Both the position numbers and the translations under genes were made by a program. A stretch of 64,000 bases of DNA from Acidilobaceae archaeon (GTDB taxonomy: Archaea; Thermoproteota; Thermoprotei_A; Sulfolobales; Acidilobaceae), in contig JALTZJ010000019.1 in NCBI GenBank assembly GCA_027046245.1, forward strand, positions 1 through 64,000, read 5' to 3'. Shown here piece by piece: positions 1-64,000 of the stretch (the stretch's first letter is position 1; every line of letters begins with the position of its first letter). The notes beneath the pieces are model-generated. The model did no database searches. It was not told the origin of the DNA and was given only the letters and a program-made list of their open reading frames with translations.

Positions 1-163
1 CTGTCTTTGCGAGCTGGAGCCTGCTAAGCACCTCATTGAAATCAAAGCCCCCGCCCGGATCATCTAGCCCCACCCCGGCTGCGGGGGCAGCTTCTACCCC
101 TCCACTCCATGGATCGCTGGATCCCCTGAAGAAGCCCAGCCTCCTTAGAACATCAACTACCAC
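1..163 (-). CDS. 5' part of an unidentified CDS running off the left edge of the window
   Basis: Not in the ORF track. Minus-strand reading from a GTG at 163-161, just after a TGA, is open to the window edge: VVVDVLRRLGFFRGSSDPWSGGVEAAPAAGVGLDDPGGGFDFNEVLSRLQLAKT. Confidence 0.5.
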   Translation of the reverse strand, partial: MVVDVLRRLGFFRGSSDPWSGGVEAAPAAGVGLDDPGGGFDFNEVLSRLQLAKT

Positions 164-439
164 TCAGCCGCACCCCCGAAGAGAACTGTTATAGAGGGGG
201 TAGGGGTAGGAGGGGGCAGGCAGGGTGCTATCACGCAAACTACCCACGTATTACGGTTAAGCCGTGGAGGCACCCCAGTAAACCCGTGCACACTTATTCA
301 AGCTTCCCCCGATCAATGGTGACAGTTGCACGCCTTGCAGAGAGCCCCTCTCCCCAGGGATTCATCCTTATAATATGTATCCCGTGGATCGCCGGGGGTA
401 ACGGTTTAAACGTGTCTCGGTTTTATTGGTGGGCTTGCG

Positions 440-1753
440 GTGGTAGGTGGTGGCTGCGCGCCAAACGCTAGAGTAGTAGTTGTCAAGGTTGGGGGTAGCG
501 TGCTTAACCGGGGGAGCGATTATTTCGCCGCCGCGGAGGCGGCCCTCGCCAGGGCTCCCCCGGGTAGCCTTGTCCTCGTTGTCTCCGCTATGCGGGGCGT
601 GACCGATCTCCTCATAGAGGCTTCCCACGGCGACTTGGAGGCGTTAAACGCAGCATGCTATAGGATGATAGACGCTGCTCTCGAGGTTGGAGGCAAGGAG
701 CTAGCTGGGGAGGCCGCGGAGCGATGCAGCGAGAAGAGGGGCCTTGCCGGCTCCCGTGATCCCTACGGTGCTGCCAGGCTCGTAGCCCTAGGCGAGGAGG
801 TCAGCAGCTTAGTGCTGAGGGGGGCCCTCTCCCAGCTCGGTGTAGAGGCTGCGAGTCTTATGGGCGGCGATGCGGGGATCTCAGCTGAGGGTGACCCCTT
901 TGATGCCGCCGTGGATATGAGTGCTACTAGCGTCGCTGTCCAGGGTCGCTTGAAGCCCTTGCTTGAGCGCGGTGTTGTGCCTGTTGTTGCTGGCTATACA
1001 GGCGTTGACCTTGAGGGGAGGCTGGTCCTGCTTGGGAGGGGCGGTAGCGATGTGAGCGCCGTGGTCCTCGGCTCGGCGCTTAGGGCCGACAGGGTTGTCA
1101 TGCTCACTGAGGCTGGAGGCCTGCTCACGGGTGATCCGAGGCTTGTGAAGTCGCCTAGGCTCCTTGAGAGGGTGAGTCTGTGGGAGGCATTGGAGGCTGC
1201 CAGGCTGGGCCTGAGGAAGTTCCACCCGAGGACATTCGACTACGTCACTCAAGGGCTTAGCCTCGAGGTTTCAGGGGTTTCCAGTCCCCGCGGCACTATT
1301 ATCGATGATAGGGACTCTGGAAGGCCTGTCAAGATGGTGGTTGTTAACCGTGGCTTCACCCTGCTAGAGCTGGCGGGGCTCAAAGAGTCTCTCGACGCCT
1401 TAGCCGCGAGACTGGCTGGCAGCGGCTATCGCGTGGCAGCTCTTGAGGCCCCTCCGGGTGGCGGCAGCGCTCTCCTAGCTGTTGAGGGCCCCTGGGAGGG
1501 CCTCGTAGAGGCTACAAGGCAAGCCGCAGCTAGGGTGAAGGCCTTCCCGGGCCTTGCTAGCGTTGCCCTAGTAGGCTATGGTGCTGGCAGGCCTGCCGCT
1601 TTGAAGGCGGCCCTTGACGCTGCAGGCGGCTCGGAGCCGCTAGCGGTTTTCAGGGGAGCCTATAGCCTGGGCCTGTTGGTCCCCGATGAGGGGGCTGTAG
1701 AGCTTGCTAGGAGTCTCCACGAGTCGCTGGTGGTGAGCGGGCCGTGGCGGTGA
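440..1753 (+). CDS. lysC: aspartate kinase
   Basis: N-terminal VVKVGGSVL, LGRGGSDVSAV, LTGDPR; C-terminal ACT-like region; overlaps asd downstream; GTG start. Confidence 0.88.
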   Translation: MVGGGCAPNARVVVVKVGGSVLNRGSDYFAAAEAALARAPPGSLVLVVSAMRGVTDLLIEASHGDLEALNAACYRMIDAALEVGGKELAGEAAERCSEKRGLAGSRDPYGAARLVALGEEVSSLVLRGALSQLGVEAASLMGGDAGISAEGDPFDAAVDMSATSVAVQGRLKPLLERGVVPVVAGYTGVDLEGRLVLLGRGGSDVSAVVLGSALRADRVVMLTEAGGLLTGDPRLVKSPRLLERVSLWEALEAARLGLRKFHPRTFDYVTQGLSLEVSGVSSPRGTIIDDRDSGRPVKMVVVNRGFTLLELAGLKESLDALAARLAGSGYRVAALEAPPGGGSALLAVEGPWEGLVEATRQAAARVKAFPGLASVALVGYGAGRPAALKAALDAAGGSEPLAVFRGAYSLGLLVPDEGAVELARSLHESLVVSGPWR

Positions 1754-2802
1754 AGGCGGCTATACTGGGGGCTACTGGCGTCGTCGGCCAGAGGTTCGTC
1801 CAGCTCCTAGACGGTCATCCCTGGATCAAGGTAGAGGTGCTCGCGGGTAGGAGCAGCGCTGGGAAGCTGTACTCCGAGGCCACTAAGTGGGTGCTTGAAT
1901 CACCCATGCCTGGCTGGGCCGCTGGCATTACAGTGGAGCCTGTTGACCCGGAGGCGATAGCTGAGAGGGTCGACGTTGTGTTCAGCGCTTTGCCGAGGAG
2001 CGTGGCTGCACCTATAGAGGATGCCCTAGCTAGGAGGGGCGTGGTGGTGGCTAGCAACGCTGGCGCTATGAGGCTCGACCCTGACGTGCCCCTACTAAAC
2101 GGGGAGGTCAATTGGGAGCATGTGAAGCTGGTAGACGTTCAGAGAAGTAATAGAGGATACGAGGGGGCTATACTGAAGAACCCCAACTGTACAACCGCTG
2201 TCTTGACCCTATTCCTGAAGCCGCTGCTAGAGGAGTACGGCATGAAGCGCGTCCTTGTAACGACTATGCAGGCCATAACGGGAGCCGGCCTCAGGGGGCT
2301 ACCAGCAGCCATGATAATGGACAATGTTATACCGTATATTGAGGGTGAGGAGGGCAAGGTTAAGACCGAGTCCCTAAAGATCCTTGGACGCCTAGTCGAT
2401 GGTAGAGTAGAGCCTGCAGACATAGCTGTAGAGGCGACCACTACTAGGGTGCCAGTGATAGACGGCCACACAGAGGTGGTATACGTGGAGCTCGAGAGGA
2501 GGCCCGGCAGCATAGAGGAGGTAGGAGAGGTCCTCGCCTCGTGGAGGAGTATGCCTCAGGAGGCGAAGCTACCCACGGCGCCGGAGAAACCGCTAGTCGT
2601 CCGCTGGGAGCCCGACAGGCCCCAGCCAAGGCTGGACAGGCTAGAAGGCCGGGGTATGAGCGTGGTTGTGGGACGCCTAGATTGGGCCAGGAACCTAGGA
2701 GATAACTGGATACGCGCAGTAATACTGGGCCACAACACCGTGAGGGGCGCTGCGGGTGCTGCTATACTAGCCTATGAGGTCTACCGTGCACTCTACTCCT
2801 AA
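1744..2802 (+). CDS. asd: aspartate-semialdehyde dehydrogenase
   Basis: AILGATGVVGQRFVQLL, SNAGAMRLDPDVPLLNGEVN, KNPNCTTAVL, QAITGAG motifs; overlaps lysC. Confidence 0.93.
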   Translation: MAVKAAILGATGVVGQRFVQLLDGHPWIKVEVLAGRSSAGKLYSEATKWVLESPMPGWAAGITVEPVDPEAIAERVDVVFSALPRSVAAPIEDALARRGVVVASNAGAMRLDPDVPLLNGEVNWEHVKLVDVQRSNRGYEGAILKNPNCTTAVLTLFLKPLLEEYGMKRVLVTTMQAITGAGLRGLPAAMIMDNVIPYIEGEEGKVKTESLKILGRLVDGRVEPADIAVEATTTRVPVIDGHTEVVYVELERRPGSIEEVGEVLASWRSMPQEAKLPTAPEKPLVVRWEPDRPQPRLDRLEGRGMSVVVGRLDWARNLGDNWIRAVILGHNTVRGAAGAAILAYEVYRALYS

Positions 2803-3616
2803 GCCCCTCAACCATAGGATTAGACGGGGATCAATGGATTTACCTCCCCCGGCGCCATCTCTCCTTCTGGAGGCGCTGACTGTCATGGGTGAGGCCGTCC
2901 TCAAGCTTTACAGTATACTGGCAGACGCCGCTGGCAGAAGAGAGATTAGAGTGCCCTGCCTGGAGGGAGAGAAGCTTAGATCCCTCATAGAGAGGGCTGC
3001 CAGCGAGGCTCCAGGTCTAGGGGAGGCCTTGAACGTCATAGAGTGGAGCATTTACGGTCTTACGAGCAGTGGTGAGAGGGTGGAGCTAGATGATAAGGCC
3101 CCCTGCGGGGAGATACACCTAGTGCCTCCCCCTAGCGGCGGCTCTAGACTGGTTAAGGCCAGGCTCCTCGACGAGGACGAGACTGTCGATATCGCCTCTG
3201 TAGTCGCGGAGGCTGGCGGTGTGTCCAGTGATACAGGGGCTGTAGCTGTATTCGTAGGGATAGTTAAGGGTCTGAACTCCGGCGTGGTCGTAGAGAAGCT
3301 GTACTACGATGCTGCAAGGGGCGTCGCGGAGAGGGTCATAGAGGCTATCTTAAGGGAGGAGGCTGAGCGGCACGACCTCAGAGCCGCTATAGTACTACAC
3401 TACACCGGCAACAGGTATCCCGGTGACGTGACCTTCATAGCCGTGGTCTCAGGTAGAGGCAGAAGGAATGTGTTCCCGGCGCTTGAAGCAGTGGTAGAGC
3501 GGGTGAAACGCGAGGCTCCCATATGGAAAGTAGAGTACAGGGCCGACGGGAGCAAGGCCTACATACTGGGCGACAGGGTAGTTAAGCTTGAGGCTGCAGG
3601 CGGGGAGGTGAGGTAG
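2774..3616 (+). CDS. MoaD-MoaE fusion (molybdopterin synthase, both subunits in one chain); true start probably ATG near 2886
   Basis: N-terminal ubiquitin-like MoaD region (LKLYSILADAAGRREIRV...), then MoaE region (GAVAVFVGIVKG...YYDAARGVAERVIEAI...HYTGNRYPGDVTFIAVVSGRGRRNVFPALEAVVERVKREAPIWKVEY). Confidence 0.8.
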   Translation: MRSTVHSTPKPLNHRIRRGSMDLPPPAPSLLLEALTVMGEAVLKLYSILADAAGRREIRVPCLEGEKLRSLIERAASEAPGLGEALNVIEWSIYGLTSSGERVELDDKAPCGEIHLVPPPSGGSRLVKARLLDEDETVDIASVVAEAGGVSSDTGAVAVFVGIVKGLNSGVVVEKLYYDAARGVAERVIEAILREEAERHDLRAAIVLHYTGNRYPGDVTFIAVVSGRGRRNVFPALEAVVERVKREAPIWKVEYRADGSKAYILGDRVVKLEAAGGEVR

Positions 3617-3702
3617 GGACGAGTCAGGCTAGATGGAAGCTCCTAGAGGGCCCGCTAGGGGGCAAGTTCCCCTGGAGCAACTGCCTCCTAGTAGAGGCCC
3701 CT

Positions 3703-4590
3703 ATGGCTACCCTACTAGTGGATACGGGCTGCGGCGACGCCCTCGAAAGGGTTGTCGATAAGGTAGATGCAGTGCTCTACACCCACTTCCACCCAGACCA
3801 CATAACTGGCTACAGGATCCTCGCAGGGAGGAAGATCAGGGTCTATGCTCCTGCCGGCGAGGAGGCGTACCAGAGCCTCGAGGATCTGGCCCGGCGCTTC
3901 GCCCCCGAGATAAAGGACCTATGGATAGGCTTCGCCAGGAGCCTCATGGGGCTCGAAGCGCCCCCCAAGGCTGACGAGTACTATGACCCGGGAGATGATG
4001 TTTGCTTCCGAGGCCTCTGCATTAAGACCATCCCAGCCCCAGGCCATCTTAGGACCCACACCCTCATAGAGCCAGACAGTGAGGCGATACACCTAGTCGA
4101 CATCGACTTGTCGGGATTCGGCCCCTGGTATGCGAACCCGGAGGCCGACCCGCACCAGTTCCTAGAGGACATCCTATTCGTTGCTAGAGGCGAGTGGAGC
4201 ACCTACACCAGCGCCCATAAACCTGGCGTCTACGAGGGAGGCGAAGCTCGAGCCAGGCTAGCAAGGTTCGCCCTCAGAATACCTGAGGCCATGGAGGCCA
4301 CCCTTGCAGCGTTACCCCTAGAGGGTGAGGCCTCCCCATGGTACCTCACAGGTAAAGGGATAATCTATAGGCGCTACATAGACGGGTTCGAGAATGTAAT
4401 GGCATATTTCGAGGCGAACATGATAGCAAAGCTACTCCCCTGGCTAGCAGAGCTTGGCTGCGCAGCCAGAGGCAGAAGGGGCTGGAAGGCTCTAAAGGAG
4501 CCTGGCGAGTGTGGAGGCCTAGAAAGGCTAAGGGGCCGGATAGAGGAGGAGATCCTAGGAGGAGCCCCGGGGCACTCCTTAAAACCCTGA
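3703..4590 (+). CDS. metallo-beta-lactamase fold hydrolase; N-terminus probably extends upstream of 3703
   Basis: LLVDTGCGD, YTHFHPDHITGY, APGHLRTH, HLVDIDLSGFGPWY. Confidence 0.82.
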   Translation: MATLLVDTGCGDALERVVDKVDAVLYTHFHPDHITGYRILAGRKIRVYAPAGEEAYQSLEDLARRFAPEIKDLWIGFARSLMGLEAPPKADEYYDPGDDVCFRGLCIKTIPAPGHLRTHTLIEPDSEAIHLVDIDLSGFGPWYANPEADPHQFLEDILFVARGEWSTYTSAHKPGVYEGGEARARLARFALRIPEAMEATLAALPLEGEASPWYLTGKGIIYRRYIDGFENVMAYFEANMIAKLLPWLAELGCAARGRRGWKALKEPGECGGLERLRGRIEEEILGGAPGHSLKP

Positions 4591-4677
4591 GAGGCAAACC
4601 CCCAGGTAAACTAGACTTAGACGTGAAGCCCTCCCCCCAGGGAGAGTGAATAGGGTTCGCGGAGGTGGAGCCCCGGG

Positions 4678-4959
4678 TTGAGCCAGCTTAGCCAGCTGCT
4701 CCCAAGGATAAACGAGGCTCTCGAGAAGTTTAATGACTGGGTGCTCGGCGACCTCGAGGCCAGCCTTGAGAGCATCAGAGGAGACAAGATAGTGGTGTTC
4801 ATAAAGCAGGTGTGCGCCTGCAGCCTCGATTTCAGTATTCAGGAGGAGCTTGAGGCCGCCTTCAAGGATGCGGGCTTAAACGTTAAGATAGATAAGGTGG
4901 ACTTCGACGCTGCTAGAGTCGGCTATGTGGCTTATGGCCGCATATTAGGGGTTGAGTAG
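4678..4959 (+). CDS. hypothetical protein (93 aa)
   Basis: ORF with TTG start; coding-like composition; no family recognised. Confidence 0.5.
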   Translation: MSQLSQLLPRINEALEKFNDWVLGDLEASLESIRGDKIVVFIKQVCACSLDFSIQEELEAAFKDAGLNVKIDKVDFDAARVGYVAYGRILGVE

Positions 4960-5847
4960 GGCCGCTACCTTGTTTATCGCTGAGCATAGCCTCCACGGCG
5001 GGGGCGCCGTGTAGTCCGGGTCCCAGTGGGGCTGTGGCACCGCGGAGAACCCGTGTATTGCTGCTTCTATGCACAGGTTTAGGGCGTCGAGCTCCCCCTC
5101 AACAGGATCGACTATGACGACTTCGACTCCCGAGGAAGCCGTTTTTTCTAGAGCCGAGAGAGCGCTGAGGGTCTCCTCGGGACTCTGCGGCTCCGGGTGC
5201 TCGTTGCTCCAGACGCTCCAAAGTTCCTCCCTGTATACCACGTCTATGCAGCTGCCGATATTGTAGGGGCTTTCAAGTAGCTCGTATCCCCCGCCTATAT
5301 TTACGGCTATCACAGCGTTTGGATGCTCTTCCTTGATTTTCTCTGCTAGCCAGCATACTAGCTCAGCCATTTCGCCTGCAGCATCTACCCCCTCAGGGGG
5401 CTCCACGTATTCGTAGGCATCCACATTGTCAAGATATACGCCGTCTACCCCGGCGGCGGCTACCCTGAGCGCCTCCGAGAGGAGGATCCGGCGCCACTCG
5501 TCGCTCCAGAAGGCTACGAGCCACTCTCCCTCATACTCTGAGGGCCCCAAGATTATCTCGCTACCCTCTAGTTCACTCCAGTAGCCTCGCCACTCCTCTG
5601 CATAACCCGCATTAACATAGCCAAGCACAGCCTCCGCCTCGAGACTCTGAAGCGCCTCCCTAGGGACGCCGTCCACCTCTACTACAGCTATCCTCCACGG
5701 GGCCGCGAGTGCCGCCTCCCAGTTCCACTCGCCAAGGCAGTAACACGACTCTAAGGGGCCCTTCACTGCGAGAATCAACAACGCCACTATGACTAGCGTG
5801 ATCACGGGGACGAGGAACAGAGCTACTCTCCTCAACCAGAGCACCAA
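4945..5847 (-). CDS. TM1410/GH114-like putative glycoside hydrolase, N-terminal membrane anchor
   Basis: N-terminal hydrophobic segment; VLGYVNAGYAEEWRGYW, GVDGVYLDNVDAYEY, ALNLCIEAAIHGFSAVPQ pattern of TIM-barrel TM1410/GH114 proteins. Confidence 0.62.
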   Translation of the reverse strand: MVLWLRRVALFLVPVITLVIVALLILAVKGPLESCYCLGEWNWEAALAAPWRIAVVEVDGVPREALQSLEAEAVLGYVNAGYAEEWRGYWSELEGSEIILGPSEYEGEWLVAFWSDEWRRILLSEALRVAAAGVDGVYLDNVDAYEYVEPPEGVDAAGEMAELVCWLAEKIKEEHPNAVIAVNIGGGYELLESPYNIGSCIDVVYREELWSVWSNEHPEPQSPEETLSALSALEKTASSGVEVVIVDPVEGELDALNLCIEAAIHGFSAVPQPHWDPDYTAPPPWRLCSAINKVAALLNP

Positions 5848-5951
5848 TAGTACCAGGGGCGTAAGCTCTACCCCGTTAAGTCACTTACCCCTCCCCTCTC
5901 CTCCGAGCCTTTAATCCGCAGATTGCCCGGGGGGTGAGGGGTTTACGGGGT

Positions 5952-7163
5952 TTAATGCTTTGCCTGGGCGTAGGCCCTCGCTATCTCGTCTACGCAGGCG
6001 CCGTGACCCGTGGCTGCTAACTGCTTAAGGGCCTCTGCTAGGCTCCTAGCCATCTTCTTAGTGTAACTCTTCATAGCTATCCTTAGGGCTTCCTCGGGAT
6101 TCATGCCCCTCGCTATATTCTTCTCTGCTAGGGCTAGCTCCCTCTCCATTATGATGCTCGCTGTGTTCATTATACTCCTTAATGCGTCCTCGACGGGTAA
6201 CACGTGTAGCCTCTCCTCTAGCTTGCCCAGCTCCTCCCTCAGGATCTCCTCCGCTTTGGGAACCCATTTCCTCCTCTGCTCGAGGCTCCTCCTGGCTTCT
6301 TCCTCGACGTCATTCATCAAGAATACCTTGCCTGGGATCCTTTCGGTTACAGGTGGCAGGCTTATGTCCACGAATAGCGCCGGGCTCTTCTCCGTTATGC
6401 CCCTAGGGAAGAGCTTTCCTCCTCCCAGGCTCACGGCCGCTATTACTAGGTCGCTTTCAAGCGCGAGCTTGGGAGCCTCCTCTAGGGGGACTGCGTCGCC
6501 TTGGCAACCAGCCTCCTCTAGGGCCTCCATAGCCCTGCCTAGAGTCCTATTAGCTATGGTTAGCCTAGCCGGGCTCCACTTGCTGCAGAGGACTTTGAGG
6601 GCACTCCTAGCGGCTTGACCCGCACCCACGACTAGAACGCTGCGACCGTCCAGGCCTCCTAGTAGCCTTGATGCGAGCTGCACTGCAGCCGCTGGGTAAC
6701 CTACCGCGCCCTCCCCCAGGCCTGTCTCCCTCCTAACCCTCCTCCCCGCTGCTACAGCCCTATGGAAGACCTCGTCTAGGAGCCTGCTAGTCAATCCGCC
6801 CTCCTTCGCCTTGAGCCAGGAGTCCCTAACCTGTACTACTACCTCGTGATCGCCCAGGATAGCGGAGTCCAGGCCTGCGGCTACCCTGAAGAGGTGCCAG
6901 GCAGCTGACCTCCCGCGGAGTAGCCTCGGCTCCACCCCGCTCTTCTCCTTGAGCCACGAGGCCGCCACCTCGACGCCGGTCCCCCGAGGATCGTCAAGGT
7001 ATATCTCGAAGCGGTTGCAGGTGGCTACGACTACTATCCCCTCGCCGGCGCCAGCCAACTCGTCGAGAGCTTTATCAGCTAGCCTTTCAAGGCCTTCAAG
7101 AACCTCTTTCCCAGCGTCCCTATACGTCACCACTACGGCGGCTAGCCTGGAGAGAGGCTCCAA
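5952..7163 (-). CDS. hemA: glutamyl-tRNA reductase
   Basis: VVATCNRFEIYLD, LDSAILGDHEVVVQVRDSW, VLVVGAGQAARSALKVL, IANRTLGRA motifs. Confidence 0.92.
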   Translation of the reverse strand: MEPLSRLAAVVVTYRDAGKEVLEGLERLADKALDELAGAGEGIVVVATCNRFEIYLDDPRGTGVEVAASWLKEKSGVEPRLLRGRSAAWHLFRVAAGLDSAILGDHEVVVQVRDSWLKAKEGGLTSRLLDEVFHRAVAAGRRVRRETGLGEGAVGYPAAAVQLASRLLGGLDGRSVLVVGAGQAARSALKVLCSKWSPARLTIANRTLGRAMEALEEAGCQGDAVPLEEAPKLALESDLVIAAVSLGGGKLFPRGITEKSPALFVDISLPPVTERIPGKVFLMNDVEEEARRSLEQRRKWVPKAEEILREELGKLEERLHVLPVEDALRSIMNTASIIMERELALAEKNIARGMNPEEALRIAMKSYTKKMARSLAEALKQLAATGHGACVDEIARAYAQAKH

Positions 7164-7334
7164 GGCTTTAGGAGCACCCCGGGAAATAGAAGTCTAGTCA
7201 ACCCACGGTTGAGACCACATGCAACTATCTACACCAACAACGTACCGCCAAGTATATACACACTCCTAGCCAGGCACCCTTCCCCGGCCCTATCTCGAGC
7301 CTCCTAGCCTATCTATGCCTTGTAGCAGAGCTTC

Positions 7335-7937
7335 TCAGCTAGAAGCTATGCCCCACTCTAGGAGAGCGGCGTGTATCATCTCGGCCGCCACTCCAGCGAT
7401 GACGACGGCTATTATCCTGGATAGCCCCTTTATCCCCGTCATCCCGAGGACTCCGTGGAGCCTCCTAGCGGCAGCTAGTACAATGGCGACCGTGGCTAGG
7501 GATAGGAGGAATGCCGCCGCAAGCACCAGTTTATCCATGAGTGCTGAGAGGTGTATGAGCAGGGTCATAGTGCCTGGCCCAAACATCATGGGTACCGCCA
7601 GGGGTACTACCCCCACCTCGCCCTCCTCTACACTTCTAACCCTGTGGGCTCCAGTCAGCATGTCAACGCTGATCACCAGAAGGAGTATTCCTCCTCCGAG
7701 GCTGAGCCCGGCTAGGCTTATTCCTAGAACCCCTAGGATAGCCTCGCCTGTGAATGAGACTAGGGCGCCTAGTACTGCTACCAGGGCGACGCTCCGCATC
7801 GCTACTCTTCTGGCCTCTACCTCGGGGAGGCCCTCCGTCACTGTCAGGTAGACGCTAGCAGCTGTGAAGGGATTCATTATAGACAGTATCCTGACGTAGG
7901 CGTCTATAATGTCCAGGCCTTCCTGCAATCCCAGCAA
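7335..7937 (-). CDS. MarC family integral membrane protein
   Basis: IMNPFTAASVYL...VPLAVPMMFGPGTMTLLI...GMTGIKGLSRIIAVVIAGVAAEMI; multiple TM segments. Confidence 0.78.
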   Translation of the reverse strand: MLGLQEGLDIIDAYVRILSIMNPFTAASVYLTVTEGLPEVEARRVAMRSVALVAVLGALVSFTGEAILGVLGISLAGLSLGGGILLLVISVDMLTGAHRVRSVEEGEVGVVPLAVPMMFGPGTMTLLIHLSALMDKLVLAAAFLLSLATVAIVLAAARRLHGVLGMTGIKGLSRIIAVVIAGVAAEMIHAALLEWGIASS

Positions 7938-8068
7938 TCACCCCCACATCAGATAACGCTCTACTAGGCGTGTCGTGTACACTGGGACAAGTGATAGTAG
8001 GCTGGGAAGAGAGATAAGGTGGCGACTCTCAAATCGTATGGTATACAAGGCTTCTCTTCTAGTGGGGG

Positions 8069-9733
8069 TTGAGGGTAGTGGCTTTACCTCGCTCGTCGAG
8101 CGTCAGGGAGCCCGATGTGCTGGTGGTGGGCGCTGGCCATAACGGGCTAACTGCCGCCGTGTACCTGGCGCTTAGGGGGTTAAAGGTTGAGGTAGTCGAG
8201 GCTACTGATAGGATTGGCGGCCTCGCTGCCAACTACGAGCCGTGGCCCGGGTTCAAGGCGCCTCTGGGAGCTTACGTGCTGGGCCTCTACCCTAGATGGC
8301 TCCTTGAGCGTCTAGGCGTGTGGGACAAGTTGAGGCTGCTGCGCAGACCTGTCGGCATGACGGTCCTCCTAGGCGGTGGTAAAGCCGTAACTGTTTACAG
8401 TGACTCTAAGAGAACTGCCAGGATATTTAGGGGGTTTAGCGAGGCTGATGCCAGGGCTTATCTTGAATGGGACAGGCTCTGGAGCATAGCTACTTCAATC
8501 CTGAGAGGCCTTTACGAGAACGAGCCCCTACCCGTAAATGAGATCGTGGAGACACTCTACCGCTTGCAGGGGGTGCCGCTGCTAGGAGACAGGGTTAAGC
8601 GGGTACTCGAGGACGCTGCCTGGGCGTTGACTGCCTCCGCTGGTAGACTGCTCGAGGAGTGGTTTGAGAGTTGGGAGGCCAGGACGGCCCTAGCAGAGGA
8701 CGCGCTAGTGGGGGAACTCGTCGACGCGTACCATCCAGGTACTGGGCTGGTATTGGCCCACCACTACCTAGGCGCCGCCACTGGGAGGGCGGGCGAGTGG
8801 GTTAACGTTGCAGGCGGCATGGGCGCGCTTAGCGAGGCTCTAGCCGCCAGGCTACGAGGGCTAGACGGGGTAGTGAGGTTAGGCTGCCCTGTTACCATGC
8901 TGACCCGCTCTGGGAGAGGCTTAGAGGTTCATGCGGCTTGCGGCGTCTACAGGCCCAGGCTAGGCGTCATATTCACTGGGAGCGTTAAGCAGCTGCCCAC
9001 CACGGCAGCTGATCTCCTCGAGAAACGTGTCAGGCGGGGAATAGAGTCTCTAGACTCTCGGGGTGCTAGTGCTAAGCTTGTAATAGCCTCTAGGAAGCCC
9101 CCACTGCCTAGAGCCGGAGTCGATGTCGTAGAGGCTCTTCAGAGTAGCATGGTCGTGCTTAGAGGCCTTGAACACGCTTCCCGGGCCCTAGGTGAGGCCC
9201 TCCATAGGGGCGTGAGTAGCGAGCCCTGGCTCTCCGTTAACGTCGTCTCAGCCGCCGACCCCTCCCTAGCCCCTGAAGGATGGAGCCTCACCAGCGTGTT
9301 CCTCCAGTATGCAGCCGGCGGAGCCGTAGGTAGCGGGGCCGAGTGGCGTGAGAGGGTTCTTGACGCTGCTAGAAGCGTCATGGACGATGAGTTTAGCCTC
9401 GACTGGGATGATGCTAGAGTAGATGTACTGACGCCTGGCCGCTACGAGAGCGAGATGCTAGTGCCCGGCGGCCACATATTCCATATAGCCATGAAGCCGG
9501 ACCAGATCTACGGCTTCCGCCCCCTACCAGGAAGCCAGGGCCCCCGACTACCCGGCTGCGGCGAGCCCCTCTACCTAGGAGGAGCCAGCGCTCACCCCGG
9601 CGGAGGAGTCTCAGGTCTCCCGGGGCTCTTAGCAGCTGAGAGGCTCCTAGCCGATAGAGGGTTAGCGAAGCCTAGGAGGGTTAACCTGAGAAGCCTGGCG
9701 CTGGCAGCACTCCGAGGCTCAGGCCTCATTTAA
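8069..9733 (+). CDS. FAD-dependent oxidoreductase, phytoene desaturase / retinol-dehydrogenase-like
   Basis: VLVVGAGHNGLTAAVYLALRGLKVEVVEATDRIGGLA dinucleotide motif; C-terminal LYLGGASAHPGGGVSGLPGLLAAE. Confidence 0.82.
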   Translation: MRVVALPRSSSVREPDVLVVGAGHNGLTAAVYLALRGLKVEVVEATDRIGGLAANYEPWPGFKAPLGAYVLGLYPRWLLERLGVWDKLRLLRRPVGMTVLLGGGKAVTVYSDSKRTARIFRGFSEADARAYLEWDRLWSIATSILRGLYENEPLPVNEIVETLYRLQGVPLLGDRVKRVLEDAAWALTASAGRLLEEWFESWEARTALAEDALVGELVDAYHPGTGLVLAHHYLGAATGRAGEWVNVAGGMGALSEALAARLRGLDGVVRLGCPVTMLTRSGRGLEVHAACGVYRPRLGVIFTGSVKQLPTTAADLLEKRVRRGIESLDSRGASAKLVIASRKPPLPRAGVDVVEALQSSMVVLRGLEHASRALGEALHRGVSSEPWLSVNVVSAADPSLAPEGWSLTSVFLQYAAGGAVGSGAEWRERVLDAARSVMDDEFSLDWDDARVDVLTPGRYESEMLVPGGHIFHIAMKPDQIYGFRPLPGSQGPRLPGCGEPLYLGGASAHPGGGVSGLPGLLAAERLLADRGLAKPRRVNLRSLALAALRGSGLI

Positions 9734-9772
9734 TCATGAATAGAGGGAGAATCCCCTGTGTTCCCCCTCCTT

Positions 9773-10411
9773 TTATTCTAGTAGCCCGAGGCCTAGCTTG
9801 AGGAGGGCTGGGAGCAGCGCTGCTATGAGGGAGTGGGGTAGCGGCATTCCCATGCTCTTATGAAGGCCGTATGCTGTTAGCGCTACTCCTAGCGCTAGGA
9901 GAGCTACGTCAAGGGGGTGCAGAGGCGATGCGAGTAGATCCATGGGCCCACCTCCTAGGGCAGCTACGAGGGGCGCCCTGAGGGTGTAAGGCAGCAGGCT
10001 CGAGGCCCTTACGAGGAAGACCGCGTGGAGGGGGCGGCGCCTCGGGGAGACCGCTGCTACTATGCCTATGAGTATCGCGTCGGCTAGAGCCGCTAATAGG
10101 GGAGTAGCTACTGCCAGGGCTAGGGCCTTCAACGGCGCTGTGACGAGCGCTGCTGGATCCAGGGAGAATAGCCCTCTAAGCGAGAGGGCCGCCAGGGAGA
10201 GGAGGAAGGCTACGCTTGAAGCCCATATCCAGGCGCCTATGCAGAAGAGGGCGGTAGCGTATATGCCATACTTGTCTATCAGGCTTGAGAGCCTCTGATA
10301 GAAAGCCCCTGGGTTTATAGCGGCCTTGAGGGGGGCTACGAAGCCCTCTCTAATACTAACGAAGAAGCCCCCCAGCCTCCCGCCGCCACTCCTCAACACA
10401 TGCAACACCAC
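9773..10411 (-). CDS. Yip1-like multi-pass membrane protein
   Basis: Several hydrophobic segments; N-terminal AAINPGAFYQRL resembles Yip1-family proteins. Confidence 0.45.
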   Translation of the reverse strand: MVLHVLRSGGGRLGGFFVSIREGFVAPLKAAINPGAFYQRLSSLIDKYGIYATALFCIGAWIWASSVAFLLSLAALSLRGLFSLDPAALVTAPLKALALAVATPLLAALADAILIGIVAAVSPRRRPLHAVFLVRASSLLPYTLRAPLVAALGGGPMDLLASPLHPLDVALLALGVALTAYGLHKSMGMPLPHSLIAALLPALLKLGLGLLE

Positions 10412-10700
10412 ATGGACAACGCCTCTAGGGCTGGAGGTCTCTTAAAGGGGAGGGTCTGTTCCTGCCGGAGTCCCCATTAGGCCCCCGCCCCTCCTGGTAG
10501 GGGCCTCGGTTCATGGGTAGTATCTTCATCCCCCCACGTGAACTACCGGGCAAGGCCCACCCCTCTTAAAGCGGGGTGCACCTAGGTATTGCGGGGACCC
10601 TGCCTCTCCCCGGATATCTCTATGCTGAAGGAATACGGCTCGTGGCCTCCCATTGGGGCTCAAGGGCCTGGGGATTTAGTGTCTCTGGGGTGCGCCGTGA

Positions 10701-13700
10701 TTGGGCCTGCTAGATAAGGCGAGGTTCAGGCTTGCCAAGTGGGCTTCTCAGGCGTTAGGCGATAAGTGGGTTGAGGCTGCTCTTGAGGCTGCTGGCGGGG
10801 ATCCGGAGCTTCTTTATGATGTGTTTAGGGAGAAGCCTTGTGATAATCGTGTGCTGGCTGCTATGGCTGGTGCCGGCCTCTACGAGGCTATAGCTCAGGC
10901 TGCGAAGCAGGGCTGTAGGGTTCCAGGCGAGTTGCTCTCCGAGGCTCTCCACGGCCTTACCCTCCTCGGTGACCTCGATTCTGCTGATGTGGTTGCGGAA
11001 GCTCTAGGAGTTTCGGGTCCTCCCCGCGGCGAGCCGTTGTACGCCTACTGCGGCGAGGGACTGGTGGAGGCCAAGACTGGAGGGTTCACGGCGTCGTCCT
11101 CTAAGCTTTCTCCTGCTGGGAGGGCTAGGGTTGAAGCGGAGGCCTTGGGCAGCGGCTTGTGGAGGCTCGTAGCCGAGTCTGGCGCCCCCGTCGCCAGCTT
11201 GTGGGGCTGCTACCGCGGCCTCCCTAGGACTGTCGACGCCAGGCTGCTAGCCGCCATAGCATTCCCAGAGGCGGGAGCGGACGTGGTGTCGGCCTCATAT
11301 AATGTTGGTGTAGATGCTAGGGGGGCTGCTGAGGCTGTAGAGGCTCTCAGCGGGGCAGCCGCTTGGGCCATCTACGATCTCGCCGGTGCCGATCCTGATA
11401 GGCTGCCCGGGCCTGTCAAGTGGAGCGGGTTCCTGCCCAGGGTCGAGCCTAGGTGGAGGCCTCAGGGGGTGGTGTTAACTGACAGGCCCCGCCTCTCCTG
11501 GGGCGTAATTAAGCCTTACGAGATCGAGGCTCCCCAGCTTGAGGGCGAGGGCTGGGACTACGCTGCTAGGGTCGCCGTCAGGAGCCTTGCGCTTCGTAGC
11601 GGTGACCCGGCTGCGGCTCTGAAGCTTGAGGAGCCGGCGGAGCTTGCCGAGAGGCTGAGGGATCTAGTACAGGGGCTAGCCCGGCCTCGTAGGTCTCCTC
11701 CCAGGGGTGGAGGCCAGGTTCCCGCTTGGATTGCCAGGTGCCTGGGGTTCAGGGTCAGAGTTGACAGGCTGGACTGTATTTCCAATAGCGATGAGTGCCT
11801 TTCTGGCCTGGTTCCCGATCCTGTGGGTGAGCCTCCGTGGACGCCTTGCAGGGAGGGCTCGTGGATCGATGCTACAGGAGCTGAGGCTCCTGGGGCTCCC
11901 GAGGAGCTGGCTACCAGGCTAGGCCTTAGAGGTGGCGGTGTCAGCGTTAAGGTCGTGGAGCCGCGTGGTGCTAGGGGTCCTGGGGCGCTTGCAGCGCTTG
12001 CGCTAGCATCCCTCAGCGGGAGTCGGGGGCTCGTAGTCGCGTTTAGCTGGGCCGTGGTGGAGGCGGCGAGGAGGGGTGGCGCTGTAGGTCTTGAGGGGCT
12101 GGACGAGTGGTTAGCCGGTTCTAGGCCTTTGGTACTGCACTTCAGGGAGCTACTTGAGAAGCCTGCCGTGCTGGCTTGGGCCGGCGACGTTGTCTCCGTC
12201 GCTCCTGAAGCGTGGGCTAGGCGGGGCGCTGCCCGGGTGCTCCGGGAGGAGCCGTGGCCTGATGCCGTGAAGGTTCTCAGGCTCAGGGTTGCCGAGTTTG
12301 CTGCTAGGCTTGGCGGCAAGGCTGTTAGCAGGGCCCTCGCGGGACTCGACGGGGTAGAGTATCTCAGGGTTGATGCTGATCCCTTGGGGGAGCCCGGGTG
12401 GAGGCCCATAGTGAGGGATTACCTTGAGGCGTTCAGGGAGTATTGGGGCGGTAGGGAGCCCAGGAACGGCCAGCTCGCCGCGGTCTCTGCGATGGCAGCC
12501 CTTCTAGGAGCCGGGAGGGCTGGAGTAGTCCTCGCAGTCTTCCCTACCGGCTACGGTAAGAGCGCGGTCTTCCAGGGGCTTGCTAGGCCCTTGGCAGCTG
12601 CTGGGTACGGCTCCTCGGTCCTAGTAGTGACTCCCCTGAGGGCGCTGATGAGGGACCAGGTTCGAGGGGCCCTCTCGCGGGGCATTGCTGCTGTAAGGAT
12701 GGAGTCGGGCCTGCCCCCCGAGTGGAGGCGGGCTGCCGCCGAGATGGCGAGGCTGGGCCTCGTAGACCTTATATATGTCGCCCCCGAGCGGTTCCAGGAT
12801 CCGCTCCTTGCTGGCGGTGTTGAGGACTGGGCTGTCATAGTGCTTGACGAGGCTCACAGCCTGTCGAGGTGGGGCTATACCTTTAGGCCAGCGTATCTCT
12901 ACGCTGCTAAGCGGCTGCAGGAGGTTAGGGCTGAGAGGGAGTGGCCTCCGATTCTTGCCCTCACAGCTACAGCCCCGCCCGACGTTGAAGACGAGATACT
13001 AGCCCTTACAGGAGCCGGGGAGCCCGTCGAGATAGACCCGTCCTTGGGTGTTGAGGCGGCTGAGAGGCTCGTCGATGCGGGCGGAGAGGCCGCCGTGCTC
13101 AGACTCGACCCTGTTAGGCCTGAGCTCAGGTTCACGGTTAGACCAGCGCCTAGCGGCGAGTCGAGGCTCGAGACCCTGGCAGGCGAGGTGGAGCGCTTAA
13201 CCCGTTGGGCGGACTCCCTTGGAGAGCCATGGATAGGAGTCGTCTTCACCGGCTACGTGAAGAGTAGGAGCGAGTCCTGGGCCAACGCTGAGAGGGTCGG
13301 CGAGTTCCTCTCAAGGAGGCTAGGCGAGGAGGTAGCAGTCTATCACGGGCAGCTGGGGGAGGCTGCGAGGCGCCGCGTCGAGGAGGCGGTATTGAATGCA
13401 AGTAGGGGCGCCGGTGGTCCGAGGATAGTGGTTGCCACCAAGGCATTCGGCATGGGAGTGGACATTCCTAATATAAGGTGGGTGATCCACCTCACCCCCA
13501 GCGACAGCGTAGAGGATTACCTGCAAGAGGCGGGCAGGGCTGGGCGCGACGGCCGCGAGGCCTGGGCGCTCTCGCTCTATAGTCCTGGGGACTTCGAGAA
13601 GAAGCGGAGGAGGGTTCTGGCGGAGCACACTAGGCCGAGCACTGTGCTAGAGGCTTTCAACGTGTTGGCCCGGGTCGCGGCCGAGCTAGATGCGCCTGTC

Positions 13701-14657
13701 GCCGTGGCGCCCCTAGAGGCTCTCCCCGGCGGCGACCTCGGCGTGAGAGCGCTAGATATACTTAGGGCCAGCGGGGTACTAGAGTATGAGATTCACCGGG
13801 AGGCTGTCGCGTATAAGAGCGATAGGATTGACCCGTCGGAGATCCTGCCGTGGAGCTTGAAGCTGCCCGGCGGCTACGTGCTTGGACCCCCGATTTATAG
13901 GAGGAGTGGTGTTGTCAGTGTGAGGAGTGTTAGCATTGAGTATTGCAGGGCCGACGGGGCCGGTCATGTAAGGCTTAGAGTGGGGGGTGAAACCCTGTTC
14001 TCCACTGCATCCCGATGCGGCTCCTGGGAGAAGGGCGTGAGGGGCCTGGTACTCGCCTGGTGGAGCCCCTGGTCGGAGCCCGAGCCCGTAGAGTACCTAC
14101 CACCCGAGATCATGGCGGCAGTGCTCAGGGGGCTGAGCCTCGAGTCTATCAAGGTCGACTCGCTGAGGAGGCTACTAGAGGAGGGGCTGGCAGCGTATAG
14201 CAGGGGAGGCGACGCCGAGGCTGATAGAGTTATCAAGGAGGGGATACGCAGCTACTTCGCTAAGCCGGCAATAGACCCGCCGCCCAGCGAGTGGCGCTTG
14301 CCGGAGCCCGGCAGCGTTGAGTGCCGTACTCCAGAGGAGTGTGTAAAGGCCGCTGCAGGGCTGGCCGTAGAGCTGCACCGCTACCTGGGCCCGGAGGGCT
14401 ATACTATAGCGGCTCAGACCTCGGAGCTGGCAGGGCCTCTAGCGGTGGCTGTGAGGGATGCAACTGGGGAGGCGCCTAGAGTAGACCCGGTCGCTGCTTA
14501 TAGGAGGGTGCAGGCCAGGCTGAGGGAGCGCGGGTGGAAGGGTGTCATGGATTACGGCTACCTGGTTGTAGTTGCTAGGAGTGGGAGGCACATTGAAAGC
14601 CTTAAGTCGAGGCTAGAGGGGTACCCGTACTATAGGATCTACGTCTCGCCGGTGTAG
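10701..14657 (+). CDS. large RecQ-motif DEAD/DEAH helicase with ~590-aa uncharacterised N-terminal region
   Basis: FPTGYGKSAVFQ (motif I), VIVLDEAHSLSRWGYTFRPAY (RecQ-type motif II), LALTATAP (III), VYHGQLGEAARR, VATKAFGMGVDIPNIRWVIH, QEAGRAGRDG (VI); TTG start. Confidence 0.85.
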   Translation: MGLLDKARFRLAKWASQALGDKWVEAALEAAGGDPELLYDVFREKPCDNRVLAAMAGAGLYEAIAQAAKQGCRVPGELLSEALHGLTLLGDLDSADVVAEALGVSGPPRGEPLYAYCGEGLVEAKTGGFTASSSKLSPAGRARVEAEALGSGLWRLVAESGAPVASLWGCYRGLPRTVDARLLAAIAFPEAGADVVSASYNVGVDARGAAEAVEALSGAAAWAIYDLAGADPDRLPGPVKWSGFLPRVEPRWRPQGVVLTDRPRLSWGVIKPYEIEAPQLEGEGWDYAARVAVRSLALRSGDPAAALKLEEPAELAERLRDLVQGLARPRRSPPRGGGQVPAWIARCLGFRVRVDRLDCISNSDECLSGLVPDPVGEPPWTPCREGSWIDATGAEAPGAPEELATRLGLRGGGVSVKVVEPRGARGPGALAALALASLSGSRGLVVAFSWAVVEAARRGGAVGLEGLDEWLAGSRPLVLHFRELLEKPAVLAWAGDVVSVAPEAWARRGAARVLREEPWPDAVKVLRLRVAEFAARLGGKAVSRALAGLDGVEYLRVDADPLGEPGWRPIVRDYLEAFREYWGGREPRNGQLAAVSAMAALLGAGRAGVVLAVFPTGYGKSAVFQGLARPLAAAGYGSSVLVVTPLRALMRDQVRGALSRGIAAVRMESGLPPEWRRAAAEMARLGLVDLIYVAPERFQDPLLAGGVEDWAVIVLDEAHSLSRWGYTFRPAYLYAAKRLQEVRAEREWPPILALTATAPPDVEDEILALTGAGEPVEIDPSLGVEAAERLVDAGGEAAVLRLDPVRPELRFTVRPAPSGESRLETLAGEVERLTRWADSLGEPWIGVVFTGYVKSRSESWANAERVGEFLSRRLGEEVAVYHGQLGEAARRRVEEAVLNASRGAGGPRIVVATKAFGMGVDIPNIRWVIHLTPSDSVEDYLQEAGRAGRDGREAWALSLYSPGDFEKKRRRVLAEHTRPSTVLEAFNVLARVAAELDAPVAVAPLEALPGGDLGVRALDILRASGVLEYEIHREAVAYKSDRIDPSEILPWSLKLPGGYVLGPPIYRRSGVVSVRSVSIEYCRADGAGHVRLRVGGETLFSTASRCGSWEKGVRGLVLAWWSPWSEPEPVEYLPPEIMAAVLRGLSLESIKVDSLRRLLEEGLAAYSRGGDAEADRVIKEGIRSYFAKPAIDPPPSEWRLPEPGSVECRTPEECVKAAAGLAVELHRYLGPEGYTIAAQTSELAGPLAVAVRDATGEAPRVDPVAAYRRVQARLRERGWKGVMDYGYLVVVARSGRHIESLKSRLEGYPYYRIYVSPV

Positions 14658-15133
14658 CGGCTGCACGCCTCCTCCACCACGCTGGCGAGCCTCGCGACGT
14701 TCTCCCTAACCTCGCCGCATATACGCTCGGCCAGGTCACGGTATCCCCCCTTCTCGAGCTGGCTGCACCCCTCTACCACGAAGTATATGTAGAAGTCTAT
14801 CTTGGCCTTCGCCTTAGCCTCGAGGATTCCAGCCAGCTCCCTCCAGCCCTTCTCAGTGAGCCTGTAAACCACCTTTCTACCCCCTCTCACACCCTCAGTC
14901 ACAACCCTCTCCACATCCACTAGCCCCTCGGCCTTCAACTGGTCGAGGACAGGGTAGAGGGTCCCTGCAGCCGGCCTCCACTTGCCGCCCGTAACCTCCT
15001 CTATCCTCTTTATGATCTGGTAGCCGTGCATGGGCTTCTCAGCCAGGACCCTGAGGACTAGCATTCGCAGCGTCTCCCTGTACAAGTTCTGCCCTGAGGC
15101 GTGCTGCGCCTCAACCCTGACAGGCTCTCTCAA
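14639..15133 (-). CDS. PadR family transcriptional regulator
   Basis: LRMLVLRVLAEKPMHGYQIIKRIEEVTGGKWRPAAGTLYPVLDQLKAEGLVDVE...GRKVVYRLTEKG. Confidence 0.9.
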   Translation of the reverse strand: MREPVRVEAQHASGQNLYRETLRMLVLRVLAEKPMHGYQIIKRIEEVTGGKWRPAAGTLYPVLDQLKAEGLVDVERVVTEGVRGGRKVVYRLTEKGWRELAGILEAKAKAKIDFYIYFVVEGCSQLEKGGYRDLAERICGEVRENVARLASVVEEACSRYTGET

Positions 15134-15314
15134 ACCCGTAGGCCCCTACCCGAGTGGGAGTATTTGGCCGCGGGCTTAAAGGGTGCGGGGCGGCTCAAAG
15201 ACTGGTGTCCCTCCCCAGCGGCCCCAACATTATGGGGGCCTCGGCAATACCAGCCCTCTTCACCACCGCCCCACACTCTACGTTGATAATGGGGCTCTAG
15301 GGGTGTAATAGGCT

Positions 15315-16091
15315 GTGCCCACGTGTAGAGCCTTAGTTGCTGGGGCTAGCAGGGGGCTGGGCTACTACGCTGCCGAGGCACTAGCAGAGGAAGGGTGCAG
15401 CCTAGCTGTAATTGCTAGGGGCGTGAAGGAGCTGGCACAGGCTGCTGAGAAGCTTAGGGGTGCCGGCGCCCCTAGAGTGGCGTACCGCGGCCTTGACCTG
15501 GCGAGTAGGGATGTGGAGGAGCTGGTGCCCTGGGCTCTGAGGGAGCTGGGGGGCCTAGAGGCAGTAGTTATGGCTTATGGCAACATATCCCGGGAGCCCC
15601 TTGAGCTTCATGAGGCCTCTTGGAGTGACTGGGTGGAGGCTGCCAGGCTGTACTTAGCGAGTACCGGCGTGGTTATCAGGGACCTGGTATCTATGAATCC
15701 CGTGAAGGCGTCACTCATACTAGTTTCCAGCTTCTCGGTAGCCGAGCCCATGCCGCCGCTAGTGGTTAGCGACGCTGCTAGGGCAGGCCTATCGAGGATT
15801 GCCCGTGTAGCCGCTAGGCGGTACCCCGAGAGGCTTAGGCCTCTACTTGTACTGGTAGGCAGCTTCCCCACGCCGGGGGCCCTAGCTACAGTGTCTAGGA
15901 TAGCTGAGCGGGAGGGCAGGGATCCTAGGGTGTACTGGAGGGAGCGGGTCGAGGGTTTGAGCCCCTTATCTAGGGGTGGAGCCTTCGAGGAGTGGAAGTG
16001 GCTGGTGAAGACGCTTGTCAAGGCACCCGAGTATCTCCACGGCTCAGTTATACTCTTCGATGGAGGCAGCAGCAGGGTGGCGTGGCCCTAG
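15315..16091 (+). CDS. SDR family oxidoreductase
   Basis: ALVAGASRGLGYYAAEALAEEG Rossmann motif; AYGNIS; C-terminal GSVILFDGG. Confidence 0.88.
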   Translation: MPTCRALVAGASRGLGYYAAEALAEEGCSLAVIARGVKELAQAAEKLRGAGAPRVAYRGLDLASRDVEELVPWALRELGGLEAVVMAYGNISREPLELHEASWSDWVEAARLYLASTGVVIRDLVSMNPVKASLILVSSFSVAEPMPPLVVSDAARAGLSRIARVAARRYPERLRPLLVLVGSFPTPGALATVSRIAEREGRDPRVYWRERVEGLSPLSRGGAFEEWKWLVKTLVKAPEYLHGSVILFDGGSSRVAWP

Positions 16092-16175
16092 CAGAGTAGA
16101 GATCCCCATATTTAGTAACGTATCCTTACATGGGTAACCGGGGAAACGTTAATCCCTGGGAAGCGAGTGGGGTAG

Positions 16176-16709
16176 GTGCGAGCCTTGGACAGCGGCGGTA
16201 AACAGGGTAGGAGGGGTCTAGTGTTGCCGCCCAGACTAGAATACGATATATGGAAGGAGGTGTTCGACAACGCGCTAGAGATTTTCAGGAGCCAGTTGAG
16301 GGGGCCCGAGGACTGGCCCCGCGTGAAGGCCGTACTCGCAGAGAGGATAGCCAGGATACTGCCTAAGTACTTCAAAACCATAAGGGTCATAGCATTGAGC
16401 GACTTGAGCGGCGGCGAGTGCGTTGAGGACCTCGGCGGCAGCTTCGACATAGACCTTGTCATAGTAGTTGACAGCCCCGCGGAGAGCTACGCCCTAACAG
16501 CGCTTGAGCCGGTGATAGATAATGCATTGAAGGAGGCCCTGATCTACAGTAAGGACTATAAGACCTTCAAGAGGCTCGCCAGCGTCTATGAAAGGGGAAT
16601 AAGGCATAACGTCGTGGAGATCCATGTTAACGATGAGTACGCCTCTAGGCTAGCCAGGGCCAGCATGTGCCCCCCGATAATCCTCTACACCGGCGACGCC
16701 AGCAACTAA
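16176..16709 (+). CDS. putative nucleotidyltransferase-like protein
   Basis: GGSFDIDLVIVVDSPAESYAL resembles the GS...DxD nucleotidyltransferase core. Confidence 0.5.
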   Translation: MRALDSGGKQGRRGLVLPPRLEYDIWKEVFDNALEIFRSQLRGPEDWPRVKAVLAERIARILPKYFKTIRVIALSDLSGGECVEDLGGSFDIDLVIVVDSPAESYALTALEPVIDNALKEALIYSKDYKTFKRLASVYERGIRHNVVEIHVNDEYASRLARASMCPPIILYTGDASN

Positions 16710-16781
16710 GAACCCCGGATATGGAGGATAGTGTAGCTTATAGGAGGGCCGAGGAGGCCCTCCCAAGGGCCCCGGGATGGG

Positions 16782-17462
16782 GTGACGGGAGTGGACCGGA
16801 CCAGACCCCGAGGAGGGGATGGTGAGCAGGGCCTCTCCCAGACCCCCGGGGCCCGGCTAGTGGTTATAGAGAATCTCGAGTGGTGGCCTACCCGCTGGCT
16901 CCTGGCAGAGTATAGCGAAGCCTCTGAGGCGTCTAGGGAGATGGGTTACAGGCTCCTAGTGACCGGGGCAGAGAACCCGGTGCTGCAGGCCGCCCTCCAG
17001 AGGAGAGGGATAGAGGTTGTTCCGTGGAGGGGCTACAGGCTGGATTCGCCCCGCTGTATCCTTCTAGACTTAGAGGCTGAGAAGCCCCTGGAGCCCTGGG
17101 AGGCGTTATCGGCTGACTGCATAGTGGTGGGCGGCATAATGGGTGACCACCCGCCCCGGGGGAGGACTAGGCTCCTCAAGCTGGTGTATAGGAGTGCCGC
17201 GAGAAGGCACCTAGGCCCCCACCAGTTTAGCGTTGATGGCGCCGTCAAGGTCGCGCTGCTTATAGCCTCGGGCCTCAGACTCGAGGAAGTGCCCGTAACT
17301 GTTGGAGTCTCCTTCGAGGTAGAGGCCGGCCTCGGCACCGTGGAGGTGGAGCTCCCCTACGCCTATCCCCTGCGGGGGGGCAAGCCCTGGATAGCCAAGG
17401 AAGTGGTGTCACTTCTTTCACGCGGCATAGTTTACGATGAGGAGTTGTACGGTCTAGGCTAG
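16782..17462 (+). CDS. SPOUT-superfamily SAM-dependent methyltransferase (DUF431/Sfm1-like)
   Basis: VIENLEWWPTRWLLAEY, ILLDLEAEKPL, VVGGIMGDHPPRGRTRLL, LGPHQFSVDGAVKVA. Confidence 0.72.
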   Translation: MTGVDRTRPRGGDGEQGLSQTPGARLVVIENLEWWPTRWLLAEYSEASEASREMGYRLLVTGAENPVLQAALQRRGIEVVPWRGYRLDSPRCILLDLEAEKPLEPWEALSADCIVVGGIMGDHPPRGRTRLLKLVYRSAARRHLGPHQFSVDGAVKVALLIASGLRLEEVPVTVGVSFEVEAGLGTVEVELPYAYPLRGGKPWIAKEVVSLLSRGIVYDEELYGLG

Positions 17463-18259
17463 GGCGGAAGCTCAAGCTGCCAGCCGCCTCTATCCTCGTC
17501 GTAATACAGCTTACCGCTCCTCACTAGTAGCCTGAAAAGCTCGCCTCCCGCCGCCCCGAGCTTCTCCTCAGCTATGGCAGCAGCCTCCTCGGCGTCCTGA
17601 ACGTCTAGAGCTTCAACCACCTCCTGGAACTCCCTCCAGAGGTCGGGGTCCACGGCAACCTTATCGAAACCCAGGTCGAGAACCACTACCCCCTCCCTTT
17701 CCAGGTAGGCGAAGAACTTGTCAGGGTCCTTGATCCACGGTGCCCTGCTCGCTACTAGTATGCCCTCGCTCCTGAGCCTCTCAATAGCAGTGCCGCCTCC
17801 CCTGCTACGACCCCTCCGGGGCCGCTCCCCCCTCTCGTGCTCTACTGCCTCAGAGGCCCTAGGGATCCTAGGCCTCGCGGTGGGGGCAGGAGCCTCGTAC
17901 TCCTCCCCGCTATACACAGGCTGAACCGGGGCCTCCTCTACGGCGCCGCCCCTAACACCCTCTACCGCCTCCACTAGCTCGGCCATCCTACGGCTCAACT
18001 CGTCTATCTTCCCCGTGAACGGGTTGAGAAGATCCATAACCCTCCTCTCTATCCGGGAGGCGACCGCGTCGGCGAGCCTCCTCTCATCAATAACAGGAGG
18101 CGTTGCAAGGCTAGCCTCGCCCCCCTCAAGCAGCGACCTAGCTGCATCGGCTAGCAGGTCTGAGACAGTATGGTAGCCCCTCCTACGGGCCAGTGCCTTT
18201 AGAGCCTCGTATTCACCCCTGGACAGCCTAACCTTCACGTAAACCTCATCGCTAGGCAA
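17459..18259 (-). CDS. hypothetical protein with N-terminal ribbon-helix-helix-like domain and novel C-terminal domain
   Basis: VKVRLSRGEYEALKALARRRGYHTVSDLLADAARSLLE; charged/Pro-rich linker; C-terminal globular region. Confidence 0.65.
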   Translation of the reverse strand: MPSDEVYVKVRLSRGEYEALKALARRRGYHTVSDLLADAARSLLEGGEASLATPPVIDERRLADAVASRIERRVMDLLNPFTGKIDELSRRMAELVEAVEGVRGGAVEEAPVQPVYSGEEYEAPAPTARPRIPRASEAVEHERGERPRRGRSRGGGTAIERLRSEGILVASRAPWIKDPDKFFAYLEREGVVVLDLGFDKVAVDPDLWREFQEVVEALDVQDAEEAAAIAEEKLGAAGGELFRLLVRSGKLYYDEDRGGWQLELPP

Positions 18260-18391
18260 GTCTCAACATCACCCCTTCACTCCTAGGATAGAGGGTCTCG
18301 CGGCCAGCAACTATTAATCCTTGAGGGAATTGAAGACACTGAAATAAGAATAGAGTCCTCCAAGACGGATCCAGCGGGCACTCACTGCTCT

Positions 18392-18727
18392 CTAGTAGTG
18401 CTCGCCGCAGACCCTGGCAAGGTAGCCGCTGGCGAAGCCACCTCTAGCCTCCCTCTTCCTAGCCGCTGCCTCAAGAGCGTCGGCTAGCGTGTAGCCCTTA
18501 AGGTTAAGCCATGAAACAAGGGCCTCCAACAAGTCTCCAGCCTCCTCGAGGCCCGGAGATATCCTAAGCTCCTCTGCCTCCTCCACTATCTTATCTAGAA
18601 GAGCCCTTTCTAGTAGCTCCCCATCGACACGTAGAACCTGGTAGCCTCTCCGCTCGAGTTCAACTCCGATTCCATCCCTAACTAGCTTCCAGCAACTACT
18701 GTGCCGCAAAACCCTGAAGCCACCCAA
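18392..18727 (-). CDS. MazG-superfamily house-cleaning NTP pyrophosphohydrolase-like protein
   Basis: WKLVRDGIGVELERRGYQV...LLDKIVEEAEELRISPGLEEAGDLLEALVSWL (KLVRD...KxxEE...EexGDLLEal). Confidence 0.72.
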   Translation of the reverse strand: MGGFRVLRHSSCWKLVRDGIGVELERRGYQVLRVDGELLERALLDKIVEEAEELRISPGLEEAGDLLEALVSWLNLKGYTLADALEAAARKREARGGFASGYLARVCGEHY

Positions 18728-18859
18728 AACAATTGTATCGCTGTCAAGGGCCTTAAAGGGGGGAAAAGCGGAAGGGCGATAACGGTCTTTACCCGCACTC
18801 GTAGCCCGTTTCCCTTGAAAATTATTATGCGGAATCCCGGGGCTACGGGGCTGGGGTGT

Positions 18860-20020
18860 TTAGGCTGGTTTAGCTGGCTTGTATATTGTTGTGTATGCAT
18901 AGAGTAGTGCTGCTCCTATGAGTACTAATGTAGCGGTTATAGTGTAGATGAAGAGTGCTTGACTCGCAGTGTTTACGTTTACGTTGAGCAGGCTTACAGC
19001 CTGCTCCAGGGCTGCTCTTTCCTGTGGCGGCAGATTCTCGAGTATCGCCTGGTAGTCCGCTATGAAGTATGGGTACTGGCTGAAGGCGTTAAGGTACTCT
19101 CCTGCCGGCACAGTGACTATGGCTGCTGCCGCCGCAGCTACTAGCAGGGGCTTCGCCCTGGTTATGCCTGCTTTCAGGGCGTAGCCTATGGCTGCTAGCT
19201 GGACTAGCCATAGTAGCACTTTGAGTGCCAGCAGCCATGATAGGTTGAGGGCCGGCTCTCCCCCTATGCCTAGGCCCCCAAATATATTGTTGAACTTGTA
19301 CTCTACCGTACGGAGGCTCCAGCCATACCATAGACCGGCTAGAGCTACTAGTACTAGCATCGCGATGGCCGGTTTAAGGTAAAGACGCGCTATCTCGCTT
19401 CTACCCTTTAGGGCGGCCCAGCCAGCGGCGGCTATCAGGGTTAGGGCTAGGCTCGCCGTTATACTCTTGACGTAGAGGGGCCAGAGGTGTGGATTCCCTA
19501 GGAGCGCCTTCAAGGGGTTCAATACTATCTGGTTCAGCCCCTGTATTTCTACTCCCACGGGTTCGTTGAGCTGGGCGAACACGCTCCTAAAGCCTAGAGG
19601 TATTAGGAGTGCGCTTGCTGCTAGGAGGATGCCGAAGGCGTTGTGTATTCTGGGTTCTAGTTTGTTCCAGCCGTAGTAGTATGCTGTGAGGCTTAGGAAG
19701 TGGAGCGCTATCATTGCTATAGCGAAGGCGAAGTTGTATAGTGCTATCTTCCCTGCTAGCCCCACGAACTCTGGGTAGTAGCTTAGCAGGTATACTGTGA
19801 AGGCTGTTCCGAAGACGCCGCCCAGGGCGTAGGTTGCAGCGTAGAAGCGGAGGAGCCTGTAAGCCTCCTCCTTCAGTTCGGGCCTCCCCCACTTCTCGCT
19901 CAGCACCTTTAGTATAGGTGCTAGCACGCTGATACCGATACCTAGGTTAACGAGGACTATGTGAATGCCGAAGCTGAATGCAAGCCAGAATACTGCAGCC
20001 TCCTGCATAGCCCCCTTCAC
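18860..20020 (-). CDS. second cytochrome bd oxidase subunit, CydA' type (CydA paralogue)
   Basis: CydA-like N-terminus (FWLAFSFGIHIVLVNLGIGISVLAPIL), YYYGW after the TM segment; located 4 bp after CydA; appears to lack the conserved E pair of the CydA quinone/proton site. Confidence 0.75.
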   Translation of the reverse strand: MKGAMQEAAVFWLAFSFGIHIVLVNLGIGISVLAPILKVLSEKWGRPELKEEAYRLLRFYAATYALGGVFGTAFTVYLLSYYPEFVGLAGKIALYNFAFAIAMIALHFLSLTAYYYGWNKLEPRIHNAFGILLAASALLIPLGFRSVFAQLNEPVGVEIQGLNQIVLNPLKALLGNPHLWPLYVKSITASLALTLIAAAGWAALKGRSEIARLYLKPAIAMLVLVALAGLWYGWSLRTVEYKFNNIFGGLGIGGEPALNLSWLLALKVLLWLVQLAAIGYALKAGITRAKPLLVAAAAAAIVTVPAGEYLNAFSQYPYFIADYQAILENLPPQERAALEQAVSLLNVNVNTASQALFIYTITATLVLIGAALLYAYTTIYKPAKPA

Positions 20021-20024
20021 CCCC

Positions 20025-21671
20025 TCACCTCCAGAGGAACCTCCAGACAGCCCAAGCCAGCACAGCGAGAAGCACCACTAGGTAGATGCCTATGAGGGCT
20101 AGACTCAGCATGTCCGGGCCGGCCGGGTTAGCAGCCTCAGCTGGGGTGAAGATCCCATAAATAGTGAAGGGCTTCCTGCCCACCTCCCTCACTACCCAGC
20201 CTAGAGTGCTGACTAACTGGGCCATGACGGGGCTGGCTGCTATAACTGCCAAGCTCCGCTTGCCCAGTTCCCCCTTCCTGTGCAGCACCGCTGCAGCGTA
20301 GATGCTGAACAGTGCTAGAGCGACTGCCAAGCCTACCTTAGTGTAGTACGCGTAATGCACTAGTATTGGTGGCCTGCACTCGGTAACCGGGGCTCCTGGG
20401 AAGCTGCAGTAGTCCTGCGGTATCTCATCGTACTCTGGTAGGGGGGCGTTGAAGCTTCCATAGGCTAGGAACGCTACCAGCCTCTCTGGCAGGCCGAGGA
20501 GTATGTGTCTACTTATGCTTATCACCTGGTCGGTGGTTCCCTCTATTGCTGCTAGCTTCTCGGGCACGTAGTGGGCTATAACTAGCGCCTGCTCGTGACC
20601 CAGCAGGGCGCCCTGGACTACTATCGCGATCATGGCGAAGGTGAGGGCGAATTTGAGGGCCCTCAGGCTATACTCTCTGCCGGCGCCGCCGCCCCTCAAT
20701 AGTCTTAGAGCATATACACCAGCCACCGTGTAGGCGCTAACAACTACCCCTGCTCCTATTGTATGGGCCACGCTTGCCAGCCACACGGGGCTGTGGAAGG
20801 TGTAGAGTAGCGGGTCGTATACCTCTAGAGTATAATTCATTATCGCGTCTAGTACCTCGCTCACTGGTGTACCTGCAAGCTGTTGCTTTGCTTCCTCTGT
20901 GAGGAGGCCCCAGAGTATACTGTCCTCTATTCTGTAGCCGTTGGCAGCCTCCCAGAACAGCCTATATGTAACCTTTATGGGCAGGCTAGCCTCTATGAGG
21001 CCGTCGGCAGTTGTCCTCACTACTATGCCGGCTGCCGCTAGCTTCTCCGGGTCTAGTGCCTGGGCTATTTCGGGCGGCACGTACACGCTTATCCTCGGGT
21101 AGCCCTGATCGTAGAGTGCACCCTGGTCTGGAGTCCAGCCTGGTTCGAGGCCTGTAGGGGCTACCATGAAGCTGTTGACCGCCATTATCATTGCTGCACT
21201 GTACCATGCCCCCACGAATACTAGCATTGTTAGGATTAGCCTGGTCTTGTCTCCTACCTTACCCCATCCATAGTATAGGAAGTACACGAATACAACTTCC
21301 ATTATGAAGGCATAGATTTCAGCGTAGAAAGGGAAGTAAACCCATTTTCCTCCTGCTTCGGTGAAGTTAGGCCATAGTAGTATGAGGCCGAATTCTGCTG
21401 CAGTTCCCGTGGCTGCACCTACAGCGAATACGATTACGAATCCCTTCACTAACTTCCTAGCAAGGTCTAGCCAGAATCTATCCCTAGTTTTAAGGTAGAT
21501 TAACTGTGCTATGAACGCTATGAACGGTAAGCCCACTACATACTGTAGTATTATCCAGTGTACGTCTATTCCTATAGCTGAGATTAGCCTTGAACTAGCC
21601 TCGGGGTAGCTGGCCCACTGTTCTATCATGAAGCGTATAGTCTCTAGTGGGCCTGCCGGCATACTGTTCAC
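20025..21671 (-). CDS. cydA: cytochrome bd ubiquinol oxidase subunit I (CydA)
   Basis: AEIYAFIMEVVFVYFLYYGW (E99/E107-type motif), WLASVAHTIGAG, GWVVREVGRKPFTIYG; multi-pass membrane protein. Confidence 0.88.
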   Translation of the reverse strand: MNSMPAGPLETIRFMIEQWASYPEASSRLISAIGIDVHWIILQYVVGLPFIAFIAQLIYLKTRDRFWLDLARKLVKGFVIVFAVGAATGTAAEFGLILLWPNFTEAGGKWVYFPFYAEIYAFIMEVVFVYFLYYGWGKVGDKTRLILTMLVFVGAWYSAAMIMAVNSFMVAPTGLEPGWTPDQGALYDQGYPRISVYVPPEIAQALDPEKLAAAGIVVRTTADGLIEASLPIKVTYRLFWEAANGYRIEDSILWGLLTEEAKQQLAGTPVSEVLDAIMNYTLEVYDPLLYTFHSPVWLASVAHTIGAGVVVSAYTVAGVYALRLLRGGGAGREYSLRALKFALTFAMIAIVVQGALLGHEQALVIAHYVPEKLAAIEGTTDQVISISRHILLGLPERLVAFLAYGSFNAPLPEYDEIPQDYCSFPGAPVTECRPPILVHYAYYTKVGLAVALALFSIYAAAVLHRKGELGKRSLAVIAASPVMAQLVSTLGWVVREVGRKPFTIYGIFTPAEAANPAGPDMLSLALIGIYLVVLLAVLAWAVWRFLWR

Positions 21672-21732
21672 CCTTCTAAGTAACCATTATTTTTCATGAT
21701 TCTAATCAACAGTTAAAATGACTTCCTTAAAT

Positions 21733-21750
21733 GTTAACTGTTAAGTTAAC
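21733..21750. promoter_or_regulatory. GTTAAC-TGTTAA-GTTAAC operator-like repeat in the cyd/wHTH-RDD divergent spacer
   Basis: gttaactgttaagttaac, with further TTAACT/TAACTG-like elements nearby in an AT-rich spacer. Confidence 0.4.
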
Positions 21751-21939
21751 TAGTTTTAGGAGAGTACACCAGATACTTTAACAAGCGTTAATTTAGCCGC
21801 TAACTAGTGGAGTTGAAACGCATTCAACTACAATTAGTGTTCTAACTGTGGTCCCATGACTACTAGCTCCGTTTTAAAACCGCTGATTAAGAGGCGTTAG
21901 ATATGCGGCCCGTGGTAGGCCAGACGGTGAATCGCTGCT

Positions 21940-22746
21940 TTGGCAGGCAGGCAGCAAGCTGATGAGAGCCCCCTGAGAGAGGTCTGCAACGCCGCCTGCA
22001 ACCCCGTGAGGCGTCGGATTCTAGAGGTACTGTATGAGAGCGTTGAACTGCCATACGGCGAGCTGGCACGTAGGGTAGGTATAAGCGAGAACCTGCTAAA
22101 CCATCACCTCAAAAGGCTAGGCGGGCTCGTCGAGAAGGGGGAGCAGGGCTACAAGCTAACCCTTCAGGGCCGGAGAGTCCTGGAACTTATAAGGGGGATG
22201 GAGAGGGCTCTAGGGGCTGAGCTGCGCAGCGCGGATGAGGCCCCTAGGGAGTCCGTCTCCCCCAGTATGGTCGCAAGGAGAACAATAGCTTTCCTAATAG
22301 ACCTCACGATCTTCTTCATAGCAACAGGTGCTCTACTAGACCGTACTCTACTTGCGGGGATGGCGGGTATCCTGGCAGCGCTAGCAGCATTAGACCTTCA
22401 AGGTCTCGTGGATAGTCTTCAGCTTCTAGTTGAGAGAAGCCTAATAGGCTACAGCAATGTGTTCTTTGCCAGTTACATATTCCTCACTCTTACAGAGGCC
22501 TACAAGGGGCAAACCCCCGGGAAGCACCTGCTAGGCCTGAGGGTCCTAAGAGTTGATGGAGGCAAGGTCAGCCTAGTTGAGGCGGGAATAAGGAACGCCG
22601 GCAAGATCTTCCTACTCCCCGTTGACCTGGCTCTCGGCCTCCTCCTCTACAGGAGACACGGCTACTTGAAGTTCACCGATTACTATACGAGGACTGTAGT
22701 AGTGAGGGAGAAGGGTTACACTAGGATTGAAGCGTTTGCAGGCTGA
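21940..22746 (+). CDS. winged-HTH transcriptional regulator fused to RDD-family membrane domain
   Basis: N-terminal ArsR-like HTH (CNPVRRRILEVLYESVELPYGELARRVGISENLLNHHLKRL); C-terminal RDD-like membrane domain (ARRTIAFLIDLTIFFIATG...GQTPGKHLLGLRVLRVDGGKVSL...RNAGKI). Confidence 0.75.
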   Translation: MAGRQQADESPLREVCNAACNPVRRRILEVLYESVELPYGELARRVGISENLLNHHLKRLGGLVEKGEQGYKLTLQGRRVLELIRGMERALGAELRSADEAPRESVSPSMVARRTIAFLIDLTIFFIATGALLDRTLLAGMAGILAALAALDLQGLVDSLQLLVERSLIGYSNVFFASYIFLTLTEAYKGQTPGKHLLGLRVLRVDGGKVSLVEAGIRNAGKIFLLPVDLALGLLLYRRHGYLKFTDYYTRTVVVREKGYTRIEAFAG

Positions 22747-22764
22747 ATCAGTGCTGGAGGCGGC

Positions 22765-23214
22765 TCAGCACTTCCTGTATCGGGGCTTCGCTTTGAGCCT
22801 CGGCTCGTAGACCCTTACTGCGTCCACGCCGACGACCTCTATTATCTGTGCCTCCACGTAGGGCTTCGCGGTCGCCGATACTAGATGGCCTGCTCTCGCC
22901 TCTCCAGGGCCTAGGCCCAGGGCTACGTGAAGATGAATATTGGTTCCCTCGCTGCTTCTAACCGCTGTGCCTTGGAGCGAGGCTAGCTCTATTACCCTGC
23001 CCTTCAACGGTCTAACCTCTTCAACGCAGTACTCCTGCTCTTCGGGGTTGTAGTATGCTATCTCTGCTCTTGCTAGGCCCCCTATCCCTGATATTAAGGC
23101 GAACTTCACTTCTTGGACCTCAAGTACCTCTCTTATGGCTGCGATTACTTCTTCGCCTTCCGTTACCCTGAGGACTATTACTCTTCCCGCGTATCCTAGG
23201 CTCTTCACCGTCAA
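22765..23214 (-). CDS. PPC/DUF296 domain protein
   Basis: VIVLRVTEGEEVIAAIREV, ALISGIGGLARAEIAYY, IHLHVALG, GHLVSATAKPYVEAQIIEV. Confidence 0.82.
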   Translation of the reverse strand: MTVKSLGYAGRVIVLRVTEGEEVIAAIREVLEVQEVKFALISGIGGLARAEIAYYNPEEQEYCVEEVRPLKGRVIELASLQGTAVRSSEGTNIHLHVALGLGPGEARAGHLVSATAKPYVEAQIIEVVGVDAVRVYEPRLKAKPRYRKC

Positions 23215-23223
23215 GACGGGGGT

Positions 23224-24519
23224 TCACCTCGTTATTACGTCGTGGGGCCTGACCTCGCTGACGCCCTGTGATGTTACCCTGGCTAGGCTAGCGTTCCATG
23301 CTTCCCTCAGGCTGGCTACTCCTGCGTATCCTAGAGCTGCTTGCAGGCCTCCCACGAATTCTAGTAGTACCTCTATTGCGCTGCCCTTGTAGGGTACTAG
23401 GCCTTCTACCCCCTCCTCTACTATCTTGGCCTTCCTAGTGTACCTGTCAACGCCGTACCTCCTCTCCATGGCGCCCCTGCTTGCCATGCCCCTGTATGGC
23501 TTGTATAGGCTACCTCCTATGCTCACTTTAGGAGCCGGAGCCTCGTCTGTGCCGGCTAGTAGCCTGCCTACCATGACGGTGCTAGCCCCAGCTATGATGG
23601 CTTTCGCTGCGTCGCCAGCGTTCCTTATGCCGCCGTCTGCTATGATTGGGATCTTCTCCTCGGCCCCTAGCTCCTTTAGGGCCTCGTATGCGTCCATCAC
23701 TGCGCTCAGCGTGGGCATGCTAGCCCCTGTTACTTCGCCTGTGCTGCATATGCTTCCACTGCTTATCCCCATCCTCAAGCCTGCTATCTCCTCTGCTACT
23801 GCTAGCGTGTCTAGTACTCCTTGCTTCGTGCCTAGGTTACCGGCGACCACGTCTATGTTAACCTCCTTTACTAGCCTGGCTAGGCTGCTGAGCGCCTCCC
23901 TGTTATGTAGGTGGGCTACATCTGTTACGAGGAAGTCGGCTCCAGCCTTTTCTAGGGCTCTGGCCCTGTCTATGTCGAAGGGGCTTATCGCGGCGCCGAC
24001 CCTTAGTCTCCCCTCGCCGTCGATAGTGGGGAGGGGCTTCACTAGGAGTAGCAGCTGCACTAGGGCTGAGGCCTTCCGGCCCCAGAAGCCTGTGTCATGG
24101 CCCGCCATGACGAATACTCCGCGGAACTTGCTGCCCTTGAATACTGCGGCCGCCGCGGCGCCGGTCTCCAGTAGCCTCAACTCCACGTTCTCTATAGGCT
24201 CGCTCTCGTCTACCCGTGGCACCTCGCTCCACGGGCTAGGACTCTGGTTCTTCACCCTCCTTACATTGTCTACCTGCTCCTCCAGGCTCATGTTCCTATG
24301 GATTACTCCCACGCTGCCTAGCCTGGCAAGTACTGTGGCCATCCGCCACTCGGTAACAGTGTCCATGGGGCTCGATACTAGGGGTATGCTTACCTCTATG
24401 CTCCTCGTCACCCTACTCGACACGTCTACCTCGCTGGGGTCTAGGGGTGCTAGGCCGGGTAGGATGACTACGTCGTCAAATGTTAGGAGCTCGCGTTTAA
24501 CCGAGTCCCAGCCCGCCAA
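23224..24519 (-). CDS. IMP dehydrogenase / GMP reductase family protein (IMPDH-like)
   Basis: LTFDDVVILPGLAPLDPSEVDVSSRVTR, PLVSSPMDTVTE, GISSGSICSTGEVTGASMP, ADGGIRNAGDAAKAIIAGASTVMVGRLLAGTDEAP. Confidence 0.85.
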   Translation of the reverse strand: MAGWDSVKRELLTFDDVVILPGLAPLDPSEVDVSSRVTRSIEVSIPLVSSPMDTVTEWRMATVLARLGSVGVIHRNMSLEEQVDNVRRVKNQSPSPWSEVPRVDESEPIENVELRLLETGAAAAAVFKGSKFRGVFVMAGHDTGFWGRKASALVQLLLLVKPLPTIDGEGRLRVGAAISPFDIDRARALEKAGADFLVTDVAHLHNREALSSLARLVKEVNIDVVAGNLGTKQGVLDTLAVAEEIAGLRMGISSGSICSTGEVTGASMPTLSAVMDAYEALKELGAEEKIPIIADGGIRNAGDAAKAIIAGASTVMVGRLLAGTDEAPAPKVSIGGSLYKPYRGMASRGAMERRYGVDRYTRKAKIVEEGVEGLVPYKGSAIEVLLEFVGGLQAALGYAGVASLREAWNASLARVTSQGVSEVRPHDVITR

Positions 24520-24583
24520 ACCTGTAAACCCTATTTGAGGCCCTAGGCGGGCCCCGAAGGGTATTAAGGCGTCGGGGGTTGTG

Positions 24584-25333
24584 CTATTGTGAGACCGAGA
24601 CTACGCGGCCTAGCCTGACTACCTTGTCAGGGTAGACTATTATGCCCTTGTCCGTTATCTCGAAGGGGTGCCTCTTCATGCTGTGTCTTGTGCCCCTCAT
24701 CTTCCAGACAATCAGGCTCCTTAGTAGTTCGCCGTTGACCTCGTCTAGGTCTAGCCTTATTATGCCGTCTGCGGCGTGCTCGACGCCGGGGCCGCCGAAG
24801 CCCCTCTCTGTGACGCTCACCTGGCTGACTAGTATGCTCGTAGTGCCCAGACCGCTCAGCACCCTCTTCAGCAGCATCACGGTGCGCCTAGCTAGTACCG
24901 GCTTCGCTAGGTAGAGCGTCGAGACGGAGTCGACCACGACTCTCTTGGCGCCGGTATCCCTTATGGCCTCCTTCAACACGTCTAGTAGGAGTCCTATGTC
25001 TTCGGGGTCCTGTACTACGTAGCGCTCCCTCTTCGCTGCCTCTCCCACCCCGCTCGTGAATGCGTCCACTATCGCGAACATGCCGTCTCGCTCGTAGGGT
25101 CTCACATCCCAGCCGAACTGGCTCATGTTTATCCTTACCTGCACTGGGTGCTCCTCTAGGGCCACGAATACTCCTGGGTCTCCCTGTTTCAGGCCGTTCC
25201 ATAGGTACTGGTAGCTGAATATGCTCTTGCCCGTTCCGGGGCCGCCGCTTAGGAGTACCACGTTCCTCTCGGGTATGCCTCCGTAGAGTATCTCGTCCAT
25301 CCCGGGTATCCCTGTTTTTACCCTTCTAACCAT
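24584..25333 (-). CDS. KaiC/RadA-like RecA-superfamily ATPase
   Basis: [53 protein letters not shown]. Confidence 0.88.
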
Positions 25334-25395
25334 CCCGAGTCACCGCCCTCCAAGGGATACACTAGTATGTAGTTTGGAGGTTATGTAGTTGCGTG

Positions 25396-26610
25396 TTACC
25401 AGCGCTTGAACCTGTATCCCGCTTCCTCTAGCTCAGCCATTACCTTCTCTAGGGCCTCTCTGCTGGGCGCCTCCATTACTATGCTCACCTTGGCGTGCCA
25501 GGGGGGTATCGCGGGGTCTGTTCTATCATGGATAACGTCTACTACGTTGCACTTGTGCCGGGCTATTATGTCTAGGATCTTCCTGAGCTCTCCGGGCCTG
25601 TCGGGTATGAAGCCCGTTATCCTGGCTAGCCTCCCCTCCCTTACTAGGCCCTTTAGTATGACTTTCTCTAGGCTCGTCAAATCCACGTTGCCACCGCTTA
25701 TCAGGGCCACTACCCTCTTGCCTTCTAGTCCCTTGACTCCTTGGAGGAGGGCTGCAACGCTGGCTGCTCCGGCTCCCTCTGCTAGTACCTTGCCGCGCTC
25801 TAGTAGCAGGTACATTGCCCTTGCTATCTCGTCTTCGTCCACCACTACTATATCGTCTACTAGTTCGCTGACTAGCTTGAAAGTGAGGTCTCCAGGCTTT
25901 TTCACTACGAGGCCGTCTGCGAGGCTGAAGGCTACTCCAACGCTGACAGGCCTACCTGCCTTCAGGCTTTCAAGCATCTTGGGCGCTGCTCTAGGCTCTA
26001 CTCCTATTACCTTGACTCCGGGTCTCCTCTGCTTTAGTACTGCTGCTACGCCGCTTATCAGGCCGCCGCCTCCTATGGGGACTATGATTGCGTCTAGGTC
26101 TCCCAGTTGCTCTAGCACTTCGAGACCTATTGTGGCGTTGCCGGCTATAACCTCCTCGTCGTTGAACGGGTGCACCAGCGGGTATCCCTTCTCCTTTGAT
26201 ATGCTCTCTGCCATCCTGAGCGCCTCGTCTACTACTTCCCCGTGTAGTACTACCTTGGCGCCGTAGCCTAGGGTTGCGTTTACCTTGGCTGGCGGAGCGT
26301 TCTCTGGCATTACTATAATAGCTTCTACTCCGTGGGCTCTAGCCGCGTATGCTACGCCCTGCGCGTGGTTCCCGGCGCTTGCTGCTACTACGCCTCTATA
26401 GCCTCTCTTCTTCAATAAGTAGACCTTGTATAGTGCCCCTCGAGCCTTGAAGCTGCCCGTCTTCTGGAGGCTTTCAAGCTTCAAGTATACCCTTGAGCCT
26501 GTGAGCCTCGATATAGTAGCACTTCTATCAAGGGGGGTCTCGTGGGCGTGCTCCATTATGATCCTGCGGGCTTCAAGGGCTAGCGATTCTATCCGGGCGG
26601 GCGACGTCAA
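25396..26610 (-). CDS. ilvA: threonine ammonia-lyase (with ACT domain)
   Basis: ETPLDRSATISRLTGSRVYLKLESLQKTGSFKARGA PLP-lysine motif; VAASAGNHAQGVAYAA; PIGGGGLISG; C-terminal ACT region. Confidence 0.9.
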   Translation of the reverse strand: MTSPARIESLALEARRIIMEHAHETPLDRSATISRLTGSRVYLKLESLQKTGSFKARGALYKVYLLKKRGYRGVVAASAGNHAQGVAYAARAHGVEAIIVMPENAPPAKVNATLGYGAKVVLHGEVVDEALRMAESISKEKGYPLVHPFNDEEVIAGNATIGLEVLEQLGDLDAIIVPIGGGGLISGVAAVLKQRRPGVKVIGVEPRAAPKMLESLKAGRPVSVGVAFSLADGLVVKKPGDLTFKLVSELVDDIVVVDEDEIARAMYLLLERGKVLAEGAGAASVAALLQGVKGLEGKRVVALISGGNVDLTSLEKVILKGLVREGRLARITGFIPDRPGELRKILDIIARHKCNVVDVIHDRTDPAIPPWHAKVSIVMEAPSREALEKVMAELEEAGYRFKRW

Positions 26611-26620
26611 AGCCCTTCAG

Positions 26621-27055
26621 TCACCCCTTACAGGCGTAGGCTACCGCCTCTACCTCGACATCGACTCCTAGGGGTAGGGCTGCGACCTGGACGACGGCCC
26701 TGGCAGGGTATGCTGGTCCCGGGAAGAACTCCTGGTAGACCTCATTGAATTCCTTAAAACGCGATATATCAGTAAGGTACACCGTGACCTTAACGACATC
26801 CCCGGGGCCCAGGCCTGCCGCTTCAAGTATAGCCATCACGTTCTGAAGGGCCCTCCTCGCCCTCTCCTTGAAGCCCCCCTCCACTACGCGGCCTGTAGCG
26901 GGATCCAGGGGGATCTGGCCTGACACGAATACCAGGCAACCTGCTTTAACGGCTTGGCTATAAGGGCCTACGGGCTGGGGGGCGGAGTCGCTTCTGACAG
27001 GTTCAACCTGCACGGTGAGTCTCGCCCTCCAAATATTGTTATCGCGGCGATCCAT
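26621..27055 (-). CDS. RidA family reactive enamine/imine deaminase
   Basis: PQPVGPYSQAVKAGCLVFVSGQIPLDPATG, PARAVVQVAALPLGVDVEVEAVA. Confidence 0.92.
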   Translation of the reverse strand: MDRRDNNIWRARLTVQVEPVRSDSAPQPVGPYSQAVKAGCLVFVSGQIPLDPATGRVVEGGFKERARRALQNVMAILEAAGLGPGDVVKVTVYLTDISRFKEFNEVYQEFFPGPAYPARAVVQVAALPLGVDVEVEAVAYACKG

Positions 27056-27151
27056 GGACTTAACACGTGGAAGACTCGGCGACGATAACTTTAGGCAACG
27101 CTAATTTCACTCCGGGACACCCACTAGATTCATTCTTGGGGCGCTGCTGCT

Positions 27152-27748
27152 ATGGCGGGCGGAGAGGCTCGCGGCCGCCGCAAGGATTATGAGGACGAGT
27201 ATTCACGTCTGTGGGACACTAGTGGAATGCTGGGTTGGCTAGCGTTGACCATGGGCGGCAACCCCTTGGTACCCTTCGTGCCCACCAGGCGCGAGAACCT
27301 GGACACCATATTCGAGGTGCTTGATCTCAAAGAGGGTGATGTGTTCTACGATCTCGGCTGTGGAGACGGGAGGGTAGTGATAGAGGCGGCGAAGCGGTAC
27401 CCGATTAAGCGTGCTGTGTGCGTCGAGACCCGGGGTGACCTCCTGGAGGAGGCACGTAGGAACGCGGAGAAGGCGGGGGTCCAGGATAAAGTGGTCTTCG
27501 TGCAGGGCGACTTCTTCAAGGTTCCTATAAGTGATGCCACCGCAGTCTACATGTACCTCTTGACTAGCGTGAATGAAGCGTTGAAGCCCAAGCTTGAGAA
27601 GGAGCTGAGGCCCGGCACCCGGGTAGTAACCCTGGACTTCCCGATTACCGGCTGGAAGCCTGTGAAGGTGGTTGAGACCACCGGGGTATGGCAGCGCAAG
27701 GTCTACCTGTATATTGTGGGGGTGAGTGACAAGCAGGGGGGAGAGTGA
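27152..27748 (+). CDS. class I SAM-dependent methyltransferase, aKMT-like (archaeal protein-lysine methyltransferase)
   Basis: VPFVPTRRENLDTIFEVLDLKEGDVFYDLGCGDGRVVIEAAKRY, MYLLTSVNEALKPKLEKELRPGTRVVTLDF. Confidence 0.75.
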   Translation: MAGGEARGRRKDYEDEYSRLWDTSGMLGWLALTMGGNPLVPFVPTRRENLDTIFEVLDLKEGDVFYDLGCGDGRVVIEAAKRYPIKRAVCVETRGDLLEEARRNAEKAGVQDKVVFVQGDFFKVPISDATAVYMYLLTSVNEALKPKLEKELRPGTRVVTLDFPITGWKPVKVVETTGVWQRKVYLYIVGVSDKQGGE

Positions 27749-27781
27749 ATCTTTAAGTCCCGGCAGCCGGGCCCCATATCC

Positions 27782-28339
27782 TTGGAGGTGCTTCCAGTCG
27801 TGGCCGGCTGCCTCGACAAGGTGGGGCCCGGCGGTAAGGCCCCGGAGATAGTGAACGTAGTTATCGAGATCCCCATGAATAGCAGCGTTAAATATGAGTT
27901 CGACAAGGACGCCTGCATGGTTAAAGTGGACCGCTTCCTCTACACCAGCATGGTCTACCCGTTCAACTACGGCTTCATACCGGGAACACTAGAGGAGGAC
28001 GGGGACCCCGTAGACGTGCTAGTCATCAGCAGGGAGCCAGTAGCGCCGGGGAGCATCATAGAGGCGGTACCCATAGGCCTCCTAGAGATGGAGGACGAGG
28101 AAGGGCCCGACAGCAAGGTAATAGCGGTTCCGAAGCCTAAGCTAGATCCATACTACAAGGAGTGGAAGGACGTGGACAGCATCCCAGAAGCCTTAAAGGA
28201 TAGGATAAAGCATTTCTTCGAGCACTACAAGGAGCTGGAGCCGGGTAAGTGGGTTAAGGTAACAGGGTGGAAAGGGGCCGAGGCGGCTAGGGAGAGGATA
28301 AAGGCTGCTATTGAGAGGGCGAGGAAGAAGGAGTCTTGA
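27782..28339 (+). CDS. ppa: inorganic pyrophosphatase
   Basis: [62 protein letters not shown]. Confidence 0.96.
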
Positions 28340-28989
28340 CTACGAGCCCAGCAATAATCGCCCCCCTACTCCTACTACTAACGCTAGCCCCTGTGCTAGC
28401 GATGGCAGCTGATGCACAAGAGAGCTACGTTTATGTAGCCGAGTACGGTGTCTACACTAGGGAGGGGGTGCCGCTAGGCGCAGGCAGAATAGTATACCCC
28501 TTAGGCGGCCAGCCAGCTCCCGTATACGTGGCTGGCACGCCCGTAGACCCGAGGAGCGTGGCAGCTTTAATAGACACAATAGTGGAGGGCCGCTACGACC
28601 CCGTCGAGCCCGTCCCCAACCTTAAACCATTATTCCCCGTAGTGGCCTACAACGTGGAGGACTCCACCCTACCCGCGATATGCAGCCTAGAGGAGACTCC
28701 GGTGACGGGAGTAGAAACCATGACGCTGGGGGGAGGAGCCGCTAGAGGCAATGCCTGGATAGCGCCGGGAACAGGGGTCCCCGTGGCTGGCTCCCTAGTG
28801 GGTGAGACCAGGGGAGGAGCCCTCTTCAGGGTAGACTTCTACCTAAGCCAGGCACCCGACGTGGTATGCGGCGTAGAGGGCTCGCCCCTAGCGGCTAGCC
28901 TCATAGGAGTAGCAAGCGGAGTGATACTGCTAGGAGGAGTAGGAGTACTAGGATCTAGGCTCCTAAGAGGAAACCTAGCCCGCCTCTAA
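28336..28989 (+). CDS. hypothetical secreted/membrane protein
   Basis: N-terminal signal-like and C-terminal TM hydrophobic segments; start overlaps the ppa stop. Confidence 0.55.
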
Positions 28990-29046
28990 ACCTGTATCAT
29001 CACGGGGGAACTCTCTAGAGGGAGGATTGTAGGTATAGGCTCCCTT

Positions 29047-29391
29047 TTAGAGGCCTATTATACTTTCATGGGCAGCGAACCACCACTCCCTGGGCAGGAC
29101 GGCGTCCTCTACGGGTCTGAGGAGCCTGACTGCTAGTCTACGGTACTTCTCTATCCTCACATAGGGGAGGGCGTTGATTCTGAGCAGCCTCTCTACTTCT
29201 TCTAGTTTTTCGAGGGTGCTCCTTCTCAGGTAGCCGCTATAGAAGTCGTCGCTCAGGTCCTCTAGGATCCTAGCGGCGAGTCTTAGGATCGATGCTTTTG
29301 TGGGATCGCGTTCCTGTCTAGCCAGTTTCCTATAGTGCTGTGCCTCCTCGGAGAGAAGGATCCAGAGGGGGGCTCCTCCTCTACGCACCAC
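29047..29391 (-). CDS. hypothetical protein (114 aa, helical)
   Basis: ORF with coding-like composition. Confidence 0.5.
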   Translation of the reverse strand: MVRRGGAPLWILLSEEAQHYRKLARQERDPTKASILRLAARILEDLSDDFYSGYLRRSTLEKLEEVERLLRINALPYVRIEKYRRLAVRLLRPVEDAVLPREWWFAAHESIIGL

Positions 29392-29581
29392 TGCCTCCCC
29401 ACCGCTTAGTTAGATGCTTTGCTTGGGGGAGGGGGTGGGATGGCCGGTATTAACCTGGGAGCACCGTAACTCTTCTGGGCTAGGGGCTGTGAGGAGGCTA
29501 GCTCACAAGAGCGTTGAGCGGTACCGGGAGCCGCCGTGACTTGGGCGAGCAGCTCCGAGCCCCCCTCTCTCCTCGGCTTCT

Positions 29582-30703
29582 TCATCTGTAGAATACTGGG
29601 AGGGGTAGGTTGTAGCCTCGGGGTCTGTAGGTTCCTTTAATGTTGAGCTTGTAGCCGCACTTGGGGCAGCGGTTGTCCTTGGTGAGCCTCCACTCTACTA
29701 TCGCGAAGCCGTACCTCCTTATCACTAGGTAGCCGCAGTTGGGGCAGTAGGTGTTCTCCTTGGGGTGGCCCCATACGTTGCCTATGTAGACGTGCTTTAG
29801 GCCCTCCTCCTCTGCTATCCTGGCTAGCCTCTCCAGGGTCTCCACGGGCGTTGGGGGTAGGTGCCGCATCTTATAGTCCGGGTGGAAGCGTAGCAGGTGG
29901 AATGGGGTCTCGGGGCCTAGGTTCTCCACTATCCAGCGGGCCATCCTCCTAACGTATTCCGGCTTGTCTCCTACCTGGGGCACTACGAGGTTCGTGACCT
30001 CTATCCACCAGCCCTTCTCCTTCATAGCTAGCATCGTCTCGTAGATCGGCTCGGGGTCGGGGACTAGCATCCACCGCTTGTAGAACTCTGGGTCTCCTCC
30101 TCCCTTGAAGTCTACTGTGGCGGCATCCATGAGGTTTCCTAGCTCGTCCACGGCCTCCGGCGTCATGTAGCCATTGGTCACCATCGTGTTGAAGAGCCCC
30201 TTCTTCTTAGCCTCCCTGGCGGTGTCGTACATGAGCTCGAAGAATATCGTGGGCTCATTATACGTGTATGTAAGCCCGTCAGCGCCGTTCCGGACAGCTA
30301 CATCGACTATCTCCTCGGGCGTCATCAGCTTGCCGTATAGCCCTCTCTCGAGGCGGGACTGACTAATCTCGAAGTTCTGGCAGAACTGGCAGAAGAAGTT
30401 GCACCCAACAGTACTTATACTCATCACCATACTGCCGGGCTCGTAGTGGAGGAGAGGCTTCTTTTCTATCGGGTCTAGAGCTGCAGCGCTCACCAGGCCA
30501 TAGACCAGGGTGTAGAGCCTGCCTCCCACGTTCTTCCTGACACCGCAAACACCGTAGCGGCCCGGGGCTATGTCGCAGCGTCTATGACAGAGGTCGCAGC
30601 GTACCCAGCCCTCGCCCCTCTCCGGTAGGGGCCTCCAGAGCATTGCTTCCCTGACGTGCGGCCTCTTCAACAGCTCGGTATCCATTCTAAGCGTGCCGGG
30701 CAA
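29582..30703 (-). CDS. AmmeMemoRadiSam system radical SAM enzyme (AmrS-like)
   Basis: CDLCHRRCDIAPGRYGVCGVRKN, STVGCNFFCQFCQNFEISQ (CxxxCxxC), TYNEPTIFFE, C-terminal CPNCGY...CPKCGYKL. Confidence 0.87.
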   Translation of the reverse strand: MPGTLRMDTELLKRPHVREAMLWRPLPERGEGWVRCDLCHRRCDIAPGRYGVCGVRKNVGGRLYTLVYGLVSAAALDPIEKKPLLHYEPGSMVMSISTVGCNFFCQFCQNFEISQSRLERGLYGKLMTPEEIVDVAVRNGADGLTYTYNEPTIFFELMYDTAREAKKKGLFNTMVTNGYMTPEAVDELGNLMDAATVDFKGGGDPEFYKRWMLVPDPEPIYETMLAMKEKGWWIEVTNLVVPQVGDKPEYVRRMARWIVENLGPETPFHLLRFHPDYKMRHLPPTPVETLERLARIAEEEGLKHVYIGNVWGHPKENTYCPNCGYLVIRRYGFAIVEWRLTKDNRCPKCGYKLNIKGTYRPRGYNLPLPVFYR

Positions 30704-30772
30704 GGCCGCCTGCCACCCCCTACAAAAATATTTTCCATTCCCTGTGGTTAAAGTGGTTGGCTCCCCGGCTTT

Positions 30773-31678
30773 CTAGGCTCCGAATATCTCTTGTATGCCG
30801 AATATGCGGCCTAGCACGTCGCCGAAGATATACGCTGCAGCTGCTGTGCCGAAGAGCACTGCTAGGTTCTCCATGACTTCTCTCCTGAAGTTACTCTCGT
30901 TGATCACGGCGCTGTAGAAAGTGAAGCCTACGACTAGAACCACTGCTAAGGCAACGCTAACAGCGAACGCAAGGATATTGCTGTGAGTGGCGAAGTACGG
31001 CAGCGCTAAAACTATGACGGCGAATATGTATGCTATGCCCGTCGCTAGGGCACTAGTCACCGGGTTCTCGTTACCCTCATGCTTGGCCTGGAGGTACGCA
31101 GCTGCAGCCATGCTTATCGCAGCACTAAGTCCCACTATTAGACCCGCGATACCGGCTACTAGCGTTGTCGTGGTTGCGCCTAGGAAGCCCGCGTGGACCC
31201 CAGTTATCTCGACTATAGCATCGGCTAGGCCCAGAGCTATGAAGCCCATGTACCTGACGATCCCCTCATTCAGCCTCGATAGTAGGCTCTTCTCGTGAGT
31301 CTCCTCGTCTGCAATAATCTCCTCCAGCCTCCTCCTAGCGTCGCCGCTCAGCCTAGGCAGAAACCTCTTATAAGACTCTATTACCTCCTTCTCATGCATC
31401 TCGAGCAGCTTAATCGTGAATGTTAGGCCGAAGAGCATCCTAGATATCCTAATGAGCCTCAGCTTCCAACCAGGCACAGCAGCCTTACACTCTTCCCCGA
31501 CAACACTCTTCCAGAACTCGTAGTGTCGCAGCTCCTGCTCAGCCATCTCCTCTAGAATCCTTTTGAAGTCCCCCCTCTCCTTCTCAGCAAGATACCTGTA
31601 TATAAGGTAATCAGTGTACTCGTCCACACAGAAAGCTCTCGCCTCACTCCTAGCAGCCTCTTCAAGCCTAGACTCCAC
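30773..31678 (-). CDS. ferritin-like (erythrin) + VIT1/CCC1-type membrane domain fusion (EVIT-like)
   Basis: N-terminal E/H-rich ferritin-like helices (FCVDEYTDYLIYRYLAEKE...EMAEQELRHYEFW...IIADEETHEKSLL) followed by VIT-like TM region (ALGLADAIVEITGVHAGFLGAT...). Confidence 0.8.
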   Translation of the reverse strand: MESRLEEAARSEARAFCVDEYTDYLIYRYLAEKERGDFKRILEEMAEQELRHYEFWKSVVGEECKAAVPGWKLRLIRISRMLFGLTFTIKLLEMHEKEVIESYKRFLPRLSGDARRRLEEIIADEETHEKSLLSRLNEGIVRYMGFIALGLADAIVEITGVHAGFLGATTTTLVAGIAGLIVGLSAAISMAAAAYLQAKHEGNENPVTSALATGIAYIFAVIVLALPYFATHSNILAFAVSVALAVVLVVGFTFYSAVINESNFRREVMENLAVLFGTAAAAYIFGDVLGRIFGIQEIFGA

Positions 31679-31956
31679 AGCATCAACACCCCCTATGACC
31701 GACGAAAGATAAACCTAATAGAGTTCAGATGCTCCCACCACTATACCCTACCTCAACCTACTATGTAGAACCCGTGATAATAAAGTGCGGCAGGTCAGCC
31801 TTCTTAACAAGTACTACCTCACTATCCATGATTTACGCTACTATGATACTAAGCACTGTCTTAAATTAAACTACAAGAATAATTAATTAACTAAAAATAT
31901 TCTATCTAATACATATTACATCGCATTATTATATTAAATAAAATTAAAAATGTATA

Positions 31957-32706
31957 TTACCTATTATACTCGCTATACTTAATCTTCACATATATAGCTG
32001 ATACTCCATTATCAACAGGTATCATTAAAGTATGATCGCCTTTGCAGCCACTTGGCACAGTAATTTTTAATATCTTACCATTATAATCTATAATTTTTGC
32101 TCTTGGAAGATTATCACATGTTATAATTATGCCATAATCAGATATATCATATTTTTTATTGTTTAACTCTATTTCTATTGTTCCTCCTTTTAAATTAACA
32201 TCATACACTTCTTTTGCTATGTAAGCCGCTACCGGACCCATCAAAGGTATATTATCGCTATAAGCACCTACTCCCTTGATAACTACGCTTATTATCGTCT
32301 CTCCTGGAGCATAGTATCCTTCATTTATTTTTACCCATACCTGCACAAGATTATTACTTGCTCGATTCACGCCTATAACTTTTAGTTCCCTAACTAGTCC
32401 TTCGCTATCCTTTAACAGCACAGTTACATCATCCTTAGTAATTTTTATTTCTTTTCCATCAGTTCTTTCGACGAAGAGGGGAAATCTAAGACTAAGCTCC
32501 GGCAAATAGAGATAAGGAGGGAATATAGCTTTTATAGGCCCTTTATTCTCGGGAATATCAATATATTTATTTCCACCATTATCTTCAACATCACTGTTTT
32601 CTTTTAAAAAAGAGCCTAGAGTAGTATTTAATGCTAGAATTACTATGGCTCCTACTATAACTGTAAGCAGGGTAACTGCGGCAATCCTTTTGATCTGAAT
32701 GCTCAC
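31957..32706 (-). CDS. hypothetical membrane-anchored extracytoplasmic protein
   Basis: N-terminal hydrophobic segment (AAVTLLTVIVGAIVILAL); beta-rich remainder; ATGA overlap with upstream 1640-aa gene; very AT-rich. Confidence 0.65.
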   Translation of the reverse strand: MSIQIKRIAAVTLLTVIVGAIVILALNTTLGSFLKENSDVEDNGGNKYIDIPENKGPIKAIFPPYLYLPELSLRFPLFVERTDGKEIKITKDDVTVLLKDSEGLVRELKVIGVNRASNNLVQVWVKINEGYYAPGETIISVVIKGVGAYSDNIPLMGPVAAYIAKEVYDVNLKGGTIEIELNNKKYDISDYGIIITCDNLPRAKIIDYNGKILKITVPSGCKGDHTLMIPVDNGVSAIYVKIKYSEYNR

Positions 32707-35700
32707 CCTTTACCCCTCCTTAAAACTAGAATAGACAGCGATAATCCAACGATTAGTCCTCCTGCGAGAGCTGCTAAAGTAACGGGGCCCCCAACATTTT
32801 CTAGTAAGCTATCCAGTAGCGATCTTTCAATTATTATATTTGTTGTTCCGCTCTCCTCTATGGGAGGCGCAACGTTTATTCCCTTAAACGCCTGTAGAAT
32901 AAACTTCCATTTAACATTAATGGTGTCCGCGTTCTCTGCTACGTCTAAGACTACACTTAGTTCTATCTCTCCATTAGGAGGCGATATATTATCCGCTATT
33001 AATACTAGTTTTCCTTTGATTGATTTTGCTACGTAGTCCTGAGATATGCCATTTACTGTTAGCTCTATAGAAGCAACATCTGCTATATCGTCAGGTAGCT
33101 CGAGCTCAAGTATAACAGCTGTTTGATCTGCATCTTGAACTAATCCTGCGAATTTCAGTTCAGCAGGGTTCTCATCATTAATATATATCTCATTTTCCGG
33201 CGTGCTTATTACTTGGGCTGAAAGTGCTGATGCAGTCATCGATACCATAAGCGGAGCTAGGAGAAGCACCGCTAGAATAATCCTTCTTACGGCGGCCTTC
33301 CCTTCTTTTTTGAAGCCACTGATAATTGCATAAAGTGCGGTAGCCGGAGTCAATGATAGTATCACTGTAATTATTGTGTTATCTGGGTATCTGCTTTCGC
33401 TTGTCGGGAATAGAGTAGATAACTGTTCAAGCTTGTATGCTAGATACGCCTTACCTGGGTTGAGCACTCTTATCCTCCCCACAGAATAATCTTCACCTGC
33501 ATACGTTAACCTCCATGACTGCTCGTCCTCGTCCCAAGCATATATTATGACTTGGGATCCAACTGCAGCCACGATATCTTCGGGTGCTAGTGCCTCTTCG
33601 GGAATTATTAGTCCGTACCCGTTAGTCGAGAATTTCACTGGGTCGCCTTTAGCGGCGTATGCAGGGATAGTAGTATAACATGGTATTGGGGTATCGATCC
33701 AGAGTGCTGTCCACTCTATTATCTCGTTTATTGGATCTTCCATGCTCCACGCCTTACTTCCCGGTTCTATGAGTCCCACTATGCTTGCCTCGCATTCTTT
33801 TAGATTCTCATTGATAGCGCTCAGCACTGTGCCTGCAGGTATGCCTACGAGGTTTAGTCCCTCTTCTAGCTTTAATTCGATTTCTAATGGAGGCGATTTT
33901 ACAACGTAGAACTCTATGAATGCCTTCCTTCCCGCGGGATCCACGTATTCGACAGTCACTTTTTCGGGTTTTATGCCGGCTGGCACACTCACTATTATCT
34001 TACCTGTTACATGATCAATAAGTTCTACTTTGCCTTTGCTAACACTAACGTCATACTTAGTAATATTATGGTACTGTAGCGTGTCGTCGCTTAAAGAGAT
34101 CTCTACGGCTATATTACTTTCTAATTCAGTAATTAAGGGTGGCGCCTGTAACTGAGGCTCTTCTAAATCTACTAGTACTGGCTGCCTGTAAACACTTATT
34201 CTACCTGCTATGTCTTCGGCTATTACCCTAATTTCACCGAGACCTGAGTCCAGGCTGCTCATCTCTATATTTATTATTAGCTCTCCCGGTTTTTCGCCCT
34301 TGGTTATATCATGCGTCACAGTTAGTGGACCCTCTGTCTCTACTCGTATCGATGGCTCTACGCCGCTAGCATCCCATACAACAACTTTTATTGCATCCCT
34401 GTCTACTAGTATAAATACTTCGTTACTAGCATTGGAACTCGTAATCTGGGGTGGAGTGGCGTCTAGGACTACGGTGTGCTTCAGTCTAGCAGTCTTGCCA
34501 CTGGCGTCAATCACTTCTACATCTACTGTGTATGTACCCTCTCCTTCTAGGTTTACCGTGAGCGTTTCGTCTTCTAGTAGGTAGTCAGTGATTATACCAT
34601 TTACTTTTACAATGACCTCCTCTATCCAGGTATCGACGTCGCTTACCTTAAATGACATGTTCAGTTTATCTCCGTTGTACACTAACATGCCATTTACTTC
34701 TTGTAACTCTGTTTCTAATAGTAGTAATGGCGGGTATGCATCTGCGTAGAATGTATATTCGGCTCTAAGAGTGTTTCCTGCAGCGTCTACTGCTTCTATC
34801 CTAACATGGGTTTTTCCTGCTACGTCTTCTAGTTCTACTACAATAGTGTACTCTAGCGAGTTACCGTCTCCATCGGTCTGTTGGACATCCGTCTTGACCT
34901 CTTCCCCATTTATATATACATTTATTGATTCAATCCACGTCAAGTTCTCGATAATTACCATATTTATAGTAACACCATTAGTTGAATCTACGACTTCGCC
35001 TTCGCCGGGAATCGATGATGCGAGTATCGGCGGTGACAAGTCAACTATAACATTAATTGTCATACTTGATGCGTTGCCTGCTAGATCTGTAACTGTTATA
35101 TCTATCTGGTGTGCACCCTCGTCTAGAGTTAGAGATACGATAAGTAGATTTGCCTCGCTCCATGTATAACTTGCTTCAACAGGCTCACCGTTCACTATGA
35201 TTTCTACACTATCCCTTGCGATTCCTACGTTATCTTCCACAATTAATGATAGATCTACTAAGCTACGTCCACTTACTACCGGTTCTTCTCCCGAGAAAAC
35301 TATAGAAGGAGGTGTAGCGTCTAGAGTGTAAACTGCTCTGGCCGTTGTCACCCTACCGCTTGACTCCGTTACCTCTATCTCTACCGTGTGGGTGCCCTCG
35401 GATAATTCAAGTTCTAGCGCATACTCCCATAGTGTCTCGCCTCTGCAATCGCATACCTCTACAACTTCATCGTCTACTAGGATCTTTACTGTGTCTAGCC
35501 CTCCTTCATCGCTAATTGAAATCGTTACTGAAAGTACTGTTCCTTTTATTATACTGCCCGTGGGTGGATTGAAGTCTATTCTGGCGGTTTCTGGATCTAC
35601 TGTAAAGCTCCAGGTCTCCTCTACCGTGTTACCAGCTATATCAGCAACTCTGGCTTGGATGGTATATGAACCCGGTTCTAGCGATACCACTGCCTCAATT

Positions 35701-37625
35701 ATGCCGGTTTCAGGGTCGAACACGTGGTCTAACGAGTTACCGTTGAGCAGAAGAAGTATGTTTTCCTCGTCTACCCAGCTAGTCTCGTCTTGGACCTTTA
35801 TTTTTATTGTAACTTTCGGTCCAGGCAGTATAGCCTCTGGCTGGGGCTCCAATATAGTTATCGTGGGTGGCGTCTGGTCGATTACTAGTGTGAACTCCTC
35901 GACAGCCTCGTTGCCAGCTATGTCTCTTGCCTTGACTTGGACAGTATATACTCCCTCTGGAGGATTGATCTCTAGCTTCTCTGTTACTGAGGACTCTCCG
36001 TCGTAGCTTGCTTGCAACACTAACTCGTCTTCTAGGTAGGCCTCTAGTAGTGCTACACCTGCTAGACTATCACTAGCCCCTATGACTACTTCTACCCCTC
36101 CCGTGTTAGACGTTACTAGGCTTCCTGGAGTCTCCAACACAGGCGGTGTTCTATCAACTAGGATACTGCCTTCCTCTGATCCGGTGTTGCCGGCTAAATC
36201 GGCAACTGTGAAGCTGTACTGGATAATGCCTTCTGGCGGCTCTATGCAAACACCAGCTCTGTCCTCCTGAACATAATCCGGCTGTAACTGTTCTCCGTTT
36301 ACAGTGAACACCGCGGTACTCCAGTCCACCCCGGATAGCTCGTCACTGGCAACCGCTTCTATACACACGTTCTCAGCGTTTGTTATTTCCGGCGCTACTA
36401 TCTCGATGGACGGCGGTGCTAAGTCTACTCCAAAGTTGTATTCAAGCTTAGATTCTAAGCCAGCATCATCTACTGCTATAACTTCTAGGACATGGTTGCC
36501 CTCGGCTAACCCCGATAAATCAACGCTAATTAACTTGTCACTTATCCACTGAAACTCTACTTCTTCCCCGTCAAGGAATACAGCTACAGTGACTGAGCCT
36601 CCGTTCGGATCATATACTTTAAACTGGAATGACACGTTAGTGGAGTTCACCCATTCTGGGGGTGCTTCAACTACTTCTATTCGTGGGAAAGTGCTGTCAC
36701 TCGTGAAGCTATATTCTAGTGTTGTCGTGTAGCCTGCGTCATCCCTTAGTATCATATAGACGCTGTGCTGTCCATCTTCCAACTGAGTTGTATACCTTAT
36801 AACCCAGCCTTCTCTGACCTTCAAGATGTCGGGTGCAACCAGCACGTCGTCTATATATAACTGTACTATAAGCTGGGGAGTTACATCCCTAACCCTAAAC
36901 TCGAATTCTACGTCGGGGCCAGGCACTATGGAGTCGGGCTCCGGGTATACCGATGCCACCTCGGGAGGCGTAGTATCTACGATGAAGCTAGCTCTGGCCT
37001 CTTCGCCTGCCTGGCACGCTGCATCAACAGGCTTAATCCTAGCAATGTACTCTCCATCAGGTAACTGTAGGGGTAGCTGGAACGACGTATCAGTGACCTT
37101 CCATGACCCTACACGCGTGCCCTCAATAGTCTCAACGGTAACCTCATAATACTCTACATAGATGTTGTCACTTGAAGCGCTCCACACTATCGTGGGAGTA
37201 GAAGAGTATTTTGGCGTCACTTCTAAGTTATCGGGCTTGCTAGGCGGCATCTCATCGCGCACGCTCAAGTCAAGAGTGTAGAGGTTACCGCTCCTCACCT
37301 CAATGCTACCCGCATAAACGTCGCCGACGTATAGCTTCACAACTCCCTCATAGTCTTCTATAACTAGGAAATAACCCGATGAACTAGAAGAGTCCTGACC
37401 CGTTACAGTCTCATCCAGTAGTATCCCATCACTGCTATAAGCGTATATCGGTACCCCTGCAGGAGCTTGCCTGAAAGAGGAGCTAGTTACACAGTAGATT
37501 GAGACCTCTCCCTGTATTGTTGCTGGCAGTGGAGGAGGCGCCTGAGAGTAAGCAGTGTATGCTAATAGAGCTGCCGCTACGAGTAGAATAGCTAAGTAAA
37601 GAGTCTTTTCGCGTCTATACCTCAA
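32703..37625 (-). CDS. giant Ig-like-repeat cell-surface protein, three TM segments near the C-terminus
   Basis: Signal peptide; recurrent DxTPP/DxxPP boundaries (VDTTPPEV, VDLAPPSI, VDRTPPVL, IDQTPPTI, LDATPPSI, VDLSPPIL, LDATPPQI) starting beta-rich repeats; C-terminal LAALAGGLIVGLSLSILVLRRGKG. Confidence 0.82.
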   Translation of the reverse strand: MRYRREKTLYLAILLVAAALLAYTAYSQAPPPLPATIQGEVSIYCVTSSSFRQAPAGVPIYAYSSDGILLDETVTGQDSSSSSGYFLVIEDYEGVVKLYVGDVYAGSIEVRSGNLYTLDLSVRDEMPPSKPDNLEVTPKYSSTPTIVWSASSDNIYVEYYEVTVETIEGTRVGSWKVTDTSFQLPLQLPDGEYIARIKPVDAACQAGEEARASFIVDTTPPEVASVYPEPDSIVPGPDVEFEFRVRDVTPQLIVQLYIDDVLVAPDILKVREGWVIRYTTQLEDGQHSVYMILRDDAGYTTTLEYSFTSDSTFPRIEVVEAPPEWVNSTNVSFQFKVYDPNGGSVTVAVFLDGEEVEFQWISDKLISVDLSGLAEGNHVLEVIAVDDAGLESKLEYNFGVDLAPPSIEIVAPEITNAENVCIEAVASDELSGVDWSTAVFTVNGEQLQPDYVQEDRAGVCIEPPEGIIQYSFTVADLAGNTGSEEGSILVDRTPPVLETPGSLVTSNTGGVEVVIGASDSLAGVALLEAYLEDELVLQASYDGESSVTEKLEINPPEGVYTVQVKARDIAGNEAVEEFTLVIDQTPPTITILEPQPEAILPGPKVTIKIKVQDETSWVDEENILLLLNGNSLDHVFDPETGIIEAVVSLEPGSYTIQARVADIAGNTVEETWSFTVDPETARIDFNPPTGSIIKGTVLSVTISISDEGGLDTVKILVDDEVVEVCDCRGETLWEYALELELSEGTHTVEIEVTESSGRVTTARAVYTLDATPPSIVFSGEEPVVSGRSLVDLSLIVEDNVGIARDSVEIIVNGEPVEASYTWSEANLLIVSLTLDEGAHQIDITVTDLAGNASSMTINVIVDLSPPILASSIPGEGEVVDSTNGVTINMVIIENLTWIESINVYINGEEVKTDVQQTDGDGNSLEYTIVVELEDVAGKTHVRIEAVDAAGNTLRAEYTFYADAYPPLLLLETELQEVNGMLVYNGDKLNMSFKVSDVDTWIEEVIVKVNGIITDYLLEDETLTVNLEGEGTYTVDVEVIDASGKTARLKHTVVLDATPPQITSSNASNEVFILVDRDAIKVVVWDASGVEPSIRVETEGPLTVTHDITKGEKPGELIINIEMSSLDSGLGEIRVIAEDIAGRISVYRQPVLVDLEEPQLQAPPLITELESNIAVEISLSDDTLQYHNITKYDVSVSKGKVELIDHVTGKIIVSVPAGIKPEKVTVEYVDPAGRKAFIEFYVVKSPPLEIELKLEEGLNLVGIPAGTVLSAINENLKECEASIVGLIEPGSKAWSMEDPINEIIEWTALWIDTPIPCYTTIPAYAAKGDPVKFSTNGYGLIIPEEALAPEDIVAAVGSQVIIYAWDEDEQSWRLTYAGEDYSVGRIRVLNPGKAYLAYKLEQLSTLFPTSESRYPDNTIITVILSLTPATALYAIISGFKKEGKAAVRRIILAVLLLAPLMVSMTASALSAQVISTPENEIYINDENPAELKFAGLVQDADQTAVILELELPDDIADVASIELTVNGISQDYVAKSIKGKLVLIADNISPPNGEIELSVVLDVAENADTINVKWKFILQAFKGINVAPPIEESGTTNIIIERSLLDSLLENVGGPVTLAALAGGLIVGLSLSILVLRRGKG

Positions 37626-37742
37626 TCTAGTAAATCACCCAGTTTATATTAAAAATTGAATAATAAAGTTTAAAAAACTTATGTAAACATTAAAAATTAC
37701 TTTATGTGTACTTACTTTAAGCTACTACTTCCTCGCCAGGTT

Positions 37743-40700
37743 TTAGGGTGGCAGCGGCGGTAGCTGCAGCTCATACCATACTGGCACTATTAGTGTCGGG
37801 CCGCTGGTGTAGGCGTAGACCCATACTGCTTCACCTGGCATCAACGCGTCCAGATGACCTATGCTATAGACCTCCCACTTCTTTAGGTCATTGTTGAACA
37901 CGTAGATGTATCCGTACACGTTGGGGTCTGCAGCTATGCTATCGAAGTAGTCTGCTATGGCTAGTGGTGCCAGGCTTGTGAAGCCTATGAAGTTGTGGCC
38001 CTGGCTCAGCACGTAGACCAGCGGCTCGGCAGGCTGGTCGCCCATCGGGGTGTGCGGTATGTAGCCGTTGACTAGTAGCGCTGCGTCACCGCCCTCGACG
38101 TAGACCCAGAAGCCCTTCTCGTGGGTGAGCGCTATGTTAGCGCCGCTAGCGGTGAATGCGCCGGTGAAGCTAACTGTTATAGTGGTGGCCTGCCATCCAG
38201 TGCCGGGCTCGTAGTAGAACACGGCCTTCACATAGGCACCGCTCGTGGTGAACGCAGGCTCTAGATAGTTGTTGATGACGTAGCTCTGTATAGCGGTGTC
38301 TAGCACTACCGGGAAGCTGACTAGGTTCCAGCCCTGCTCAAGGCCTAGTAGCGCTGCGAAGCCTGGCTGCAGGTTTGCGTTCGACGTGAACGTGGAGGCA
38401 TTGCCCGCTGCGTCGTAGACTGTTAGCTCTAGGGTGGCCGCAGTGGTGCTAGTTATGTAGCCTGGGTATGCGTATAGGGCTCCGTTGTAGGCTACTAACA
38501 CAAATACCGGGGCTCCTCTCTGTATACTGTCCTGGTAGTATACTCCTATCACACTGTAGACATCTTCTATGTCATCGAACAGGTTGTGGTACACGTTTCC
38601 TCCGTTGACTGCTGGACTAATGGCCCAGACATGGATGAAGTTGGTGTCGAATAGTAGCGACGCATTGGGTATCAATATGCTGAATTGCGTGCCGCCTATT
38701 GTTAGTGTAGCCATTGCCCCGTCTAGCGCCATGTTATCGTTTATAGAGGCTAATGCTATCTTGATAGTTCCGGGTAGAGCTGTTGCTGTTGCCTGGATTG
38801 TCGGCGGCGTCGTGTCTATGAATACTGGATCTGCAGTGGCGCTAGCACTGTTGCCTGCTGCGTCGGAGGCGCTAACTACTATCTTGTACTGGCCCTCGCC
38901 GGAGCTGCTGAGATCTAGGGTTATCGTTACAGTGGGGGCGAAGCCCGTGGTGACGTCCTGCGTCACCGTGTAGTCTGTACCAGCTGATAGCAGGATGTAG
39001 CTGCCAGTGGCTTCGTCGAACTTACGGACCTCTATCTTTATGTTTGCAGCGTCTACACCGCTCTCGGCATCGCTAACAGTTATGGTCAGTGTTGATGTGT
39101 TCACGTAGCCTGTCCAGGTATTGCCGCTGAGCGTCAGGCCCTGGAAGGTTATTACTGGCGGTATCGTGTCCTCCATGAAGGTCACTGTCTGGCTGGCCGT
39201 ATGATTAGCTAAGGTTATACCGTTCTGCGACGCCAGATCGTAGACCCTGTCGCTTACTGTGAACTGCACATCGACATTGCCGCTGGTGTAGCCGTCAATA
39301 TAGATGTAGAGGGTCCAGTCTAGGCTGGATCCGCTGAGCGATATGGTGGCCGTAGCTGCGGGGTTCTGGGTGAGGTCTACTGTCTGGACAAGGCTACCCG
39401 TGGCTGCGTCGTAGACCTCTATCATTGTTATGTTTATGTTCGCAGTCTGGATAGCTACGGTGAGCGTGCCTAGGGCGTAGTCGTCGCTAGCTTGAACAGC
39501 TGCCTTTAGCAGGTAGCTGCCGCCGCTAGTTACTGATACGTAGGCAGGCGCTCCCTGCACTGTGAGGCTCGGAGCCTGGGTGTCGTTGTAGAACTGGAAG
39601 GTCTGTTGCAGCACGTTGCCTCCTATGTCGTAGACTGTAACGGTGAAGGATCCTTGGCCGGGTGCTACGTTTGCTAGGAAGGTGGCTGTGAAGGCTATTG
39701 TTAGCTGTGTACCGCTGAGTGTTGCAGTAAAGTCAGTGCCCTGGGTTAGCTGTTGCCCGTTGAAGATTACCTCTACGAGTGGCTGGTTGTTCTGGTCGAC
39801 GTAGAAGCCCTTGCCATCTTCGAACGTGAGGGCCATCAGGTTCTGTATGTTCGTGTCGGTTAGATCCAGTAGATATATGCTGCCGTCCTGGAAGCCCGAG
39901 AACCCTATATTGGAGAGCTGCGGAGCCTGGCTGTCAACGTTAAACGTTATAGTTGCTGAGCCGCTGTTCATTGCCTCGTCGTAGGCGGTTATCGTTAGGC
40001 TTAGCGGGTTCACGTTGCTCAGGCTCACAGTGTTACCGTTGGTGTCGGTTAGCTGGGTGAGATCTAGGGTTATGGTGTACTCGTTCGGGTTGCCTGTGGC
40101 CGTTAGTGATGGATATAGCGCTGCCAGGGTGATCGTGTTGCCCTGAGTGTCGGTAGCACTACCACTAATCATAACTTTATTGAAGAGCACTCCGTAGTTG
40201 TCTGTTATGGTTAGCGTTATGGTTAGCGATTGATCGCTGCCGCTTATCCAGTAAATGTTGTTGACTGAGTCGAAGTAGACGTCGGGCGTTGCTCCTCTGG
40301 AGACGCTGGTCACCTGAACTGTTGGGGCCTGGGTGTCTATGGTAAATGTGAATGATGCGTTTGTGGAGTTGCCTGCTACGTCGGTTAGCGTGAAGCTCAC
40401 AGTGAACGTTGTGCCATCATTTATAGTGAGGCCTGTTAAGTTCACAGTTATCGCTATGTAAGCAGCCGCCGCGCTCTGCTGGGTCGACACTATATAGCCC
40501 GTGCCGCTCGGAGTCACACTAGTATTACTATCAGCCGCCGCCACGTTGGCTATCGTTAGGTTGGTTGCACCCGAGGCCGCGGATAGACCGCTTATGGTTA
40601 GCTGATACATACTGAGGTCTGCTGCAGTGTTAGCGTCTAGGAAGTCGGATAGTTCCAGGTAAACTGTGGCTTGAGTGTTGACTGAATCATACACTGCATA

Positions 40701-41429
40701 GTAGGTCGTCGTACTGTAGTCATAGAACATGCCATCTGCGAACTTTATCTTGGGAGTGGCAGCTGGCGCTACATTGTCGAATAGCAGGTTCACCTGGGCA
40801 TTGTATGTTGTTCCCTGGTTTGTGACTACGGTGACGCTTATAGCCGTCTCTCCTGCGGCTGGTTGATCAATAGGTATAGCGAATACTATGCCTCCTTGGT
40901 CAGGCACGCTGACTCCATTGTCTGCTAGGGTTACCGAAATTGTTGTAGTATTGGTAGCAGGATCTGTGGTTATATTAGCGGCACCTGAAGACTGGAATGC
41001 AGCGAAGTAAGTGCCATTGGCGTCACTTGTATATGTAGTCCAGATATCGAAGACTACTACTGCGTTTTGAGGCAACGGTATCCTTGTTGCGTCGAAGGAC
41101 AGTGAGACCTCGATTAACGGCGCGCCCGAGGTATTTCCTACCAGTATATATATGTTAGTTGGGAACGTTGTGTTGGCATTGAGTGCTTGGAAGTCGCTGA
41201 CGAATGTAGTATTATTAGTATTATCTGTAAGCACTAGATCGGCGTTCCCATCGCCGCTTATGTCGTACTGAGCATTAGCGTAGTCTATGAAGTATGCGAA
41301 GCCTCCCGTATTGCCCTGCGTGTCTTGCAGGGGCGCGGCTAGGCTTAGCGGGGCTATTGCTGCAGGAATAACCATCAATATTGCTAGTAGAAGAGCTAGT
41401 ATCTTCCTAGTCACTATCCGATCACCCAA
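37743..41429 (-). CDS. large secreted Ig-like-repeat S-layer-type protein
   Basis: Signal peptide (KILALLLAILMVIPAAIAPLSLAAP); T/N/S-rich; DTQAPTVQ, DSQAPQLS, DTQAPSLT, DTIPPVIT, DTTPPTIQ repeat boundaries; many N-x-S/T sequons. Confidence 0.8.
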   Translation of the reverse strand: MGDRIVTRKILALLLAILMVIPAAIAPLSLAAPLQDTQGNTGGFAYFIDYANAQYDISGDGNADLVLTDNTNNTTFVSDFQALNANTTFPTNIYILVGNTSGAPLIEVSLSFDATRIPLPQNAVVVFDIWTTYTSDANGTYFAAFQSSGAANITTDPATNTTTISVTLADNGVSVPDQGGIVFAIPIDQPAAGETAISVTVVTNQGTTYNAQVNLLFDNVAPAATPKIKFADGMFYDYSTTTYYAVYDSVNTQATVYLELSDFLDANTAADLSMYQLTISGLSAASGATNLTIANVAAADSNTSVTPSGTGYIVSTQQSAAAAYIAITVNLTGLTINDGTTFTVSFTLTDVAGNSTNASFTFTIDTQAPTVQVTSVSRGATPDVYFDSVNNIYWISGSDQSLTITLTITDNYGVLFNKVMISGSATDTQGNTITLAALYPSLTATGNPNEYTITLDLTQLTDTNGNTVSLSNVNPLSLTITAYDEAMNSGSATITFNVDSQAPQLSNIGFSGFQDGSIYLLDLTDTNIQNLMALTFEDGKGFYVDQNNQPLVEVIFNGQQLTQGTDFTATLSGTQLTIAFTATFLANVAPGQGSFTVTVYDIGGNVLQQTFQFYNDTQAPSLTVQGAPAYVSVTSGGSYLLKAAVQASDDYALGTLTVAIQTANINITMIEVYDAATGSLVQTVDLTQNPAATATISLSGSSLDWTLYIYIDGYTSGNVDVQFTVSDRVYDLASQNGITLANHTASQTVTFMEDTIPPVITFQGLTLSGNTWTGYVNTSTLTITVSDAESGVDAANIKIEVRKFDEATGSYILLSAGTDYTVTQDVTTGFAPTVTITLDLSSSGEGQYKIVVSASDAAGNSASATADPVFIDTTPPTIQATATALPGTIKIALASINDNMALDGAMATLTIGGTQFSILIPNASLLFDTNFIHVWAISPAVNGGNVYHNLFDDIEDVYSVIGVYYQDSIQRGAPVFVLVAYNGALYAYPGYITSTTAATLELTVYDAAGNASTFTSNANLQPGFAALLGLEQGWNLVSFPVVLDTAIQSYVINNYLEPAFTTSGAYVKAVFYYEPGTGWQATTITVSFTGAFTASGANIALTHEKGFWVYVEGGDAALLVNGYIPHTPMGDQPAEPLVYVLSQGHNFIGFTSLAPLAIADYFDSIAADPNVYGYIYVFNNDLKKWEVYSIGHLDALMPGEAVWVYAYTSGPTLIVPVWYELQLPPLPP

Positions 41430-41757
41430 ACAGTAATGGTCATTTATCTGCTAATACTGAGCACGACTTTATATATATTTCTTGGCTCTTGGTATAATAG
41501 AGCATTGATCTCTAGCAATTCTATTAGAATAATTCTAGTACCCTAATATGTTTTATAATATATTTTACATTTTATAATATGATATGTTTTACATTTTAGG
41601 CTGTAAACATGATTTTATAAGATATTATCTTAATAGATACCTGCGTAACATGCTAGATGGTGTGAGCATTATTTTTATATTTGGAGTCGAAGGGTAGATT
41701 TGAGTGCTAGACGGTGTGTTTTGATGTGGGGGGTGAGGAGGCTGGACGACGCCGTTA

Positions 41758-41793
41758 GGCCCCACCCCAATAGTAGCCTCTTTGGGTGGGGCC
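41758..41793. other. strong inverted repeat / hairpin between S-layer-type gene and fumarase
   Basis: ggccccaccccaa - tagtagcctc - tttgggtggggcc (13 bp, one mismatch). Confidence 0.6.
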
Positions 41794-41885
41794 TGTGAGG
41801 AGGTGGCGGCCTGACCCCCAAGTACCGTGTTAGAAGAGTATTAGGTTCTCGTTGTTCATGGCTTGTTTGTGGAGGTGCCTAGTCT

Positions 41886-43223
41886 ATGGGTAAGTATGTT
41901 GAGCGTGCTACTCGAGTCTTCCTAGATACGGGAACCAGGTTTCCTCGTAGGCTTGTGTGGGCTATGGCCATGGTTAAGATTGCTGCTGCGAAGGCTAACA
42001 TGGAGCTTGGGCTTCTTGACAGGCGGATCGGCGAGGCTATTATAGCGGCGGCTAGTGAGCTTGCAGATGGCAGGCTCTATGACAGGATTGTTGTTGATGT
42101 GTTCCAGACTGGTAGTGGTACAGGGCTTAATATGAATGTTAATGAGGTCCTTGCGGAGAGGGCTAGCGAGATAGCTGGCGTGCCGGTGCATCCTAATGAT
42201 CATGTTAATATGAGTCAGAGTAGTAATGATACCGTGCCTACTGCTGTTCGTCTCGCCGCCGCTAAGGAGGTCCTTGAGGGGTTGTTGCCTGCTCTTGATG
42301 ATGCGGTGGCTAGCCTTGCCGAGCTAGAGGAGAGGTATGCTGGTGCTGTGAAGCCCGGGAGGACTCACTTCCGCGATGCAATGCCTGTGACGTTTGGCCA
42401 GGAGATGGGTGCCTGGAGGGACGCGCTTGAGCGTGACAAGAGGCTCGTGGAGGCCGTACTAGACTTTATACTAGAGGTGCCCCTTGGCGGCACGGCTGTA
42501 GGCACTGGAATAAACGCTCACCCACGTTATCCTGAGCTTGCTGTGAGGTATCTCGCGGAGGAGAGCGGGGTCCCGGTGAGGCCTGCGAGGAGCAGGTTCA
42601 GGGCTATGCGTAGTCTTAGCGATCTCGCTGCGCTGAGCGGGGCTATGAGGAGTGTTGCCCTTGACTTGTGGAGGCTTAGCCAGGACTTGAGGATCATGTA
42701 TAGCGGGCCCTTCACTGGGATAGCTGAGATAGAGATACCGCAGGAGGTGCCTGGGAGTAGTATGATGCCTGGGAAGGTTAACCCGGTGACTGTCGAGGCT
42801 GCTATGCAGGCTGCGGGCCACGCTATGGGTCTCGATGAGAGCGTGAAGCAGGCTGCCTTGCTTGGTGAGCTTGAGCTGAGCATGGGGCTGCCGCTGGCTG
42901 GCTACGCGGTCGTAACACAGGCCTCTCTCCTGGCTGAGGCCCTCAGGAAGATGGCTGGCCTGGTGCTGGGGAGGGTCGAGGCTAGGGTTGAGAGGATGCG
43001 GGAGCTAGCTGAAAAGAGCCAGGCCCTGATAACCCTTGTAGCGCCTGTAATAGGCTATGAGAAGGCTGCTGAGGTGTCGAGGCTCCTCTACGAGGGTAAG
43101 AGTATCAGGGATGCCCTCAAGGCTGTTGGGCTGGGCGAGGAGGAGATAGAGGAGCTGTTGAGGCTCGAAAAACTGGTTAAACCCGGGATTCCCAGCTTAG
43201 AGCTGAGGAGGAGCAAGGCTTGA
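41886..43223 (+). CDS. fumC: class II fumarate hydratase
   Basis: QTGSGTGLNMNVNEVLAERA, HPNDHVNMSQSSNDTVPTA, PGSSMMPGKVNPV. Confidence 0.94.
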   Translation: MGKYVERATRVFLDTGTRFPRRLVWAMAMVKIAAAKANMELGLLDRRIGEAIIAAASELADGRLYDRIVVDVFQTGSGTGLNMNVNEVLAERASEIAGVPVHPNDHVNMSQSSNDTVPTAVRLAAAKEVLEGLLPALDDAVASLAELEERYAGAVKPGRTHFRDAMPVTFGQEMGAWRDALERDKRLVEAVLDFILEVPLGGTAVGTGINAHPRYPELAVRYLAEESGVPVRPARSRFRAMRSLSDLAALSGAMRSVALDLWRLSQDLRIMYSGPFTGIAEIEIPQEVPGSSMMPGKVNPVTVEAAMQAAGHAMGLDESVKQAALLGELELSMGLPLAGYAVVTQASLLAEALRKMAGLVLGRVEARVERMRELAEKSQALITLVAPVIGYEKAAEVSRLLYEGKSIRDALKAVGLGEEEIEELLRLEKLVKPGIPSLELRRSKA

Positions 43224-43651
43224 AGATAGCTGTTATCAGGGCTGAGGATGGAAGGGTTGTTGAGAGCTTCGTTTTTGAAGGCAGCCTTGAGGACGTGGTT
43301 AAGGACGTCGCTAAGCAGGCGCTGGAGGAGTGGGATCCCGGTAGGAGCGACTTCATAGTTGTCAGGGATGTGCAGGAGCTCACGCTGAGTGGAGAGGCTG
43401 ACGAGGAGACTCTGAGGGAGCTTGAGGAGCGGGGGCTGGCTAAGAGGGAGGATGGCCAGCTCAGGGTGCTCCTCCAATACTACACTATAAGCTTCGACAC
43501 CGAGCTTGTCGACGAGGAGGATTACGTTGACAGGAAGATATACCTGGTAGCGCCCCTCGTAGTGCCCGAGCTTAGAGAAGAGCTAGAAGCACACGCCGCG
43601 AGCCTAACCGCAGAGAGGGGCGAGGGACCCCCGGGAGTCAGGGAGATCTAA
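43220..43651 (+). CDS. conserved hypothetical protein (DUF2286-like)
   Basis: Overlaps fumC stop; small acidic protein; family assignment from memory only. Confidence 0.5.
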   Translation: MKIAVIRAEDGRVVESFVFEGSLEDVVKDVAKQALEEWDPGRSDFIVVRDVQELTLSGEADEETLRELEERGLAKREDGQLRVLLQYYTISFDTELVDEEDYVDRKIYLVAPLVVPELREELEAHAASLTAERGEGPPGVREI

Positions 43652-43787
43652 AGCCCTCGAGCCCCCAGCTTTTTGCAATCTTAAAGTCTTGGGCTTCCGG
43701 TCGGCTCCTCGCGATACGCTTAAGACCGCCTATCTAGAAGCCTGGGAGTGGCTGTGACGACCCGAGAGGTGAAGGGGAGGAGGAGCC

Positions 43788-44171
43788 ATGAGCAAGCCTC
43801 CGTACGTGCTATTCGAGGTCCCCGAGGATCTAGCTGAGAAGGTATACGAGGCCGTCAGGAAGGCTAAGGAGACTGGCAAGATAAAGAAGGGCGTCAACGA
43901 GACTACGAAGGCCGTTGAGAGGGGCCAGGCCAAGCTGGTAGTCATAGCCGAGGACGTTGACCCGCCGGAGATAGTGATGCACCTGCCCCTACTCTGCGAC
44001 GAGAAGAAGATACCCTTCGTCTACGTTCCCAGTAAGAAGAGGCTAGGAGAGGCAGCCGGCATCGACGTCGCCGCCAGCAGCGCGGCCATAATAGAGCCTG
44101 GAGAGGCCGCACCGCTAGTCAACGAGATAATCGAGAGGGTCAAAGAGCTGAGGGCCAAGGCGGGCGTCTAA
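43788..44171 (+). CDS. rpl7ae: ribosomal protein L7Ae
   Basis: [64 protein letters not shown]. Confidence 0.97.
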
Positions 44172-44224
44172 TCATCCCGGGACTCCACCCTCATCCCCTC
44201 CTCCTAGCCCTGCTGGGGGAAAGG

Positions 44225-45322
44225 ATGAGTCCAGCCTGTCCTCACGGTTTTTGCCGGCCCGGAGCATCTTTCTCTAGAGGCCTACACGCAGCGATAGGCG
44301 TCGATCCAGACCTTCTACCCGGACATGAAGTGGTTATTCTCTATCCTTGGGGGTTCCGCGTTGTCGAGGCTCCTAGGTTCCCCCGAGGAGAGGGGTGGCT
44401 TCACTATATTCTTGTTAAGCGGCTCCTTAGTACTCCCGCCGCTGCGGGCAGGCTCGCCTCTATGCTGGGCTGTAGCAGGTGGAGTGTTGCTGGGCTGAAG
44501 GATACATGTAGTGTTTCAACGCAGCTCGTAGCCCTCCGGAGCTGTAGACGTCTCAAGGCTAGGGTTGAGGGGGGCGGGGTCGAGGCTAGGCTTCTAGGCT
44601 CTGGGGGTCCCTTGAGGCCGGGGGTGCTTGAGGGCAATATATTCACAGTGGATCTTGAGGGTGCAGCGTGTAACTGGGCTCCCGGTTCCGTGCCTAATTT
44701 TTATGGGCCTCAGCGTTTCGGCGTGGAGAGGCCCGTCAGCCATGTCTACGGCTTTTATAGTGTGAAGGGGGATCTAGCAGGGTTAATAGGCTTCTACAGG
44801 GCTCGTATGCCTCTCGAGGCCCGCAGCTGCCCCGGTAGCTACGAGTCGAGGGCTCTCAGGGCTGCTTGGCGTGGAGGAGCCGGGAGGCCTCCTCGTGTCG
44901 TCGTGGAGGCTCTTCAAGCCTACCTGTTTAATAGAGTCCTTAGTCTAGCCCTCTCTAGGGGCTTAAGCCCTAGGGAGCTGGCGGAGCACTGGGTTGAGTA
45001 TCCCTGTCCCGGGGGGAGAAGGGTGAGGCTTCCAGCTGCTAGGCTTCCCTCTCCCAGGCTATCCCGGGGGCGTAGCCTGTGGGCTAGGCTAGTTAGGGAG
45101 GTAGCCCTCGAGGAGGCGGTTAGCTTGCCACTGCTTCCTAGGGGTGGGTGGCGGCCCCTAGCTGTGGTTCCCTGTATGTGGCGTTGTAGTAGCCTGGGGG
45201 GAGGAGTCGTCAGGGCCCGTTTCGCCCTGCCTCCAGGCTCCTACGCCACCACAGTGCTCGACTTCGCATTCGGCGTTGACTGGCTATCCTCCTGGGAGAG
45301 ATGCCCCGGCGCCCTACGCTGA
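44225..45322 (+). CDS. truD: tRNA pseudouridine(13) synthase TruD-like
   Basis: LLPGHEVVILYPWGFRVVEAPRFPRGEGWLHYILVKR, VAGLKDTCSVSTQLVAL, PNFYGPQRFGVERPVSH. Confidence 0.8.
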   Translation: MSPACPHGFCRPGASFSRGLHAAIGVDPDLLPGHEVVILYPWGFRVVEAPRFPRGEGWLHYILVKRLLSTPAAAGRLASMLGCSRWSVAGLKDTCSVSTQLVALRSCRRLKARVEGGGVEARLLGSGGPLRPGVLEGNIFTVDLEGAACNWAPGSVPNFYGPQRFGVERPVSHVYGFYSVKGDLAGLIGFYRARMPLEARSCPGSYESRALRAAWRGGAGRPPRVVVEALQAYLFNRVLSLALSRGLSPRELAEHWVEYPCPGGRRVRLPAARLPSPRLSRGRSLWARLVREVALEEAVSLPLLPRGGWRPLAVVPCMWRCSSLGGGVVRARFALPPGSYATTVLDFAFGVDWLSSWERCPGALR

Positions 45323-45467
45323 ACCACCGGCTGCACTTTCCCTCTTCTCGGCTGTAGCGTCTCATCCCTTCTAGGCGTCCCGGGGACCCCGCTGCCCGGC
45401 TAAAGTTTATAGTTGACTGGTTCAACCCCTAGTCTGGAGGGTTTCCCCCTTTCAGGAAGGGTTTGGC

Positions 45468-48404
45468 TTGGGTGGCGTGGTTATGGCCGAGGCTGTCGCT
45501 AGGAGGCACGCTGTTGTGCCACGCGTTGAAAGAAGCTTAGTGGAGCGGCTGAAGGCTGTGGAGGAGAAGTGGCAGAGGCGGTGGCGTGAGGCTCGTATCT
45601 TCGAGGCTGACCCGGAGCCCGGCAGGCCGAAGTTTATGGTTACATTTCCGTTTCCCTATGTTAATAGTCTGCCGCATCTAGGCGGTGCCTTCACTATTCT
45701 CCGGGTCGATCTAGCGGCTCGGTTCAAGAGGATGCAGGGCTATAATGTACTGTTCCCGCAGGGCTGGCACGCTACTGGCGGTCCTATAGTGGCGAGCGCT
45801 CTCAGGCTGAGGCAGGGCGATAAGAAGATTGTTAGGATCCTGCTTGAGCAGGGCGTTCCTAGGGAGGAGCTTGATAGGTTCAAGGATCCCGAGTACTGGG
45901 TACGCTACTTCACCCGCGAGTGGAGGAGGGATCTTGAGCGGTACGGGCTGAGTATCGACTGGAGGAGGGAGTTCCACACTACATACCTTAACCCTTCCTT
46001 CAGCAGGTTCGTAGAGTGGCAGTACCTCAAGCTCAGGGAGAAGGGGCTCGTGGGCAAGGGTAGCCACCCCGTGGTCTGGTGTCCTAGGGAGCAGAAGGTA
46101 GTCGGTGACCATGACAGGCCCGACGAGTACGCTGGCATTAGCCCGGTGGAGGCGTATATTATAAAGTTTAGGAGTAGGGATGGACTAGTCTTCCCTGCCC
46201 TCACCTTCAGGCCCGAGACAGTATTCGGCGTGACTAACCTCTGGGTCCATCCAGAGGCGACATACGTCATAGCTGAGGTTGACGGCGAGGAGTGGGTTCT
46301 AGGCGAGTACGGGGCTCGGGAGATAGCGGATCAGGGTCACAGGGTCGTCATTAAGGGTAGGATCAAGGGGTCGGAGCTGATCGGGAAGATGGTTGAGAAC
46401 CCCGCTAACAGGATGAGCGTTATAGTGCTCCCCGCGAGCTTCGTAGACCCAGAGCTAGGCACTGGAGTCGTCATGAGCGTGCCCGCCCATGCCCCCTTCG
46501 ACTACGTTGCCCTCATGGATCTGAAGAGGAGGCCCGAAGAACTGGCTAGGTACGGCGTTGACCCCGGCATTGTCGAGAGGCTCGAGCCCGTGAAGCTAAT
46601 CAGCGTGCCTGGAGTGGAGGGCCTCCTGGTAGAAGAGGAGGTTAGGAAGAGGGGGATAAGTAGTCAGGAGCAGAGGGAGGAGCTTGAAGCCGCCACTAGA
46701 GAGGTGTACAGCAAGGAGTTCTACGAGGGCGTAATGCTTGAGGTGACAGGCAGGTTCGCCGGGATGCCCGTGAAGACGGCTAAGGAGCTTGTAGTCGAGT
46801 GGCTCGCCGAGAAGGGAGATGCATTAAAGATCTACACGCTGCCCCGCCCTGTGTACTGCAGGTGCGGAGCGAGGACCCACGTTAAGATAGTGAGGGACCA
46901 GTGGTTCATACTCTACAGTAGGAGGGACTGGAAGGAGAAGGCCAGGAAGGCCCTAGCAGGGATGCACCTCTACCCAGAGAGTGTTAGGAAGGACTTCGAG
47001 CGCAATATAGAGGAGCTGAGGGACTGGGCCTTCACACACAAGGGAGAACTCGGCACCAGGCTCCCCTGGGATCCAGAGTGGGTTATTGAGAGCCTGAGCG
47101 ACTCCACAATCTACATGGCCTACTATACCATAGCGAAGTACACGGAGCACAGCGAGGACTATGGCTTCAAGCCCGAGAACCTGACACCTGAAGTATTTGA
47201 CTACGTCTTCCTGGGAGAGGGCGACCCGGAGGAGGTCTCCAGGAGAAGCGGCGTCCCAAGAGAAGTCCTCGAGGCTATGAGGAGGGAGTTCGAGTACTGG
47301 TACCCCCTCGACCTCAGGATAAGCGGTAAGGACCTAATACCCAACCACCTCACATTCATGATATTCCACCACGTAGCCATATTCCCGGAGGAGAAGTGGC
47401 CCCGGGGGATCGGCGTCAACGGCTGGATCCTAGTAATGGGGGAGAAGATGTCCAAGAGCAAGGGCAATTTCATCACGCTGAGGCAGGCCCTAGAGTGGTG
47501 GGGCGCCGACGCTACCCGCTGGGCCGAGGTCATGGCCGGTGCCGATGCCGGCCTCGACGACGCGAATTTCGAGCCCTCCGTCGCTGACAGCGCTGTCGAG
47601 CTGCTCCTAGGCTGGATCGACTTCGTGAAGAGTAACTGGGGCAGGAGGGCGAGGGATGAGGAGCGCTGGATAGACAAGTGGTTCGAGAGCCGCCTTAACT
47701 CAACGATAAAGAGGGTAACCCAGCTCATGGAGGAGACTAACTTCAAGTCGGCGCTGGTAGAGGGCTACTACAAGCTCCAGGAGGATTGGAGGTGGTACCT
47801 GAAGAGGGCCGGTGGCGAGCCTAGAAGCGATATACTAAAGCGCTTCATAGAGGTGCAGACCCTGCTCATCGCGCCCTTCGCTCCCCATACAGCCGAGGAG
47901 GCTTGGGAGGCTATGGGTAAGGAGGGCTTCGCCAACACAGCATCATGGCCGGAACCCGATGAGAGTAAGATAGACGAGGCCGTGGAGAGAGCCGAGCAAG
48001 TCGTGATCGATACCCTTGAAGACGCCAGGGAGATCAGGAAGTTCGTCAAGGAACCTAAGAAGCTCATAGTCACCGTGGCTGCCGAGTGGAAGTACCGCGC
48101 CCTCGAGGCCGTGGCCCGGGAGAGAGCCTCGGGCAAGCCCCTCAGAGAGGCGGCTAGGGCGGTATTCAGCGTGGATGGCGTTGATAAGAAGGATGCAGCA
48201 AGCCTCTTCCAGGCTATAATGAAGAACCCGGAGGTTCTAGCTAGATTCGCCCCCAGAAGCCTTGAATTCGCTGCTCTAAAGGATGCAGCAAGCCTCTACG
48301 CTAAGGAGCTAGACGTAGAGGTTATCGTGGAGCCTGAGGAGGAGGGTGTAAGCCCCAGGAAGGCTCAGGCTCTACCCGGCAAACCAGCCCTCTACTACGA
48401 GTAG
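45468..48404 (+). CDS. leuS: leucyl-tRNA synthetase
   Basis: FPYVNSLPHLGGAFT (HIGH-like), GEKMSKSKGNFITLRQA (KMSKS), archaeal LeuRS organisation. Confidence 0.95.
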   Translation: MGGVVMAEAVARRHAVVPRVERSLVERLKAVEEKWQRRWREARIFEADPEPGRPKFMVTFPFPYVNSLPHLGGAFTILRVDLAARFKRMQGYNVLFPQGWHATGGPIVASALRLRQGDKKIVRILLEQGVPREELDRFKDPEYWVRYFTREWRRDLERYGLSIDWRREFHTTYLNPSFSRFVEWQYLKLREKGLVGKGSHPVVWCPREQKVVGDHDRPDEYAGISPVEAYIIKFRSRDGLVFPALTFRPETVFGVTNLWVHPEATYVIAEVDGEEWVLGEYGAREIADQGHRVVIKGRIKGSELIGKMVENPANRMSVIVLPASFVDPELGTGVVMSVPAHAPFDYVALMDLKRRPEELARYGVDPGIVERLEPVKLISVPGVEGLLVEEEVRKRGISSQEQREELEAATREVYSKEFYEGVMLEVTGRFAGMPVKTAKELVVEWLAEKGDALKIYTLPRPVYCRCGARTHVKIVRDQWFILYSRRDWKEKARKALAGMHLYPESVRKDFERNIEELRDWAFTHKGELGTRLPWDPEWVIESLSDSTIYMAYYTIAKYTEHSEDYGFKPENLTPEVFDYVFLGEGDPEEVSRRSGVPREVLEAMRREFEYWYPLDLRISGKDLIPNHLTFMIFHHVAIFPEEKWPRGIGVNGWILVMGEKMSKSKGNFITLRQALEWWGADATRWAEVMAGADAGLDDANFEPSVADSAVELLLGWIDFVKSNWGRRARDEERWIDKWFESRLNSTIKRVTQLMEETNFKSALVEGYYKLQEDWRWYLKRAGGEPRSDILKRFIEVQTLLIAPFAPHTAEEAWEAMGKEGFANTASWPEPDESKIDEAVERAEQVVIDTLEDAREIRKFVKEPKKLIVTVAAEWKYRALEAVARERASGKPLREAARAVFSVDGVDKKDAASLFQAIMKNPEVLARFAPRSLEFAALKDAASLYAKELDVEVIVEPEEEGVSPRKAQALPGKPALYYE

Positions 48405-48406
48405 CC

Positions 48407-48919
48407 CTAGCCCCTCCTCAGCTTCTCCCCTTTAAACCTTTTTGGCAAGAGCTGAGATAGCCTGGCCCTCTCTATCCTACCAGTACCCGACACCATAACT
48501 ATCTCGACATCGTCCCTGGCGAACTCGGCTATCACCTGCAGACACGCACCACAGGGGGGTACTGGATCGTAGCTATCAACAGCGTACACTAGAACCTCCC
48601 TGATCTCCCTCTCCCCTTCACTCACGGCTTTGAAGATGGCCACCCTCTCCGCGCAGACAGTCAAGCCCAGGCTAGCGTTCTCGACATTAACCCCGGTATA
48701 TACTTTCCCGCTTCCAGCCCTAACCGCTGCAGCAACCCTGAAGCCACTGTAAGGAGCATAGCTATTCCTAGACGCTGCGACAGCCGCACGTAGAAGATCG
48801 CTGTGAGGCTTAACAGTCAAGACCCTCCACCCCCCTTCAATCCTGCATCCCCCTTCGGGGGTAAGGCATGGCGCCTCTGGATCGATTCGCAGACATTGAC
48901 TTAGAATAGTGGGCAGCAA
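48407..48919 (-). CDS. cdd: cytidine deaminase
   Basis: SRNSYAPYSGFRVAAAV, ENASLGLTVCAERVAIFKA, VPPCGACLQVIAEF. Confidence 0.92.
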   Translation of the reverse strand: MLPTILSQCLRIDPEAPCLTPEGGCRIEGGWRVLTVKPHSDLLRAAVAASRNSYAPYSGFRVAAAVRAGSGKVYTGVNVENASLGLTVCAERVAIFKAVSEGEREIREVLVYAVDSYDPVPPCGACLQVIAEFARDDVEIVMVSGTGRIERARLSQLLPKRFKGEKLRRG

Positions 48920-48926
48920 GGGGTAT

Positions 48927-49439
48927 TTATAGTCTGGATACCGCCTCCGCGGCCCCCGTACTCGTGAGGTATACTATAGCTAGGCTGGCCAGCCCGCCCA
49001 GGGCTAGGCTAGCCAGGAGCCTTAAGCCCCGGAGACCTAATAGGGCTGCAGCCAGTGCTCCGGTGTACATGCCAGTGGCTGGGAGCGGCACAGCAACGAG
49101 GAGGAACACGCCCAGCGGGCCGTACCTCTCGACGAGCCTAGCACCCCTCCTCCCACTCCACGCTCTAATCCTAGCATACATGCATGCCAGATTCCAGCGT
49201 GCAGGGCGACGCTCGCAGGCAAACACCAACAGTGGATCAACAATGCTAACGAACACTGTCAATATAAAGGCTAACAGCATCGTCGAGGCAACACTCACTA
49301 GCAGACTCTCTAGAGGGTCAAGACCCAGTGCAAGCCCCAGTAGATATGCATAACGAGGCTCGACTCCAGGCAGGAGACCGGTGATAGCAACCGCCAAGTA
49401 CGGATCAACCGTCGAGGCTACCCAGCCCGGCAGCTGCAC
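48927..49439 (-). CDS. small multi-pass membrane protein, COG2426-like
   Basis: GLLPGVEPRYAYLLGLALGLDP, YGPLGVFLLVAVPLPATGMYTGALAAALLGL. Confidence 0.6.
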   Translation of the reverse strand: MQLPGWVASTVDPYLAVAITGLLPGVEPRYAYLLGLALGLDPLESLLVSVASTMLLAFILTVFVSIVDPLLVFACERRPARWNLACMYARIRAWSGRRGARLVERYGPLGVFLLVAVPLPATGMYTGALAAALLGLRGLRLLASLALGGLASLAIVYLTSTGAAEAVSRL

Positions 49440-49526
49440 GCCGGAAAACCCCCATCCATCCTCCTAGATGACCCTCTAGTGAAGCATCGGACAGTCTAGG
49501 CTGGAATAGAGGCTAAAGAGAGGCTG

Positions 49527-50180
49527 TTATCGCTTGCTTCCTAGCAGCTTAGCTGCCGAGCCCCGTACTACCCCTGAGTGGATGACGCTTGCCGCCGTTA
49601 GGACTCCCAGTCCTAAGGCTGCAGCGGCTTCTTGGAGGTAGAAGTCGCTTCTTATGTAAAGGCCTGCGAAGAATGTGTCTGCTACTAAGAGCACTGCTAG
49701 CGGGTAAACCGAGGAGTGGAACTGGAATAGTAGCGCTGCAGCGAAGGCGGCCATGAGGCTTAGAAGTGTTACCGTGGCTAGCACTCCCTGGGGGCCTGCA
49801 ACTTCTGAGAGGAGCGCTATGTAGAGCCAGAAGGCTATGTTGGCTAGTGCCACTGATATTCTTAGGCTGCCAGAGGCTATCCAGAGGTATTCTAGCTTTG
49901 GCCCCACGTTTCTGACCCAGTCAACTAGTTCTCCTACCGCTGATACCGCTGCCTTTACATCGTGGCTCTCCACAGCGGCTTCCACTCTTCCAGCCAGCTC
50001 TCCTAGCCTCCGTGGAAGCGGTACTTCTAGGCGCCTAGCTATGTAGTCCAGCCTCTCAACTAAGCTTGTCGCCTCGTTTATCCTCTCATTGACTATCCTC
50101 CAAGCCTCCTCCTCGCCCCCCAGCCTGTAGGAGAGGGCTAGCGCCCTGTAGAGGGGCGCAGCAACATTGACTGGCGGCAA
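49527..50180 (-). CDS. hypothetical membrane protein
   Basis: Helical N-terminus; several TM segments in the C-terminal half. Confidence 0.5.
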   Translation of the reverse strand: MPPVNVAAPLYRALALSYRLGGEEEAWRIVNERINEATSLVERLDYIARRLEVPLPRRLGELAGRVEAAVESHDVKAAVSAVGELVDWVRNVGPKLEYLWIASGSLRISVALANIAFWLYIALLSEVAGPQGVLATVTLLSLMAAFAAALLFQFHSSVYPLAVLLVADTFFAGLYIRSDFYLQEAAAALGLGVLTAASVIHSGVVRGSAAKLLGSKR

Positions 50181-50321
50181 CTCGACGGCTCCTCCTTCCC
50201 CCCTTAGGGCACCACTTTATGTCGCGGCGCTCAGCGGAGGAGATTAAAGCTATACGTCCACTAGGAACGTCTCACTCTAAGACTCTTAAAGGGACTCTGT
50301 AAAGGCTGAGCCGGGGGGGAG

Positions 50322-51194
50322 GTGTGGGTGTTGGCTCGCGTCTTGGTCGGCGACGGCCACGGTCATAGCAATCCTGTTAGGGGTATGGGTGCTGCTAGGA
50401 TCGCTGAGCGCTTTAAAGCTGAGGGGGGCTGGTTCATGGCGCTCCTCAGCCTTAGCCCCTGGAGCTATGGCATCGAGCCTCCGAGTCTTGAGGCCTACCT
50501 TAAGGTTGCGGGGCTCGTTGCTGGTGAGTGCAGGGAGGCTGCGTCACGCGGTTTAAAGGTTAAGTGCTTCTCTGGGATACACCCTGCCGACTTCGACAAG
50601 CTCATAGACAGGTATAGGTTGAAGCCGGTGGAGGCTCTCAGGCTAGGCCTGAGAGTTGTAGGCGAGTTGAAGCGGCTATGCAGGGAGGGCGTCATCGACG
50701 GTATAGGGGAGGTTGGGAGGCCCCACTATAAGGCTAGGCCTGAGAGGGTCTCAATCGCGCAGGCTGTCACTGAGGAGGCCCTGCTAGCGGCTGAGGAGGG
50801 CTGCTTGGTCCAGCTGCATCTAGAGCAGGCGGGAGCCGTCACTGTAGAGACCATCGAACTCATAGCTCGCAGGCTGGGCCTCTCGAAGGATGCTCGCTCC
50901 AGGGTATTCTTCCACCATGCGAGTCTCGAGGTTGCGAGGGCGGCTGTCGAGGCGGGTTATAGGGCTACAGTGCCCGGCGTGGCTAGGCTCCTCGATTACG
51001 CCGCGCAAAATGTTGAGCCGTTCTTCGTAGTTGAAAGCGACTACATTGACGACCCCAAAAGGCCGGGAGTAGTTGTGTACCCGTGGGAGATGGCAAGGAA
51101 GCTCAGGGAACTAGCTGAGAAGGGGCTAGAGGAGTGGGTCAACCGAGTAGCCGTTGATAATATCGTTGAAGCGTTCGGGGTGGAGCCGCCCTAG
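50322..51194 (+). CDS. TatD-like metal-dependent hydrolase (archaeal type)
   Basis: DGHGHSNPVRGMG, CFSGIHPADFDK, IGEVGRPHY, VQLHLEQAG, FFHHAS. Confidence 0.72.
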   Translation: MWVLARVLVGDGHGHSNPVRGMGAARIAERFKAEGGWFMALLSLSPWSYGIEPPSLEAYLKVAGLVAGECREAASRGLKVKCFSGIHPADFDKLIDRYRLKPVEALRLGLRVVGELKRLCREGVIDGIGEVGRPHYKARPERVSIAQAVTEEALLAAEEGCLVQLHLEQAGAVTVETIELIARRLGLSKDARSRVFFHHASLEVARAAVEAGYRATVPGVARLLDYAAQNVEPFFVVESDYIDDPKRPGVVVYPWEMARKLRELAEKGLEEWVNRVAVDNIVEAFGVEPP

Positions 51195-51280
51195 GGTCAT
51201 CGCGCCCCTCTTCCCGGGGCTCTCGATCCCTAGGGCCGGCCCTCTGCTCTCTAAGGATCTAAGCGTGTCACGCCAAGGGT

Positions 51281-54200
51281 TTATACTGCTCCTGCCCCTG
51301 CCTCTCCGGCGGCTTCGCTGCTAGTTGCTGCCGCCATTAACTCCTCTATTAGGCTCCACGTGTTCTCTATGACGGTCCTGGGCGACTCTTCTCCCTTCTC
51401 TATCCTGTCTAGCATCTCTTCTAGCTCCCTGCTAGTCTCTACGCTTACTAGTGGCTTGAAGGTTGTGGAGAGGTAGCTGTGGACTGTGAAGCCTAGTTTT
51501 GTCGGTATTAGGTAGTGCCTCTTCTTACTCTCTACTATGTAGCCGTGCCTCCTGTTCGCTTCTATTGCCTTGGCGTAAGTGCTCGGCCTGCCTATGCCGG
51601 CGCTCTTCATCCACTGCACTGCGTCTCCGCTCGTTGCCAGCCTCTCCCTGCTAGCCTTGACTATCCTCGCCTCTACAACCTCTAGTCTTGAGCCGGGGCC
51701 CGCCGCTGCGAGTTCTGCTAGGGCCCTGTCCAGCCTGGGTGGGTAGATGCTAGCCGCTCCTCCTACGGCTTCTACCGGGCCCTCTATGACGGCTTCTAGC
51801 GGGCCCATCCTAACCTTTACCCTCGCCTTCCTCAGCTTACCAGGCACCATCTGGCTTGCTATGAACCTGCGGAATATCAAGTCGTAGAGTCTTATGTGGA
51901 GGCGGGTGAGCCTTATGGGGAGCCTTAGCGAGCCTTCGAGTACCGCCTTCTCCACTTCACCCGCGTCTAGGGGCCTGGTAGGCCTTATCGCCTCGTGGGC
52001 TCCTCCTTCTCCCCACTGCCTAGGCTTGTGAGCGCTTAGGAGGCCTACCCTTGCTAGGTACTCTCTCGCTATTACTATCCCCGTGGGGCTGACCCTGGTG
52101 CTGTCTGTCCTGTGGTATGTTATGAGGCCTGACTCGAAGAGGTCCTGCGCGAGCCTCATTGTTGCCTGGGCGCTCAGGCCTAGCCGCCTATTGGCCTCTA
52201 GGAGTAGTGCGTCTGTAGTGAAGGGTGGCGGGGGCCTGTACTCCTCCCACCACTCTTCAGCCTCGATAACCTCTACTGCTTTCTCTGTCGCTGCCCTTGC
52301 GGCCTCCTCTTTGCTGTCTGCGAAGAGCCTGAGGATCCCCCCGCCGTGGAGCCTCGCGGCTACTGCGTGGCCGCGGGACCTGCTCCAAGACTCGTACCTC
52401 TCTATTATCCAGCCTAGGAGCGGAGTCTGAACTCTGCCTGCTCCTAGCCATGGCTTGCCGTGGAGCACCTGGAGGTGTAGGCTCAGGGTGAATCCTATCC
52501 ATCGGTCTACTATCCTCCTAGCCTCCTGACTCCTAACAAGTCTCCAGTCAAAGTCTCCTGCACCCCTCAGTGCCTCCATCACAGCAGTGGGGGTGACCTC
52601 GTGGAACCTAGCCCTCTTAACGTTCGGATTGTATGGTTTAACTGCTAGCATCGAGTCCCAGGCTATCTTCTCGCCCTCCCTATCAGGATCGGTAGCGATC
52701 ACTACCTCGTCAACCTCGATTGCCAGCCTCCTTATCGCCTCCACTACCTCCCTGCTGTCCAGGACTCTGGGAGAGCCGCATCTGGGGCACACTGTATCGC
52801 GGCTGGTGAACTGGTGGCCACAGTCCACGCACCTCTTTATAGTCTCGTATACCGGTTTGTAGATGTCCTGCTCTACTCTAACCCCGTGTCTAGAGTCGTC
52901 CTCGTCGGTGGCAAGGTCTAGCATGTGGCCCCTGGTCGCCGCCACTTGCATGATATATACTATTCCTTCTTCCTCGTCGGCCACGCTGGCCTCGTATACT
53001 GTTACCCTGCCTATCCTCCTTCTCCCAGGCCTGCCCCAGAACCAAGCTATACTCCTAGCCTTCGTGGGGCTCTCGACCAGGAGTAGAACCGTCTTGACCT
53101 GCACCTTTTTCCCGCCGCCCCTCCTAGACTCCTCGACCTCCCTGAGTACAGCATCAAGGTCTAGATCTTCTAGCCTCTTGAACTCGGTCTTAGCCATCCA
53201 GCGTAGCCTCTCCCACAGGGCCTCAACGTACTCTGGGCTTGAATCAACCACCACGCTGAGACCACGGGTCATCGCTCCTCTGAGTAGCCTGCTCGTCCTC
53301 CCGCTGGCTTGCAGATACGTGGGGGCGTCGGGCGTGAAGAGGTGGCCTGTAGCCTCGACAACTAGGCCTCCGACTCTGACGACTCCACTGCGCCTCCTAG
53401 CCTCCTCTACTAGCCAGGGCTCTAGCCTGGCGGCTAATTCTAGTACCGCGCCTGCAGCCTCAGCCAGTAGGCCCTCAGCCTTGAGTCTACCCTTAGCAGC
53501 TAGGGTGGCAAGGCTCGGGTCTGAGAGCTTCTCTACGAGCCTGGCTAGCCTCCTATAGCCTTCACTAGCCCACGCCACTCCCCGGGAGGAGGCGTAGTCT
53601 AGGAGCCTCAACAGCCTCCTCGGGTTTAGGAGTGCCTCGCTGAGCTGGATTCTCATGCCGGGGGTTCCGGCGAAGACTGCATACCTAACCCTCTCCGGGA
53701 GGTCGAGGCCCCTGACTAGCCCTCCATAGCGGCTTGCAACCCCAACTAGAACCTCTAGCTCGCCTCTCTCGAACTCCTCTATCCTCCTCCTGCCCCCGGA
53801 GAGTACCAGGCCCGCTCTAATACCCCTCTCCTTTAGGAGACCGGCGAGCCTCCTGGCCTCCTCCCTGCCGAGGGCTTGGCTTACGAATACTATACCCCCG
53901 TCGCCGAGGCTCTCCACGAGTCTTAGCACCTCTTCCCCGATGCTAGCGGTTACCGTGTAGGAGTCTACCACGTTCCTCAGGTAATCGCTGCCGCCGCCTA
54001 CCTCGAAGCCGAGTAGCTCATTGAATATGAGGTGTCTATGTCCCCGGGGCCTCCCTGTAGCACTAGCTATTACCAACTGACCGTGACTATCAGGGTAGAA
54101 GGCTCTGATCCAGGCTTCCAGCTCGGCTATCTCCTCTTCGAGTCTCGAGAGCTTCTCCTCGCTGGCCCCTGCAGCCGAGAGCCTGTAATACCTTAGCTTG

Positions 54201-54979
54201 GCCTCGACTAGCTTAGCGGTTGCCTCTACCAGGTCTCCGGGGAAGCCGAGTAGCTGCAGCACCCTGTCTATATTCCTTGAAGCCCTGAGCAGGCTGTCAA
54301 CGTCGTCTACAACTATTAGGTTGAAGCTGCCCTCCCTGGATAGGTCTTCGAAGCGTCTGGCTAGGAGGCCCGTTGTCACTATTGTGGCTCCGGGGCCGCT
54401 GCTTGCTAGTGATGCTAGGGCTTCCTCTCTTAGCCGTCTAGGCATGCTGCTATAATAGAAGCTAACCTTGGAGGGCTCTAGGAGGCCTTGGAGGCGGGAG
54501 GCCACCTGCCTTACGAGGTTCTCGGTGGGGACTAGGTAGAGGGTCCTCCAGCCCGAGTGTTCAACCCTGTAAGCGGTGTACACGCTGAGCAAGGTGCTCT
54601 TGCCTACCCCTGTGGGCGCTATTATAGCGAAGCTCTCACCGGCGAGGAGCCTCCTAGCCCAGCTCTTCTGAGCGCTCCACGGCACGCTGCCAGTCTTAAC
54701 TTTGAAGTAGGCCTCGAACTCCCTGTACTCTCTCTCAAGGCTCCATAGCCAGTGTAGGCCTAGGAGTTTTCCACGCGCCCTCAGGGCCTCGGCGACCGCC
54801 TCTACCCCGTCCCTACCCGGGGGCCTGGGTAGGCAGGCCCTACAGGGGAGCCCCCTCGCTAGCCTGTCCTCCTCTATCTCTCTGCCGCAGTTGGGGCAGA
54901 GCCCCCTGTATACCCCCTTTATGCCTGCTACACCTGCAGTCTCAGCCGCCATTCTATGCCGCACCTCTAGCCCTACCAC
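51281..54979 (-). CDS. rgy: reverse gyrase
   Basis: N-terminal CPNCG...CRACL zinc motif; helicase IIAPTGVGKSTLL; second zinc CVDCGHQFTSRDTVCPRCG; topoisomerase IA region with DPDREGEKIAWD and LITYHRTDSTRVS. Confidence 0.97.
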   Translation of the reverse strand: MVGLEVRHRMAAETAGVAGIKGVYRGLCPNCGREIEEDRLARGLPCRACLPRPPGRDGVEAVAEALRARGKLLGLHWLWSLEREYREFEAYFKVKTGSVPWSAQKSWARRLLAGESFAIIAPTGVGKSTLLSVYTAYRVEHSGWRTLYLVPTENLVRQVASRLQGLLEPSKVSFYYSSMPRRLREEALASLASSGPGATIVTTGLLARRFEDLSREGSFNLIVVDDVDSLLRASRNIDRVLQLLGFPGDLVEATAKLVEAKLRYYRLSAAGASEEKLSRLEEEIAELEAWIRAFYPDSHGQLVIASATGRPRGHRHLIFNELLGFEVGGGSDYLRNVVDSYTVTASIGEEVLRLVESLGDGGIVFVSQALGREEARRLAGLLKERGIRAGLVLSGGRRRIEEFERGELEVLVGVASRYGGLVRGLDLPERVRYAVFAGTPGMRIQLSEALLNPRRLLRLLDYASSRGVAWASEGYRRLARLVEKLSDPSLATLAAKGRLKAEGLLAEAAGAVLELAARLEPWLVEEARRRSGVVRVGGLVVEATGHLFTPDAPTYLQASGRTSRLLRGAMTRGLSVVVDSSPEYVEALWERLRWMAKTEFKRLEDLDLDAVLREVEESRRGGGKKVQVKTVLLLVESPTKARSIAWFWGRPGRRRIGRVTVYEASVADEEEGIVYIMQVAATRGHMLDLATDEDDSRHGVRVEQDIYKPVYETIKRCVDCGHQFTSRDTVCPRCGSPRVLDSREVVEAIRRLAIEVDEVVIATDPDREGEKIAWDSMLAVKPYNPNVKRARFHEVTPTAVMEALRGAGDFDWRLVRSQEARRIVDRWIGFTLSLHLQVLHGKPWLGAGRVQTPLLGWIIERYESWSRSRGHAVAARLHGGGILRLFADSKEEAARAATEKAVEVIEAEEWWEEYRPPPPFTTDALLLEANRRLGLSAQATMRLAQDLFESGLITYHRTDSTRVSPTGIVIAREYLARVGLLSAHKPRQWGEGGAHEAIRPTRPLDAGEVEKAVLEGSLRLPIRLTRLHIRLYDLIFRRFIASQMVPGKLRKARVKVRMGPLEAVIEGPVEAVGGAASIYPPRLDRALAELAAAGPGSRLEVVEARIVKASRERLATSGDAVQWMKSAGIGRPSTYAKAIEANRRHGYIVESKKRHYLIPTKLGFTVHSYLSTTFKPLVSVETSRELEEMLDRIEKGEESPRTVIENTWSLIEELMAAATSSEAAGEAGAGAV

Positions 54980-55154
54980 GCACCTCTAAATGGGGAGGGG
55001 TTCCTGCATGAAGCGGCCCCCGGGGAGGGCGAAGGCCTCCACTTCTCGCGCATCTTAAGGGCCCTGGGGGCCCCGACGTTGCGTGGGTTCGTGTGGAGCT
55101 TCCCCTTCTTGGCGCTCCACTGGGCTTGTTATAGTGGCTGTTTGCTGCTAGGAG

Positions 55155-55514
55155 ATGGGAGGGTCTGTATTACCCTGGATCTCCAGCCTTATCCGTGTTG
55201 GTTGCGTACTTCGCTCGCGACTCCGGGGGGTGACTGGAGAGGTGCCTGCTAGGAGGATCACTGTGAAGACCGGAGACGTCGAGTTCTATGTTGATGAGGT
55301 CCTAGTCGAGCTGGCTTCGCGGGGCGAGGTAGAGCTTTACGCTGCTGGCGAGCACAACTGTGTTTTGGCCGAGATCGTTTCCGAGGTTTCCGCTAGGATT
55401 CCTGGCGTTAGAATCGTTGATGGAGACGTGGGGATAACAGGCCGAGGCGAGAGGAGGCGGGCGTTCCTGGTTGTGAAGCTAAGGTTGGAGGATAAGGATG
55501 AGGGCGGCGGCTAG
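55155..55514 (+). CDS. putative Alba-superfamily nucleic-acid-binding protein; likely real start GTG at 55230
   Basis: RRITVKTGDVEFYVDEVLVELASRGEVELYAAGEHNCVLAEIVSEVSARIPGVRIVDGDVGITGRGERRRAFLVVKL resembles Alba pattern (VxxYVxAxxxxL...xIxAxGxxxxxAV). Confidence 0.5.
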   Translation: MGGSVLPWISSLIRVGCVLRSRLRGVTGEVPARRITVKTGDVEFYVDEVLVELASRGEVELYAAGEHNCVLAEIVSEVSARIPGVRIVDGDVGITGRGERRRAFLVVKLRLEDKDEGGG

Positions 55515-56795
55515 CGGGGGCAGGCTTAGCGTGAGTGCTGGCAGTGTCACGCTTCTCGCAGCCCAGGATGGCGCCCCCGCCGCCCTGGCGTATAGGGCCT
55601 TGTTGAGTGTTGCTGCTGCTATCGCTACTAGCATTCCTGCGGTGGCGGGTGTCGGCCCAGTTTCTCCTGCTATGCTTGCCATCCCCAGAATCGCTGCGGT
55701 GGCGTTCACTAAGCCTCCTATTGCTGCTACTGCTAGTGCAACTGCTACCCCTGCACGGTAGCCCTCTGCCACGGCCAGGAGTGCTTTCCCTATTAGGGTT
55801 ATGGCTAGGTATGCTGCTGCGCTTCTGGCTGCGAGTCCCCAGTCTAGCGGGCTTCTCGGCTTCACTGCTGGCGCCACGCCGCCTAGCTTTTGGGAGGCGT
55901 AGAGGCCTGCCAGAGCTGCTAATCCGGCTACAGATGCTAGTGTTGCTAGCGATTCGGCCGGTGGGGGGCCTATCGCTATGAATAAGGCGTATCCTGCTAG
56001 CACGGCGCTACGAATCTGCATTACCGCTATGACTATTGTGGCGGCCGCGGCCACTAGCGTCTTGCTGGCGGTTTTCGCTGCCGTGGCTGCTCTTGCTATA
56101 GCAGCTATAACTGCCTCGCTGTTAACGAGGCTGCCTAGTATTATGCTTGCCGCTGCTCCTCTTTCGCCCCAGACCCTCGCTGCCATGTAGCTTGTGAATA
56201 CTACTCCGACTACGGCAACCGTGAATAGATATACTTGGAGTATATCTATCACGGGTATAAGCGGCCTCAGGGCCTGCACGAGAGGCCCTATCACGACTAC
56301 TAGGGCGCCCACCTCCATCATAGCCACGAGCTCGGGATAGCTTATACTCCTGGCTAGCCGGGCAACAGTATCCTTACTAGCCAGCAACAATCCCACAACA
56401 ATGCTCAGACCAGCAGCCTCCAGAACCAGGCCAAACCCGCTGAGGACACCGATCATGAAGGTAGTGAACAGTACCAGCTGAGTAGTGACACCGCCACTCC
56501 GAGCCAGGACCAGCCTAGCATAGCTATAGATCAAAACTAACAACACTATACTCGCAGAGCCCACAGCCATCAATACCCAGCCCGTTGAACCCTGCAAGTA
56601 TGAGGAAGCATATGACACCAGGAAGCCGTAAAGGCTCACCAAGCCAATACTCCTTAGCCCCGGAATAGACGCTCCCTTAGGGCCCCCCTTTCCCGCCAGC
56701 TGGGCCCTCTCCCTTTCAAGACCGATCAATGCACCACCCAGAAGGGCAACCCCAGCCCTGACAGCAAACTCTATGTAAGCAGTCTCTTCGGCCAA
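55479..56795 (-). CDS. MgtC/SapB + DUF4010 family membrane protein
   Basis: FAVRAGVALLGGALIGLERERA...GLRSIGLVSLYGFL; long C-terminal multi-TM region. Confidence 0.78.
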   Translation of the reverse strand: MAEETAYIEFAVRAGVALLGGALIGLERERAQLAGKGGPKGASIPGLRSIGLVSLYGFLVSYASSYLQGSTGWVLMAVGSASIVLLVLIYSYARLVLARSGGVTTQLVLFTTFMIGVLSGFGLVLEAAGLSIVVGLLLASKDTVARLARSISYPELVAMMEVGALVVVIGPLVQALRPLIPVIDILQVYLFTVAVVGVVFTSYMAARVWGERGAAASIILGSLVNSEAVIAAIARAATAAKTASKTLVAAAATIVIAVMQIRSAVLAGYALFIAIGPPPAESLATLASVAGLAALAGLYASQKLGGVAPAVKPRSPLDWGLAARSAAAYLAITLIGKALLAVAEGYRAGVAVALAVAAIGGLVNATAAILGMASIAGETGPTPATAGMLVAIAAATLNKALYARAAGAPSWAARSVTLPALTLSLPPLAAALILILQP

Positions 56796-56803
56796 AGCCT
56801 CAG

Positions 56804-57343
56804 CTACACCCCCAGAAGACCCCTTAGAACCTTGAGAGCCTCGCCAGCCTCCCCGACACCAAGTATAAATAAGCCGGGTGGGGGAGGAGAGCGGGGCCTG
56901 GCACTAGTTCTCCTGCCAACCTTAACCCTCAACCTATTCTTCCCGTGATCCACCTCGACCTCTATGATCCTGCCCGAGTAGACGCCGTACGCCACTGTAA
57001 CGCCCCGGCCCCCCCTGAACGCCCTGAAACCAGCACTCTTCAGCCTCTCAGCAACCCCCCCGGCATCAACAAGCCTACAACTAGCCTTAACCTCGACCCC
57101 GACACCATCAAGATAACCATCAACAAGATCTCTTAAGACGCTAATAGCTGAAGCAGGAACGTTAGCCTTAACCACTCGAGACTCCTCATCGACGAAGAAC
57201 ACATTAGCACCCACGCCCTCAAGAGCACGGACAAGCCGGATCATAACCCTATCCTGCCGGACAACACCGGAGAGAACCAGGTAGAACCCGCAACCCGCAA
57301 CAACACCCCCCAACAACCCCCTACCCTCCTCCGCCGGACCCAT
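56804..57343 (-). CDS. hypothetical protein (179 aa)
   Basis: Minus-strand ORF; no family recognised. Confidence 0.5.
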   Translation of the reverse strand: MGPAEEGRGLLGGVVAGCGFYLVLSGVVRQDRVMIRLVRALEGVGANVFFVDEESRVVKANVPASAISVLRDLVDGYLDGVGVEVKASCRLVDAGGVAERLKSAGFRAFRGGRGVTVAYGVYSGRIIEVEVDHGKNRLRVKVGRRTSARPRSPPPPGLFILGVGEAGEALKVLRGLLGV

Positions 57344-57669
57344 AACACTGCACCCCTACTAACACGCGCATCACACAACCACTGGCGGGGGTCAGACGGG
57401 GATAACCACGCCATCCCCTCCTCAACCTCAACGGGTACGACTACCTCAACCTCCTCAACCCCCCGCCATACACTAACACTACTATTACCAAACCGGAATC
57501 CTTATACCCTTCACAAAAGTAGACCCACCCGGCCTAACCCCCCTTTCTTTTAACTCTCATGAAGATGAAAGCGGTTGAACCCGAGAGCCTTAGTAACCGA
57601 GTACCGACGAAGAGAGCCCCCGGATACTTGCAAGGAGGAAAGGAGAGCTACCAGTAAGAGTTTAAGCGC

Positions 57670-57850
57670 GAGTGCAGGGCTCCCCTTTTGGAGCCCCGCC
57701 GGGACTGGAAGCCTCTAGTAACACAGGCCCACCCCACAGGCCCCCACGCAGGCCTATCAGGAGGCCTTGGAGGGCCTCGGATGCGTGGCGGTCTTCACGG
57801 GCTTTATCCCCCGGGAGGCTCTCCGCAGGAGCCCCTGACTCCCCCTCTCT
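57670..57850 (+). ncRNA. candidate structured non-coding RNA (multiple GC-rich hairpins)
   Basis: GGGCTCC(57677-57683)/GGAGCCC(57690-57696); CCACGCA(57744-57750)/TGCGTGG(57782-57788) enclosing GGCCT/AGGCC; GGCTC/GAGCC (57817-57833); followed by T-rich tctctttt. Confidence 0.3.
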
Positions 57851-57909
57851 TTTATCCCCGCTACACGCTAAGGTATCTGTATCGCGAGGGGGCCTCCCCC
57901 TCTTGGGGC

Positions 57910-57998
57910 GCCGGGGTGCCCGAGCGGCCCAAGGGGACGGGCTTGAGACCCGTTGCCCCGCGAGGGGCGCGCGGGTTCGAATCCCGCCCCCGGCGCCA
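57910..57998 (+). tRNA. tRNA-Ser (anticodon UGA), CCA encoded
   Basis: GCCGGGG/CCCCGGC acceptor, ACGGG-CTTGAGA-CCCGT anticodon arm, long variable arm GCCCCGCGAGGGGC, GCGGG-TTCGAAT-CCCGC T-arm, discriminator G, CCA. Confidence 0.92.
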
Positions 57999-58030
57999 CC
58001 TGCTTCCCGCTCGCAGATAGCTTAGTGATA

Positions 58031-58408
58031 TTAGTATAGTTTGAGGCGTCCTGTTATCTTGTCTATATCATGCGAGGGTGCTGGTCCTATTGCTCCTGCT
58101 GTTATCGTTCCCGGTTCTAGCTGCGTCTTGCCAGCGTCCCTTACTAGACTCGTTGGTAGCCCCCTTCTCTCCGCTTGCTGTAGGAGCGTGAGTAGCTGGT
58201 CTAGGTTATCTACTCGGAGTACTATTTTTGCTTGACCTTCTCTTCTCCACTCCTCTAGCCACTCTCTCCACCGAGCGTCTCCGCTGTGTATGATTTTGAA
58301 TACTGCATCGCAGCTGGCATGGGCTGCCTGTGCTGCTGCCTTGCCTCTACCCATTTGAATGTCACGCCTAAGTAGTATGACTTGTTTTAGCCTGAACCCG
58401 CTGCTCAC
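58031..58408 (-). CDS. pth2: peptidyl-tRNA hydrolase (Pth2)
   Basis: VILLRRDIQMGRGKAAAQAAHAS, TSLVRDAGKTQLEPGTITAGAIGPAP. Confidence 0.95.
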   Translation of the reverse strand: MSSGFRLKQVILLRRDIQMGRGKAAAQAAHASCDAVFKIIHSGDARWREWLEEWRREGQAKIVLRVDNLDQLLTLLQQAERRGLPTSLVRDAGKTQLEPGTITAGAIGPAPSHDIDKITGRLKLY

Positions 58409-58475
58409 AGCTTATGCACCCGCTACGTATCGAGCGTGAAATAGGCTGGAGGCCTTCAATGCTAGTGGTGGGCTC

Positions 58476-58928
58476 GTGGTGGGGAGGCCTCATCCCTGGG
58501 AGGTGCTTAGGAGGGCTAGGGTTGTCGCTGTTGTTGGTGCCAGTAGGAGCTTGGAGAAGGATGCTGGCCGTGTCCCGGCTTACCTGAAGGAGCACGGATA
58601 CAGGATTATACCAGTTAATCCTAGGGCTGCTGAGATCCTCGGTGAGAAGGCTTATCCTAGCCTCGACGATATACCTGATGAGGTTGCCAGAGAGATTGAT
58701 GTTGTAGACGTGTTTAGGCCTCCCGAGGAGGCAGTGGAGGTTGTAAAGGCTGTTGCCAGGCTCGCGGAGAGGGCTGGCAGGAGACCTGTGATATGGTTCC
58801 AGCTTGGCACTGCCAGCGAAGAAGCCGTTAAGCTTGCCGAGGATCTCGGCTTCGACGTTGTAGTTGATAGGTGTATGATGAGGGAGCACCGCGCCATGGC
58901 GGGTGGCGACGGCTCAGATTCCCCCTAG
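58476..58928 (+). CDS. CoA-binding domain protein
   Basis: VVAVVGASRSLEKDAGRVPAYLKEHGYRIIPVNPRAAEILGEKAYPSLDDIP, VVDVFRPPEEA, GFDVVVDRCMMREH. Confidence 0.9.
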   Translation: MVGRPHPWEVLRRARVVAVVGASRSLEKDAGRVPAYLKEHGYRIIPVNPRAAEILGEKAYPSLDDIPDEVAREIDVVDVFRPPEEAVEVVKAVARLAERAGRRPVIWFQLGTASEEAVKLAEDLGFDVVVDRCMMREHRAMAGGDGSDSP

Positions 58929-59948
58929 AAGTGAAATGAATAGTTTTTGTAGCAGTGCGGGGGTTACTCCCGTTATCTTCATGAAGTCCGTCTCGTATCC
59001 AGCGCCCCACTTATATACATACTTTTCCGAGGCCCTGTCCAGCTCTGCTATGTCGCTCTCTGCTAGTCTTAGCTTCTGCGCCGCAGCGTACTCCTTTACC
59101 CTTGAAGGCTTCATGGTCGCTGGCAGCGGGAAGGCTCCCTTGGCTATTAGCCATGCTAACGCTACCTGGGCTTTCGTGGCTCCGTGGCGGCCAGCTACCT
59201 TGGAGAGGGCGTCCTGCAACTCGTTGTCGCGTGATGCGGCTTTGAAGACTGGATCCCTTGCTTGCACCCTAGTCTTCGGCTCTCTCAGGCCGGCTAGCGC
59301 GCCTTTCGCTAGGGGGCTCCAAGCCATGAGGGCTAATCCGTTCTCTTCGAGGAGCTTCTTCAGAGCGATCTCTGGCACCCTATAGGCTAGACTGTACTGC
59401 ACTTGATCCACTACCGGCTCTATCCTGCGGCTGCACTCAAGCGCTTTCTCTAGGTGTTGCTCGCCGTAGTTGCTCAGCCCGTAGTATTCTGCTAGCCCCT
59501 CCTTTACCGCTTCCTCGAGGCCCCTCACGGGCTTGCATAGATCAGTCCATCTGGGCGGCGGCCAGTGGTGGAGGAGAATAGTTGGCGTGAATCCGAGACG
59601 CCTGGTTATCCCTCTAGCGGCCTCCAATACGTCATTCTCCGTGACCCTGAAGCCGGCGACCTTGCTTACAACAACTATAGAACCCGGGGTGTAGCTGGGT
59701 TTCAGGGCTCTGCCTAGTAGCTCCTCGCTCCTTCCTCCTCCGTAGATCTCGGCGGTGTCGAAGAGCGTCACTCCCTCGCTGATAGCAGTATCTACTACGG
59801 CCTTCACCGTTGCTGGGTTCACGTTCTTGTAGCCCCAGAGCCTGCTTCCGGCTTGCCAGAAGCCGAGGCCGAGGCTCGACGATTCGGGTCCGTTCCTTCC
59901 TAGCCGCGGCAACGCCCTTGTACCTCCTGGAGGATCAGTGTTATCCAT
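58914..59948 (-). CDS. aldo/keto reductase
   Basis: LGLGFWQAGSRLWGY, LFDTAEIYGGGRSEELLGRAL, YYGLSNYGEQHLEKAL, QVQYSLAYR. Confidence 0.9.
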   Translation of the reverse strand: MDNTDPPGGTRALPRLGRNGPESSSLGLGFWQAGSRLWGYKNVNPATVKAVVDTAISEGVTLFDTAEIYGGGRSEELLGRALKPSYTPGSIVVVSKVAGFRVTENDVLEAARGITRRLGFTPTILLHHWPPPRWTDLCKPVRGLEEAVKEGLAEYYGLSNYGEQHLEKALECSRRIEPVVDQVQYSLAYRVPEIALKKLLEENGLALMAWSPLAKGALAGLREPKTRVQARDPVFKAASRDNELQDALSKVAGRHGATKAQVALAWLIAKGAFPLPATMKPSRVKEYAAAQKLRLAESDIAELDRASEKYVYKWGAGYETDFMKITGVTPALLQKLFISLLGGI

Positions 59949-60502
59949 GCTAGATCCTCTAGGGCTTCCATAGCGTCTAGGGCTCTGTAGGGGTCGTTAG
60001 CTACTGTTACTGCTCCGTGTCCCTTGAGCACTGCTGCTCTGCAGCCCGTGGAATGCAGCGTGCTGGCTACGCTGTCTGCCAGCTCCTGGGTTCCCGGTTC
60101 TATCCGCTCCACCCAGGATATGCATCCTATGGAGTACCTGGCTTCGGTGAATATGTCAGGGTTTAATGGTATCCCTGCCTCAGCTGCTGCTAGGACGCTC
60201 CTGGGGTGGGCGTGGACCACGCTGTTTACTTCGTCGAGACGCTTGTATATCTCTATGTGCATCCTCCACTCGCTGCTCGGTCGCCCCGCGACTACCTTAC
60301 CGTCTAGCGTCATCACCGCAGCGTCTCGCCAGGTTAGCTTGTGCCTTGGCGTCCCCGTGGGAGTTATGTAGATGAGGCCGTCGGGGGCTAGGTAGCTTAC
60401 GTTGCCTCCTCTAACCTGTACTAGGCCCCTCTCGTAGAGCCTTTTGAGCACGTCTACTACGGCTTCGGCAGCCTCCCTATCTATGTTCTGTGGCGCGGCC
60501 AA
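59900..60502 (-). CDS. class II aldolase/adducin family protein (L-fuculose-phosphate-aldolase-like)
   Basis: VRGGNVSYLAPDGLIYITPTGTPRHKL, SSEWRMHIEIYKRLDEVNSVVHAHPRS, LKGHGAVTVA. Confidence 0.9.
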   Translation of the reverse strand: MAAPQNIDREAAEAVVDVLKRLYERGLVQVRGGNVSYLAPDGLIYITPTGTPRHKLTWRDAAVMTLDGKVVAGRPSSEWRMHIEIYKRLDEVNSVVHAHPRSVLAAAEAGIPLNPDIFTEARYSIGCISWVERIEPGTQELADSVASTLHSTGCRAAVLKGHGAVTVANDPYRALDAMEALEDLAWITLILQEVQGRCRG

Positions 60503-60507
60503 CCCTG

Positions 60508-61737
60508 TTACTCCCTGGGTCTAGCCTTGCCTGCAAGGAACTTGGATATAACCATGCGCTGTACCTCGTTGGTTCCATCCCCTATCTCAACCATCTTTAT
60601 ATCCCTGTATAGCCTCTCGACCGTTGACTCCTTGCTGTAGCCTATTCCGCCTAGTACCTGCATAGCCATCCTGACTAGCTCTACTCCCTCCACTGCTGTG
60701 TGCAGCTTGGCTATACTAGCCCAGTAAGCCATGTCGTCGTCCCCCCTATCCACCTTCACGGCGGCAGTGTAGACTGAGAGCCTTGCAGTCTCGAGGCGTC
60801 TAGCCATCTCGCCTAGGAGGTGCTGCACCATTTGATGCTCTATTAGTCTTCTACCCATGCTCTCCCTCTCCATGGAGTGCTTCACGGCCTCCTCGTAGGC
60901 CGCCTGCATAACTCCGAGAGCGCTGGCGCTGGTGGAGACCCTACCCTCGTTTAGAGTCATAACTACTTTCTTGAACCCGGTGCCAGGCTCTCCCAACACG
61001 TACTCTTCAGGCACTCTACAGTCATTGAAGTACACTATACTAGTCCCGCTCCCCCTGTAACCCATCATCTCGAGCTTACTCACATCGACGCAGCCACTTT
61101 TCTCTACCAGGAAGAGTGTTATCCCCTTGTGCCTCTCCTCGGGGCTGCCGGTCCTAGCCGCGACTACGAAGAAGTCGGCGTAGACGCTGTTAGTTATGAA
61201 CATTTTCTGCCCGCTTACCACCCATTCATCGCCCTCCCTCCAAGCCCTGGTCATCCGTAGCCCTGCAGCGTCGGTGCCACAGCACGGCTCTGTAAGTGCG
61301 AAGGCCCCAATGCCGCCCTCACTAAGCCTAGACAAGAACCTATCCTTCGTCTCGCTGCTACCCCACTTTACTATAGGGTACACAACCATGCTGCCGCTTA
61401 CCACGGCTACTAGGCCGACGCCGCTGCTAGCCCTGCTTAGCTCCTCTATAGCGACAGCAGCCTCAAGCAGGCTAAGCCCGGGGCCGCCGTACTCCTCGGG
61501 CACCCTCAAGGCGAAGAGCCCCATCTTCGCGGCCTCCCTCAGCAGGTCCCCTGGTATCTCGTTCTCCTCGTCTATCCTTCTGGCGAGCGGCGCCACACTC
61601 TTCTCGGCGAACTCCCTCACACTCTCCCTGACAGCCCTAACCTGCTCCGTCTCCCAGGGGAAGGAGAAGCCCTGCTCCAAGACCCAGTCCCCCACTACAT
61701 GGCTCCGGGCGTGGAGAGGAAAAGAAAAAGGTATCAA
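60508..61737 (-). CDS. acyl-CoA dehydrogenase
   Basis: FALTEPCCGTDAAGLRMTA-like region, WVVSGQKMFITNS, VMQVLGGIGYSKESTVERLYRDIKMVEIGDGTNEVQRMVI. Confidence 0.94.
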   Translation of the reverse strand: MIPFSFPLHARSHVVGDWVLEQGFSFPWETEQVRAVRESVREFAEKSVAPLARRIDEENEIPGDLLREAAKMGLFALRVPEEYGGPGLSLLEAAVAIEELSRASSGVGLVAVVSGSMVVYPIVKWGSSETKDRFLSRLSEGGIGAFALTEPCCGTDAAGLRMTRAWREGDEWVVSGQKMFITNSVYADFFVVAARTGSPEERHKGITLFLVEKSGCVDVSKLEMMGYRGSGTSIVYFNDCRVPEEYVLGEPGTGFKKVVMTLNEGRVSTSASALGVMQAAYEEAVKHSMERESMGRRLIEHQMVQHLLGEMARRLETARLSVYTAAVKVDRGDDDMAYWASIAKLHTAVEGVELVRMAMQVLGGIGYSKESTVERLYRDIKMVEIGDGTNEVQRMVISKFLAGKARPRE

Positions 61738-61746
61738 GCGGCGCCC

Positions 61747-62493
61747 CTAACCCCGAGAGTGCCTTCCCCAGAGCGCTACTAGGACAAGTGCAGCCACCGA
61801 GGGCGCAGCCTCCGCGGCGAGCAGTAGGGGCTCCTCCCCGAGCCCGACTGCAACCGCCAGAGGGGTAAGCAGAAGTAGCGCTAGCGAGGCCGCGGCGCCC
61901 GCCAGGGCGCCGGGCCTGCAGCCCTCCTTCCACATGAGCATGGCTGCAGCCAGGGATGCGGGGAGGGCCTGGAGGAGGGCGGCCAGGGCCAGGGGCACCT
62001 CGCCCTCGGGCCCGCTGTAGAGCCTTAGGGTTAGTGCCGAGAGAGGGGAGGAGAGCCAGAGTAAGAGGAGGGCGGAGAGCAGCGCCTGGTAGCGGAGGCC
62101 AGAGGCTGCTAGGCCGGCGGCGAGGGCTAGGGCCGCCTGGGCAAGGGAGGCTGTCGCTAGGACGGCGTCACCCAGCATGAGAGCCGCGTAGAGGGGCCAG
62201 CCCGCCGAGAGGAGGAGCAGGGCCCCCGCGAGGCTTGCTGAAGCCCGGGGGTTCCTGCGCCATAGCAGCGCCGCTATTATAGGGGCAGAGAGCGCGGCGA
62301 GGGATAGCGGGGCAACCACCACAATGCCTGCACTGCCTAGGAGTGAGGCTGCGAGGAAGGCTAGTTGGAGGAGCACATAGCCGCCGAGCCAGGCGAAACC
62401 CTCCACGCCCAGTAGAGAGGCCAGCGCTACGAGGGCAAGAGAGGAAACCACCCGCCTGTCAAGGCTTGAAAGGACGGCTGCGAGCCAAGACAC
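61747..62493 (-). CDS. hypothetical multi-pass membrane protein
   Basis: Ala/Leu-rich with multiple predicted TM segments. Confidence 0.5.
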   Translation of the reverse strand: MSWLAAVLSSLDRRVVSSLALVALASLLGVEGFAWLGGYVLLQLAFLAASLLGSAGIVVVAPLSLAALSAPIIAALLWRRNPRASASLAGALLLLSAGWPLYAALMLGDAVLATASLAQAALALAAGLAASGLRYQALLSALLLLWLSSPLSALTLRLYSGPEGEVPLALAALLQALPASLAAAMLMWKEGCRPGALAGAAASLALLLLTPLAVAVGLGEEPLLLAAEAAPSVAALVLVALWGRHSRG

Positions 62494-62604
62494 GGCACTC
62501 CCTCCGGGATAAATGAGAGGGCGCTGGGCCCGGGAATACCTCTCGCCTTACCCTGCGGCTCTAGGGGGAGTAGGTGGTGCGGGGGGCCGGGGTCCCCCGC
62601 TACC

Positions 62605-62683
62605 TGGTGCGGCCGCCGGGATTTGAACCCGGGATCACCGGCTTGGGAGGCCGGCGTCCTAGTCCAGGCTAGACGACGGCCGC
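62605..62683 (-). tRNA. tRNA-Gly (anticodon CCC), CCA encoded
   Basis: Minus strand: GCGGCCG acceptor 5', CCGGC-CTCCCAA-GCCGG anticodon arm, CCGGG-TTCAAAT-CCCGG T-arm, CGGCCGC-A-CCA 3' end. Confidence 0.93.
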
Positions 62684-62782
62684 ACCGTTTCCTAGTGTCA
62701 TCCCGGGCTGGGGTTAAAATGGTTAAGCCTTGTTTACCGCTCTCCACTATCTAGAGCCTGGGGAAGGGTCTAAGGGCAGCGC

Positions 62783-63889
62783 CTATTTCTCTATGTAGCG
62801 CCAACACGCCACTAGCCTCTCGTCTCCCGGCGCCGCGTTTATTGGGCGATCTAGTGGGGGCTCCTTTACTGGGCAAAGAGCGTCTAGTCTTTCCTTGTCT
62901 TGCTCGTATTCCACGCAGCGCGGGTGGAAGCGGCACCCCGGTGGTATGCTGGCTGCGTTGGGCACCTCGCCCTTGATCGGCACTTCCCTTATCCGTAGCC
63001 TGTTGTCTGGGTCAGGCTCTGGTATTGCTGCTACTAGCGCCTTAGTGTAGGGATGTACGGGCTCCTCAATTACTCTGCGGGCGTCTCCTATCTCTACTAT
63101 CTTGCCTAGGTACATGACTGCTATCCTGTCGCATATGTAGCGGGCTACTGCCAGGTCGTGTGTTATAAAGATCAGGCTAGTTCCGTATTTTTTCCTGAAG
63201 TCTAGTAGTAGCTCCAGGATCTCTGCCCTGATACTTACGTCTAGCATTGAGACCGGCTCGTCGGCGACCACTAGACTCGGGTTCAATATGAAGGCCCTCG
63301 CTATTGCTACTCTCTGCCTCTGGCCTCCGCTGAGCTGGTGGGGGTAGCGTGTCATGAAGTCGCTTGCTGGCGTCAGCTTCACGGCTTCGAGGATCCTAGC
63401 TATCATCTCTTCCCGCTCCTTTGGGGAGCCTATTCCGTGGATTATCAGGGGGTCTTCTAGGATCCTCTTTATAGTGAATCTCGGGTTGAGGCTACCGTAG
63501 GGATCCTGGTATACTATTTGCAGCTCTCTTCTTAATGGCTTGAACTTGCCCTTGGGAACCCTAACTAAATCGACATACCCCCCGTCTACCGGCTTAATGC
63601 CCCTTCGTTCTAGCTCTTTGAGTATCTCTGGTTTCGGCTTGAATAGTACCTGGCCCCCAGTGGGGTCTACAAGCCTTAGTATCGCCTTTCCTGTGGTTGT
63701 TTTTCCACAGCCGCTCTCGCCTACTAGACAGAACACCTCTCCTTTTGCTACCTTGAATGTAACTCCATCTACTGCTTTCACGTAGCGGCGCGGCTTCATC
63801 GTTACTATCTCGCTTATGCTCCTCCTCAGGGGGAACCAGACCTTTAGGTCTCTAACGTCAAGTACTATGTCTCCGTTCGCCTGGGCCAT
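62783..63889 (-). CDS. oligopeptide/dipeptide ABC transporter ATP-binding protein (OppF/DppF-like)
   Basis: GESGCGKTTTGKAILRL Walker A, HQLSGGQRQRVAIARAFILNP signature, C-terminal GCRFHPRC...Opp C-terminal domain. Confidence 0.93.
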   Translation of the reverse strand: MAQANGDIVLDVRDLKVWFPLRRSISEIVTMKPRRYVKAVDGVTFKVAKGEVFCLVGESGCGKTTTGKAILRLVDPTGGQVLFKPKPEILKELERRGIKPVDGGYVDLVRVPKGKFKPLRRELQIVYQDPYGSLNPRFTIKRILEDPLIIHGIGSPKEREEMIARILEAVKLTPASDFMTRYPHQLSGGQRQRVAIARAFILNPSLVVADEPVSMLDVSIRAEILELLLDFRKKYGTSLIFITHDLAVARYICDRIAVMYLGKIVEIGDARRVIEEPVHPYTKALVAAIPEPDPDNRLRIREVPIKGEVPNAASIPPGCRFHPRCVEYEQDKERLDALCPVKEPPLDRPINAAPGDERLVACWRYIEK

Positions 63890-63898
63890 CCCTCCTCT

Positions 63899-64000
63899 TC
63901 ACCCCCCTGCCTCTAGGGCTTCGTTGCGGTTGAGCCAGCAGGCGCTTAGCCTGCCGTCTACTAGTTTGAAGAGTGGTGGCTCCTTTTCGTGGCACTCGTC
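63899..64000 (-). CDS. C-terminal end of an adjacent OppD/DppD-like ATP-binding protein (truncated by window)
   Basis: Minus strand reads DECHEKEPPLFKLVDGRLSACWLNRNEALEAGG*, typical of the Opp/Dpp C-terminal Cys motif. Confidence 0.65.
   Translation of the reverse strand, partial: DECHEKEPPLFKLVDGRLSACWLNRNEALEAGG

Follow-up and report, generated by a model that had tools for sequence, protein, structure and literature searches.

What kind of oxygen reductase, if any, is encoded by the two CydA-like genes lying side by side in a 64,000-nucleotide stretch of DNA (the window) from a heat-loving archaeon related to Aeropyrum, and which residues would hold its haem b558? The preliminary description of the window proposed a cytochrome bd oxidase composed of two CydA paralogues without CydB. 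Both open reading frames were found where it had put them, and the motifs quoted in it were recovered. The features of the locus are listed in Table 1.

Two CydA paralogues and no detected CydB

The genes are neighbours on the minus strand, separated by 4 nt, and the same tandem cydA-cydA' pair was found at about 80 loci in related archaea. Both products exceeded the PF01654 cut-off of 26.2 bits. A chance pair or a wrong reading frame was ruled out by the Pfam scores, the profile-profile match (E = 6e-26), and the related loci. The sequence GGAGGTGA precedes the GTG start of cydA'. For cydA, an alternative ATG at 21662, three codons downstream of the GTG, yields a protein of 545 aa; the Shine-Dalgarno-like GGTGA is better placed for this ATG than for the GTG, and it may be the true start.

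The family profiles of CydA' and CydA aligned end to end. The 386-aa protein had no Pfam match to the subunit II family PF02322, and a profile built from 15 relatives gave significant PDB matches to CydA chains only. When the AlphaFold2 model of CydA' (pLDDT 84, pTM 0.85) was used for a fold search, all ten solved CydA chains (E from 3e-10 to 2e-7) ranked above all ten CydB chains (8e-7 to 6e-5); the two folds are related, so it is the rank that counts and not a match to CydB as such. CydA' as a CydB was thus ruled out by both sequence and fold. A better alignment with CydB, named in the preliminary description as a result that would refute its proposal, was looked for, and the alignment with CydA proved the better one in Pfam, PDB sequence, and fold searches alike.

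The same description had named a genuine cydB elsewhere as a second such result. A search for the CydB family in the genome assembly of the organism (76% complete) found none, and no second CydA was found there either. The incompleteness of the assembly leaves some room for a conventional CydAB oxidase with an undetected CydB, in which case CydA' would be a paralogue of unrelated function. We regard this as highly improbable: the PF02322 cut-off was reached in none of 397 Thermoproteota genomes, though the control archaea Haloferax and Methanosarcina gave clear signals, and cydA' directly follows cydA in the examined tandem loci outside the Sulfolobaceae-like group, as far as the length of the flanks permits. 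With PF01654 on both genes and no CydB detected, the pair is confirmed as a CydAA' oxidase, which is, as the preliminary description held, an already published archaeal family.

Table 1. Features of the cydA-cydA' locus in the window (positions in nucleotides).
Feature	Position	Strand	Basis
cydA, catalytic subunit	20025..21671	-	548 aa from GTG; PF01654 256 bits; sequence and fold match to all solved CydA chains
CydA His38 codon, H19/H21 position of the di-haem site	21558..21560	-	alignment to 5doq
CydA Glu118 and Glu125 codons, E99 and E107 positions, AEIYAFIMEVVF helix	21297..21320	-	alignment
CydA insert of ~100 aa, extracytoplasmic TM4-TM5 loop	20817..21143	-	modelled as a small compact alpha/beta domain
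CydA His303 codon, other b558 axial ligand position (H186)	20763..20765	-	kept in all CydA except the Sulfolobaceae-like group
CydA Q-loop Lys372 and Glu377 codons, K252 and E257 positions, quinol site	20541..20558	-	alignment to 5doq
CydA Lys445 codon, haem b558 axial Met position (G. thermodenitrificans M325, E. coli M393)	20337..20339	-	gap-free local alignment PPL-x-x-HY...K/M
CydA Glu496 codon, E445/E378 position	20184..20186	-	invariant in alignment
cydA', paralogous partner subunit	18860..20020	-	386 aa, GTG start; PF01654 71 bits; hhalign to CydA E=6e-26
CydA' His20 codon, H19 position	19961..19963	-	invariant in 79/79 CydA'
CydA' Lys185 codon, H186 position	19466..19468	-	profile alignment
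CydA' Lys267 codon, M393 position	19220..19222	-	profile alignment
CydA' Glu308 codon, four residues before the E445 position (Ala312)	19097..19099	-	invariant in 79/79 CydA'
Shared intergenic region, GTTAA/TTAAC-rich, candidate operator	21672..21939	.	word count, inverted repeats
Divergent gene, winged-HTH and RDD membrane domain	21940..22746	+	Pfam HTH_24/HTH_20/DUF7347 and RDD

Ligand positions of the two subunits

Alignment of CydA with the Geobacillus thermodenitrificans chain (5doq) established the correspondence of H38, E118, E125, H303, K372, E377, E496, and R499 with H21, E101, E108, H186, K252, E257, E378, and R381, respectively. The sole exception among the compared ligand sites was M325 of 5doq (Met393 of E. 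coli), which is Lys445 in the window. This change at the b558 ligand was absent from the preliminary description. The position is occupied by Met in other solved CydA chains too, and the PPL..HY motif provides a gap-free anchor for the alignment. In E. coli, the axial ligands of the low-spin haem b558 are His186 and Met393 (PMC6853902).

In archaeal loci with both genes, Lys was found at the Met393 column in 47 of 76 cases and Met in the remaining 29, with at least four switches between them on the tree. Across 87 archaeal CydA sequences, the column contained Met, Lys, or His only, so every residue that it admits is one that can ligate haem iron. His was confined to a group with Met at the His186 column, an exact swap that points to the two columns forming one ligand pair. 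Among the K-type proteins, no other constant potential ligand (His, Met, or Cys) was found within eight residues of Lys445. For TsdA, both His/Lys-ligated haems and an exchange of Lys and Met at a single haem are established (PMC6879331). Considering the restricted column, the swap, the lack of another ligand nearby, and the TsdA precedent, Lys445 is best interpreted as ligating haem b558 together with His303. Literature searches, to which the founding CydAA' paper was out of reach, returned no report of a lysine at b558.

The profile alignment reproduced the earlier residue assignments for CydA': H20 occupies the H19 position, A100 and H107 the E99 and E107 positions, and K185 the H186 position. 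In every one of 79 CydA' sequences, Ala or Ser occupies the E99 position, and just one sequence retains E445. The b558 positions are Lys/Lys in the branch of the window; elsewhere, His/Lys, His/Met, Ala/Asp, and other combinations occur. At six loci (L057, L059, L060, L062, L063, and L072), CydA has His/Lys and CydA' has His and Met, a complete b558 pair in the supposedly inactive subunit. A linked change to Lys in both subunits was also considered; there are 41 K/K pairs, yet these correspond to four and two changes on the tree, which is not significant, and the linkage is not claimed.

Two other readings of these positions were weighed. Lys445 could be off the iron and pair instead with quinol or a haem propionate; b558 would then be five-coordinate, or its sixth ligand would be water or a different residue. 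The structural model of CydA contained no haem. In the CydA' of the window, both equivalent positions are Lys and the partner His is missing, so lysines here can serve roles besides haem ligation, and on general chemical grounds a ligating lysine must be deprotonated. The restriction of the column to three residues, the swap in one group, and the absence of a conserved alternative (the residue six before Lys445 is His, Asn, or Lys) speak against this reading, and we consider it rather doubtful. It is also possible that CydA' itself binds haem and that the complex carries haems beyond the three of CydA. The His at the H19 position and the Glu near the E445 position, both invariant, fit such a role, as does His at the H186 position in 30 CydA', six of which also have Met at the M393 position. 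The constant loss of Glu at the E99 position and the presence of Lys rather than His at the H186 position in the window make haem binding by this CydA' unlikely.

Relation to known cytochrome bd oxidases

We know of only one CydAA' enzyme that has been studied. It is the oxidase of Caldivirga maquilingensis, which Murali, Gennis & Hemp reportedly described in 2021 (ISME J 15:3534) as an archaeal CydAA' oxidase; the purified enzyme is said to contain only b-type haems and to have quinol:O2 activity. Their CydAA' oxidase is cited in PMC8509429 and PMC12542729. Like the window, C. maquilingensis has a tandem archaeal cydA-cydA' pair without CydB, the active-site residues of its CydA are kept, and its CydA' has no E99/E107. 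The pair we presume to encode this enzyme (L092) is the one CydA-CydA' pair found in that genome and shares 27% identity with the window in both subunits. It has His/Met at b558 vs. His/Lys here, a TM4-TM5 loop of 52–58 vs. 141 residues, a Q-loop of 54–58 vs. 73 residues, and Ala/Asn vs. Lys/Lys at the b558 positions of CydA'. The lysine at the methionine position sets the branch of the window apart from the characterised enzyme, and the window enzyme belongs to an uncharacterised branch, probably with a His/Lys haem b558.

According to the tree based on concatenated CydA and CydA', the window falls among archaeal CydAA' sequences in a group of 32 rows with a support of 100. Among named relatives, the nearest is 'Aeropyrum sp.' S012_63 (L033), with 68–70% identity. 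The pair was not found in two complete genomes of the same genus as this relative (G002 and G004), indicating a patchy presence of CydAA'. In several loci (L056-L063, L068-L070, L072, L073, and L080), the Glu257 position of the Q-loop is Val, Ser, Ala, or Thr, which suggests that the quinol site is altered or that electrons come from a different donor. Two cydA genes are interrupted, one by TAG and TAA (L009, G059:C1:33873-37562) and one by a single in-frame TGA (L103, G243:C1:1249892-1251484), possibly as pseudogenes or through assembly errors.

The TM4-TM5 loop of CydA comprises 141–143 residues here vs. 52–58 in Caldivirga-like proteins and 41 in 5doq. The modelled insert had pLDDT values mostly of 85–94 across CydA residues 190–280. 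We take the additional ~100 residues to lie on the Q-loop side of the membrane.

The G. thermodenitrificans enzyme (5doq) shares with the window the CydA fold, the residues H21, H186, E378, E101, E108, K252, and E257, and a 73-residue Q-loop; it differs in having CydB, Met325 at b558, and no TM4-TM5 domain. Cytochrome bd-I of E. coli (6rko, 6rx4) belongs to the same superfamily and, by homology, performs the same reaction; unlike the window, it has CydB and small subunits, a long Q-loop, and His186/Met393 at b558 (PMC6853902). Compared with a canonical CydAB oxidase, the window lacks the CydB partner and has Lys445 at the b558 Met position. The Sulfolobaceae-like CydA (L047-L051 and L053-L055) share the phylum, PF01654, and the di-haem residues with the window, whereas they have Met at the H186 and His at the M393 position, and are followed by a different membrane protein of 355–361 aa, not CydA'. 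The CydAA' kind of oxidase is already known; what sets the present one apart is its uncharacterised branch, with a probable His/Lys b558 and an added external domain. We lean somewhat towards the view that this large branch uses a His/Lys b558 as the quinol-facing point of electron entry, repeatedly exchanged with His/Met, beside the added extracytoplasmic domain.

Proposed working and role

The divergent gene with the winged-HTH and RDD domains occupies the same position in the four closest loci (L033-L036), but not in more distant ones. Its intergenic region with cydA contains eight GTTAA/TTAAC words vs. 1.5 expected from shuffles, and the corresponding region of L033 gave the same values. 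The gene is a candidate local regulator and the region its candidate operator. A sigma-70 promoter match upstream was set aside, as this promoter type is wrong for archaea.

The pair would form a two-subunit membrane quinol oxidase with its chemistry in CydA. On the outer face, the Q-loop (Lys372, Glu377) would be the site of quinol oxidation. Electrons would move on to haem b558, whose axial ligands would be His303 and, most likely, Lys445 substituting for methionine. From there, they would reach the di-haem site (His38, Glu118, Glu125, Glu496), where O2 would be reduced to water with protons from the inside. CydA', devoid of the catalytic Glu residues, would serve mainly as a pseudo-symmetric structural partner. 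We infer the assembly and activity of the enzyme, as well as the ligation by lysine and the physiological role.

Two haem-copper oxidases are also encoded in the genome of the organism, so the CydAA' enzyme is likely an accessory oxidase, probably for low O2 or for O2 removal. The haem-copper subunit I genes (L075 and L076) have open frames of ~800 codons, much more than a COX1 domain occupies, so a fusion to another domain is probable. As a whole, we find it likely that the locus encodes a CydAA' oxygen reductase, in which a degenerate CydA paralogue replaces CydB and His303/Lys445 hold b558, and that it works as an accessory oxidase.

If lysine does ligate the haem, the branch would represent a membrane-bound b-type quinol oxidase with Lys as an axial ligand. 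Replacement of Met with Lys at a haem typically lowers its potential (PMC6879331), so the Lys branch would offer a natural series for how the potential of b558 is matched to archaeal quinones. The Lys/Met switches within the family and the His/Met swap of the neighbouring family provide ready pairs for comparison. Annotation rules with Met393 or CydB as a requirement will not read these oxidases correctly.
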